A stretch of DNA of 42,978 nt from Stenomitos rutilans HA7619-LM2 (lineage in GTDB: Bacteria; Cyanobacteriota; Cyanobacteriia; Leptolyngbyales; Leptolyngbyaceae), in NCBI GenBank assembly GCA_019358945.1, contig JAHHIE010000058.1, positions 1-42,978 of the forward strand, written 5' to 3'. Every line of letters starts with the position of its first letter. The first letter of the stretch is position 1. The notes beneath the pieces were generated by a model. That model saw only the letters and a program-made list of their open reading frames with translations, was not told the origin of the DNA and made no database searches. Of this stretch, positions 1 to 42,978 are shown one piece after another. The position numbers and the translations under genes are program-made.

Positions 1-2
1 GG

Positions 3-92
3 CTCAATGGTGATTATGAGGCACTGCCGGAAACCGCGGAAACGATGATTTACCTCGCCATGATTCGGCTCATGGTTAGGCGGTTGGCGTAA
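3..92 (+). CDS. IS5-like transposase, C-terminal end only (partial)
   Basis: The window opens inside a reading frame ending in ALPETAETMIYLAMIRLMVR and then RLA and a stop. This is the usual C-terminal tail of DDE transposases of the IS5 group that are abundant in cyanobacteria (the ETMI-IAM-RLMLRRLA pattern). Everything upstream lies outside the window, so length and catalytic residues cannot be checked. A few bases beyond the stop (about 93-106, TTTGTTACACCCCT) probably form the right inverted end of the insertion sequence, because a cas10d reading frame is already open immediately afterwards. The family assignment rests on the tail alone. Confidence 0.7.
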   Translation, partial: LNGDYEALPETAETMIYLAMIRLMVRRLA

Positions 93-106
93 TTTGTTAC
101 ACCCCT

Positions 107-490
107 ACCCCTTCTCAAACAGCCTCTAAAGCACTAGAGCACATTCTTTCAGTTCCAGCAGATTGGGATGATGAGGAAATTATTGAGCAAGGTGCCGGAA
201 TGCTCAAAGACGCACTTGATCGCCAGGAAATTTACAAACGTCCTCTGCTGTTAGATAAATCTATTGACTATGAAGTTCGGCAGTTGCAGGAAATTGAAGC
301 TATCCAGACGTTCATGACTACCTGTGTAAAGCAGGTGCTTGGGGAAATGTGTAAGGGCGATCGCGCACTATTACAAGAGCAACGTAATCGGATCAAAGCT
401 GGAGTTGAGTTTGCTTACCGCCAGCTAGCCCTTCAGGAGAAACAAGCGAAAGCCAATCAGAAACAGGGAGGCGAAAGTGAGTATTCTTGA
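107..490 (+). pseudogene. csc3: 3' fragment of cas10d/csc3, large subunit of type I-D Cascade
   Basis: An open frame continues from the insertion-sequence end to a stop at 490. It has no start codon of its own at the junction; the first ATG is at 200. The tail (CKGDRALLQEQRNRIKAGVE, then FAYRQLALQEKQ) resembles the helical C-terminus of Cas10d proteins, and the gene sits directly upstream of csc2, the canonical place for csc3. Only about 128 residues remain of a protein normally near 900-1000, so the HD and palm-like domains are missing here. They may survive beyond the insertion sequence, outside the window. The frame overlaps csc2 by 14 bp, showing translational coupling in the original operon. 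A short protein could in principle start at 200, but I regard this as a remnant. Confidence 0.65.
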
Positions 491-1478
491 GACCTTAAAA
501 CCCGAATTTCATTCCGTTCTTCCGCGCTTGGCGTCGAGTAGATATATTCATTTTTTCATCATCCGTCATAGCCAGTCATTTCCAGTTTTTCAGACGGATG
601 GGGTGCTTAACACTGCCCGAACTCAAGCAGGATTGAACTCAGAAGATGAACAATCAAGTCAGATGATCAGTCGCCTAGTCATGTTCAAACGCAAGCAGAT
701 TACACCAGAGCGTCTATCTGGACGACAGTTACTACGATCGCTAGGATTTACGGACTTAGTTGAAGGCGAAAGTAACTTCTGCGACTATAACGGAGAGAAA
801 ACTTGCAAGCAATGCCCAGACTGCATTCTTTACGGATTTGGAATCGGCAGTAGAGGGGCAGAACGCTCCAAGGTTTATTCAGACTCCGCATTTTCCCTCA
901 GCCCCTACGATGCCTCTCATCGCAGTTTCACGTTTAATGCACTCTTTGAAGGAGGCACGATGATTGAGCAGGGCAAAATGCGGAGTTCGATTAATGAGTT
1001 AGATCATGTACTTCCTGAGGTTGCTTTCCCCTCTGTGGAAACACTGCGAGATCCTACTTTGGAAGGTTTTATTTATGTGTTAGGTAACCTGCTTCGTACT
1101 CGTCGCTATGGAGCACAGGAATCACGTACAGGTACAATGATTAACCATTTCGTGGGACTTGCATTTTGTGATGCTGAAGTGTTTAGTAATTTGTACTTTA
1201 CTCAAGCAATCTACGACGCACTAAAACAAAAAGGAAGCATCAACGTCCCGATTGGAGAAATCCGAAAAGAAGCAGCAGTCGTAGCAGGAAATTTGCTGGA
1301 TCGTGAGCCACTGCGAATTAGCAGAATGATGTTTGATAGTGAACTGGCTGCTTTGCTGGAAGAAGTGACTGATATTTATCAGAGCGAAGCAAAGTTGCGG
1401 TCGATCCTGTCACTGCTCTGTCAACAAACTCAAACCTATGCTCGAACCTACGGAGCATTAGTGGGCAAGACAGAGTAA
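477..1478 (+). CDS. csc2: Type I-D Cascade backbone subunit Csc2 (Cas7)
   Basis: This 333-residue protein matches Csc2, the Cas7-type RAMP that polymerises along the crRNA to form the backbone of the type I-D effector. The length fits the family (about 330-350). Visible hallmarks are the N-terminal LKPEFHSVLPRLASSRYIHF segment, a cysteine cluster at C102, C110, C113 and C116 (probable zinc site), the glycine-rich stretch LYGFGIGSRGAERSKV, and the thumb-like EQGKMRSSINELDHVLPEV segment. Its start overlaps the cas10d fragment by 14 bp and csc1 follows after 16 bp, so all belong to one operon. No lesion is seen. With Cas10d truncated, its present activity is uncertain. Identification is by recalled family features, not by a database search. 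Confidence 0.9.
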   Translation: MSILETLKPEFHSVLPRLASSRYIHFFIIRHSQSFPVFQTDGVLNTARTQAGLNSEDEQSSQMISRLVMFKRKQITPERLSGRQLLRSLGFTDLVEGESNFCDYNGEKTCKQCPDCILYGFGIGSRGAERSKVYSDSAFSLSPYDASHRSFTFNALFEGGTMIEQGKMRSSINELDHVLPEVAFPSVETLRDPTLEGFIYVLGNLLRTRRYGAQESRTGTMINHFVGLAFCDAEVFSNLYFTQAIYDALKQKGSINVPIGEIRKEAAVVAGNLLDREPLRISRMMFDSELAALLEEVTDIYQSEAKLRSILSLLCQQTQTYARTYGALVGKTE

Positions 1479-1494
1479 TCTTGAAGGAGGCTTT

Positions 1495-2301
1495 ATGGTG
1501 CTCTATTTATGCAATCTGACACTTCACGACAATGTATTTTTCGCCTCCCGTGAGATGGGAAGACTCTATGAAACAGAAAAATATCTGCACAATTGGGCAC
1601 TAAGCTTTGCCCTATTTGAAGGTTCTTACATCCCAAAAGCCTATTGTCTAGATGAGCAAATGGCAGAACGTCCTGGATATCTGGAGGCAGACTACGATCG
1701 AAACCTTCTATCTCTAAATAGAGCAGGAATTTATGTTTTTCCTGCCTTACCTGTTCATTGGTCTTATCAGATCAGTACCTTCAAATCATCTCCTTCTGCT
1801 TATCACGATCAGCCTAGGAAACTTGGATTTGGGGGAAACAATCGCAATTACCCAAGCTACGGGCGGGTAAAAGAGCTGGCTGTGGGTAGTCAGTACCAAA
1901 CCTATATCACTGCTCCTAAAACTGTTCAGATTCCAAGGTGGATCAGGTTAGGCAAATGGGCATCAAAAATCAAAGTCGATGCAAAACCTATTCTTGAAAC
2001 GAATATCAAGTCAAGAACGGGAGAATTTGTCTGTGAGCATCCCTTGAATCCAATAGACTTGCCCGGTTCTACCAGGCTGCTCCTCTACAACCGGATTGTC
2101 ATGACACCTGTAAGCTTGCTGAGTCAAGCTCAATTATCAGGTGACTATTGGGAAATTTCTCAACCTGAAGTGGCAGGTTCGACAGAACTGCCACTTCAGA
2201 AAGATTCGGCCAGACCGAGTTTGCTTACCGAGGGGGGTAGCGTATGGAGCCAGCAGTACTGTTACCACACCTTAAATCCGCAACTCTGCAAACCCTGGTA
2301 A
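1495..2301 (+). CDS. csc1: Type I-D Cascade subunit Csc1 (Cas5)
   Basis: This 268-residue protein corresponds to Csc1, the Cas5-type subunit that caps the 5' handle of the crRNA in type I-D Cascade. The N-terminus LCNLTLHDNVFFASREMGRL is typical of the family, as is the later LLSLNRAGIYVFPA region. A strong ribosome binding site (AAGGAGG at 1483-1489) sits 5 bp before the ATG and fixes the start. The 3' end overlaps cas6 by 58 bp in another frame. It is slightly longer than many Csc1 proteins (about 220-250), with the excess at the C-terminus in the region that overlaps cas6. It reads as an intact gene. Confidence 0.87.
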   Translation: MVLYLCNLTLHDNVFFASREMGRLYETEKYLHNWALSFALFEGSYIPKAYCLDEQMAERPGYLEADYDRNLLSLNRAGIYVFPALPVHWSYQISTFKSSPSAYHDQPRKLGFGGNNRNYPSYGRVKELAVGSQYQTYITAPKTVQIPRWIRLGKWASKIKVDAKPILETNIKSRTGEFVCEHPLNPIDLPGSTRLLLYNRIVMTPVSLLSQAQLSGDYWEISQPEVAGSTELPLQKDSARPSLLTEGGSVWSQQYCYHTLNPQLCKPW

Positions 2302-3056
2302 TTAATTTAGGAGCCGCAGAGAGCGGAGATTTACCTTCATCCTGTGGACGGGCTATTCATGCACAAGTTCTAGAGTGGTTTCGTCGAGGTGATCCAAAGG
2401 TTTCTGAGGCAATTCATGAAAGTCAGAATTCTCCCTTAAGTCTCTCCGGGTTGATCAGTAGATGTCAAAAAGCAAAAGTGTTAGCAGGAGATGACTGCTA
2501 TTTTCGGGTTGGGTTGTTGGACGGCAGGCTGATAGAGCCTTTACTGAAAGGTTTAGATGAAACGGAGGATGTATCGTTCTCTCTTGCCAAATTTCCTTTT
2601 GTGCTGAAAGGTATCAGCGCACTGCCAGGAGCGGATGCGTGGGTCAAAACATCAGATTATGCTCTGCTTGCTGAACTACCAATTGTACTGAACGACTTGA
2701 CACTAAAGTTTCTCTCTCCAACCAGTTTCAAGTTGAACACTGGACAGGGAATTCAATTATTTCCATCCCCTGAAGCAGTTTTTGGAAATATACATCGCCG
2801 CTGGAATGCTTTTGCTCCTGAAGAACTGAAGTTTCCCAAAATTCAATGGAGTGGATTAGTTTCTGACTATGATCTCAAAACTGAAAAGGTAAGGCTGGAA
2901 AACGCAGTTGAACGCGGTGTAATCGGTTGGGTTAGATATTTATTTCCTGATCCAGAACAAGCGAGGGTTGCAACAATACTGTCTCACTTCGCCTTTTTTT
3001 CTGGAGTAGGACGCAAGACGGCGATGGGAATGGGACAAGTAATGCTGGATGAATAA
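2244..3056 (+). CDS. cas6: Cas6 pre-crRNA endoribonuclease
   Basis: Cas6 cuts CRISPR transcripts within each repeat, leaving the repeat hairpin on the crRNA 3' end. The 270-residue protein has the two-ferredoxin-fold Cas6 layout. A conserved GRAIHA segment carries H39, a candidate catalytic histidine. A C-terminal glycine-rich loop (GVGRKTAMGMGQV, about residues 254-266) is the family signature that contacts the RNA. The ATG at 2244 lies 58 bp inside csc1 and is preceded by a G-rich stretch. It is the last cas gene: no cas4, cas1 or cas2 follows, and a short CRISPR array begins 230 bp downstream. Absence of adaptation genes is unusual for a defence locus but normal for CRISPR-guided transposons. 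Confidence 0.88.
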   Translation: MEPAVLLPHLKSATLQTLVINLGAAESGDLPSSCGRAIHAQVLEWFRRGDPKVSEAIHESQNSPLSLSGLISRCQKAKVLAGDDCYFRVGLLDGRLIEPLLKGLDETEDVSFSLAKFPFVLKGISALPGADAWVKTSDYALLAELPIVLNDLTLKFLSPTSFKLNTGQGIQLFPSPEAVFGNIHRRWNAFAPEELKFPKIQWSGLVSDYDLKTEKVRLENAVERGVIGWVRYLFPDPEQARVATILSHFAFFSGVGRKTAMGMGQVMLDE

Positions 3057-3070
3057 AACTAGACCGCTAC

Positions 3071-3180
3071 TAGCAATGAGAAGGATATTTGTCCAACCAA
3101 AGCAAGAGTTAAAATTCTAGAAAACTTTCCAGAAACAACAAACCTTAAGATACTTAACAAACTCTTGCTCTCATTCGCTA
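3071..3180. other. Imperfect long inverted repeat in the cas6-CRISPR spacer
   Basis: TAGCAATGAG at 3071-3080 and AGCAAGAGTT at 3101-3110 are both mirrored on the other side, as AACTCTTGCT at 3160-3169 followed by CTCATTCGCTA at 3170-3180. The left arm has about 20 extra bases between its two blocks. The structure lies in the position of the CRISPR leader. It could fold as a hairpin in the transcript, act as a terminator of the cas operon without a T-run, or be a remnant of a repeat. The function is unknown. Confidence 0.45.
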
Positions 3181-3286
3181 TACATAAGAAGATAAAGTAT
3201 AAGCTTTGAAGACGTTTTCTTATGCTTTAAATCAAGTTTTGCAGCAATCTTATAAGCCTCATGTAGTTTTTATAGTCTTTTCACTT

Positions 3287-3465
3287 GCCAAATGTATATT
3301 CTGGTTCACGGGACTAAAAGCACTGCGGCAGTGTCGGGGAGGGGTTCAACCACAAACCGCCAAAGATATATCCCGGTTTACGGGACTAAAAGGAATCAGC
3401 AACCCATCCTTGAATTATGCCCTTGAAGTTGGTCAAGATTATTTCCTAGCTCATGGGACTAAAAG
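3287..3465 (+). CRISPR. Short CRISPR array, three diverged type I-D repeats
   Basis: Three copies of a 34-37 bp repeat lie at 3287-3320, 3359-3392 and 3432-3465, with spacers of 38 and 39 bp (72/73-bp period). All end in GGGACTAAAAG. The middle copy contains the hairpin TCCCG-GTTTA-CGGGA, which matches the arrangement of cyanobacterial type I-D repeats (TCCCG, 5-nt loop, CGGGACTGAAAC) as recalled from the Synechocystis I-D array. The first and third copies differ at several bases, yet their 5-bp stems still pair in RNA through G-U or swapped pairs. No further copy is found at the expected distance on either side. The array runs in the same direction as the cas genes and directly follows cas6. 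Confidence 0.85.
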
Positions 3466-3624
3466 GATGGAACTTCTGAACAACAATAGCTAGTTACATC
3501 AAAGCTGACAGTGACTGAACTTGGATTTGAATATGCGAGATGGAGGTAAGCGGGTTTTCTCAGCAGTACCTACTTGAGTTAAATGTGCTTCAAAATATGA
3601 AATTCCGAATCAGATTAAAAATGC

Positions 3625-3655
3625 TTGAAAAGAACTAATTCAGTTGGATTATAAT
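3625..3655 (+). promoter_or_regulatory. Possible promoter upstream of tniQ
   Basis: TTGAAA at 3625-3630 and TATAAT at 3650-3655 are separated by 19 bp, on the strand and side expected for transcription of tniQ (ATG at 3807). The spacer is 2 bp longer than ideal and the leader would be about 145 nt. The rest of 3466-3806 shows no gene; it is AT-rich and carries no further CRISPR repeat. Confidence 0.35.
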
Positions 3656-3806
3656 CTCTAACTTGCGGCGTTTACTAAACCATAAATTAAAGCTCAAATT
3701 AGGAAAGCTCCACATTACCCAATCTGAACATTAAGCTAGTATTATCTCTGTTGAGTGAGTTAGTAATGCTAAATTAACTCAGATCGTTTGTTAGCTTTAA
3801 AGCAAT

Positions 3807-4715
3807 ATGGCACCACATTACTTGGATAAGTGCCACTCTCAAGAATTAGATGCTTCTGTTATACCAGAGCGTAGCAGGCTTTATTTTCTAGAGCCGATTG
3901 CAATAGGTACGCCCTATGTTGAAGGGCTAGTGAGCTACATTTGCCGACTTGCTGAGGCACATCACGTTTCCCCAGGAGTACTGGCCAAACAGGAGATGTT
4001 ACCCTCCTTTAGGCGAACTCATAGTGTAGGTGGTAAAACAGCTTATCGTGTACAAGACGAAGGGCTTAAAACTTCAGTATCTTCTTTCCCTACACCTAAG
4101 TATAGGAAAAATCTGAATGAGTATGGGCTGCTTTCGTGGCAGTATATAGCAGGATTGGAGCCTTTAATAATGCAATCAGGACTGCGATCGCTCACAATTC
4201 CCCCTTGGGCAGAAGAAACTGCTCGACCAAATCAAACGATTGAATTTGGAAGAAAGTTGCGATCATGGTGTCCAGAGTGCTTGCGAGCTTGGTGCGATAC
4301 GAATCAACCAATTTATGAGCCTCTGATCTGGTCGATCGCTGCTGCTACTGTCTGCCCGTTGCATCATCAACCGCTACGCTCCTATTGTCCGCACTGTCAA
4401 AGGACACAATTGCCAATCTCCGGAAGGATGCAGGTGGGTCGTTGTGTTCACTGCCAAAATTGGCTTAACGTACAACCAGAAGAACCTTCGGAGCTTGAAA
4501 CTTTAGTTGTGTCAGAAATTGATTGGCATCTCTGGGTTACAGAACGAGTTGTGGAGATACTTATCTCCAATTCAATCAAGGCAGAGACACGAGATGAGAT
4601 TGAGCGAGTTATCTATCACGGGGGGCAACCGCAACCAGACCTGACTGATTTGAATACGAGGCAGGCTCAAGGAATCTTGCTCGAAACTTGCCTCCAGTCG
4701 CTTAACAAAACTTGA
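3807..4715 (+). CDS. tniQ: TniQ-family transposon targeting protein
   Basis: TniQ proteins link a target-recognition module (a DNA-binding TnsD tail, or Cascade in CRISPR-guided elements) to the TnsC/TnsB transposition machinery of Tn7-like elements. The 302-residue protein has the N-terminal TniQ signature (LEPIAIGTPYVEGLVSYICR, then LAEAHHVSPGVL, residues 28-59). It is followed by two zinc-ribbon-like clusters: C155/C158 with C183/H186, and C194/C197 with C213/C216. At 302 residues it is longer than the minimal TniQ of type V-K elements and shorter than most TnsD proteins. It lies between the CRISPR array and the probable transposon end, next to a tRNA gene. That context suggests it serves CRISPR-guided or tRNA-directed transposition. 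tnsA, tnsB and tnsC are not in the window. Confidence 0.85.
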   Translation: MAPHYLDKCHSQELDASVIPERSRLYFLEPIAIGTPYVEGLVSYICRLAEAHHVSPGVLAKQEMLPSFRRTHSVGGKTAYRVQDEGLKTSVSSFPTPKYRKNLNEYGLLSWQYIAGLEPLIMQSGLRSLTIPPWAEETARPNQTIEFGRKLRSWCPECLRAWCDTNQPIYEPLIWSIAAATVCPLHHQPLRSYCPHCQRTQLPISGRMQVGRCVHCQNWLNVQPEEPSELETLVVSEIDWHLWVTERVVEILISNSIKAETRDEIERVIYHGGQPQPDLTDLNTRQAQGILLETCLQSLNKT

Positions 4716-4718
4716 CGA

Positions 4719-4789
4719 AAGCAAATTTTGGACAACTATTTTCGGAAGCAAATCTTGGACAATTTGTCCAAAATTCAGGTCAAGTCACA
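4719..4789. repeat. Probable right end of a Tn7-like element: clustered TnsB-type boxes
   Basis: Directly after the tniQ stop, two near-identical 17-mers lie 27 bp apart: AAGCAAATTTTGGACAA (4719-4735) and AAGCAAATCTTGGACAA (4746-4762). The second forms a 17-bp palindrome with the inverted box TTGTCCAA at 4764-4771. The block ends with GGTCAAGTCACA, so an ACA terminus (the complement of the TGT that begins Tn7-like ends) falls at 4787-4789. Chromosomal DNA and the tRNA gene follow. Repeated transposase sites ending in TGT/ACA are the known layout of Tn7-like ends. The exact last base is inferred, and one box being inverted is atypical. Confidence 0.55.
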
Positions 4790-4805
4790 TAAGGAGCTTG
4801 CGTAG

Positions 4806-4820
4806 AGCCTGTTTCGGGCT
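4806..4820 (-). terminator. Small hairpin just downstream of tRNA-Ala
   Basis: AGCCTG (4806-4811) and CGGGCT (4815-4820) can pair with one G-U, giving a 6-bp stem and a 3-nt loop that starts 2 nt past the mature tRNA 3' end. There is no T-run on the minus strand. It may be a weak terminator or a 3'-trailer processing structure. Confidence 0.25.
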
Positions 4821-4821
4821 A

Positions 4822-4894
4822 TGGAGCTAAGCGGATTCGAACCGCTGACCCTCTCAATGCCATTGAGATGCGCTACCAACTGCGCTATAGCCCC
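4822..4894 (-). tRNA. tRNA-Ala (anticodon GGC)
   Basis: Read on the minus strand, the 73 nt fold as a complete cloverleaf. The acceptor stem GGGGCTA pairs with TAGCTCC (one G-U) and is followed by discriminator A. The D-arm contains AGTTGGTAGC. The anticodon stem TCTCA/TGAGA encloses the loop ATGGCAT (GGC). The T-arm carries GGTTCGAATCC. CCA is not encoded. The identity follows from the anticodon. Its 3' end faces the probable transposon end 32 bp away, so this gene is the likely attachment-site landmark. Confidence 0.95.
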
Positions 4895-5136
4895 TTATAC
4901 GTTTTCATCATGCCTTGGCAAGCATAATTCGTCAAGCCACCACTTAAGAAAGACGTGCGTACAAGCCAAGATAGATAGCTTAAAAATCAAGCTTAGGTCG
5001 TTTCTGCACTTCGGACTAATTCAACGCATCTGAGCTTCGCCTACTGTTATCACATAGGTCTACCTACGATCGTCAATCAGCCGCTTGACGTCTCCGTTGA
5101 AATAAAGGTTGTGACGCTACATTCCAAAGCCTTTGC

Positions 5137-5814
5137 TCAAGAAGGCGGGCTAGTGTTCTCTGGCGCGGGCTGACCAAGGCGGGGTTCACACCCAGATAAC
5201 AGACGCTGGATGTTGGTACGATGGCGCAGGATCACATATAGCCCACCCAGCAGCCCGAACAGGATATAGGGGAGCGGCTGATGGGTAACCAGCATGAGGC
5301 TGGAAGCCGCGATCGCCCCTGTAATAGAGCTTAGAGACACAATTCTAGAAATTGCCAGCATCACAGCGAATACAGCTAGTGCCCCTAAGCCAACAACCCA
5401 ACTAACTGCCAGTAAAACACCCAAACTAGTCGCGACTGATTTGCCCCCCATAAAGTTTAAGAAGACCGATCGACTATGCCCTAATAATGCTGCCATACCT
5501 GCTAATGTCACCATCCAGGGTAGCCAGACAGTACTGTCGATCGAGGGTGCAAAAGCACGGACATTAACAACTGTATAAAAAGATTGGACAGCCGCGATCG
5601 CCCCTACTCCTTTCAAAATATCAATTAACAGCACCACGAGCGCTGGCAATTTTCCAATGGTTCGCAGCACATTCGTCGCACCAGTCGAGCCGGAGCCGTG
5701 CTCTCGAATATCGATTCCTTTCAAGAGTCGTCCAGCCCAGTATCCAGGCGGAATGGAGCCTAGAAAGTACGCTCCCACCAGCAGTAGTCCGTTCAAGGCA
5801 AGCCAAAATACCAT
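5137..5814 (-). CDS. plsY: Glycerol-3-phosphate acyltransferase PlsY
   Basis: PlsY is the membrane enzyme that transfers an acyl group from acyl phosphate to glycerol-3-phosphate, the first step of phospholipid synthesis in many bacteria. The protein (225 residues from the chosen ATG at 5814) has about five hydrophobic segments and the three family motifs: GSIPPGYWAGR near the N-terminus, HGSGSTGATNVLRTIGK, and GHSRSVFLNFMGGKSVATSL. An upstream in-frame ATG at 5913 would add 33 residues with no family counterpart, so I placed the start at MVFWLALN, directly before the first membrane span. The C-terminus ends in a short hydrophilic tail. It lies alone on the minus strand, next to the tRNA-Ala gene. 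Confidence 0.92.
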   Translation of the reverse strand: MVFWLALNGLLLVGAYFLGSIPPGYWAGRLLKGIDIREHGSGSTGATNVLRTIGKLPALVVLLIDILKGVGAIAAVQSFYTVVNVRAFAPSIDSTVWLPWMVTLAGMAALLGHSRSVFLNFMGGKSVATSLGVLLAVSWVVGLGALAVFAVMLAISRIVSLSSITGAIAASSLMLVTHQPLPYILFGLLGGLYVILRHRTNIQRLLSGCEPRLGQPAPENTSPPS

Positions 5815-6034
5815 TGGGTGAAGTCCTGAAGGCGTTGTAACGTTATTTGCTATCAGCGATGAGGATATAGCCGTCTTAAAGCATTCGCAAAAAGCATGCT
5901 GTGTTTGAACCAATTAGCGGTCAGCTTGGAATTGAAAGCTGTAGCTTGCTTCGCCAAAGCGTAGGCTAAGCCAGAGTCACTTTCACAAATCAAAGAGGAT
6001 CGCTGTCTTTGCTATCACAACTAGCATTACAACT

Positions 6035-7234
6035 TTAATATGAATAAGTCGGTACTTGAGGATTTGGTGCAAAGGCTAGCCAGAGCGGAAATTGCAATAA
6101 CCCTAAGCTGATCTCGTCTTCCGTTTCATCAATGATGATCAGCGGCAAGAGCCCGTCTTTAACCAGGCGATCGGCTTTTTGCACTAGCGGAAACGGATCT
6201 TCAAACAAACCCACACCACGCTCTGGGCCAAATTCACTACGAGTAATGCCAAGGCAATCTTGCAAGCCGCGCCGCCATTCGCCCAACCGTTCTGGAGACT
6301 GGGCAAGCACCAGAGCGCGTAGACGATCGCCGTACAGCGTATGTAAAATCGAAATTGTGGCTGAGGCAATGAGGATATTTTGCAAGCGGCTACCCATCGT
6401 GCGAACAGCACCCCGTCCACCCTGCGTAAAAAACCAGCCTGAGACGCGATCAGCGTGAACTGGTTCAAAGGTGCGGCGAAGCTGCCATGCCGAACCGTAA
6501 TAATCTGGTCGATTGCGGTATTGATCTAACAGATTACGAATTTTTTTCGTCTGCTCTTGAAAGCTTTGTTCAGCAAACTGGGGAGCCGTCTCTTGCTTTG
6601 AGAACACTTCAGCCGAAGCAGACGGTTTTTCAGTCATTCCAATCGCGTTCCCAGGCTGCGGCAAGTCCAGTTGCTCCGCTGCCAGTGCCAAATCTTGTAA
6701 GCTGCCAACCAGATAATCCTTAAAGCTTTGCACGCGAATCGCCAGATCTTGAGAAACTCCCGCAAACGTCGTCTTCATCTCACTACGAATGCGTTCTTGG
6801 CGGCGTTCCAGTTGCTCAACGCTAATTTGTAGCGTCTGTTTCCGCTGCTCCAGTTCTTTCAATCCTTCCTGTATCAAGCGCCCCATCGCTGCCTGTGCCG
6901 CTGCGGTTTCTTCCTGAAGACGAACTTGCGATGTCTGCAAAACGGCAATTTCACGCCTTAACGCTTGTTCGCGGCGCTGGAGATCGGTAACCCTCTGCTC
7001 AGCCGTGATGAGCGTTGTAGCATTAGGGGCTGAGGGCAGCGCTGGCTCTGTCTCAACGCGTTCTAGTAGCGGTCGTTTCTCCTCGTCAATCAATGCCTGA
7101 GCGGAAGCCTCTTGCATACCAAGCGGCTCTAAGGTAGGTTGATCGCGTGCCTCTTCGTGGTTACGCACATCAGCAGTAGCGTCGGACTGATAGCCATCCG
7201 CATCCGCTGCAATGGGCAGTTCGTCTGGATTCAT
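6035..7234 (-). CDS. DUF3086 domain protein (cyanobacterial, function unknown)
   Basis: About 399 residues. After an acidic, low-complexity N-terminus there is a long coiled coil (about residues 85-165, rich in E, Q and R). A globular C-terminal half follows, with the conserved segments NLLDQYRNRPDYYGSAWQLR, RGAVRTMGSRLQNILIASAT and LLPLIIIDETEDEISLGLLQ. I recognise this as DUF3086, found almost only in cyanobacteria and next to a DUF3119 gene, as here. I chose the ATG at 7234; a longer version from a TTG at 7348 would overlap the upstream gene. The protein has no enzyme motif that I can name. Confidence 0.8.
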   Translation of the reverse strand: MNPDELPIAADADGYQSDATADVRNHEEARDQPTLEPLGMQEASAQALIDEEKRPLLERVETEPALPSAPNATTLITAEQRVTDLQRREQALRREIAVLQTSQVRLQEETAAAQAAMGRLIQEGLKELEQRKQTLQISVEQLERRQERIRSEMKTTFAGVSQDLAIRVQSFKDYLVGSLQDLALAAEQLDLPQPGNAIGMTEKPSASAEVFSKQETAPQFAEQSFQEQTKKIRNLLDQYRNRPDYYGSAWQLRRTFEPVHADRVSGWFFTQGGRGAVRTMGSRLQNILIASATISILHTLYGDRLRALVLAQSPERLGEWRRGLQDCLGITRSEFGPERGVGLFEDPFPLVQKADRLVKDGLLPLIIIDETEDEISLGLLQFPLWLAFAPNPQVPTYSY

Positions 7235-7314
7235 GTTCAATGCAGAGGGAGATTGTTGGTCATTCGTTGCGAGTAAGCCTGCATGCCTAGTCTTTACAGG
7301 CTGACAACGAGCGC

Positions 7315-7698
7315 TTAGGGAATTTGAGGGCAGCGAGTTTCCAGGCAAGACTGTAGCGCTTTAGGATCAAAAAGAATTGGTAGAAAGTGAATACTATTGA
7401 CTTCCCTAAAGTAAAAAAAAATCGGCACAGGTAACCAAAACAATCGCCAGTTTTGCCACTCCTGGTAAGGGAAGCGCCGAATGAGCGTTTGCCCACGCTC
7501 AATGTCAAGTGCAGTTTCAGTGAAGCAAAGGCGCAAAGTAGCCGCTTGAAACAGTAGGAAAAAGCCAAATAAAGCGATCACCAAACTACCCCAGATCTGC
7601 ACCAATAGTAGAGGTGCAGCAAGCATCACGATCGCGATCGGTAAGCGATAGCTAGGCGATAGAACAACCGTTCCTGTCGAAGCAGTAGCCGTTGTCAC
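7315..7698 (-). CDS. DUF3119 small membrane protein
   Basis: 127 residues with two closely spaced hydrophobic segments (about residues 18-55), followed by a soluble part containing TALDIERGQTLIRRFPYQEW and LFWLPVPIFFYFREVNSIHF. The size, the hairpin-like membrane part and the position directly upstream of DUF3086 match the cyanobacterial DUF3119 family. This type of soluble part resembles a small PH-like fold, but that is inference. The gap to DUF3086 is about 80 bp and the two genes are probably co-transcribed. Function unknown. Confidence 0.8.
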   Translation of the reverse strand: MTTATASTGTVVLSPSYRLPIAIVMLAAPLLLVQIWGSLVIALFGFFLLFQAATLRLCFTETALDIERGQTLIRRFPYQEWQNWRLFWLPVPIFFYFREVNSIHFLPILFDPKALQSCLETRCPQIP

Positions 7699-8180
7699 AA
7701 GCTTTACTCCTGCAATTTAGATTTAACTCGCTCACTCTTCCATTCTACGACGACAGCCCATGACAAACGCTTCAACGCTAAACAATCAGGAGTGAGCGCT
7801 TTAAAGCCAAGGACTCACAATCTGTGATGCACTTGCGCTTAGTGCTTGGACATCTACGTTAAAAGCAGCACCCAGACAGCAGAACTTACTGAGTACTCGC
7901 CATAAAGACTGCTTAAAGCACATCATACCCCGAAAGCATTCAGCAGCTTAGGACGGGCAGCTAGACAATCCCTTGCTCTTCGATCGTGCATCACATCTGC
8001 TTACGTTCAGGGCTAGATTCAACCGACTGCATCCATTGGGCATATGGGTGGACTCCAACACACGGAACCTTACAACACATAGCGTAGACAGGCAAACTTC
8101 AACTGAAACGACTCGCTGACGAAGCTTAAGCTCCATGAGTGTAGAAGAACGGCCGTCGCTCCAAAACAGCTAGCCCCTCG
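7699..8180. other. Intergenic region without recognisable gene
   Basis: No reading frame with a ribosome binding site or family resemblance is seen. A 62-codon minus-strand frame (7948-8136) is cysteine- and arginine-rich and not gene-like. The promoter for DUF3119 should lie at the left side, but no clear -35/-10 pair stands out. Confidence 0.5.
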
Positions 8181-9236
8181 CTATCTAACTGATTTAAGTA
8201 AGGATACCAGTTTTTCCACGTACCGCTGGCTATTATGGTGCTCCGAAATCATTTGATAAGCCCGCTTCGCCTGTGCTTCTGCTTCCTCTGGATGGGCGAA
8301 TACATAAGCGATCGCAGCTTTCAATCCGTTGCTATCGCCTGGGGCGATCGGAATAACCGTTCCTGGCGTCTGCAAATAATCAGCCAATCCGTTGGTTTGG
8401 GTCGCAATCACCGGACGACCACAAGCCATCGCCTCCATGAGTGTCGTAATACCAGAAGAAGCGTCACCCTGAAACAGACTGACAACGACAAGATCCGCAT
8501 CACGGTAGAGCTGCACTAGCTCTGCCCACTCATAATAGCGACGGCTCATATTGGCAGGCAACGTTTTAGGGAACGACTTCGCTAACGGTACGGCATCGCG
8601 CGAAAAGCCACTGATCTTCACATCCACATTTAAATCCGCTGTAGCCGCCGCCAAAATTTTGTAATCTCGTAACTCTAAGCCTGCACTAGCAATGATGGGG
8701 CGTGCTTTGTCAGGCGACACTGGCCCAGGACAGAAAAAGCGGGTATCCGTTTGCTCTGCAAGGTAGTGCAACCGTGATTCAGGCACACGTACTGTCTTCC
8801 TGAGATAGTTGAACTGAGGTTCTGTGTTAGACACAAACACATCAATTTTTTCTTCGAGGCGAAAAAGCGTTAAGGCGGCACGGACACGCGGTCGATTTGC
8901 CGCATGAAAAAAGATGATGAGCTTGGGTCGGTTTGGTTTCGCGCCGCAAAGGATGGCAAGGGGCAAGCCAATATCTTCTCCGTTGCAGTAAACGACATCC
9001 TCTTCATGCAGCTCGCTAGAGAGCTTTCGTGCTAAAGCCCAGTGTTCTGGCAGGCTAATCAATTTAGCGCGAAGTCGGTCGATCGGCAAAATTTGCTCAC
9101 GTCCAGGCATATGGACGGAGGCAGCCACGGCTTGGCTTAAATCCCACATAATGTGCCCTGGACGCTTCCCAAGTAGTGCTTCTCGATTAATCCCTTCCAA
9201 ATCGAGTGAGCTACCTAGCGCTAAATGATATTTCAT
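8181..9236 (-). CDS. Glycosyltransferase family 4-like protein
   Basis: 351 residues. The C-terminal half carries the donor-binding signature of GT-B glycosyltransferases: a residue run YEWAELVQLYRDADLVVVSL, then SSGITTLMEAMACGRPVIAT, which is the E-x7-E-like region of GT4 enzymes. The N-terminal domain (KYHLALGSSLDLEG and DVVYCNGEDIGLPLAILCG) would bind the acceptor. It probably transfers a sugar onto a surface glycan or lipid. It is followed upstream (28 bp) by a methyltransferase gene in the same direction, so they are likely one transcript. Donor and acceptor cannot be read from the sequence. Confidence 0.82.
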   Translation of the reverse strand: MKYHLALGSSLDLEGINREALLGKRPGHIMWDLSQAVAASVHMPGREQILPIDRLRAKLISLPEHWALARKLSSELHEEDVVYCNGEDIGLPLAILCGAKPNRPKLIIFFHAANRPRVRAALTLFRLEEKIDVFVSNTEPQFNYLRKTVRVPESRLHYLAEQTDTRFFCPGPVSPDKARPIIASAGLELRDYKILAAATADLNVDVKISGFSRDAVPLAKSFPKTLPANMSRRYYEWAELVQLYRDADLVVVSLFQGDASSGITTLMEAMACGRPVIATQTNGLADYLQTPGTVIPIAPGDSNGLKAAIAYVFAHPEEAEAQAKRAYQMISEHHNSQRYVEKLVSLLKSVR

Positions 9237-9264
9237 AGTGCCTTCCTTCCCGGGATTTTAGCGT

Positions 9265-10047
9265 TCATACCGACTGGCTTTGACCAATAAAATAAACGTT
9301 CCAAGTGTGTGAGCCAACACCCTTATCTACCATCCATTCATCAACTGCAACACAGCTAAACCCATGCTGCTCAAGAAGCAAATCAATTTCTGGTTTAAAC
9401 AAGTATCGTAGTGTGTGTACCTCCTCTAGTTCTTCCACTTTATCTGTAACGCGATCGTGAATCATAACGTGATACTTAACATCAACTGTATTGTGATTAG
9501 GGTACAGCGTCGGCTCAGCAACGCGAGTAATGCGAATTTTTTCATTCTCCAAGCGCTTTATTCGCACTGTGGGAGGATCACTCAAAACGGCTGGCCCATA
9601 CCAGCAATCAAAAAGAAAGATTCCTCCTGGCTTTAAATGAACTCTAGCCGTCTCAAAAGCATCTCTTAAGGCTGAATTTGTTGATTGATAGCTGATAACA
9701 TGAAATAGAGAAATAACCGCATCAAACTGACGATTGAGCCGAACTGTTTGAGCATTTCCCTGCATAAACTCCAATCTAGAAGCCTGCTTTTCTGGCAAAG
9801 TAAGCAATCGTTGTCGAGCGATTTCTAGCATTTCAGCACTAAGATCGATACCACAGACTGTGTAGTCTTTTTCAGCTAAAAGTGAGGCATGCATCCCAGT
9901 ACCACAGCCAAGCTCAAGAACTGTCTTAGTACCAGACATATAGCGTTGGATCAAGCGGTGAACATAGTAAGCTTCGCCAGCATAGTCCTTGTCCCGATAG
10001 AGCAAATCATAGTAGTTAGCGTAATTTGCAAAAGCGTTTATCCCCAC
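9265..10047 (-). CDS. Class I SAM-dependent methyltransferase
   Basis: The motif VLELGCGTGMHASLLAEKDY with the following CGIDLSAEML is the SAM-binding site (motifs I and II) of class I methyltransferases. LKPGGIFLFDCWYGP is the later strand/loop. The N-terminal ANYANYYDLLYRDKDYAGEA is typical of a subgroup found in sugar and polysaccharide clusters. I placed the start at the GTG at 10047 because GGGAG sits 5 bp upstream and homologues begin near this residue. An ATG at 10092 would add 15 hydrophobic residues and has no ribosome binding site. The neighbours (glycosyltransferase, aminotransferase, cupin) suggest the substrate is a sugar nucleotide or glycan, but this is inference. Confidence 0.82.
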   Translation of the reverse strand: MGINAFANYANYYDLLYRDKDYAGEAYYVHRLIQRYMSGTKTVLELGCGTGMHASLLAEKDYTVCGIDLSAEMLEIARQRLLTLPEKQASRLEFMQGNAQTVRLNRQFDAVISLFHVISYQSTNSALRDAFETARVHLKPGGIFLFDCWYGPAVLSDPPTVRIKRLENEKIRITRVAEPTLYPNHNTVDVKYHVMIHDRVTDKVEELEEVHTLRYLFKPEIDLLLEQHGFSCVAVDEWMVDKGVGSHTWNVYFIGQSQSV

Positions 10048-10374
10048 AAGAACTCCCAGGCAATTAATTACACTAAAACCAGCCAGTAGCATTGAATCGT
10101 GCGTCTTTAGTATGCCTTACACGCGAAAAAATACTATATGACCTTTGCTTAAAGTGCAAACAATGCAGTAAGAGAGAGCTAGATGCAGTATGCAGTAAAT
10201 CTAGATTTAGTGTAAGAAGTGCTTAATCATTCAATCTATTTGTGCTTTACATCACCATGAGTTTGCTATGTTTATTACATATTTATCCCCTGGTTAAATT
10301 TGATGATTAATAACGCTGCAATGTTATAAACGATTTGAATTCAAACCGTGAAAAGCATCTCCATAGGGTTCTTC

Positions 10375-11493
10375 CTACTTCAACGCGTTTTTAACCGCGG
10401 TGACGACCTGTTCTACTTGAGAAGGCGTAAGCGCCATCCCGCTAGGAACATAAAAACCACGTCGGGATAGGCGTTCTGCTACTGGATACGTTTCGCCTTC
10501 AAACAACCCCATCTTCTTGAATACAGGTTGTTCGTGCATCCCCCAGAAAAAGGGACGAGTACCAATCTGATGCTGCCCTAACCGTCTCATCGCTTCAGCG
10601 GCATCAAAAGGCACCTCCTCTTTAAGGACAATGCCATAAACCCAGTAAATGCTCTCTGCATAAGCAGTTGCAGCAACGGGCAGTTCAAGCCCTGGAAGCT
10701 CTGATAGTAGCTGAGTGTAGTGCTGACCCATGCGCCGCTTTCGAGCTGCAAACTCATCTAGCCGCTCTAGCTGCGCTAAACCAAGCGCTGCTTGAAGGTT
10801 TGTCATACGAAGATTCCAGCCTAACTCTTCGTGGATGAAGCGTTTTTGGGGCTGAAAGCAAAGGTTTCGTAAAGAACGGCAGCGGTTGGCTAAAGCGTCA
10901 TTATTGGTCACGAGCATCCCGCCTTCGCCTGTCGTGATGTGCTTATTGGGATAGAAGCTGAACGTACTGATATCGCCAAAGCTGCCACATGGCTCACCTT
11001 TATAGGTTTGCCCATGCATTTCAGCCGCATCTTCAATTACCCACAAGCCGTGTTGATGCGCAAGCTTGAGCACAGGATCCAGGTCTACAGGTAGCCCATA
11101 GATATGCACAACCATGATGGCTTTGCTTTTGGGTGTAATTTTGGCCGCGATCGCAGAGACATCCATATTCCAGGTAAGCGGATCAGAGTCTACTAAAACA
11201 GGCGTTGCCCCAGCCCGCACGATCGCAGCAGCACAGGAAATAATCGTAAACGTTGGCAAAATTACTTCGTCTCCGGGGCCAATGCCCAAGGCTACAATTG
11301 CCGCGTCTAAAGCCGCAGAGCCATTGGTGACGGCAATACCGTGCTTGCGATTTACCCGTGCTGCAAACTCAGATTCAAACCTCTGAATGAATGGGCCTTC
11401 TGAAGAAATCCAACCTGTATCGATACATTCGTTCAGGTATTGCTTTTCTTTGCCATCTAATAGTGGTTGATTAACGGGAATAAAATCTGTCAT
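10375..11493 (-). CDS. DegT/DnrJ/EryC1/StrS aminotransferase, perosamine-synthase-like
   Basis: This PLP-dependent sugar aminotransferase has 372 residues, the normal length for the family. Visible hallmarks are IPVNQPLLDGKEKQYLNECI at the N-terminus, VTNGSAALDAAIVALGIGPG (PLP phosphate binding), VIEDAAEMHGQTYKG, and the Schiff-base lysine in FSFYPNKHITTGEGGM. The overall pattern resembles GDP-perosamine synthases, which convert GDP-4-keto-6-deoxymannose to the 4-amino sugar. The exact substrate is not provable here. The ATG at 11493 begins the family's conserved MTDFIPV; an upstream frame to 11544 lies within a repeated non-coding segment. Confidence 0.87.
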   Translation of the reverse strand: MTDFIPVNQPLLDGKEKQYLNECIDTGWISSEGPFIQRFESEFAARVNRKHGIAVTNGSAALDAAIVALGIGPGDEVILPTFTIISCAAAIVRAGATPVLVDSDPLTWNMDVSAIAAKITPKSKAIMVVHIYGLPVDLDPVLKLAHQHGLWVIEDAAEMHGQTYKGEPCGSFGDISTFSFYPNKHITTGEGGMLVTNNDALANRCRSLRNLCFQPQKRFIHEELGWNLRMTNLQAALGLAQLERLDEFAARKRRMGQHYTQLLSELPGLELPVAATAYAESIYWVYGIVLKEEVPFDAAEAMRRLGQHQIGTRPFFWGMHEQPVFKKMGLFEGETYPVAERLSRRGFYVPSGMALTPSQVEQVVTAVKNALK

Positions 11494-11818
11494 ATCGCTG
11501 TCGTATCCATCTCTCTCAAGAGCATACCCACCGTGAGCACGCAATACACTATTCTGAACGCAAACTCACCAAAATAGACCCACTAGGAGCAGGCACCACG
11601 CTGTTCTGAATGCAACATTCAGCTTCTTTTACAGAAGCAAAGCAAAATTAGCAGAGGGGAAGAGGGTGCCTGCTTCGTCTGTGGCATTTATACAGCGGAC
11701 GAAATTTGGAGATAAGCCAGAGATGGAATCTCAAAACAGGCAGTACTCGCTCGATACAAAATTGTACTGATTGAAATTTTTGTAAAGGGCATTTTGCATC
11801 GTACTTCTCTTGCCAAGA
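11494..11818. other. Intergenic region with tandem hairpins and a diverged direct repeat
   Basis: Two adjacent stem-loops are visible: CTGAATG-CAA-CATTCAG at 11606-11622 and GCTTCT-TTTAC-AGAAGC at 11622-11638. In addition, ACTATTCTGAACGCAA (about 11549-11564) and GCTGTTCTGAATGCAA (about 11600-11615) are similar 16-mers about 50 bp apart upstream of the aminotransferase. These could be regulatory sites or a terminator of the upstream cupin gene, though no T-run follows. No gene is seen. Confidence 0.4.
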
Positions 11819-12277
11819 TTAAAGGCTTAGGCGCACCTGATAGTTGCCCTCAGAGCAATTAAACCGCGTTTTATCTTGCTCACCCACGTAGGGGCCTTGC
11901 TTGACCTCAATCATCTCGACCTCTTCCAACACTTCAAAGCCGTGCCCACCCTGAACAAGCAGAATAACATCGCCCGCTTGCAGCACATAGCTTTCCAAGT
12001 ATTCCTGCTGGTCTGTATAGAAATCTACTTTCAGCCTTCCTCGTTTGATCATGAGGACTTCCTGGGTATAGAACACCTCACGTAGTACAGGATTGTGTAC
12101 ATGTGGCTGAATGCTTTTGCCAGCAGGATGCCGCATATAGGCGATTTGCTGAGAGAGCGTATTTGGGGTGAAAAAGTGGATTCCTGGTTTTTTAAAATCA
12201 GCAGAGATGATAATTCCAAGCAGCTTTCCTTCGTGGATGACTTCTTGAACAAGTTGCTGCTCACAGACAGTAGCCAT
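11819..12277 (-). CDS. Small cupin-domain protein in polysaccharide gene neighbourhood
   Basis: 152 residues with a single cupin barrel. The first cupin motif is represented by PHVHNPVLREVFYTQEVLMIKRG and the second by LQAGDVILLVQGGHGFEVLEEVEMIEVKQGPY. Histidines at HVHN and GGHG could bind a metal. The ATG at 12277 is preceded by GAGG about 5 bp upstream. Similar cupins occur with sugar-nucleotide and nucleotide-sugar aminotransferase genes. The aminotransferase downstream is 325 bp away, so co-transcription is uncertain. The enzymatic role is unknown. Confidence 0.78.
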   Translation of the reverse strand: MATVCEQQLVQEVIHEGKLLGIIISADFKKPGIHFFTPNTLSQQIAYMRHPAGKSIQPHVHNPVLREVFYTQEVLMIKRGRLKVDFYTDQQEYLESYVLQAGDVILLVQGGHGFEVLEEVEMIEVKQGPYVGEQDKTRFNCSEGNYQVRLSL

Positions 12278-12989
12278 AAAGCCTCACCATTTAACTAGTT
12301 GGGAACTTTTCTAAGATCGCAATTTTATCAATTGACACCTCAAAACCTTACGTGTTCAGCAATACACTGTTCATCAATTTATGAGGCGATTAGTCAAGCA
12401 AACCATCTCAAAAAAAGCCTATTGCGATCGACGATTGTGGGTGAAGTATAAATAACCAATAGCGAAACCCTTTTTCATTAAGAAAGCATTGGCTCCTTCT
12501 TATGCTGCCAGGTTCTAAAGACTATGCATTGAATAGCTTCATGATTCTTAAGCCATTCCCAAACAGACGCTTGTTTAGGCTAAGACCTTAGTTCTAAAGG
12601 CGATTGAACTTCACTTTCTTAGTTTGCCAAATAGCCGTGACACTTTTTATAAAGACAGGAATTTGTATCGTGTATGTTTGATGAATTTCAGCTAAAGCTC
12701 TTGATTGACAGGTACACTCAATAGAGTGATCTGTCAAGTATTCATGACAAAAAATGTATTAAGCTTACCAGAGGATTTCTGAGAAGGTATAGCTCATAGC
12801 CAAAATCTGTCAAGGCGCAGCATGTGGACAACTATGTTTTGAGGACTGAGGTGTCCTGTAAAAAAGCAAGTTAGAAATGCTCCTTTAAAGACGTGGGCGA
12901 ATAAAGACATAGACGAACGAGCGTGAAGCAGTGCATAAGTAACGTTTTACTGCACCACTCAAAAAGCGACCCAGCCCTTTTTCAGTCAC
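12278..12989. other. Long intergenic region with a 33-bp dyad
   Basis: No protein or RNA gene is recognised in these 712 bases, which are AT-rich. The only distinct structure is at 12705-12737: TTGACAG, GTA, CACTC, AATA, GAGTG, AT, CTGTCAA. Both the outer 7-bp and inner 5-bp arms are perfectly complementary. It could be an operator or a structured RNA element; there is no flanking gene start nearby on either strand. Confidence 0.45.
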
Positions 12990-13397
12990 TTAATCAGGAA
13001 TAAACTTTAGCGATACACCGTTCATACAATAGCGTTGTCCTGTAGGCTTTGGCCCGTCTTCAAAAACATGGCCCAAGTGTCCGCCGCAACGATGACAGTG
13101 GGTTTCGACGCGCGTCATGAAAAGCGATTTGTCGATCGTGGTTTCGATTGCGCCTTCGATCGGTTGAAAGAAGCTGGGCCACCCTGTACCACTGTCAAAT
13201 TTGGTTTCTGATGAGAAGAGGGGTAAGCCGCAACCTGCACAGACGTAGAGTCCCTTACCATACTGCTTGTCTAGCGGGCTAGTACGGGCGCGCTCTGTAC
13301 CATGCTGACGGAGCACTCGGAACTGTTCTGGCGTTAGAGTTTGACGCCACTCGTCTTCGGTTTTCTTAACTTCAAATTCACGATCAGCAGTTGCCAT
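12990..13397 (-). CDS. msrB: Peptide-methionine (R)-S-oxide reductase MsrB
   Basis: MsrB reduces the R form of methionine sulfoxide in proteins, repairing oxidative damage. The 135-residue protein contains the complete SelR domain: a zinc site of two CxxC pairs (CAGC in the N-terminal half and CHRCGG later), the GTGWPSF motif, and the catalytic cysteine in [11 protein letters not shown] near the C-terminus. The start at 13397 gives the family-typical N-terminus [20 protein letters not shown] and is preceded by AAGGG. It stands alone, with a palindromic site 104 bp upstream. Confidence is high. Confidence 0.95.
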
Positions 13398-13500
13398 GTG
13401 TATACCCTTCTTAAGCGTGTGACAGAGCGACTGCATTGATCTACAACGGCGCTTACCTCTAAGCTATCGCTTGATTTTCTTGCCGTGTATGGATGTGACT

Positions 13501-13537
13501 AATGCATGATATCGCTTTAGTAAAGCACCTATGCATT
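13501..13537. promoter_or_regulatory. Nested palindrome upstream of msrB
   Basis: AATGCAT (13501-13507) and ATGCATT (13531-13537) flank an inner GCTTTA-G-TAAAGC (13514-13526). Both arms are perfect. It lies about 105 bp upstream of the msrB start, a possible operator or promoter-proximal site. The remaining bases of 13398-13780 show no gene. Confidence 0.35.
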
Positions 13538-13780
13538 TATTATGCCGTTTTTTGCAGCCTCAGCTTTGAACGTCCAATCCTCAAGTGTTAACGTCTCAGT
13601 TTCTAAAAGTGACTAGCAGATTGAAACCATCAATAGCTAAACTTTAGCTAAATTTCATCGACTCTTTAATTAATTTAGCGTAATCACGAACAAGTTGAAG
13701 CCTGCTTAAGGATTGAGCGCCATTGCCTTTAGAGGAATGACGTTCTGAAGGGATCGGTATAATAGTGGGTCTAGAGTGCC

Positions 13781-13885
13781 ATGAACGAAATAGCAGAATT
13801 CATCGCTCAGGTAAAGGCTCTTGAGCGATCGCTGCCTTTACAAGACCTAGACAGAGATGAAGTAAATAGACCATTGTGGTGCTAG
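13781..13885 (+). CDS. Possible small protein of 34 residues
   Basis: An ATG at 13781 opens a 34-codon frame (MNEIAEFIAQVKALERSLPL, then QDLDRDEVNRPLWC). A TATAAT box lies at 13758-13763, so a transcript would begin just before the ATG with almost no leader. The composition (amphipathic, charged, no rare clusters) looks protein-like, but there is no good ribosome binding site and no family is recognised. It may be a genuine small protein or the start of a decayed gene. Confidence 0.25.
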   Translation: MNEIAEFIAQVKALERSLPLQDLDRDEVNRPLWC

Positions 13886-13961
13886 CGGTTAAGCATGACC
13901 TTTTTTCCAAAGGACGTAAGACATCTACTAAGTGCCGTTCCTTATTAGCTGTAGCAGTGCT

Positions 13962-15062
13962 ATGACTTACCTTTTTAGCCGTAGATTTCAACCTACTCTG
14001 GATTGGATGAACGTTCATCTTGTTCGTCCTGGTAGGCATTACATGAGTTGGTTGCTCGATTTTGTGTTGACTGAGTACTGTTTTCGGGCAGAACGGCGAT
14101 CGGTTCGGCAGGTGTTGGAAGCAACTCGTCAGTTACCCCAAAACCTTCATCTTGAGGGTACGAACATTTGTAACGCTAAATGTGTTTTCTGTGCCTATCC
14201 ACAAATGGAGCGGGCGAAGGAAACAATGCCAATGGAACAGTTTCGACGCATTATTGATGAGTATGTTGCAATGGGCGGTAAGTATGTTTCTCTCACGCCC
14301 ATTGTGGGAGATCCATTTGTCGATCGCGCCCTTTTTGAGCGACTTGACGACTTATATCAACGCCCTCAAATTGAAGGCTTTGATTTTTATACAAATGGCA
14401 TTTTAATGAAGCCTCAAATAAGTGAAAGGCTTCTAAAGTATGGCGATAAACTGCATATTCAAGTGTCTTGGGGTGGGTTCGATCGCCAAACTTATCATGC
14501 CATTATGGGCGTTGACCACTTTGAATTAGTCCGTCGTAACGTTGAAGCATTTGTTAAAGCAAAGCGCGAAGCTGGTTCTGTAATGCGGTTTAGCCTTGCC
14601 TTACGTTGCCCGCCATCAAATTGGACTGGGGATTTTTGGGAGCAGTGCCAACGATATATTCAAGAAGGACTGCTTGAGCTTCAGAAAGTTGTCATGTTTG
14701 ATTCTTGGGCAGGCAAAGTCGATAGTGAAGCGCTTAAAAACGTTGGCCTAGAAGCGGTATTGCCACCCTATAAGCGAGGAGCCTGCGAGCTATTGTTTAG
14801 AAAGCCAGTGATTCTTGCTAATGGAAAGGTGAATGCCTGCGCCTGCCGAGATGTTGAAGCTGAGCTAATTATTGGGGATCTGAACAACGCTTCGTTGCTA
14901 GATATCTGGACAGGACAGGCAATTGATGAGCTGATCGATCGACACGAACGCGGCGATTTCCCAGATGTTTGTAAGCGCTGTACCTGGTATACCAGCATCT
15001 ACAATCCACGCAAGTGTAATGCACGGATTAACAAAGCTGCGCTGGCTGCTCATCGTGATTAA
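13962..15062 (+). CDS. Radical SAM/SPASM domain protein
   Basis: 366 residues. The CNAKCVFC motif (CxxxCxxC) binds the radical SAM [4Fe-4S] cluster; it follows LHLEGTNI as usual. The C-terminal cysteine-rich part (ACELLFRKPVILANGKVNAC, then ACRDVE, GDLNNASLLDIW and VCKRC) is a SPASM-type region for extra clusters. Such enzymes modify peptides or sugars or act as maturases. The N-terminal 80 residues (SRRFQPTLDWMNVHLVRPGR) have no known domain that I recognise. A GTG at 13932 would add 10 residues; I prefer the ATG at 13962. The neighbours do not define the substrate, though the polysaccharide-type genes to the left make a glycan role possible. Confidence 0.85.
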   Translation: MTYLFSRRFQPTLDWMNVHLVRPGRHYMSWLLDFVLTEYCFRAERRSVRQVLEATRQLPQNLHLEGTNICNAKCVFCAYPQMERAKETMPMEQFRRIIDEYVAMGGKYVSLTPIVGDPFVDRALFERLDDLYQRPQIEGFDFYTNGILMKPQISERLLKYGDKLHIQVSWGGFDRQTYHAIMGVDHFELVRRNVEAFVKAKREAGSVMRFSLALRCPPSNWTGDFWEQCQRYIQEGLLELQKVVMFDSWAGKVDSEALKNVGLEAVLPPYKRGACELLFRKPVILANGKVNACACRDVEAELIIGDLNNASLLDIWTGQAIDELIDRHERGDFPDVCKRCTWYTSIYNPRKCNARINKAALAAHRD

Positions 15063-15204
15063 ATGAGCGTGATTAGATGAGGCAGAAGGCAAACAATGGT
15101 CGTACAAAGTACTTTTAGACTCTAAATGCTGATGTTTAGGCTTTCATCCTTCATTCCGCATGTGAATGCCGTCACACGATCAACTCTACCTTCGTCATTA
15201 AGTC

Positions 15205-16539
15205 CTAGCGTTGAAACCCTTTTTTCGGCTTTTGTGCATCTTTCTCTTTGGGGCGTGACTTACTTACTTCCTTGAGGGCTTCCTGGAACAGATCATGCAA
15301 GTGGATAGGAACGCTGGCAATTTCTGGTAAGTCCGGTTGTAGAGGCTTTTTGTGTTCTTGCAACAGTGTCTCTAGATCGGTTTGCAGGTCAAAATCGGGG
15401 CGCTCAAGAATCGATCGCAATAGAGCTTCTAGAACGGCTGGATAGGCTGTGGCGAGTCTGTGCCAAACGAAGGCATTAATCGCAGGATCGTCTAGATACT
15501 TGTGAACAAGCTTAGCGGCTCCGGGAACGCTTTGCCAATCGTCGGCTTGCAGCACGGTTTCAAACTGAGTGTAGGTTGGCAAGAACATTTGCCCCCAGCG
15601 TGGATGTGCCAGGACTGTCACCGCTTCTGCCTTCTTCAATTCGGGTGGCAGATCGATTTTGGGTGTCACCATCTTGGCAGCCGCTTCTTTGCTCTTCAGC
15701 ATCGTTGAAACGGCTTTGGCGTCAGCACCCATTGCTTCCGCAGCGGCTTCGATTTCAGCTTCATCCATGCCTGCATCTGCTGCTAGATCTGCCATCGACT
15801 TGGACTCATCGATACCAGCCTCTGCCAGTTGCTTTTTAGTCAGCACATCCTGAAATTCAACAATTTTTTTACCCAACTGGTAGCCTGGTAGCGTGATGGC
15901 ATCGCTTTCAAAGAAGTCGAGGAAATCTTGATGGTAGCGCTCGACCGATCGCCAAGCTTCTTCGAGCAGTTCGGGCGCATCGCTGTAGAGAGACTCTTTA
16001 TAGTTTTGCTTGAAGTTACCGATCGCGACGGCTAGCTTTGGTTTGCCCAAATTCCCCATCACTTTCAGCGGGGCTGTAAATGTCCACTCGTTCTCTGTGA
16101 TCGGCGCAATCTGGGTCAGCAAGATTTCACCCAGTCTGAAGCGCTGCATCTCTTCTAACGTGGCAGGATCGTTGGGCTTGACGGTGTAGTGCTTCGCCGT
16201 GAGCCAGTTCATCACCTCCAGGCCATCGGGCAGACTCTTGGTGACGGCAAAAAGCCCGACAAAACTGCGCTGCCAACCCTGGAGCAATTGTCGATCGCTG
16301 GCTGAGAGGTCAGGCGTAGCGGCGAGAAACAGGTCGATCGGCGTTTGGTTGTCCACTCTGCCTTCGATGACAAAGCGATCGACGACGAGTGTTTGCTGGT
16401 GCTGATCGGGCTGCTGCGATCGGGCTAGCTGTTCAGCGGAGTATTGTTCTAACGCTGTTGCCAACTCGCCTTCGGCATCCAGCACAAAATCCACTAAGTC
16501 TTGTTTGAGCTGTCGCGATCGCGCCAAAATTGCATCCAC
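15205..16539 (-). CDS. Hypothetical protein, cyanobacterial type
   Basis: 444 residues, soluble, no signal peptide or membrane segment. I do not recognise a family. The N-terminal half contains DRFVIEGRVDNQTPIDLFLA and a segment WTFTAPLKVMGNLGKPKLAV. The middle (about residues 240-295) is a low-complexity Ala/Asp/Glu-rich helix stretch (SMADLAADAGMDEAEIEAAA). The C-terminal part is helical and ends in a basic tail with KKGFQR. The coding sequence is rich in GATCG motifs like its neighbours, so it appears native. It is transcribed away from the TetR gene and stands alone. Confidence 0.7.
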   Translation of the reverse strand: MDAILARSRQLKQDLVDFVLDAEGELATALEQYSAEQLARSQQPDQHQQTLVVDRFVIEGRVDNQTPIDLFLAATPDLSASDRQLLQGWQRSFVGLFAVTKSLPDGLEVMNWLTAKHYTVKPNDPATLEEMQRFRLGEILLTQIAPITENEWTFTAPLKVMGNLGKPKLAVAIGNFKQNYKESLYSDAPELLEEAWRSVERYHQDFLDFFESDAITLPGYQLGKKIVEFQDVLTKKQLAEAGIDESKSMADLAADAGMDEAEIEAAAEAMGADAKAVSTMLKSKEAAAKMVTPKIDLPPELKKAEAVTVLAHPRWGQMFLPTYTQFETVLQADDWQSVPGAAKLVHKYLDDPAINAFVWHRLATAYPAVLEALLRSILERPDFDLQTDLETLLQEHKKPLQPDLPEIASVPIHLHDLFQEALKEVSKSRPKEKDAQKPKKGFQR

Positions 16540-16654
16540 AGTCTGACCTCTATATATCTCTCGTCAGCATACGCTTTTGGCATTATGACAAGCAACGCTC
16601 CCCAATCGCCATCGGTCGAAAGGAGAAGCTTATGAAGACAAGCCTGCGACGATA

Positions 16655-17293
16655 TTACGGCTGTTTGAGAATCAATTCGATCAAGCCATTCACCACTCGA
16701 TCGCGCGCTATTGGCATCATTTCTTTGCCATAGAGCATTTCTTGAGTCAAGACAAACGAGACCAGGGTGCCAAAAAAGATGTGCGCCATCACTTCAGAGT
16801 CTGCAATGCCCAGTTCTGGGTGGGCGTCAAAGTAACGCGAGAGAAGACTGCGGCCGCGTTGAATCACCGTACTCGTCCACAGCCGCGCCAATTCTGGAAA
16901 GCGCTCTGATTCAGCAATGATGATTCTAGTGAGCGAAAGGTAGTTTTGATCCGCCACTTTAGTCAAATAGGTTTCAGCAAGCTGACGCAAGCGAATAGCG
17001 GGGTCTCCATCAAAATCTTCCAGGCAAAATACACTGCAGAAGCGATCGAGCGTCACCTGCTCCATCAGCGCCTTAAATAAGCCTTCTTTGTCCTGAAAGT
17101 GGCTGTAAATCGTTTGTTTGGCAACACCTGCTTCCGCCGCCACCCGATCCATGCTCGTTCCCGCATAGCCCGATCGCAAAAACACCTGCATGGCACCGAG
17201 CAAAATCTGTTCTCGTTTCTGGTCGGCAGCAGAGAGGCTGTCTTGACCGGATATGGAGATATCTTCAGGCTGAGAGACAGAATGCTTGAGCAT
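16655..17293 (-). CDS. TetR/AcrR family repressor, CecR-like
   Basis: 212 residues. The N-terminal helix-turn-helix is typical: REQILLGAMQVFLRSGYAGT, SMDRVAAEAGVAKQTIYSHF and QDKEGLFKALM. The C-terminal ligand domain is all-helical. The gene is divergent from a ybhGFSR-like exporter operon, the same arrangement in which E. coli CecR controls ybhGFSR, so it probably represses that operon and itself. I chose the ATG at 17293; this puts the 35-bp operator midway in the 132-bp promoter gap. An ATG at 17356 would add 21 basic residues and start inside the operator. Confidence 0.85.
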   Translation of the reverse strand: MLKHSVSQPEDISISGQDSLSAADQKREQILLGAMQVFLRSGYAGTSMDRVAAEAGVAKQTIYSHFQDKEGLFKALMEQVTLDRFCSVFCLEDFDGDPAIRLRQLAETYLTKVADQNYLSLTRIIIAESERFPELARLWTSTVIQRGRSLLSRYFDAHPELGIADSEVMAHIFFGTLVSFVLTQEMLYGKEMMPIARDRVVNGLIELILKQP

Positions 17294-17346
17294 AGTTTTA
17301 ACGGGCCGTGAACCGATGGCAGGAGATATTAATTTTTTCAGCTTTT

Positions 17347-17381
17347 GTTTCATCATACTAGACCGTCCAGTATGATGAAAC
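17347..17381. promoter_or_regulatory. 35-bp palindromic operator between the repressor and exporter genes
   Basis: GTTTCATCATACT (17347-17359) and AGTATGATGAAAC (17369-17381) are perfect 13-bp inverted repeats around the 9-bp centre AGACCGTCC. The site is 53 bp from the repressor start and 44 bp from the exporter start, the position expected for an autoregulating TetR-family operator controlling two divergent promoters. Confidence 0.8.
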
Positions 17382-17425
17382 CATTAATCTTTGCCAGCTT
17401 AACCGTTAGTCATCGAAGGTCTACT

Positions 17426-18643
17426 ATGGCTCAGAGTCTTCCAGGATCAAGCGATCGATCATCAGAGTCTTCAGCACCACCAACCAGGCAAGCGAGCAAG
17501 CGCAAGTCACGGTTGCTCATTCCTCTTGGAGTCTTGGCGATCGCGGGCATCAGCGCCACAATCTGGTACTTCTTAGCACGCCCCTCTAACCACGATTTGC
17601 GTCTCAGTGGTCGCCTTGAGGGGTATGAAACCGATGTGGGTGCCAAAACGGGTGGACGGGTCGATACCATCACTGTGCGAGAAGGCGATCAGGTTAAACA
17701 AGGTCAGTTGCTTGTTCGCATTAGCGACACAGAAGTGCAGGCCCAACTGCGAGGAGCGGTTGCAAAGGTGCAAGCGTCTCGACAACAGGCACAGCAGGCG
17801 AAGTTCCAAATTGCCAATGTTGAAAGTCAGATGCGCGAATCACAGCTCAACATTTTGCAGGCGCAGCAGGATAGTCAGGGGCGTGTGTACCAAGCAGCGT
17901 CCAATGTGGCCTCTCTGGAAGCGCAACTGAAGCAGGCAAAGGCACAGCTAGACCTGGCAAGAGTCACACGCGATCGCTACGCCCAACTTCTGCAAGCAGG
18001 CGCAGTTACCCAAGAACAGTCGGATGAGAAAGAAACCAGCTATCGAAATGCAGCAGCTACAGTTGAATCGGCCCAGAAGCAGATTGATGCAGGCGTGGGT
18101 GGTCTGGCCCTGGCTCGAAGCTATAACATCAACCCCAGCATTCGTGATGCTCAGTTGGGTGCGCTATTACGCCAACGGCAAAGCGCTGAGGCACAACTCA
18201 AAGCCGCCGAAGCTGATATTAAAAATGCCGAAGAGTCGCAGAAGCAAATTCAGGCACAAATCGATTACCTCAACATTATCAGCCCCATTAATGGAGTCGT
18301 GACGGCACGCAGTAGAGAGCCGGGAGCTGTTGTCACCAATGGGCAAACCTTGTTGTCACTGCTTGATTTCAACACGGTTTACCTGCGGGGCTATGTGCCA
18401 GAGGGCGATATTGGCAGAATTCGCGTGGGACAAAAAGCACGCGTGTTCATCGATTCTGATCCCAATCACCCACTGGATGCCAAAGTAGCCTCGATCGATC
18501 CCCAAGCTTCATTCACCCCCGAAAACATTTACTTCCGCAACGATCGCGTGAAGCAAGTCGTGGGCATCAAAATTACGATCGACAATCCCGGCGGCTACGC
18601 AAAACCAGGAATGCCTGCAGATGCCGAAATCGTTTTGGAATAG
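17426..18643 (+). CDS. ybhG: HlyD-like membrane fusion protein of an ABC-2 exporter (YbhG type)
   Basis: 405 residues. One membrane span (about residues 27-47, RLLIPLGVLAIAGISATIWY) anchors the protein. A lipoyl-like half (DVGAKTGGRVDTITVREGDQ) is followed by a long periplasmic coiled-coil hairpin (about 100-260, rich in Q, A, K). The second lipoyl half and barrel follow (SPINGVVTARSREPGAVVTN, AKPGMPADAEIVLE). It would connect the inner-membrane ABC transporter to the cell envelope. The ATG at 17426 has AAGG about 6 bp upstream. An in-frame start at 17345 lies inside the operator and is rejected. First gene of the ybhGFSR-like operon; ybhF follows after 11 bp. Confidence 0.88.
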   Translation: MAQSLPGSSDRSSESSAPPTRQASKRKSRLLIPLGVLAIAGISATIWYFLARPSNHDLRLSGRLEGYETDVGAKTGGRVDTITVREGDQVKQGQLLVRISDTEVQAQLRGAVAKVQASRQQAQQAKFQIANVESQMRESQLNILQAQQDSQGRVYQAASNVASLEAQLKQAKAQLDLARVTRDRYAQLLQAGAVTQEQSDEKETSYRNAAATVESAQKQIDAGVGGLALARSYNINPSIRDAQLGALLRQRQSAEAQLKAAEADIKNAEESQKQIQAQIDYLNIISPINGVVTARSREPGAVVTNGQTLLSLLDFNTVYLRGYVPEGDIGRIRVGQKARVFIDSDPNHPLDAKVASIDPQASFTPENIYFRNDRVKQVVGIKITIDNPGGYAKPGMPADAEIVLE

Positions 18644-18654
18644 GAGCCTTTTCG

Positions 18655-20649
18655 GTGACTAACAACAAGAGTTACCCGTCATCAGTTTTAAACTCTCAGT
18701 CGGATCTAACTCAAAACTCAAAACTTAGAACTCAAAACTCTCCTGCCATCATCCACGTTGAGGCGCTCCATAAACGCTACGGCAGAATCGCCGCCGTTCG
18801 GGGCATCGACTTTGACGTGCAGCCAGGAGAAGTGTTTGGGCTGATTGGGCCCGATGGCGCGGGCAAGACCACCACGTTTCACATTCTGGGTGGTGTGATG
18901 GAAGCCACCACGGGTAACGTCCAAGTTCTGGGGCAAATTCCCCGCAAGGCACGGTTAGGCATTGGCTATCTCACGCAACAATTTTCGCTCTATCTGGATC
19001 TCAGCATTGATGAAAACCTTCGCTACATTGCCGGACTGCGAAGCGTGAGCAATCGCGACTTTGCCGAACGACGCGAGAAATATTTGCGCCTGATGAATCT
19101 GGAGCGGTTTGGCGATCGACTGGCAGGGCAACTCTCTGGCGGCATGAAGCAAAAACTAGCGCTCTGTTGTGCCCTGATCTACAAACCAGAAGTATTGCTG
19201 CTGGATGAACCCACCACAGGCGTTGATCCCGTTTCACGACGCGAGTTTTGGGATGTGTTGGCAGCGCTTGCCAGTGAAGGGGTGACGATCGTGGTCGCAA
19301 CGCCCTACCTGGATGAAGCAGAACGCTGTAACCGCGTCGCACTCATGTACGAAGGACAAATTCAGCAAATCGGTACCCCTGCGGAGCTAAAAGATAGCTT
19401 AGGGCTCCATCGTCTGGAAGTGCGCACCAGTCAGCTTCAGGCGGTAGAACAGGCACTTGAGGCCCAAGTGTCCGACTCTGGTGCCTCAACACCAATTCAT
19501 GACGTGCAAACCTTTGGCGATCGCCTGGATGTGCTCGTCAGCGATACGCAAACGGGTGAAGCACAGGTGCGACAGGTTTTAAGCCAGAAACGTTTCCCCC
19601 TCGATAGTCTAGAGCAGACCCAACCAACCCTGGAAAACGTCTTTGTAGCTCGGTTACGCCAACAGGGATTGGAACCGCCCTTTATCTCGTTTCCTCGAAC
19701 AATGCGGCACGATCGCCATTCTACCGATGCAGCCATTTACGCCCGTAACCTTAACCGGATGTTTGGTACCTTCCAGGCTGTTAAGAACGTCAATGTGGAA
19801 GTGCGCTATGGCGAGATTTTTGGGCTATTGGGTGCCAACGGAGCCGGAAAAACAACCACTATTAAAATGCTGTGTGGATTACTGGAAGCCAGTTCGGGCG
19901 ATATTTCTCTCGGTGGCGAAACGGGCAACCTGCGGAGTGGCGAGTTACGTCGACGCATCGGTTACATGAGCCAGAAATTCACGCTGTACGACGATTTGAC
20001 GATCGTGCAAAATCTAGAATTTTACGCTGGGGTTTACAGCATTCCGCAACGCCTCCGACGCGAAAAAATTGCGTGGGTCATCAACATCTGCGGGTTAGAA
20101 GGGCAAGAAAACCTCATCACTGGACAACTTCCCGGTGGCTGGAAGCAGCGCGTAGCCTTTGGGGCCTCCGTCATGCACGAACCCGAAATTCTTTTTCTCG
20201 ATGAACCCACTTCTGGGGTTGATCCGTTAGCACGACGGCAGTTTTGGCGCTTAATCAATGACTTTGCCCGTCAAGGAACCGCCATTTTGGTTACAACCCA
20301 CTATCTCGAAGAAGCTGAACAGTGCAACCGCATGAGCTTTTTGGTCGCAGGCGAAACCGTCATTGAAGGCTCTCCCAGTCAAATCAAAGCCGCTCAACCC
20401 GGTAAACTCATCGAGATCACGCCCGACCAAAATCAAGCCGCATCTGACTTACTCAAACAAACGCTCGAACCCTGGCGCGTCTCCATCTTTGCCGATCGCC
20501 TCCACGTCGTTGTCGATAATCCCGATACCGAAATTCCCCAACTGCGCGATCAACTTCAAGCAGCTAACATCACCGTTCATTCCCTCCGCCCCATTCCATA
20601 CTCCCTGGAAGATGCATTTATCGGCACAGTACAGCGAAGCCAAAAATAG
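18655..20649 (+). CDS. ybhF: Fused double ATP-binding subunit of the exporter (YbhF type)
   Basis: 664 residues with two ABC ATPase domains in one chain. Domain 1 (about 30-300) has GLIGPDGAGKTT, signature LSGGMKQKLAL, Walker B VLLLDEPTTGVD, and TPYLDEAE where the switch histidine is replaced by proline. Domain 2 (about 355-650) has GLLGANGAGKTT, signature LPGGWKQRVAF, Walker B ILFLDEPTSGVD, and a normal THYLEEAE. The GTG start is preceded by AGGAG. The first residues (about 10-29) are encoded by the AACTCAA repeat that recurs elsewhere in the window, so the N-terminus is partly repeat-derived. Longer than E. coli YbhF (578 residues). It energises YbhS/YbhR. Confidence 0.9.
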   Translation: MTNNKSYPSSVLNSQSDLTQNSKLRTQNSPAIIHVEALHKRYGRIAAVRGIDFDVQPGEVFGLIGPDGAGKTTTFHILGGVMEATTGNVQVLGQIPRKARLGIGYLTQQFSLYLDLSIDENLRYIAGLRSVSNRDFAERREKYLRLMNLERFGDRLAGQLSGGMKQKLALCCALIYKPEVLLLDEPTTGVDPVSRREFWDVLAALASEGVTIVVATPYLDEAERCNRVALMYEGQIQQIGTPAELKDSLGLHRLEVRTSQLQAVEQALEAQVSDSGASTPIHDVQTFGDRLDVLVSDTQTGEAQVRQVLSQKRFPLDSLEQTQPTLENVFVARLRQQGLEPPFISFPRTMRHDRHSTDAAIYARNLNRMFGTFQAVKNVNVEVRYGEIFGLLGANGAGKTTTIKMLCGLLEASSGDISLGGETGNLRSGELRRRIGYMSQKFTLYDDLTIVQNLEFYAGVYSIPQRLRREKIAWVINICGLEGQENLITGQLPGGWKQRVAFGASVMHEPEILFLDEPTSGVDPLARRQFWRLINDFARQGTAILVTTHYLEEAEQCNRMSFLVAGETVIEGSPSQIKAAQPGKLIEITPDQNQAASDLLKQTLEPWRVSIFADRLHVVVDNPDTEIPQLRDQLQAANITVHSLRPIPYSLEDAFIGTVQRSQK

Positions 20650-21117
20650 TTTTGAGTTTTGAGTTAAAGAAATTTACGAAGAAAAAGGTTTTGGGTTAGA
20701 GAGTTTTGCGAGTTGTTTTGACGATAGAGGTTAGCAAACGAATCAGTTCTTCAACACGGCTTAGTTCAGAGTTTAAGTCAACCTCAACCAACTGAGATGC
20801 TTGTAAGAGCCGTAGCCAGTAGCGAGTTTCTCTAGCTTCTTTAGCAGCAATACACATTTTCGCCCAAAGAACCTTGCGACTTTGACCAGCACTCGCCTCT
20901 TCAACATTGGCTCCAATGCTAGTGCCACTTCTTAATAATTGATTCGATAAGACAAACTCCCGCTGACCTTGAAGTCTCTTATATAGCTGAATAACCTCCA
21001 ACGAAAACTCAAAGCTCTTTTTCTGAATGATACTTTCCGCCATCGCCCTAGACCAAAATCTCGTTCTTCCTATTCTTCCCAACTCAAACTTAAAACTCTT
21101 AACTCAAAACTCAAAAC
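20649..21117. mobile_element. 469-bp cassette with 19-bp perfect inverted ends carrying a four-helix-bundle gene
   Basis: GTTTTGAGTTTTGAGTTAA at 20649-20667 and its exact reverse complement TTAACTCAAAACTCAAAAC at 21099-21117 bracket one gene, which runs against the exporter operon. The left end starts within the stop codon of ybhF. The same ACTCAAAACTCAAAAC sequence also occurs within the 5' end of ybhF (18707-18724). No transposase is present. It may be a repeat-mediated insertion; true mobility is not shown. Confidence 0.5.
20696..21043 (-). CDS. Four-helix-bundle protein, 23S rRNA intervening-sequence type
   Basis: 115 residues, entirely helical. The pattern FSLEVIQLYKRLQGQREFVL, SNQLLRSGTSIGANVEEASA and AAKEARETRYWLRLL is that of the four-helix-bundle (S23/IVP) family, first seen encoded within intervening sequences of bacterial 23S rRNA genes and also dispersed singly in cyanobacteria. 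The biochemical role is not known. It lies on the opposite strand within the ybhGFSR-like operon, separating ybhF from ybhS, inside a cassette bounded by perfect inverted repeats. The ATG at 21043 gives the usual length. Confidence 0.85.
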   Translation of the reverse strand: MAESIIQKKSFEFSLEVIQLYKRLQGQREFVLSNQLLRSGTSIGANVEEASAGQSRKVLWAKMCIAAKEARETRYWLRLLQASQLVEVDLNSELSRVEELIRLLTSIVKTTRKTL

Positions 21118-21152
21118 TCTCCCGCCCACCTATCCCTTTGAGATTCCTCCAG

Positions 21153-22256
21153 ATGAAGCGTATTCTCGCTCAGTGTGTGAAAGAATTGGCGCAATTTCGA
21201 CGCGATCGTTTGACGTTGGCATTAGCATTTTTACTGCCCGTCATGACGCTTTTAATTTTTGGGTTTGCGATTCGGTTGGAATCAAAAAATATTCCGTTAG
21301 TGGTGCAAGACTTTGACCATAGCAATCTGAGCCAGACGTATGTTGAACGACTGTTTGCGACCAACCAATTTGAGCCAGTACGTTGGTCTGGTTATGACCC
21401 CACGCATGATGCGATCGATAAAGGCATTGCCAAAGCGGCGGTCATTATTCCACCCGATTTTAGCCGCCGTATTAAAGACGATAAGCAAAGCGTCGTACAG
21501 GTTCTAGTGGATGGTACTGATGCCAACAATGCTCGTGTGATTAAAAACAGCATTCAGGCAACCACAAACTTTTTTCTGTCAAATGATGTGTCACCCAGTA
21601 CTCAAAAAGTTCAAGCTCATACTCGCTTATGGTTTAACCCTGGGCGCAAAGAATCGCTTTACATTGTGCCAGGAGTGTACGCGGTTGTATTGTGGATTTT
21701 TCCATCTTTATTAGCCGCGATCGCGATGGTGCGTGAGAAAGAAAAAGGCACAATTTTGCAAGTTTATGCCTCCAGCTTAACGGCTTCAGAATTATTGTTG
21801 GGCAAGGCACTAGCTTATCTGGTTGTGGGCCTCTCTGAGGCGTTAGGCGTGATGCTTTTAGGATCAATTATCTTCCAATTTGGCTTTGCAGGTGATCCAA
21901 CCCCATTATTGATTGGTACGCCTATTTATCTCAGTGCAGCCATCATGTTTGGTCTACTGCTTGGAGTACGCGCTGGAAATCAAAATGCAGCCGTTCAAGG
22001 TGTTTCTCTGGTTGGTTTCTTAACAGCGTTTTTGCTTTCTGGTTTCATTTATCCTTTGAGCAATATTCCGTTTCCACTCTCTTTGTTGCCCAATATTGTC
22101 CCGGCTCGCTACTTCATTGTCGTGACTCGTGATGCATTTGTACGCGGCATTGGTTGGACAAGTGTTTGGTTTGACATTTTCATGATGCTGGCGATCGGGC
22201 TGTTGCTATTCAACGTGGCTCGTCGCCTTCTCAGCCGTATGCAGTTACCAGATTAG
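21153..22256 (+). CDS. ybhS: ABC-2 type permease, first subunit (YbhS type)
   Basis: 367 residues. The fold has one N-terminal membrane span (residues 22-42, LALAFLLPVMTLLIFGFAIR), a large extracytoplasmic loop, then about five spans in the C-terminal half, as in ABC-2 permeases. IRLESKNIPLVVQDFDHSNL and VREKEKGTILQVYASSL are family segments. The ATG at 21153 follows CTCC rather than a classical ribosome binding site; an earlier start at 21027 would read through the inverted repeat, so it is rejected. It pairs with the next gene (9 bp later) to form a heterodimeric exporter. Confidence 0.88.
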   Translation: MKRILAQCVKELAQFRRDRLTLALAFLLPVMTLLIFGFAIRLESKNIPLVVQDFDHSNLSQTYVERLFATNQFEPVRWSGYDPTHDAIDKGIAKAAVIIPPDFSRRIKDDKQSVVQVLVDGTDANNARVIKNSIQATTNFFLSNDVSPSTQKVQAHTRLWFNPGRKESLYIVPGVYAVVLWIFPSLLAAIAMVREKEKGTILQVYASSLTASELLLGKALAYLVVGLSEALGVMLLGSIIFQFGFAGDPTPLLIGTPIYLSAAIMFGLLLGVRAGNQNAAVQGVSLVGFLTAFLLSGFIYPLSNIPFPLSLLPNIVPARYFIVVTRDAFVRGIGWTSVWFDIFMMLAIGLLLFNVARRLLSRMQLPD

Positions 22257-22264
22257 ATAACACC

Positions 22265-23401
22265 ATGAAATCTCTCTCTGCATTTTTTAGAACCTTATTT
22301 GATAGTCGCTTCGTAGCCTTGGTGCGGAAGGAAGTGAACCAAATTCTGCGCGATCGACAATTGTTGGTGTTGCTCATTATTCCGCCGACAGTTCAATTGT
22401 TGTTATACGGCTTTGCGTTGAATCCAGATGTGCATTACTTGAAGTTGGGCGTAGTCGATTATGCCAATGTCTCAGCCAGTCGAGAGTTAGTGTCTGCGTT
22501 GACCGAAAATCATATTTTTGTTGTGAAGTCATATCCGCCAACAGAGGAGGAACTGAGCCGTCAGGTTGAAGTAGGAGAATTAACGGCTGGTATTGTGATT
22601 CCCCCAGACTTTAGACGCAATATTAGTCAAGGTAAAACAGCCGAAATTCAAGCCTTTATTGATGGAGTTGATGCTAACACTGCCGGAATTGCGAATGGCT
22701 ATATCACTCAAATGTTGCGGCAGTATAATTTCACTTTGGCTGGCGTTACGTCCAATCCAATTGTTAAGTCAGAAGTGATCTTTCTATACAATCCAGGGTT
22801 GTCAAGTAGCTGGTTTTTTGTACCAGGCGTCATGGGCTTTGTGCTCACGCTGATTGGCAGTTTAGTGTCAGCGGTAACAGTGGTGCGCGAGAAAGATACC
22901 GGAACTCTAGAGCAGTTATTGATGACACCCGCTGAAGCCTGGGAAATTTTGCTGGCAAAAGTTGTGCCCTTATTTGTACTACTGATGGGTGACGTTTTTC
23001 TAGCACTGAGTTTAGGACGCATTGTGTTTAGCCTTCCGTTTCGCGGCAGTTTGCTGCTGTTTATTGCCATGTCGGGACTGTATCTTTTTGTGGGAATTGG
23101 GGTTGGCATTATGTTGGCAACCATTTCTAAATCGCAGCAGCAGGTTGTCCTCACTGCCTTTTTTATCAACTTACCAATGGTGCAAACGTCGGGCGCGATC
23201 GCCCCGATTGAAACGATGCCCACATTCTTCAAGGTCGTTTCATTGCTCAACCCCTTGCGCCATTACATTGCGATCGTGCGAGGCATTTTGCTGAAAGGGG
23301 TCGGCCTAGAAGCCTTGTGGATGCATGCGTTAGCGTTAGCGTTAATTGCGATCGTTCTGCTAACTATCAGTGTCAACAAATTCCGTAGCCAACTCAGCTA
23401 G
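22265..23401 (+). CDS. ybhR: ABC-2 type permease, second subunit (YbhR type)
   Basis: 378 residues with the same topology as the preceding permease: a first span (LLVLLIIPPTVQLLLYGFAL), a large loop (ALNPDVHYLKLGVVDYANVS), and five spans in the second half. The conserved cytoplasmic VREKDTGTLEQLLMTP motif contacts the ATPase. Sequence similarity to the upstream gene is clear (GIVIPPDFRR, FIDGVDANTA), so the pair arose by duplication. Start ATG at 22265, 8 bp after the upstream stop. The substrate is not predictable; in E. coli the homologous system is linked to cation and drug export. Confidence 0.88.
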   Translation: MKSLSAFFRTLFDSRFVALVRKEVNQILRDRQLLVLLIIPPTVQLLLYGFALNPDVHYLKLGVVDYANVSASRELVSALTENHIFVVKSYPPTEEELSRQVEVGELTAGIVIPPDFRRNISQGKTAEIQAFIDGVDANTAGIANGYITQMLRQYNFTLAGVTSNPIVKSEVIFLYNPGLSSSWFFVPGVMGFVLTLIGSLVSAVTVVREKDTGTLEQLLMTPAEAWEILLAKVVPLFVLLMGDVFLALSLGRIVFSLPFRGSLLLFIAMSGLYLFVGIGVGIMLATISKSQQQVVLTAFFINLPMVQTSGAIAPIETMPTFFKVVSLLNPLRHYIAIVRGILLKGVGLEALWMHALALALIAIVLLTISVNKFRSQLS

Positions 23402-23483
23402 CCGCATGAGGGGCATGGGTCGCGCTTCATTCTAAGCAGATTTGCTAAGCTGGAAAAGCCGCACGGAAGGAGCGATCGCCATA

Positions 23484-23843
23484 ATGCAGTTTATCCCAAA
23501 ACTATTGCCCTACCTGACCCTTGCAGTGCCGCTGGCGATCGCGGTTCACATCACAGCCGCTACCGCCCAACCAGTTCTCGCACAGCCAGCATCAGGCTGT
23601 CTTTCTGGCACTTCAAATGGACTCTATGAGGGCGATCGACCCCTCACCCGCTACGAATTTGCCGCAGGAATGAATGCGTGTCTGGATCAGGTGAATCAGC
23701 AATTAGAGTTTAACAAAGCCAATTTTGCGACTCGCACTGATTTTGATACGTTGATTCAACGGCAGCGAGAGTTAAATGAGCAATTGAAAGAGTTGAGCGA
23801 TCGGGTTGGCATCATCTCAGGCGATGAAACTCTAGTCAAATAA
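23484..23843 (+). CDS. Short secreted SLH/coiled-coil protein, porin N-terminus-like
   Basis: 119 residues. A signal peptide (residues 1-33, LLPYLTLAVPLAIAVHITAA) ends near AQPVLA. It is followed by one SLH-like motif (RPLTRYEFAAGMNACLDQVN) and a short helix (LIQRQRELNEQLKELSDRVG). This is the N-terminal layout of cyanobacterial SLH-carrying outer-membrane porins (SomA/OprB type), but the beta-barrel is missing. It may be a free-standing peptidoglycan/SLH-anchored protein or a truncated porin. AAGGAG lies 11 bp before the ATG at 23484. Confidence 0.72.
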   Translation: MQFIPKLLPYLTLAVPLAIAVHITAATAQPVLAQPASGCLSGTSNGLYEGDRPLTRYEFAAGMNACLDQVNQQLEFNKANFATRTDFDTLIQRQRELNEQLKELSDRVGIISGDETLVK

Positions 23844-23901
23844 GAATTTTTGATCAACAAAAGCTGGTATCGGCTTAGCTGAGATAACACAGACTTCGTT
23901 A

Positions 23902-24711
23902 TCAAATTGCCGAGTTGCGGCTCTCAACACTTGCTAGATCTGGATGCGCTTGAAGCACCAAATCTCTAACAAATTCGCTGTAATCATTTTTCATAGGAAG
24001 CTCCATGTCAACCTTGATGCGTCTTCTTACAGCGAAAACGTCCTCTCCCGTTGATGGATTGGTGGCTTTTTTCTGATACGATTCCCAGTACAAACCGACA
24101 CCACGCTTTTGCCAGTTAGGTAAATTATTGAAATTGATTCCAGCTTGTTGATAAAGCAATTCATTTTTATCACCTACAGAAAGCCTGTCTAGTTTTTCAG
24201 TTGCCGTTTCAGCGGTTGCGCCATCTTTTCGTAGTGTCCAGTAACAATGAGCATTTAAGGCATTGCGATGAGCATCTTCCTGCCGCCAACGGAAGTAATC
24301 AACCACCAAGTTAAGTGTAGGAAGCTGAGAAATTAGGCAGTCGAATGCTGCAATACTACCAAGTGATAGAGAAAGTTTTGCACTTGCCTCACCTGCAAAA
24401 ATCGAATTAAGCTTCCGCAATTTTCGACCAAAACTTTCTTCATCTTTGTGTAACAAGAGTGATATTTCATCGCTCTGTGTGTAGCCGTAAATTATACGAA
24501 AGCCACAGTTCATGAGATGTTCTACCGCCATCGCCATACAGTCTCGGAATTTGGGATCGAAGGGTGCTTCAAACTTATGCGTTTCTTTTGTCAGATGTGT
24601 AAAGTTACGTCCATCAATCCGCGCTACCATAAAAAGCTCTGGCAGGACGCAGAAATCATGGGCTGTCTCAAAAGTTCTCAGTTTTGTATCCAACTCTTCA
24701 AATTTAATCAA
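23902..24711 (-). CDS. Thg1-like 3'-5' RNA polymerase (tRNA-His guanylyltransferase family)
   Basis: 269 residues. Thg1 family enzymes add nucleotides to RNA 5' ends in the reverse (3'-5') direction; bacterial members repair truncated tRNA 5' ends. Hallmarks are VARIDGRNFTHLTKE (metal-binding aspartate), GYTQSDEISLLLHKDEESFG (second catalytic aspartate/glutamate), IFAGEASAKLS and the later RRIKVDMELP. The length fits. It overlaps the upstream kinase gene by 8 bp, so the two are translationally coupled. AT-richer than its neighbours and lacking GCGATCGC sites, the pair may have been acquired. Its substrate here is inferred. Confidence 0.87.
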   Translation of the reverse strand: MIKFEELDTKLRTFETAHDFCVLPELFMVARIDGRNFTHLTKETHKFEAPFDPKFRDCMAMAVEHLMNCGFRIIYGYTQSDEISLLLHKDEESFGRKLRKLNSIFAGEASAKLSLSLGSIAAFDCLISQLPTLNLVVDYFRWRQEDAHRNALNAHCYWTLRKDGATAETATEKLDRLSVGDKNELLYQQAGINFNNLPNWQKRGVGLYWESYQKKATNPSTGEDVFAVRRRIKVDMELPMKNDYSEFVRDLVLQAHPDLASVESRNSAI

Positions 24712-25147
24712 CCCACTCCTTCACTGTGAATGTACCTTCAGGTAGTAATTGAACATAGTAAAGCTCGTTAAAACCTTCTATATATTTTGGGAGTATCAAA
24801 CGTGCATGTGTCCCTCTAATTCCTTTTTCTGGAACTTGATATTCTAGAGTTCGACTTTGATTGCGTTGAATTGAATCGGCTATTTTCGATTCAAAATAGT
24901 AGCCAACAACATAAAAGCCTTGCCTCTTCGCTGGCTCAATATAACGTTTACGCTCTTCGAGTGTTGGGTTTGTATTATCAATAACAAATGGCTGATCAAT
25001 CTCAAGACAAGTCTCCAAAAGACGTTTTTCTCGATGTCTAGTTTTGAGCATGTCCAGGTTAATGCGAATGTGTGTTTGAAAAAAACGTTGACTGTAGAAC
25101 GTTGATTTACCACTTGCTTGAATACCCACAAAAATGATTGCTTGCAC
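24704..25147 (-). CDS. P-loop polynucleotide-kinase-like ATPase
   Basis: 147 residues. GIQASGKSTFYSQRF is a Walker A motif and FVIDNTNPTLEERKRYIEPA contains the DNTN stretch characteristic of the kinase domain of T4 Pnkp-like and AAA_33 proteins. The C-terminus forms a short lid (SRTLEYQVPEKGIRGTHARL). It would phosphorylate a nucleic-acid 5'-OH end or a similar small substrate. It directly precedes, and overlaps, the Thg1-like gene, so kinase and 5'-end extension could act in sequence on damaged RNA. The name is uncertain because small P-loop kinases have varied substrates. Confidence 0.8.
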   Translation of the reverse strand: MQAIIFVGIQASGKSTFYSQRFFQTHIRINLDMLKTRHREKRLLETCLEIDQPFVIDNTNPTLEERKRYIEPAKRQGFYVVGYYFESKIADSIQRNQSRTLEYQVPEKGIRGTHARLILPKYIEGFNELYYVQLLPEGTFTVKEWVD

Positions 25148-25214
25148 TGCTGCTCCAATGACAACTCAAAGCTTGTGTTCGTTTCATTTTTTGCTCAACA
25201 ACCCTGTGCTACTG

Positions 25215-26396
25215 TCAGAACAGAACCGATCGCACGATCGCCACCGTTTCTTCAATCATCCGTTCTTCGCGGAACATGGTTTCTGCCTGTTGTTTACACG
25301 CCTGCCCAACCTGTTGACGGAGTGCTGCATCACCTGCCCAGTCCTTCAAGATGGCAACCAACTCTTGAATGGTGGATTGGAAGTTGCCAAACATCGGGGA
25401 AGTCAGCAGTTTTCCCGTATCGCCCAACCCTTCTGGTACACCACTTACTGCTGAAGCTGCCACAGGCAATCCTTTTGCCATCGCTTCCATCATCGCCAAT
25501 GGCAGTCCTTCTGATTCAGATGGCAGCAGAAAAATGTCGCTGGCATCCAGCCAGTCGTTGATGTCATCCAGTTCGCCCAGAAACTTGACGCGATCGCTCA
25601 CGCCAGCCTGTTTTACCGTTTGCTTAAAATGATCAGCCAACGTTCCCGTTCCCGCCCAGGCAAAGTAGAGACGATCCCAAACGGGCGTTTGCTTGAGTTG
25701 CTTGATCGCACCGATTTGATACTGATAGCCCTTGATGATGTCCATGCGGGCAGCCGTGAAGCAGAGAACCGCATCCTCAGGAATATGCCAATGCTGACGC
25801 AGGCGCGATCGCACCGTTAAATTGGGTGGCTGAAAATAAGCGGCTGGTCGCCCACAGTAAATCACCTGTCCTTTGTCTTCCGCCAGCCCAAACAACTTTC
25901 GCAGCAACCGCAAATTATCCTCCGAAACGGCAATGACAGCCTTTGCAGCATCGTACTGCTTTGCCAGCGCCGCATACGCTTCCGGTACCTCTCTCGGCTT
26001 CACTGGATGCACCAAGTGTTCCACAATGATGAACGGAATGCCATGATTGATCGCAACCTGTTTAGGCGCAAAGTTCGCGATCGGCCCCCCATTACTCACA
26101 ATTAGCAAATCTGGTTTCGCCTCAGTTATCACCTTCTCGGCATCGACGGCCTTTGCCGCCTCCAGCCAAACGTGCTGCTGAATGCCAACCTGCTTTTGCT
26201 GAGCCACAAACCAATCTGCTCGTAGCCGTACTCGTTCCATACCAGCGGAACCAAAAAGCTCTACCAGCCCGTCAGGAATATCCTGCACATGCGTCATCTG
26301 GTAGCCTAGAGTGGCTAAGGCACATACAATCGCATGGTTGTATTGCAAAAGTCCGCCGATCGCAGGCGACGCATACAGCAGAATGTGTTTAGTCAC
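25215..26396 (-). CDS. Glycosyltransferase family 4
   Basis: 393 residues, GT-B fold. N-terminal acceptor half: ILLYASPAIGGLLQYNHAIV, PDLLIVSNGGPIANFAPKQV. C-terminal donor half: FTAARMDIIKGYQYQIGAIK, VKFLGELDDINDWLDASDIF, and LLPSESEGLPLAMMEAMAKG, the E-x7-E motif of retaining GT4 enzymes. Probably adds a hexose to a surface polysaccharide. It is divergent from the family-2 glycosyltransferase at 26628; both may belong to the same glycan pathway. Confidence 0.85.
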   Translation of the reverse strand: MTKHILLYASPAIGGLLQYNHAIVCALATLGYQMTHVQDIPDGLVELFGSAGMERVRLRADWFVAQQKQVGIQQHVWLEAAKAVDAEKVITEAKPDLLIVSNGGPIANFAPKQVAINHGIPFIIVEHLVHPVKPREVPEAYAALAKQYDAAKAVIAVSEDNLRLLRKLFGLAEDKGQVIYCGRPAAYFQPPNLTVRSRLRQHWHIPEDAVLCFTAARMDIIKGYQYQIGAIKQLKQTPVWDRLYFAWAGTGTLADHFKQTVKQAGVSDRVKFLGELDDINDWLDASDIFLLPSESEGLPLAMMEAMAKGLPVAASAVSGVPEGLGDTGKLLTSPMFGNFQSTIQELVAILKDWAGDAALRQQVGQACKQQAETMFREERMIEETVAIVRSVLF

Positions 26397-26474
26397 GGCA
26401 GGGGAGTTGTTGGTTGTCAGTTGTTAGAATGCACGATGCGATCGACAAACTAACAAATGAAGGTAGAGGGTAGG

Positions 26475-26521
26475 AGGCAGGGGAAGCGGAGGGGGCAGGG
26501 AGGCAGGGGAAGCGGAGGGGG
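26475..26521. repeat. Purine-rich tandem repeat with quadruplex potential
   Basis: AGGCAGGGGAAGCGGAGGGG plus one G is repeated twice (26475-26495 and 26501-26521, period 26 bp). The plus strand has several runs of three to five G and could fold as a G-quadruplex. It lies between the two divergent glycosyltransferase genes. Confidence 0.6.
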
Positions 26522-26627
26522 AAAGGGAGGCTGAAGGTTAAAGGCTAAAGGCTAAATCTCTCATTCTTCTCTTTCAACTCAAAACTTTCTAATGCAGCTA
26601 ACAACTAACAACTTTCTAGGAGTCGCC

Positions 26628-27626
26628 GTGTTTTTCAGTGTGGTCATTCCGACCTACAACCGCAAACCAATTTTAGAGAAATGCCTGAAAGCGTTGGAGC
26701 ATCAGCAGTTTGATGCTGGCGCGATCGCAGGCTACGAAATTGTCGTCGTCGATGATGGTTCCACCGATGGCACCGTAGATTGGTTACAAGCAAACGCCAG
26801 CACTTACCCTCACGTGCGTCTCTTTCAGCAAGACCATCAAGGCCCCGCCGCTGCCCGTAATTTGGGAGTCGAAAAAGCCTCTGGCGACACCATTATTTTT
26901 ATTGACAGCGATCTCGTTGTGACGGAAGGGTTTTTGCAAGCACATGCAGACGGTCTTCAAAGGGGACAGGGGCCAGGGGGCAAGAGCCAAAAGCAACTCA
27001 ACACTCAACACTCAACACTCAACACTCAACACTCCCCACTCCCTACTCCCATCTTCACCTACGGTCGCGTTATCAACACTGCCAACTTCGACAACCCCAC
27101 TGCAGAAACTTACAAGATTACCGACTTTTCAGCGGCGTATTTTGCCACCGGAAACGTGGCGATCGCCCGTGTCTGGCTGGAAAAAGCGGGACTCTTCGAC
27201 ACGCGGTTTCAACTCTACGGCTGGGAAGATCTAGAGTTAGGCGTTCGCTTGAAGCAACTGGGTTTAACGCTGATTAAATGTCCCGATGCGGTTGGCTATC
27301 ACTGGCATCCACCGTTTGCTCTAAACCAACTGCCGAACTTGATTGACAAAGAAATCCAACGCGGCAAGATGGGTGTGCTGTTTTACCAGAAGCACCCCAC
27401 CTGGAATGTACGCATGATGATCCAGATGACCTGGATTCATCGGGTGCTGTGGGGTGTACTGTCGATCGGCGGACGGCTCAACGAACGAACGATGGCACCC
27501 TTCCTGCAATGGCTGATCGATCAAGGCAAACCCCAACTCGCCCTCGAAGTCGCCCGCATCTTTCTCAACTGGTACAACGTCCAGGGCGTTTACGAAGCGT
27601 ATGGCGAAATGCAGTCTAACCGTTGA
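26628..27626 (+). CDS. Family 2 glycosyltransferase with an in-frame repeat insertion
   Basis: 332 residues. The catalytic GT-A core is visible: FSVVIPTYNRKPILEKCLKA, VVVDDGSTDGTVDWLQANAS, and FIDSDLVV (metal-binding DxD), followed by GRVINTANFDNPTAETYKIT and WEDLELGVRLKQLG (acceptor/ED motif). Between GFLQAHADGLQ and IFTYGRV about 30 residues (RGQGPGGKSQKQLNTQHSTL onward) are encoded by G-rich and ACACTCA repeats of the kind normally found between genes. I chose GTG 26628 because AGGAG is 5 bp upstream; an ATG at 26592 lies inside a repeat. Probably functional if the insertion sits in a surface loop. Confidence 0.83.
   Translation: MFFSVVIPTYNRKPILEKCLKALEHQQFDAGAIAGYEIVVVDDGSTDGTVDWLQANASTYPHVRLFQQDHQGPAAARNLGVEKASGDTIIFIDSDLVVTEGFLQAHADGLQRGQGPGGKSQKQLNTQHSTLNTQHSPLPTPIFTYGRVINTANFDNPTAETYKITDFSAAYFATGNVAIARVWLEKAGLFDTRFQLYGWEDLELGVRLKQLGLTLIKCPDAVGYHWHPPFALNQLPNLIDKEIQRGKMGVLFYQKHPTWNVRMMIQMTWIHRVLWGVLSIGGRLNERTMAPFLQWLIDQGKPQLALEVARIFLNWYNVQGVYEAYGEMQSNR
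26996..27049 (+). repeat. Heptanucleotide tandem repeat inside the glycosyltransferase gene
   Basis: Four exact ACACTCA units (27001-27028) followed by ACACTCC and two degraded units (to 27049), preceded by a partial unit. Seven is not a multiple of three, so gain or loss of a unit would shift the reading frame. Confidence 0.8.
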
Positions 27627-27645
27627 AGTGAGTGATAGTTAGCCT

Positions 27646-28275
27646 TCAAAATTCGTCTTCGTCCTCAGTTGCCTGAATGTCTTGCGCGACCAATTCTCGC
27701 CAAACAGTTAGTATCGCCGCCTCAGCATTGGCAGCTTGTAGACAACTCATCACAGCACCAGAGTCCGCTTTGAGTTTGGGGAACGTCAGCAGCAGCATTG
27801 CCAGATCACGCCAATCAGTTCCCGCCTTAGGCTTACCGCGTCGTTGATGATAGGCAATGACCTTACTCGCAATTAGCTCAGCGGGCGACAGGATTAGCAC
27901 CTGCTCGATACGTTGTGCCGACGGTAAGGTTTCAACAGGGCGCAGGTCAACAAGGTGACGATTTCCAGACTTTTGAACTTGAAATAAACGGTAGCCTCGT
28001 CCATCTCCAACTTCTCGCACGCTCACAGCAATGTGGAACTGCTGACTTAGATGCTCTCGCAGTTCTTCGGCTAATTCTCTAGCACGGGTTGAGAGGAGAT
28101 CAATGTCTTGCGTCATACGAGGTTCGCCAACGTAAGCATTGACCGCTTGAGCGCCAAAAATCACTGCATCATTGCGATCGCGCGAAAACTCCAGCACCGA
28201 GTTTTGAATCGTTGCTAATGGCAATGATTCACGCATCATAAACTCTCGAAACGTTAACGTACCTGCATCGAACAT
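27646..28275 (-). CDS. AbiEii/AbiGii-like nucleotidyltransferase
   Basis: 209 residues. FGAQAVNAYVGEPRMTQDID carries the G-x-A-V...DID metal site of MNT/AbiEii-type nucleotidyltransferases. LILSPAELIASKVIAYHQRR and GKPKAGTDWRDLAMLLL are the usual helical remainder. Family members include toxins of type IV toxin-antitoxin systems, but free-standing genes exist. No antitoxin-like gene (AbiEi) adjoins it, so a toxin role is not supported. It is convergent with the glycosyltransferase, with a 20-bp gap. Confidence 0.72.
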   Translation of the reverse strand: MFDAGTLTFREFMMRESLPLATIQNSVLEFSRDRNDAVIFGAQAVNAYVGEPRMTQDIDLLSTRARELAEELREHLSQQFHIAVSVREVGDGRGYRLFQVQKSGNRHLVDLRPVETLPSAQRIEQVLILSPAELIASKVIAYHQRRGKPKAGTDWRDLAMLLLTFPKLKADSGAVMSCLQAANAEAAILTVWRELVAQDIQATEDEDEF

Positions 28276-28466
28276 AACTGTTGTTCAGCCAAAACCTATT
28301 CTGGCTCCAGACAATCATTCTCCTACAGACATCGAAGTAATGACATCGGTAAACCACCGTTGGCGAGTCGGTTAACTTACCTCAGTACCGCGTTACACGA
28401 TTCCCCAGCGTGCTACCCTAGGGGAGTTGTCTAAAATCGCACATCCAGGATTTCGGGTGCCTAAAG

Positions 28467-28553
28467 ATAGTTGTTAGAGGTTAGTTTTTAGTTGTTAGAC
28501 AGAGATGCTCTGGAAATCTAACAACCAACAACTAAAAGCTAAAAACTCTTCAA
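28467..28553. repeat. Inverted AACAACT-type repeat in the rpsB leader
   Basis: AGTTTTT (28483-28489) and GTTGTTAGA (28491-28499) pair with AAAAACT (28541-28547) and TCTAACAAC (28517-28525). The result is a large imperfect stem-loop ending about 45 bp before the rpsB start. It belongs to the family of A/C-rich repeats seen in several gaps of this window. It may affect rpsB mRNA, or may be inert. Confidence 0.55.
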
Positions 28554-28599
28554 GGTGCTCCTGGGTGGAGGATTAACCCGAATCAGGAGTTCAAACCAA

Positions 28600-29394
28600 A
28601 TGCCAGTTGTTTCGTTGGCTCAATTGCTAGAGTCTGGGGTTCACTTTGGGCACCAAACCCGTCGCTGGAACCCCAAAATGGATCCGTATATCTACACCGC
28701 TCGTAATGGCGTACATATTATTGACCTAGTGCAAACTGCCCGGTTAATGGATGAAGCGTACAACTATGTTCGCACTGCATCTGAACAGGGTAAGAAGTTC
28801 CTCTTCATCGGCACCAAGCGTCAGGCCGCTGGGATCGTGGCACAAGAAGCATCGCGTTGTGGTGCTTATTATGTCAACCAGCGCTGGCTGGGCGGCATGC
28901 TCACCAACTGGGTAACGATCAAAACCCGCGTCGATCGCCTCAAAGAGTTAGAGCGTCGGGAGGAAACGGGTGGACTGGATCTGCTGCCCAAAAAAGAAGC
29001 CTCGGTGCTGCGACGTGAGCTAGAAAAGCTCCAGAAATATCTGGGCGGCATCAAAGCCATGCGCAAAGTGCCCGACATCATCATCATGGTGGATCAAAAG
29101 CGCGAGTACAACGCTGTGCAGGAGTGTCAGAAGCTTTCGCTGCCGATCGTGGCCCTGCTCGACACCAACTGCGACCCTGATTTGGTGGATGTGCCCATTC
29201 CTGCGAATGACGATGCCATCCGTTCGATTAAGCTAATTGTAGGTAGACTGGCAGACGCAATCTACGAAGGTCGTCATGGGCAGCTTGAGTCTGATGACGA
29301 GTACGAAGACTACGAAGGCGGCGAGGAAGACTTCGACTACGAAGATAACGACACCTCGTTTATTCCCGAAGACGGCGACGAATCCGAAGCGTAA
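28600..29394 (+). CDS. rpsB: 30S ribosomal protein S2
   Basis: 264 residues. Small-subunit protein S2 with the family start [40 protein letters not shown], and [34 protein letters not shown]. The last 35 residues are an acidic tail ([20 protein letters not shown]), a cyanobacterial variation. The ATG at 28600 has AGGAG 10 bp upstream; an earlier start at 28555 adds residues absent from the family. tsf follows 97 bp later, as in most bacteria, with an inverted repeat in the gap. Confidence 0.97.
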
Positions 29395-29400
29395 ATTCAG

Positions 29401-29472
29401 TTAAGAGTGTTGAGTGATGAGTTTTGAAAGCAAGACTGATCACTTAACACTCAACACTTAAAACTCAAAACT
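29401..29472. repeat. Inverted AACACTC-type repeat between rpsB and tsf
   Basis: AGTGTTGAGTG (29406-29416) is the exact reverse complement of CACTCAACACT (29448-29458). Adjacent GAGTTTTGA and TCAAAAC segments extend the pairing. It could partly terminate transcription between the genes or be a repeat insertion; the flanks carry AGTGGGAAAGGG before the tsf start. Confidence 0.6.
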
Positions 29473-29491
29473 TGCAGAGTGGGAAAGGGTA

Positions 29492-30244
29492 ATGGCGGAA
29501 ATCACAGCAAAATTAGTCGGTGAACTGCGCCAAAAAACGGGCGCAGGAATGATGGACTGCAAAAAAGCGCTCACAGAAACGGGCGGCGATCTGGAACAAG
29601 CCGCCGATTGGCTCCGTAAAAAAGGCATTTCTTCGGCTGAGAAGAAAGCAGGCAAAGTGGCGGCTGAAGGCATTGTCGATAGCTACATTCACACGGGTAG
29701 CCGCGTGGGTGTGCTGGTCGAAGTCAACTGCCAGACCGACTTTGTGGCGCGGAACGAAGCCTTTAAAAAGCTGGTGCAGGATATTGCCAAGCAAATTGTG
29801 GCATCGCAGCAAGTTGAGTATGTGAAGATTGCTGACATCCCCGCAGAGATCGTCGATCGCGAAAAGGCGATCGAAATGGGACGCGACGATCTGGGCGGCA
29901 AACCCGAAGCGATCAAAGAAAAGATTGTGCAGGGTCGCATTGAAAAGCGACTGAAAGAGCTTTGTCTACTCGATCAGCCCTATATCCGTGACCAAAATAT
30001 CACGGTGGATGAGCTGGTAAAGCAAAACGTCGCTCAACTGGGTGAAAACATCCAGGTGCGCCGCTTTGTGCGCTTTGTGTTGGGTGAAGGCATCGAGAAA
30101 GAAGAGTCCGACTTTGCCGCCGAAGTTGCCGCTCAGCTTGGTACCACCGCGCCGAAAGCAGAGCCTGCTGCTGAAGCTCCTAAACTAGAGGAAGCTCCCA
30201 AAGAGGAGAAGAAGGAAGGGAAGGGCGGCAAGAAGAAAAAGTAG
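29492..30244 (+). CDS. tsf: Translation elongation factor Ts
   Basis: 250 residues. EF-Ts recycles EF-Tu by nucleotide exchange. The UBA-like N-terminus [20 protein letters not shown] and the dimerisation/core motif [19 protein letters not shown] are unmistakable. The C-terminal 40 residues are a low-complexity Ala/Glu/Lys tail ([20 protein letters not shown]) beyond the usual 210-residue core. Downstream of rpsB, and followed by a terminator. Confidence 0.97.
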
Positions 30245-30273
30245 CCTCGATCGCTCAGACCAATCATCCTCAG

Positions 30274-30303
30274 AGGCAGCCCAACGGACTGCCTTTACTT
30301 TTA
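30274..30303 (+). terminator. Rho-independent terminator of the rpsB-tsf operon
   Basis: AGGCAG (30274-30279) and CTGCCT (30289-30294) form a stem extended by CC/GG around a C-A mismatch, with loop AAC. It is followed by TTTACTTTT. It lies 30 bp past the tsf stop. Confidence 0.75.
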
Positions 30304-30490
30304 GTAGCATTCTGTCAGCACCCGATTCAGGTAGATTAAGGAATGGCACTCATGCAGAGCAGCCGTCTGAGTCTCGATCAATCCAGGATGTAGAAACTAT
30401 TGTTCAGAAACTCACCTTCTGACTCCTAACTTCTAGAAACAGACCGGTTTCGCTTTTAAAGGATCAAAACGTCTCTCGTAAAGGTTGGGA

Positions 30491-32032
30491 ATGATTACTG
30501 CCATCACTGTGCTGGTCGCGCTGGGGTTTCTGGGCTGGGGCTTTTACCGCGCCAAACCATTCGGCAAACTGGGATTAGTTGCCTGGCTGCAATCTGTCGT
30601 ACTGATTGCGCCCTGGCTACTGTTTTTTGGTCTGTCGATCGTGGGCATTTATCTCAACATCGTCAGCGTGCTGTTTTTGTTTGTGTTGTCCACAGGTCTT
30701 TACATTTACCTGGGCAACCGACTGCGATCGATCGCTCAAACTGAAGCACTCTCCCGTCGAGCCAGCGCGATCGCCAATGCCGAAGATCCCAACGCACCAA
30801 CCACCGCTAGCAATGCCGACGGCACGGCATCAGCCTCTTCAGTGGCGCAGGAACAGGCGACAAAACCAGCCGAAGAACTCCCCGCCTCTGACATTATTCC
30901 CATTCCAACCGCAGACCTGAAGGCAATCCAGAGCGTTTTTGGGATCGACACATTTTTCGTCACTGAAACCATCCCCTATCAAGAAGGGGTGATTTTGAAG
31001 GGCAATTTGCGCGGAGATGCCGAAGCAACGGTTGCCCGACTGTCAGAACAGTTGCTGGAGAAAGTCGGTGCCAGCGAAACCGATCCGCAACAGCCTCGCT
31101 ATCGGTTATTTCTTGTCGAAGGGCAGGATAGTAAGCCTGTGGTCATCGTACTACCGAGTAGCCGTGACCCACTGCCATCGACTCTATTTCAGAAAGGAGT
31201 GGCAGTACTCCTGCTCCTGGCAACGATCGCCGCCAGTCTCGAAAGCGGTGGACTCATGCTCGGCTTCGACTTCTTCACATCTCCCCATCGATTTGCAGAG
31301 GCATTACCGCTAGCAGCAGGTATTCTCAGCGTGCTTGCTGTGCATGAGTTAGGGCATTGGGTGCTGGCACGTCGCTATCAGGTTCGTCTCAGCCTACCGT
31401 TTTTCATTCCCACCTGGCAGATTGGCTCGTTTGGAGCCGTGACCCGCTTTGAATCGGTCTTGCCTAACCGCAGTGTCTTATTTGATCTTGCAATCGCAGG
31501 GCCAGCCGCAGGTGGCATTCTCTCGTTGGGAATGCTGGTCGCTGGACTACTGTTGTCGCATAAAGGCAGCTTGTTTCAAATCCCAACTGAGTTTTTCCAG
31601 GGTTCGATCTTAGTCGGTACGCTCACGCGGGTCGTGCTGCGAGAATCACTTCAGCAGCCGATCGTCGATGTGCATCCTCTCGTCGTTTTGGGGTGGCTAG
31701 GTTTGGTGATTACCGCGCTCAACCTGTTGCCAGCAGGACAACTGGATGGTGGACGGATCGTACAAGCAATTTACGGACGCAAAATTGCCGGACGGACTAC
31801 GATCGGCTCCATCATTGTGCTGGGTCTGGCGTCGATCGTGAATCCGCTGGCGTTGTACTGGGCGATCGTCGTGCTGTTTCTACAACGAGAGCTAGAGCGT
31901 CCTAGCCAAAACGAACTTACTGAACCAGACGACACCAGAGCCGCTCTAGGGTTGCTGGCGTTGTTCTTGATGATCGTGACCTTGCTACCGCTGACTCCTA
32001 GCCTTGCAGGACGCTTAGGTATTGGCAGTTAA
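30491..32032 (+). CDS. Site-2 protease family (M50) membrane metallopeptidase
   Basis: 513 residues. Two N-terminal membrane spans are followed by a proline/alanine-rich linker and a soluble domain. A membrane core of about six spans then carries the active site HELGHW (zinc ligands and glutamate, about residue 286) and LLPAGQLDGGRIVQAIYGRK (third ligand aspartate). This is the layout of cyanobacterial/plastid EGY1-like proteases. Such enzymes cleave transmembrane proteins, for example anti-sigma factors. The ATG at 30491 has AAGG about 6 bp upstream. It stands alone after tsf. Confidence 0.9.
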   Translation: MITAITVLVALGFLGWGFYRAKPFGKLGLVAWLQSVVLIAPWLLFFGLSIVGIYLNIVSVLFLFVLSTGLYIYLGNRLRSIAQTEALSRRASAIANAEDPNAPTTASNADGTASASSVAQEQATKPAEELPASDIIPIPTADLKAIQSVFGIDTFFVTETIPYQEGVILKGNLRGDAEATVARLSEQLLEKVGASETDPQQPRYRLFLVEGQDSKPVVIVLPSSRDPLPSTLFQKGVAVLLLLATIAASLESGGLMLGFDFFTSPHRFAEALPLAAGILSVLAVHELGHWVLARRYQVRLSLPFFIPTWQIGSFGAVTRFESVLPNRSVLFDLAIAGPAAGGILSLGMLVAGLLLSHKGSLFQIPTEFFQGSILVGTLTRVVLRESLQQPIVDVHPLVVLGWLGLVITALNLLPAGQLDGGRIVQAIYGRKIAGRTTIGSIIVLGLASIVNPLALYWAIVVLFLQRELERPSQNELTEPDDTRAALGLLALFLMIVTLLPLTPSLAGRLGIGS

Positions 32033-32160
32033 TGCCTCTAAAGCACGTAGTCATGTATGAAAAGCTACACGGTTTTTATGCTGCCACTTAGTCTCTTTAT
32101 GAAAGGTTATTTTGCTGAAAGCATCTCGCAACAGCGTTTTCAGGCGAAAGACTTGAATTC

Positions 32161-32189
32161 TTGCTGCCTGAATTGTGTTGTTTTATAAT
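32161..32189 (+). promoter_or_regulatory. Promoter of the large histidine kinase gene
   Basis: TTGCTG at 32161-32166 and TATAAT at 32184-32189 are 17 bp apart. Transcription would start about 80 bp before the kinase GTG at 32276. Confidence 0.55.
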
Positions 32190-32275
32190 TGGGTGCATCA
32201 GAGAAATGCTTTCTGCCGAATACTAATAGCAACACAGCGTGTTAGAAATGCTACTCAGTATTTCAAGGTTTTGAG

Positions 32276-35200
32276 GTGTCTAAAGGCCAAGTATTCTCCT
32301 TCGTTTCGTTGGAAAGCATTCTAAGGAACGTTTCCGCCATCACCCTCCAGATCCAGCAGAGCCAGGAACTAGAGAGCATTTTGCGATGGGCGATCGACGA
32401 GATCAGGCCCCTTTTATCAGCCGATCGTGTGCTGGTTTGCCAGGTTTTAGAGAGACAGGATGTCGTTGTAACCTTGGAGTCGACTGACGTAAACCAACCG
32501 TCACAACTTGGTCAACGGCTCGATGCCCCTAATCTTGATGTTGCCTGGTTGGAACACTACAAGCAGAGGCGGGCCAGTCTCCTTTTAGACAGTTCTAGTC
32601 AAAGCATAATCGCTTGTGGTGCTGAACAGGTCAACGTTTTACAGGAGCATACAGCCCTACTAGAGCCACTTTTCAACCGAGATACCTTGTGGGGTTTTTT
32701 GCTTGTTCAGCCTCATCACACCCCACGAGAATGGCTCCCTTTAGAAGTGCAGCTCTTACACCAGATCGCTCTGCAACTGGAGGTTGCCATTCAGCAAACG
32801 GGCCTGCGCGATCGAGAGCATGCAGCACAGTCGGGGCATAAAAGTGAAGATTTTGTCACAGCTCAACGAGTTGCCCAGATTGGCAACTGGCGTTTTGATG
32901 TCGCAACTGAAAGCATTAGTTGGTCAGAGGAGCTGTTTCATCTGTACGGACTTGATCCAACGCAGCCAGAACCTGACCTGACAGCATACATTCAGCTCAT
33001 TCACCCAGAAGACCGTAGTCGCTTTCAAACCACAGTGCAACAGTCCCTGTTAACAGGTGAACCATACGCCATTGAGTTTAAAGCTCAGCGTCCGGATGGC
33101 TCTATTCGGGTGGTGGAAGGGAGGGGGGAGGCCGTTGTCAACACTCAAGGAGCCGTCGTTGGGCTGGTTGGAACCGCACAGGATGTGACTGATCGCAAAC
33201 AGAAAGAAGACCTGACCCAAAATATTGCACAGGGCGTCTCAGCCGCTGTCGGGAAGGCATTCTTTCAGTCGCTCGTGCTGTACCTCATTCGTCTACTGAA
33301 GATGGATCAAGCCTTCGTGGGTGAGTTAATCGGACCAGGAAACAGATATGTGAGAATCATGGCTGGGCCAGGCAACGGTCAATCTCTAGACGGAGTAGAG
33401 TATCCCCTAGACGGCACACCCTCTGAACAGGTGGTGGAGCAGGGTTTTTGTCTGTACACAGACTCCCTTCAGCAACGATTTCCAAATGATTTGACCTTGC
33501 TGACTCTAGGCGGAGAAGGTTATGCAGGGATTCCCCTTATCAACTCAACAGGAACAGCCATTGGGTTTGTGGGTGTCATTAGCAACCAACCGATCACCAA
33601 CGTTCCGTTTATTCAAGAAGTCTTGACGACTTTTGCGGTAAGAGCCACCTCGGAGCTAGAGCGACAACAGTCAGAAGCGATCCTACGTCACTATGAGCGT
33701 ATTCTTTCTGCGACACCCGATTGCGTTTCACTCATCGATCGCCACTACGTCTATCAGGTTGTGAACCAGACGTATCTCAACTGGAATCAGAAAACCTATG
33801 ACGAAATTGTTGGACACTCTGTCAGCGAGTTGTTAGGGCAGACCTTTTTTGAGACAGTATCTAAACCCCGGTTGGATCGTTGCCTTGCTGAAGAGGCTCA
33901 GCAAACGTTTGAGACATGGCAACAGTATCCCGATGGACAGCGGCGCTACATTAGAGCGACCTATACACCGTACTTAAACAGAGACCGCACGATCGCGGGT
34001 GTGGTTGTCAATGTCCATGAACTGACGGATGTCAAGCTAGCAGAAGAAGCCCTACGGGAAAGTGAAGAACGCTTTCGCCAGATGGCAACCAACATCCAGG
34101 AAGTCTTTTGGATGGCAGATATCAACTTCACCCGCATCATCTACATCAGTCCAACCTACGAGGAGATGTGGGGACGTAGTTGTGCCAGCCTTTACGAGCA
34201 GCCCCAGTCGTTTCTCGAAGCCGTTCATCCAGACGATCGCGCTCAAGTCATCGCGATTATTGAACAGCAGCGGTACACGGGCTTTGACCACGAATATCGC
34301 CTACTGCACCCGGATGGCACCATCCGCTGGATCTGGGAGCGAGCCTTCCCTATAGCAGACGCAACTGGTCAGCCCTACCGAGTGGTTGGGGTGTCTCAAG
34401 ACATTACCGATCGCAAAACCGCCGAAGTTGCGCTTCAGTTTAGTCAAGCTAAGTTCGAGGTTTTAGTCGCCAACATGCCAGGGATGGTCTATCGCTACAT
34501 TCCAGCCACGCCGGATTGCCCACATCACTTTACGTTTGTGAGTCATCAGTCCTACGAACTGCTGGAATTAGCGCCAGAAGATCTCCTGCAAAGTGCGGAT
34601 GCCTTTATCACCTTGATTCACCCAGACGATTTGCCTGGTTTTCTCGCCTCTGTCAATCACGCGGTAGAGCATTTCCTGCCCTGGCACTGGGAAGGACGCA
34701 TTACTACCCCAGCAGAGCGACAGAAGTGGATTCAAGGACATTCTCAGGCAATCGCATCACCCGAAGGGTTCGCCTGGGATGGGTTGCTGATGGATATCAG
34801 CGATCGTAAAGCCGCCGAAACGGCTCTAGTTGAGCAACAGGAGTTTACAGAACAGATTGCCCGATCAACGCTAGCCATTCTGTATATCTACGACTTGCTT
34901 GAACAACGCAACATTTACGCCAATCAACAGGTTGAAGCTGTTTTGGGTTACACTCCCGACGAGATTCGTGAGATGGGCGGAGCGATCTTTCGGCTGCTAA
35001 TCCATCCAGAGGATGTGCCCAACGTGATGGTTGATCAGCAACGCCTTTTAGCGGCGCAAGATGATGAATATATCGAAACCACTTACCGCATGCGCCACAA
35101 GGCAGGAGACTACCGCTGGTTGCTTAGCCGCGATCGCGTTTTTAGCCGTACCCCTGAAGGCGTGCCGCAGCGATTACTGGGCATTGCCACCGATATTACA

Positions 35201-37123
35201 GCTCTCAAGGGAACACAGGCATCCCTGCGTCAGCAAGTGGAGCGCCAACGGTTGCTCATGGCGATTGCCCAACGGATTCGTCAAACCCTCGATTTAGATC
35301 ATATCCTTCAGACCACTGTGACCGAAGTACGGCAGTTCTTGCAGACCGATCGTGTCATCATTTATCGGTTTGAGCCAAACTGGAGCGGCATCATTATCGC
35401 CGAAGCGGTTGCAGAGGGCTGGCGATCAATCCTGGGCATGCAGATCACCGATACCTATTTTGTGAATACCCAGGGACAACCTTATGAACAGGGCAGAGTC
35501 AAAGCAACCGACGATATTTATACCGCTCAGTTTGATCCGTGTCATGTGGCATTGTTGGAAGGAATGCAGGTACGGGCAAAACTGGTGGTGCCCATTCTTC
35601 AGGATGACCATTTATGGGGGCTTTTAGTCGCTCAGCATTGCCGATCGCCCCGACAGTGGGAACCCTTAGAAGTGGAACTGCAACAACAACTGGCAACACA
35701 AATCGCGATCGCGATCCAACAGGCTGATCTTTATCGCCAGTCACAGCTAGAACTTATGGAACGCGAACGGGCGGAAACCGCACTGCAACGACTGAATCAA
35801 AAACTGGAACAGCTCAACCAGAAGCTGGAACAACGGGTGCAGGAGCGGACACAGTCGCTCCATCAACAGGCAGAGCAGGAACGCTTGCTGCGCCTGATCA
35901 TCCAAAACATCCATCGCTCCCTCAATGTAGAGGAAACGCTCGCGGCAGTACTGGGCGAAACTCGCCAGACTCTTAAAGCCGATCGCGTCGCGGTTTTTCA
36001 GTTTAAGCCTGATTGGAGCGGTAGTTTTGTCGCTGAATCAGTCGGTGAAGGGTGGGTACCACTAGTCAAACCAGACATTCAGCGAGTGTGGCAAGATACC
36101 CACTTGCAAGACACTCAGGGTGGGCGCTATCAACATAACGAAACGTTTGCCGTGAGTGATGTTTATCGTGTCGGGCATCAACAATGTCACATTGATTTGT
36201 TAGAACAATTTCAAGCTAAAGCCTATGCAATCGCGCCAATCTTCGTGGATGAGCAGCTTTGGGGGTTGCTGGCCGTTTATCAAAACAGCGCTCCACGCCT
36301 CTGGCAAGAGTGGGAAATAAGTCTGCTCAAGCAACTTGGCATTCAAACTGCGATCGCCCTGCGGCAGTCTTACCTGTATCAAGCCGTTCAAGCACAGGTT
36401 AAGGAGTTGGAGCGGCTGAATCAATTGAAAGATGACTTCCTCAGCACCGTCTCTCACGAATTGCGATCGCCCATGTCCAGCATTAAGATGGCGATCCAAA
36501 TGTTAGAAATTAGTCTGGCACCGAGCGGTGTGTTAGACGATGAAACAAATGTCACCAATCGGTATTTAAAGATCTTGCGAGACGAAGTGAAACGCGAGGT
36601 CAACCTGATCAATGATCTGCTGGATCTGGCGCGATTGGATGCTAGCACTGAACCGCTCACACTAACCAAGATTGACCTTTCATCCTATATCTTGTATCTG
36701 GTAGAACCATTCATTGAACGCACCCAACAACAGCAGCAGCAATTAGTGATTTATATACCTGACAACTTGCCGCCTTTTACGACCGATTTATCTTTCTTGG
36801 AGCGTATTCTGACCGAGCTCCTCCACAATGCTTGTAAATACACGCCCGCTAGAGAAACTATCACCGTGTCGGCTCAAACGATTAGCACGGCTCTGGAGCT
36901 TCGCGTCAGTAACTCCGGGGTCGAAATTCCTCCGACCGAGCGCGATCGCGTCTTCGACAAGTTTTACCGCATTCCCAAAAACGATCCCTGGAAGCATGGA
37001 GGTACCGGGTTGGGATTGGCACTGGTGAAAAAGCTTACCGAACGACTGGGCGGTCAGATCCGTGTTGAGAGCAGCATGGGACAGACCACGTTTGTCCTGA
37101 ACTTTGGCGACCTCAGAGCATGA
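32276..37123 (+). CDS. 1615-residue hybrid PAS/GAF histidine kinase with two bilin-type GAF domains
   Basis: Domains in order (approximate residues): GAF 20-180, PAS/PAC 198-305, GAF 312-460, PAS 470-590, PAS 595-712, PAS 722-848, PAS 852-978, GAF 987-1155, coiled coil 1158-1200, GAF 1203-1371, HisKA 1385-1455, HATPase_c 1500-1612. H1394 (in STVSHELRSP) is the phospho-acceptor; NELLHNACKYTP and GGTGLGLALVKK are the ATP-binding boxes. The two C-terminal GAFs carry the Cys-His pair of bilin-binding GAFs (C1089-H1090 and C1304-H1305). No membrane segment is seen, so it is cytoplasmic. GTG start. No receiver domain of its own. Confidence 0.9.
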   Translation: MSKGQVFSFVSLESILRNVSAITLQIQQSQELESILRWAIDEIRPLLSADRVLVCQVLERQDVVVTLESTDVNQPSQLGQRLDAPNLDVAWLEHYKQRRASLLLDSSSQSIIACGAEQVNVLQEHTALLEPLFNRDTLWGFLLVQPHHTPREWLPLEVQLLHQIALQLEVAIQQTGLRDREHAAQSGHKSEDFVTAQRVAQIGNWRFDVATESISWSEELFHLYGLDPTQPEPDLTAYIQLIHPEDRSRFQTTVQQSLLTGEPYAIEFKAQRPDGSIRVVEGRGEAVVNTQGAVVGLVGTAQDVTDRKQKEDLTQNIAQGVSAAVGKAFFQSLVLYLIRLLKMDQAFVGELIGPGNRYVRIMAGPGNGQSLDGVEYPLDGTPSEQVVEQGFCLYTDSLQQRFPNDLTLLTLGGEGYAGIPLINSTGTAIGFVGVISNQPITNVPFIQEVLTTFAVRATSELERQQSEAILRHYERILSATPDCVSLIDRHYVYQVVNQTYLNWNQKTYDEIVGHSVSELLGQTFFETVSKPRLDRCLAEEAQQTFETWQQYPDGQRRYIRATYTPYLNRDRTIAGVVVNVHELTDVKLAEEALRESEERFRQMATNIQEVFWMADINFTRIIYISPTYEEMWGRSCASLYEQPQSFLEAVHPDDRAQVIAIIEQQRYTGFDHEYRLLHPDGTIRWIWERAFPIADATGQPYRVVGVSQDITDRKTAEVALQFSQAKFEVLVANMPGMVYRYIPATPDCPHHFTFVSHQSYELLELAPEDLLQSADAFITLIHPDDLPGFLASVNHAVEHFLPWHWEGRITTPAERQKWIQGHSQAIASPEGFAWDGLLMDISDRKAAETALVEQQEFTEQIARSTLAILYIYDLLEQRNIYANQQVEAVLGYTPDEIREMGGAIFRLLIHPEDVPNVMVDQQRLLAAQDDEYIETTYRMRHKAGDYRWLLSRDRVFSRTPEGVPQRLLGIATDITALKGTQASLRQQVERQRLLMAIAQRIRQTLDLDHILQTTVTEVRQFLQTDRVIIYRFEPNWSGIIIAEAVAEGWRSILGMQITDTYFVNTQGQPYEQGRVKATDDIYTAQFDPCHVALLEGMQVRAKLVVPILQDDHLWGLLVAQHCRSPRQWEPLEVELQQQLATQIAIAIQQADLYRQSQLELMERERAETALQRLNQKLEQLNQKLEQRVQERTQSLHQQAEQERLLRLIIQNIHRSLNVEETLAAVLGETRQTLKADRVAVFQFKPDWSGSFVAESVGEGWVPLVKPDIQRVWQDTHLQDTQGGRYQHNETFAVSDVYRVGHQQCHIDLLEQFQAKAYAIAPIFVDEQLWGLLAVYQNSAPRLWQEWEISLLKQLGIQTAIALRQSYLYQAVQAQVKELERLNQLKDDFLSTVSHELRSPMSSIKMAIQMLEISLAPSGVLDDETNVTNRYLKILRDEVKREVNLINDLLDLARLDASTEPLTLTKIDLSSYILYLVEPFIERTQQQQQQLVIYIPDNLPPFTTDLSFLERILTELLHNACKYTPARETITVSAQTISTALELRVSNSGVEIPPTERDRVFDKFYRIPKNDPWKHGGTGLGLALVKKLTERLGGQIRVESSMGQTTFVLNFGDLRA

Positions 37124-37295
37124 CCGCAACGAAGCCTCTTCTAATCACGGTTAGCACGTGACTTCAGGAGTATAAAGATGGGCCGCATCGCCTTATTCAG
37201 CGGCATAAAGAGAAATAGGCGTTCTCTCACCTTCTGGCACTGCTCACGGAATGATTAGGATTGAGAAGCCTGTGCCATCAGCCTGGAGTAGAACG

Positions 37296-39497
37296 ATGCT
37301 AAATGTAATAAATCCTTTAGCTGGAACCAATACGTTTGTTTCTTTTGGGGATTGCTCTCTTGGGAAGCCTGCGCTGCTAGGGCTGCACGTTCTTTCAAAT
37401 GCGCTCATCGCTCTTGCTTATTACTCCATTCCAATCACGCTGTTTTATATTGTTCGTAAGCGGCGAGATCTTCCCTTTAGCTGGCTTTTTCTGCTGTGTA
37501 GTGCCTTTACTGTTGCCTGCGGCACTACATACCTCTTGGAAATCTGGCCGTTGCGGCAGTTTGGTGACTGGCTCTCAGGCATAGCCAAGCTATTAACGGC
37601 TTGCATCTCGATCACAACGGCTATTCTGCTCGTGTTGATCGTGCCCAAAGCTCTGGCATTTCCCAACCCCAAAGAACTAGAGCTAGCCAACGGTGCTTTG
37701 CAACAGGAAGTAGCTGAACACAAGCGCATTCAAAGAGAACTCACTCGCAGTCGAGATTTGCGAGAGGCTATTTTTAACGAATCAGCAGACGCGCTCTTTC
37801 TGGTTGATCCTCAAACTCTCCTCACCCTGGATTACAATCGACGGGCAGTAGAGCTGTTTCAAGCGGTTGACCCAGCGCAGTTAGTTGGCATTGAAGGACA
37901 CACGCTGCAACGCAACCAGTTTTCTCAAAAGGAACTGAGCAACATTGCTGCCGAAATACAGTCGAGCGGTCTCTGGAGCCGAGAAATTGAGTTTGTGACC
38001 TGTCAAGGGAATGGCTTTTGGGGAAACATTGCGGTCAAACCGATCGTGGTTGCTGAACGGGCGATGAACCTGGTACGAGTGACGGATATGAGCGATCGCA
38101 ACAACGCTGAACGCAAACCGGCAGAAGAAACCCTCCGCCGCTACGAACGCATCGTCTCTGCCACCACAGATGCCATCCTGCTGCTCGATCGCGACTATCG
38201 CCACCAGGTAGTCAACCAGGCTTATCTCAATCGGTACCACAAGCAAGAGGATGAAGTGATCGGCTCTTCTGCTGCGAACCTGCTGCCACCAGACGTGTTT
38301 GAACAAATCGTCAAACCCCGTTTAGATCAGTGTTTAGCAGGACAGGTCATCCAGTACGAGATGTGGAGCGACTGCCCCACGTTGGGACGGCAGTTTTTGA
38401 GCGTTACCTACGCTCCCTACTACACCGCAAACCATTTGATTGTGGGCGTTGTCGCCAGCCTGCGTAACATCACTCGACTCAAGCAAGCAGAAGTAGAGCT
38501 AGAGCTTCAAAGCCTGATTGCAAGAAACATGGCCGAAGGCATTTGCATGGTCAAGGTAAGCGACGGCCTCTTTGTTTACGCCAATCCTAAGTTTGAGCAG
38601 ATGTTTGGGTACGATGGCGACGAGTTGATTGGGCAGCATGTCGCGATCGTCAACTACGAAGACCGAAACACCGACACCACAGAAACATACGAGCTACTGG
38701 TCCATACCATTCTAAAGCAGGGTGGAGCGACGTATGAAGTGCAAAATGTCAAAAAAAATGGTACGCCCTTTTGGTGTCAGGCCACTACGTCTGTCTTTGA
38801 GCATCCAAACTACGGTGCTGTTTTTGTCGTGGTTCAACAGGATATTACCGAGCGAAAACGCGCAGAAACCGTCATTCAAGCATCGCTAGCCGAAAAAGAA
38901 GTACTGCTCAAAGAAATTCACCATCGCGTCAAAAATAATTTGAGCATTGTGGATAGTCTATTACACATGCAGTTGCGTCGATCGTCCGACCCAGATGTCG
39001 TCGTCGCCTTAAAAGAAAGCCGGAACCGCATCGCATCGATCGCGCTGGTGCACGAAAAGCTCTACGGCTCTAAAGATCTCGCAAACATTGACTTTGTGCA
39101 GTACATTGCCGATCTCACTGCTCACCTGTTCAATTCCTACAATACCTATGCCAATCAAATTAAACTGACGATGCAAATCGAGCCGATTGCGCTCGATATT
39201 GATACGGCTGTCTCCTGTGGTTTAATCGTCAATGAATTAGTCACGAATGCACTCAAATACGCCTTCCCAAAAGGGCAACCGGGTGAAATTCAGGTCATGT
39301 TTCGGCAACACTCCAACCATACTGTCACCTTTAGCGTAGGAGACAACGGGGTTGGGTTACCGCTAGACTTTAACCCTAAGCAAACTAAAACACTAGGCAT
39401 CACCCTAGTGCAAGGCTTAGTCAAACAACTTCAAGGCACACTCAACATTAACGCTCAACCAGGAAGCACTTTTATCATTTCCTTCAGCAGACCTTAA
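37296..39497 (+). CDS. Ethylene-receptor-like membrane histidine kinase (HisKA_2 type)
   Basis: 733 residues. Three membrane spans (about residues 28-125) have the fold of the ethylene-binding domain: ALLGLHVLSNALIALAYYSI then CGTTYLLEIW, with C75, Y42, I45 and P46 in the same spacing as ETR1 C65, Y32, I35 and P36. However, ETR1 D25 and H69 are N35 and Y79 here. Three PAS domains follow (about 150-525). The kinase domain is HisKA_2 (EIHHRVKNNLSIVDSLLHMQ) with HATPase (NELVTNALKYAF). ATG 37296 has GGAG 7 bp upstream; an ATG at 37251 is less supported. The response regulator begins 3 bp after. Confidence 0.88.
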   Translation: MLNVINPLAGTNTFVSFGDCSLGKPALLGLHVLSNALIALAYYSIPITLFYIVRKRRDLPFSWLFLLCSAFTVACGTTYLLEIWPLRQFGDWLSGIAKLLTACISITTAILLVLIVPKALAFPNPKELELANGALQQEVAEHKRIQRELTRSRDLREAIFNESADALFLVDPQTLLTLDYNRRAVELFQAVDPAQLVGIEGHTLQRNQFSQKELSNIAAEIQSSGLWSREIEFVTCQGNGFWGNIAVKPIVVAERAMNLVRVTDMSDRNNAERKPAEETLRRYERIVSATTDAILLLDRDYRHQVVNQAYLNRYHKQEDEVIGSSAANLLPPDVFEQIVKPRLDQCLAGQVIQYEMWSDCPTLGRQFLSVTYAPYYTANHLIVGVVASLRNITRLKQAEVELELQSLIARNMAEGICMVKVSDGLFVYANPKFEQMFGYDGDELIGQHVAIVNYEDRNTDTTETYELLVHTILKQGGATYEVQNVKKNGTPFWCQATTSVFEHPNYGAVFVVVQQDITERKRAETVIQASLAEKEVLLKEIHHRVKNNLSIVDSLLHMQLRRSSDPDVVVALKESRNRIASIALVHEKLYGSKDLANIDFVQYIADLTAHLFNSYNTYANQIKLTMQIEPIALDIDTAVSCGLIVNELVTNALKYAFPKGQPGEIQVMFRQHSNHTVTFSVGDNGVGLPLDFNPKQTKTLGITLVQGLVKQLQGTLNINAQPGSTFIISFSRP

Positions 39498-39500
39498 ACC

Positions 39501-39908
39501 ATGAGCCGCGATCGTGAGCCTCTTGCTAGCCCCATCTCAACACGGATCCGCATCTTGATCGTGGAAGATAACTACGTGCTTGCTGCCAACCTGCAAGAGA
39601 ATTTAGAGTCACTGGGCTATGAGGTACTGGGTACAGCGACCTCGGTTAAAGAGGCCATTCACAAAGTCGTCAGCCTGCGTCCCAGCATTGTGCTCATGGA
39701 TATTCGGTTAGAGGGTGAGCAAGATGGTATTCAAGCCGCCGCGTTTATCTGGAACCAACTTCAGATTCCCATCATCTTTGTGACCGGGCATTCTGATCAC
39801 AGTACCTTGGCCCGAGCCAAAACCACCTTTCCCTTTGGCTACGTTCTGAAACCAGTCAAAATTCAAGCACTGCACGGCGCGATCGCCACTGCTTTAGACC
39901 GTTGGTAG
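39501..39908 (+). CDS. Single-domain response regulator
   Basis: 135 residues, a receiver domain only. The acidic pocket lies in ILIVEDNYVLA, phospho-acceptor D67 in IVLMDIRLEGEQDG, the threonine in IIFVTGHSD, and the conserved lysine in YVLKPVK. With no output domain it probably relays phosphate or binds another protein. Its start is 3 bp after the kinase stop, so the two form a cognate pair transcribed together. Confidence 0.93.
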   Translation: MSRDREPLASPISTRIRILIVEDNYVLAANLQENLESLGYEVLGTATSVKEAIHKVVSLRPSIVLMDIRLEGEQDGIQAAAFIWNQLQIPIIFVTGHSDHSTLARAKTTFPFGYVLKPVKIQALHGAIATALDRW

Positions 39909-40102
39909 AGAAAAATGTTAGTGGAGAAAATTGCTCCTGTAGAGTGCCTCCATGACATCCACTATGCGATCGCGATTGGACGAGTCCTTTATGGTGCCGT
40001 CTTCGCTCAGCTTCTAATATGTGTACTTCGGCGAGTTTGCCTGGAATGGCTACCACAAGTTCTCTGCAATCAACGGCGTTTCTGGTGCGCTCATGGGTTA
40101 CC

Positions 40103-40604
40103 TCACACAATAGGTGCGGTTTCGAGGGACTCAATGAGTTGTACTACCCGCTCTTTCCCCTCATCGCGTACTCTAGGAAAAATTTCTGGCTGCTCGGCTG
40201 GGTCATCCAACTGCCAGTCTTCAAAAACATCGCGCATCACCCAGGCAGACGGCAAATTTACGCCACACCCGCACAGCGAAATCACCACGTCGAAATCTTC
40301 AGGGTTAAAATCTTTCAGGGCTTTATACCGATTTAACGAATGACAGCTACAGATCAATCAGTGGGTAGGGGCAAGGCAATGCCTTGCCCCTACAGGATGT
40401 GTCGCATTTTCAATTCAAATTGGTATTAGAGGTTTGGCGACTGATGTCGATACCCGCATCCTTCATCGTGGCGATTGCTTCCAGTCTCACCTGGCTGGCT
40501 TCCAAACCAGAACTGGTCACTTCAATGGTTCCAGCACCAAGAGCATTCGCAAACCCTTCTGCCATTTGCGATCGCGCCGAGTGCTTCTTGCACACAAACA
40601 TCAC
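40103..40604 (-). pseudogene. arsC: Arsenate reductase arsC interrupted by a 100-bp MITE
   Basis: The N-terminal part (FVCKKHSARSQMAEGFANAL, catalytic C-x5-R, ending GIDISRQTS) and the C-terminal part (KALKDFNPEDFDVVISLCGC, then GVNLPSAWVMRDVFEDWQL) are the two halves of a low-molecular-weight-phosphatase-type arsenate reductase of the cyanobacterial kind. They are separated by the MITE at 40326-40425. Removing the element and one TTA target duplication joins the reading frame exactly at S-K. A base may also be missing at the start (the ATG at about 40615 reads MKR and then shifts). The gene would have reduced arsenate to arsenite. Confidence 0.87.
40326..40425 (-). mobile_element. 100-bp MITE, copy 1 (inside arsC)
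   Basis: Terminal inverted repeats TACCGATTT and (reverse complement) TACCAATTT, a perfect 29-bp central hairpin with arms GTAGGGGCAAGGCA and TGCCTTGCCCCTAC, and a 3-bp target duplication TTA (40323-40325 and 40426-40428). The copy at 41088-41187 is nearly identical and inverted relative to this one. Too small to encode a transposase. Confidence 0.9.
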
Positions 40605-40632
40605 CGCTTCATCACAACATTCTCTCCAAAAA

Positions 40633-41782
40633 TCACAGATTTTTCGATCGCGTCATGAAATAGCGCCGCTCAAACCAAAACGCCAAATTTACCAGCGTTA
40701 TTAAAGTAGGTACTTCCACCAAAGGACCAACCACCGCAGCAAATGCCGTACCAGAATTGATGCCAAACATTGCAACAGCAACCGCGATCGCCAACTCAAA
40801 ATTGTTGCCTGCCGCTGTAAACGCCACGCTTGCCGCTTTGGAGTAGTCTGCCTTAACCCGCCACGCCATGTAGAAGCTAACTAGGAACATCAAAAGAAAG
40901 TAAATCACCAACGGGACGGCAATACGCGCCACATCCAGGGGAATCTGCACGATCTTTTCTCCTTGCAGGCTGAACATGGCAACGATCGTAAACAGCAATG
41001 CGACGAGCGTGGGCGGGTTAATTTTCGGGATGAATTCCATGTAATACCAGCGTTTGCCTCTGATCGTGACGAGAACGAACCGAGTGATACCAATTTGAAT
41101 TGAAAATGCGACACATCCTGTAGGGGCAAGGCAATGCCTTGCCCCTACCCACCGATTGATCTGTAGCCGTCATTCGTTAAATCGGTATGAAATACCCAGC
41201 TAGAAACGGAATGCCCAGATAGATGAACACACTTTTGGCAATCTCAGCCATGCTGACGTTGACCATGCTGCTTTGCAAGCCAAATATAGGTGGCAGCACA
41301 TTGAGAAAAAACCAGGCAAACGGACTGTAAAAAATCACCTGAAAAATGCTGTTAAAGGCTACCAACCCAGCCGTATATTCCGTGTTGCCTCGTGCTAAAT
41401 CACTCCAAACCACGACCATCGCAATGCAGCGAGCTAAACCAATCAGAATTAGCCCTACCATATACTCTGGTTTGCCTCTAAGAAAGGTGATTGCCAGCAG
41501 AAACATCAGCACTGGCCCAATCACCCAATTCAGCAGCAGCGACACACTCAAAATCTTACCGTTACGGAAAACACCGCCTAGCTCTTCGTAGTACACCTTC
41601 GCTAACGGTGGATACATCATGAGAATCAAGCCGATCGCAATCGGTAGATTCGTCGTGCCCACTTGAAACTGATGGATAAAGGACTCCACGCTGGGAACGA
41701 AAGACCTAGCGCGACCCCGATCACCATTGCCAGAAGAATCTAGAGGCTCAGGAAATGATCAAGGAAAGAAAGCCACTTTAAA
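40633..41782 (-). pseudogene. acr3: Arsenite efflux permease acr3, multiply disrupted
   Basis: Two long pieces match the Acr3 (ArsB-type bile/arsenite/riboflavin transporter) family: [20 protein letters not shown] to [15 protein letters not shown] and IPFLAGYF, then [20 protein letters not shown] to [20 protein letters not shown]. The MITE at 41088-41187 lies between them; without it and one TGA duplicate the frame reads [20 protein letters not shown] and is continuous. Upstream, the N-terminus ([10 protein letters not shown]) has TAG at 41740-41742 where the family has tryptophan, and a frameshift near 41690. The gene is therefore dead by at least three lesions. Confidence 0.9.
41088..41187 (+). 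mobile_element. 100-bp MITE, copy 2 (inside acr3)
   Basis: Same element as copy 1 with ends TACCAATTT and (reverse complement) TACCGATTT, the same 29-bp hairpin, and a 3-bp target duplication TGA (41085-41087 and 41188-41190). A few base differences from copy 1 indicate recent insertion of both. Confidence 0.9.
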
Positions 41783-41938
41783 GTTGAGCTTTACATCACA
41801 GACTGATTCATAACAATATTTATTGATTTATAGTAAGCGTCTCACCGTCAGAAAGAAATTCCTTTCTCTATCATTTCAAATAAAGTTGATTTATCAAGCC
41901 GTTCATCAGATTAACCGCCCGAAAAAAAACCTGATGGA

Positions 41939-42271
41939 TCAGCGATCGTCCTGACACGAGCGTGCAGGCAGAATGGGACTGAAGCGACGGAATTCTGCCA
42001 GGTATTGCTCTAGTGCCACAAATTGAGTGAGATCAAGGCTGTAATAAATCCAGCGACCTTCTTGCCGTCCCCGAATCAAACCCGCTTCTTTCAGCGTCTT
42101 CAGGTGAAACGACAGTTTGGATTGGGTCACGCCCAGAAGTTCACAAAGATCGCACACGCACAGTTCTTTCTTCCGCAGCAACTCAATCGTCCTCACTCTC
42201 AACGGCTCAGATAAAGCATGAAAGCCTAAAACAATTTTATTTGATGCTGTATTCAACGCTTGATTCATCAA
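41939..42271 (-). CDS. arsR: ArsR-family metalloregulator
   Basis: 110 residues. Winged helix-turn-helix (ALSEPLRVRTIELLRKKELC, DLCELLGVTQSKLSFHLKTL) with the arsenic/antimony site ELCVCDLC (C38, C40, C43) in helix 3. The wing is GRQEGRWIYYSL. It normally represses arsR-acr3-arsC until arsenite binds. It appears intact although both structural genes below it are broken. The gap of about 160 bp to acr3 contains no further gene. Confidence 0.93.
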   Translation of the reverse strand: MMNQALNTASNKIVLGFHALSEPLRVRTIELLRKKELCVCDLCELLGVTQSKLSFHLKTLKEAGLIRGRQEGRWIYYSLDLTQFVALEQYLAEFRRFSPILPARSCQDDR

Positions 42272-42408
42272 TTTTTGTTGAAGTGAGACTCTAATTATAG
42301 TAGAACTTTATTGTAGCGAATCACTGGCTGAGCACTAAGTGCAGGCGCTTCTGAGCCAGGGCAAACGCACACTCAGGCAGTTAAAAGCCGCAAGAGATAA
42401 CTGTTGCC

Positions 42409-42978
42409 CTACCCAGCTTTTAGGCGTTTAGCCTTGATACCTCCTTTAGCAGCAGTGTCTTGACGCAACCAGTTAAGCGCGACATGGCGAATCAGAGCGA
42501 GAGTTTCGGGCGCATGGCCTTTACAAACACGCGAGGCCTCTTCATCAAAAGCGACATCCAAGCCCCAATGGATTTGGTTCTCGATGCCCGATGAGCGCGG
42601 GTATAGTGGGCAAACGTGGCAGCATTGACCGCAAGCGAACTGGGGCAATAGCGGGTTTCGGTGGGTCTTTGTTCTAGAAGCGGCGATGAGTGTATACCAC
42701 AACCAGGGTTTGTAAGCCTGTCCAATTCTACCTTTGACGGGGGGTAAAGACGTAGACGGCAGGGACTTGAACTACGCTTCGTGACTCAATGCAATGATGC
42801 TCACTCTCACAATGCTGATGCTGCGTGAAGTCGATGCCTTTGTCCTGACGGGCCTGATTGACTGACAGAAGTAAGGGCTTATCGGCGGAAAGTCTTGATG
42901 ATTGCAGCTTTCAGGTCAGACAGAGGAAAGAGGCGTAAGCTGTTGCTAAGCAAAAATCAAGCAACAGTCATGCAAAAC
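42409..42978 (-). pseudogene. ISAs1-family transposase remnant (partial)
   Basis: The C-terminal segment GIENQIHWGLDVAFDEEASR, then VCKGHAPETLALIRHVALNW and GGIKAKRLKAG, is typical of ISAs1 (H-repeat type) transposases. Upstream, matching pieces occur in other frames (VNQARQDKGIDFTQHQH; EQRPTETRYCPSSLAVNAAT FAHYTRAHR), showing frameshifts near 42590 and 42680. A premature TAG replaces the usual KAGW. The gene runs off the window end. Inactive. Confidence 0.8.

Follow-up and report, generated by a model that had tools for sequence, protein, structure and literature searches.

The window, the whole 42,978-nucleotide stretch of Stenomitos rutilans HA7619-LM2 (contig JAHHIE010000058.1) that was analysed, encodes a large multi-sensor histidine kinase, an ethylene-receptor-like kinase and a single-domain response regulator in succession (Table 1). 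Pfam recognises in the large kinase three GAF and at least four PAS stretches, with PAS_3 itself matching four, and the HisKA and HATPase_c domains, while no family was returned by Pfam for the part encoded between 33224 and 33655. The first GAF domain, here called GAF0, is a third GAF that the preliminary description of this DNA had not mentioned. Among the 25 of 81 NCBIfam families listed for the whole protein, the PAS model TIGR00229 alone scored above its cut-off. The kinase core appears complete, with an intact H-box (SHELRSP from residue 1393), N-box (LLHNACKYT from 1515) and GGTGLGLALVKKL from 1575. The kinase is probably soluble, since no stretch reaches the hydropathy cut for a membrane segment. 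A scan of 32000-40500 for promoters and terminators gave 2 promoter-like sites where 6.9 were expected and 10 terminator-like sites where 8.6 were expected, and nothing usable.

Table 1. Features of the kinase locus, in positions of the window; residues are counted from the GTG start of the large kinase unless given as model residues.
Feature	Position	Strand	Basis
Multi-sensor histidine kinase, 1615 aa, GTG start	32276..37123	+	open reading frame
GAF0, N-terminal GAF without Cys-His and without DXCF Cys	32366..32791	+	Pfam GAF, E 4.5e-10
PAS domain (approximate)	32873..33214	+	PAS-containing models match residues 191-309, 200-313
Run of PAS domains (approximate)	33689..35230	+	Pfam PAS_4 477-586, PAS_3 621-706, further stretches; TIGR00229, four stretches
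GAF1, CBCR GAF of I-T-D-x-Y-F clade	35291..35716	+	Pfam GAF, E 1.5e-25
GAF1 ITDTYF motif, I1057-F1062, with D1059 and with Y1061 at the second-Cys position	35444..35461	+	sequence
GAF1 C1089-H1090, predicted bilin attachment	35540..35545	+	sequence; model residues 107-108, helix 106-114
Long helix of 85 residues joining GAF1 to GAF2 (predicted)	35663..35917	+	AlphaFold2 tandem model, residues 148-232
GAF2, XRG (red/green-type) CBCR GAF	35927..36361	+	Pfam GAF, E 1.4e-21
GAF2 WQDTHL (1272-1277), the WXDXXL motif of XRG CBCRs	36089..36106	+	sequence; definition in PMC11284453
GAF2 C1304-H1305, predicted bilin attachment	36185..36190	+	sequence; model residue 322, helix 321-329
HisKA and HATPase_c kinase core	36428..37099	+	Pfam, residues 1385-1456, 1504-1608
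ETR1_N (ethylene-binding type) - PAS - HisKA_2 kinase, 748 aa	37251..39497	+	Pfam
Single-domain response regulator, 3 bases after the preceding kinase	39501..39908	+	Pfam Response_reg

Two tandem cyanobacteriochrome (CBCR)-like GAF domains had been proposed for 35235-36390, and both Pfam GAF stretches indeed fall within this interval; the Cys-His pairs C1089-H1090 and C1304-H1305, the W-Q-D of GAF2 from 1272 and the I-T-D of GAF1 from 1057 are as had been read, with numbering from the GTG at 32276. Compared with solved structures, GAF1 finds its best match in 6OAP (E 1.1e-62), the GAF of PPHK, which at 56% identity is its nearest solved relative, followed by the NpR3784-derived miRFP670nano. 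GAF2 finds 3W2Z (AnPixJg2, E 2.2e-63) and 6BHN (NpR6012g4, E 1.5e-61), with 54% and 58% identity to the respective alignment rows, and the Cys-His pairs of both domains align with those of solved CBCR photoreceptors. Modelled with AlphaFold2 (mean pLDDT 88.5, pTM 0.57), the tandem is predicted to have two GAF folds and one connecting helix, and C1089 and C1304 open equivalent helices; as the model input comprised 36 sequences, three of them with GAF2, and given the pTM, the relative placement of the two domains is unsure. In a VIA-align comparison the seven best rows are all CBCR-type GAFs aligned on GAF1 (Z 26.0-28.0, rmsd 0.9-1.7, 147-174 residues), and GAF2 is matched by 5ZOH (Z 25.2, rmsd 2.0, 164 aligned). 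By the canonical Cys-His in the aligned helix and by predicted fold, GAF1 and GAF2 are CBCR GAFs. A chance Cys-His pair can be discarded on the Pfam assignments, the structure matches, the aligned pairs and the CBCR rows found elsewhere in the genome.

The genome of the strain has one heme oxygenase match, PcyA (NF002760, 345.9 bits against a cut-off of 206), phycocyanin alpha and beta genes and two enzymes of the phycoerythrobilin pathway; phycocyanobilin is probably available, as heme oxygenase, PcyA and phycocyanin genes are all present. These genes, together with the chromophore residues and the identity of GAF2 to the AnPixJg2 and NpR6012g4 rows, make it very improbable that neither domain binds bilin in vivo and that both serve as CBCR-like redox or ligand GAFs, even though the case for binding is one made from sequence. 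A search with a CBCR profile, covering 57 stretches of the same genome (55 of them picked for GAF genes) in addition to the window, showed Cys-His at the bilin column in 17 of 89 rows, fragments included, and Cys-Tyr in three more. The genome as a whole yields 102 GAF matches in 7.28 Mb.

Phylogenetic placement drew on two samples. A first tree of 123 rows comprised GAFs kept for a Cys in the canonical column or for more than 55% identity to GAF1, with one row in three retained from L023-L088 and a first quick tree built on two rows fewer; as rows were chosen by Cys or identity, Cys counts for the more distant rows lean high. From 28 further loci, 21 new rows were added with the Cys/identity filter lifted, for a total of 144, of which 101 entered the careful tree. 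The 43 rows left out were nine second-slot GAFs, six long-branched or awkward rows including GAF0, and 28 mostly DXCF rows set aside for size.

In the careful tree GAF2 falls into a 17-row set (support 100/99) with AnPixJg2 and NpR6012g4, and it carries the WXDXXL motif by which XRG CBCRs are defined (PMC11284453). Within its own 13-row set this motif is kept in 12 rows (the exception being L109) and Cys-His in all 13, rows which had been preselected for Cys. Motif, clade and the phycocyanobilin pathway in the genome bear out the red/green type that had been proposed for this domain, and GAF2 is very probably a red/green-type sensor. AnPixJg2 and NpR6012g4 reside in methyl-accepting chemotaxis proteins, whereas the output of GAF2 is a HisKA kinase.

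GAF1 belongs to a 24-row clade of its own (99/95), which includes none of the five characterised references in the tree. At the second-Cys position of DXCF GAFs this clade has Tyr in 20 rows, Phe in two and Cys and Asp in one each, and most of its nearest neighbours beyond the clade carry DXCF or DXCL. In a second quick tree, built with the motif columns removed, only a four-row set around GAF1 stays starred, which leaves the borders of the larger clade unsure; on the same tree at least 11 changes between Cys and non-Cys are needed over 101 rows. Among the listed titles and abstract openings of open-licence papers, none names an ITDxYF-type clade. GAF1 is not an XRG domain by its motif (ITDTYF, no WXDXXL) and its place in the tree, nor a DXCF CBCR, since DTYF has Y1061 where the second Cys would be. 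Nothing in particular favours a far-red sensor, as the far-red protein Anacy_2551g3 (6UV8, absent from the tree) matches GAF1 at no better than E 6.5e-23. Separately, a small CBCR set (L171, L179, L180, L182, L212) in which Phe takes the second-Cys position (D/E-x-F-F) lies near the NpR3784/PPHK group.

PPHK of Leptolyngbya sp. JSC-1 (6OAP) binds phycocyanobilin and has a Pg state at 562 nm (PMC11480761). This dual-sensor histidine kinase (6OAP/6OAQ/6OB8) resembles GAF1 in having neither the Trp nor the second Cys. An extra domain, which we take to be a receiver, precedes the GAF in its solved chain, where residue 136 is the first of the GAF match; the kinase described here has GAF0 and PAS domains instead, as well as two CBCR GAFs, and the clade of GAF1 is separate. 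NpR3784, from which miRFP670nano (6MGH) was engineered (PMC6336887), likewise has D-x-Y-F in place of D-x-C-F, and the D-x-Y-F-x-x-T motif is common to GAF1, PPHK and NpR3784. These likenesses, and the ranking of PPHK and the NpR3784 derivative as best solved relatives, would fit GAF1 being one of the NpR3784/PPHK red/green GAFs, so that the same colour pair is read twice for added sensitivity or range. This is rather unlikely, in that the NpR3784/PPHK GAFs form a separate set of six rows (93/94), mostly with Tyr at the second-Cys position, an AU test rejects their union with the GAF1 clade (p-AU 0.00869, for groups named post hoc from the tree), and GAF1 has Ile1057, two positions before the Asp, where the NpR3784 lineage conserves Val at the Trp position of WXD (PMC11284453). 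Since the union is rejected, the colour of GAF1 is not readable from sequence: it is not deducible from I-T-D, the difference that carries information being Y1061 in place of the second Cys. TePixJ (4GLQ, 3VV4), a DXCF blue/green CBCR, shares the predicted fold of GAF1 (4glq, Z 24.2) but has the second Cys that GAF1 does not.

Whether GAF1 keeps its bilin site can be judged from its relatives. Of the 24 rows in its clade, 22 have the Cys and 20 the Asp, with both together in 20; both Cys-less rows also have no Asp (Fisher p 0.022, kinship ignored), a joint loss as expected if both residues serve one ligand, and in two further rows (L102, L210) Cys-His is present and Asp absent. In GAF1 of the window, Cys, His and Asp are all present, and only columns 1035 and 1044 differ from residues shared by at least 80% of the clade. 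Four full-tandem orthologues were compared, namely the window, L009/L094, L010/L092 and L093: GAF2 retains Cys-His in all four, as it does in six related tandem kinases (L095-L100), and GAF1 retains it in the window and L009/L094, with Cys, His and Asp all gone in L010/L092, where L010 comes from Phormidesmis priestleyi ULC007, and Cys-Arg in L093. The six related kinases hold second-Cys GAFs in the slot before GAF2 (D-P-C-F or D-P-C-L, one E-P-C-F). On these comparisons GAF2 seems to be kept constant as a sensor and GAF1 to vary, and the chromophore site of GAF1, as read from the alignments, is evolutionarily labile.

GAF0 extends this picture within the same protein. It matches the CBCR profile, its motif columns reading LDAPNL and IACGAEQV, and the first quick tree places it, by a long branch, among N-terminal GAFs of CBCR type from related kinases; chromophore residues persist in some of these (L012, for example, has DPCL and Cys-His). 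GAF0 is probably a decayed CBCR GAF, a reading that the long branch weakens, which suggests that CBCR GAFs of this kinase can decay. GAF1 might be on the same path, keeping fold and Cys as a structural relay or dimerisation domain and leaving GAF2 as the only working photosensor; chromophore residues lost or altered in two of the four orthologues, against constant Cys-His in GAF2, and the example of GAF0 speak for such a decay, yet it is unlikely for a domain in which Cys, His and Asp are all present, which departs so little from its clade and whose clade keeps Cys with Asp in most rows. That GAF1 would be able to hold a bilin is supported by its predicted fold, its kept Cys, His and Asp and the precedent of the PPHK GAF, which also does without the Trp, and GAF1 is likely a bilin-binding domain of uncertain colour.

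The best explanation overall, with a probability of about 0.72, is that two bilin-binding GAFs stand in series before the kinase core, GAF2 of the XRG type and GAF1 as a second CBCR. GAF2, which adjoins the core, would carry phycocyanobilin on C1304, with D1274 touching the pyrrole nitrogens and W1272 packing against the D-ring, and is predicted to have a red-absorbing dark state and a green-absorbing photoproduct. In GAF1 the bilin would be attached to C1089 and contacted by the acid D1059. Descent from DXCF-like GAFs is probable for this domain, and with Tyr in place of the second Cys a single-Cys photochemistry without a blue/UV adduct is expected; its colours could be red/green, should phycocyanobilin act as it does in PPHK and NpR3784, or green/teal if phycocyanobilin is converted to phycoviolobilin. 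Isomerisation in either domain may alter the shared helix and with it autophosphorylation, the signal presumably passing to a partner regulator.

The preliminary description had further suggested that one kinase reads two light colours together with signals detected by PAS domains. Of this, a red/green-type GAF2, a GAF1 that by its sequence could hold bilin and the presence of several PAS domains stand; the second colour does not follow from I-T-D. Two-colour sensing is plausible, a grade set by the unreadable colour of GAF1 and by a chromophore site that can be lost in orthologues. The PAS domains may supply additional inputs. As CBCRs have been described before from large proteins that have several chromophore domains (PMC5812497), and bilin sensors are common in cyanobacteria, the arrangement is unsurprising in itself, the less ordinary part being the uncharacterised branch which holds GAF1. 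With its 24 or more GAFs, most of which have Tyr where DXCF domains have the second Cys, and with some relatives devoid of bilin residues, this clade provides a natural series in which to follow how the second Cys was lost, which colour resulted and how two serial bilin domains are summed at one kinase.

The kinase with the ethylene-binding-type domain (EBD) starts 127 bases downstream of the tandem CBCR kinase. Twelve tandem CBCR kinase loci were examined, 11 of them readable, as G041 lies at a contig end, and the grouping of EBD kinase, receiver and tandem CBCR kinase recurs in eight of the 11, the window included. Six have the order EBD kinase, receiver, tandem CBCR kinase (G022, G027, G018, G057, G008, G031; the receiver of G027 detected at a laxer cut-off only). 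In G004, of the same genus, the C-terminus of the kinase is followed by EBD kinase and receiver (L258), with its GAFs on another contig, and in G025, G161 and G040 the grouping is absent. In Synechocystis, too, an ethylene-binding domain is connected with a CBCR and a response regulator, in UirS/SynEtr1 (Slr1212), where EBD and CBCR belong to one protein (PMC6682694, PMC5812497) and the ethylene-binding residues number seven (PMC6682694). Here, by contrast, EBD and CBCR domains are divided between two adjacent kinases encoded by separate genes, unlike in a receptor of the UirS/SynEtr1 type.

The EBDs of the grouped loci (L246, L247, L248, L249, L251, L262+L252 and L258, besides the window) were compared with others, in an alignment of 31 distinct domains and in a tally of residue losses that omits one incomplete row (L123) and takes in L262 for the eighth grouped locus. 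At D25, I62 and H69, which we take to be among the seven ethylene-binding residues, the window EBD has Asn, Thr and Tyr, thereby departing from the residue set of a functional ethylene receptor and, in residues presumably needed for ethylene binding, from UirS/SynEtr1; Tyr at the His position occurs in no other of the 31. At least one of the seven presumed residues is lost in five of eight grouped EBDs versus one of 23 others (p 0.0018, kinship ignored, with six of the eight forming one related operon set). As several of the others are likewise part of CBCR proteins or adjacent to them (L018, L034, L103, L108, L125), the contrast holds for the tandem group and not for all CBCR contexts.

A wider reading can be put forward tentatively. 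GAF1 may represent an uncharacterised CBCR lineage which lost the second Cys of a DXCF ancestor independently of the XRG and NpR3784 lineages and possibly acquired a colour of its own, stacked on a red/green sensor so that the kinase would compare two colour channels. In the related operons a similar tandem, of a DXCF-type GAF and an XRG GAF, would be wired to ethylene-receptor-like kinases, whose membrane sensor may have been repurposed, as the ethylene site is often decayed. In one of the grouped loci (L247:7300-9603) the tandem CBCR kinase directly after EBD kinase and receiver has an N-terminal receiver-like stretch, seen at a lax cut-off, which recalls PPHK.
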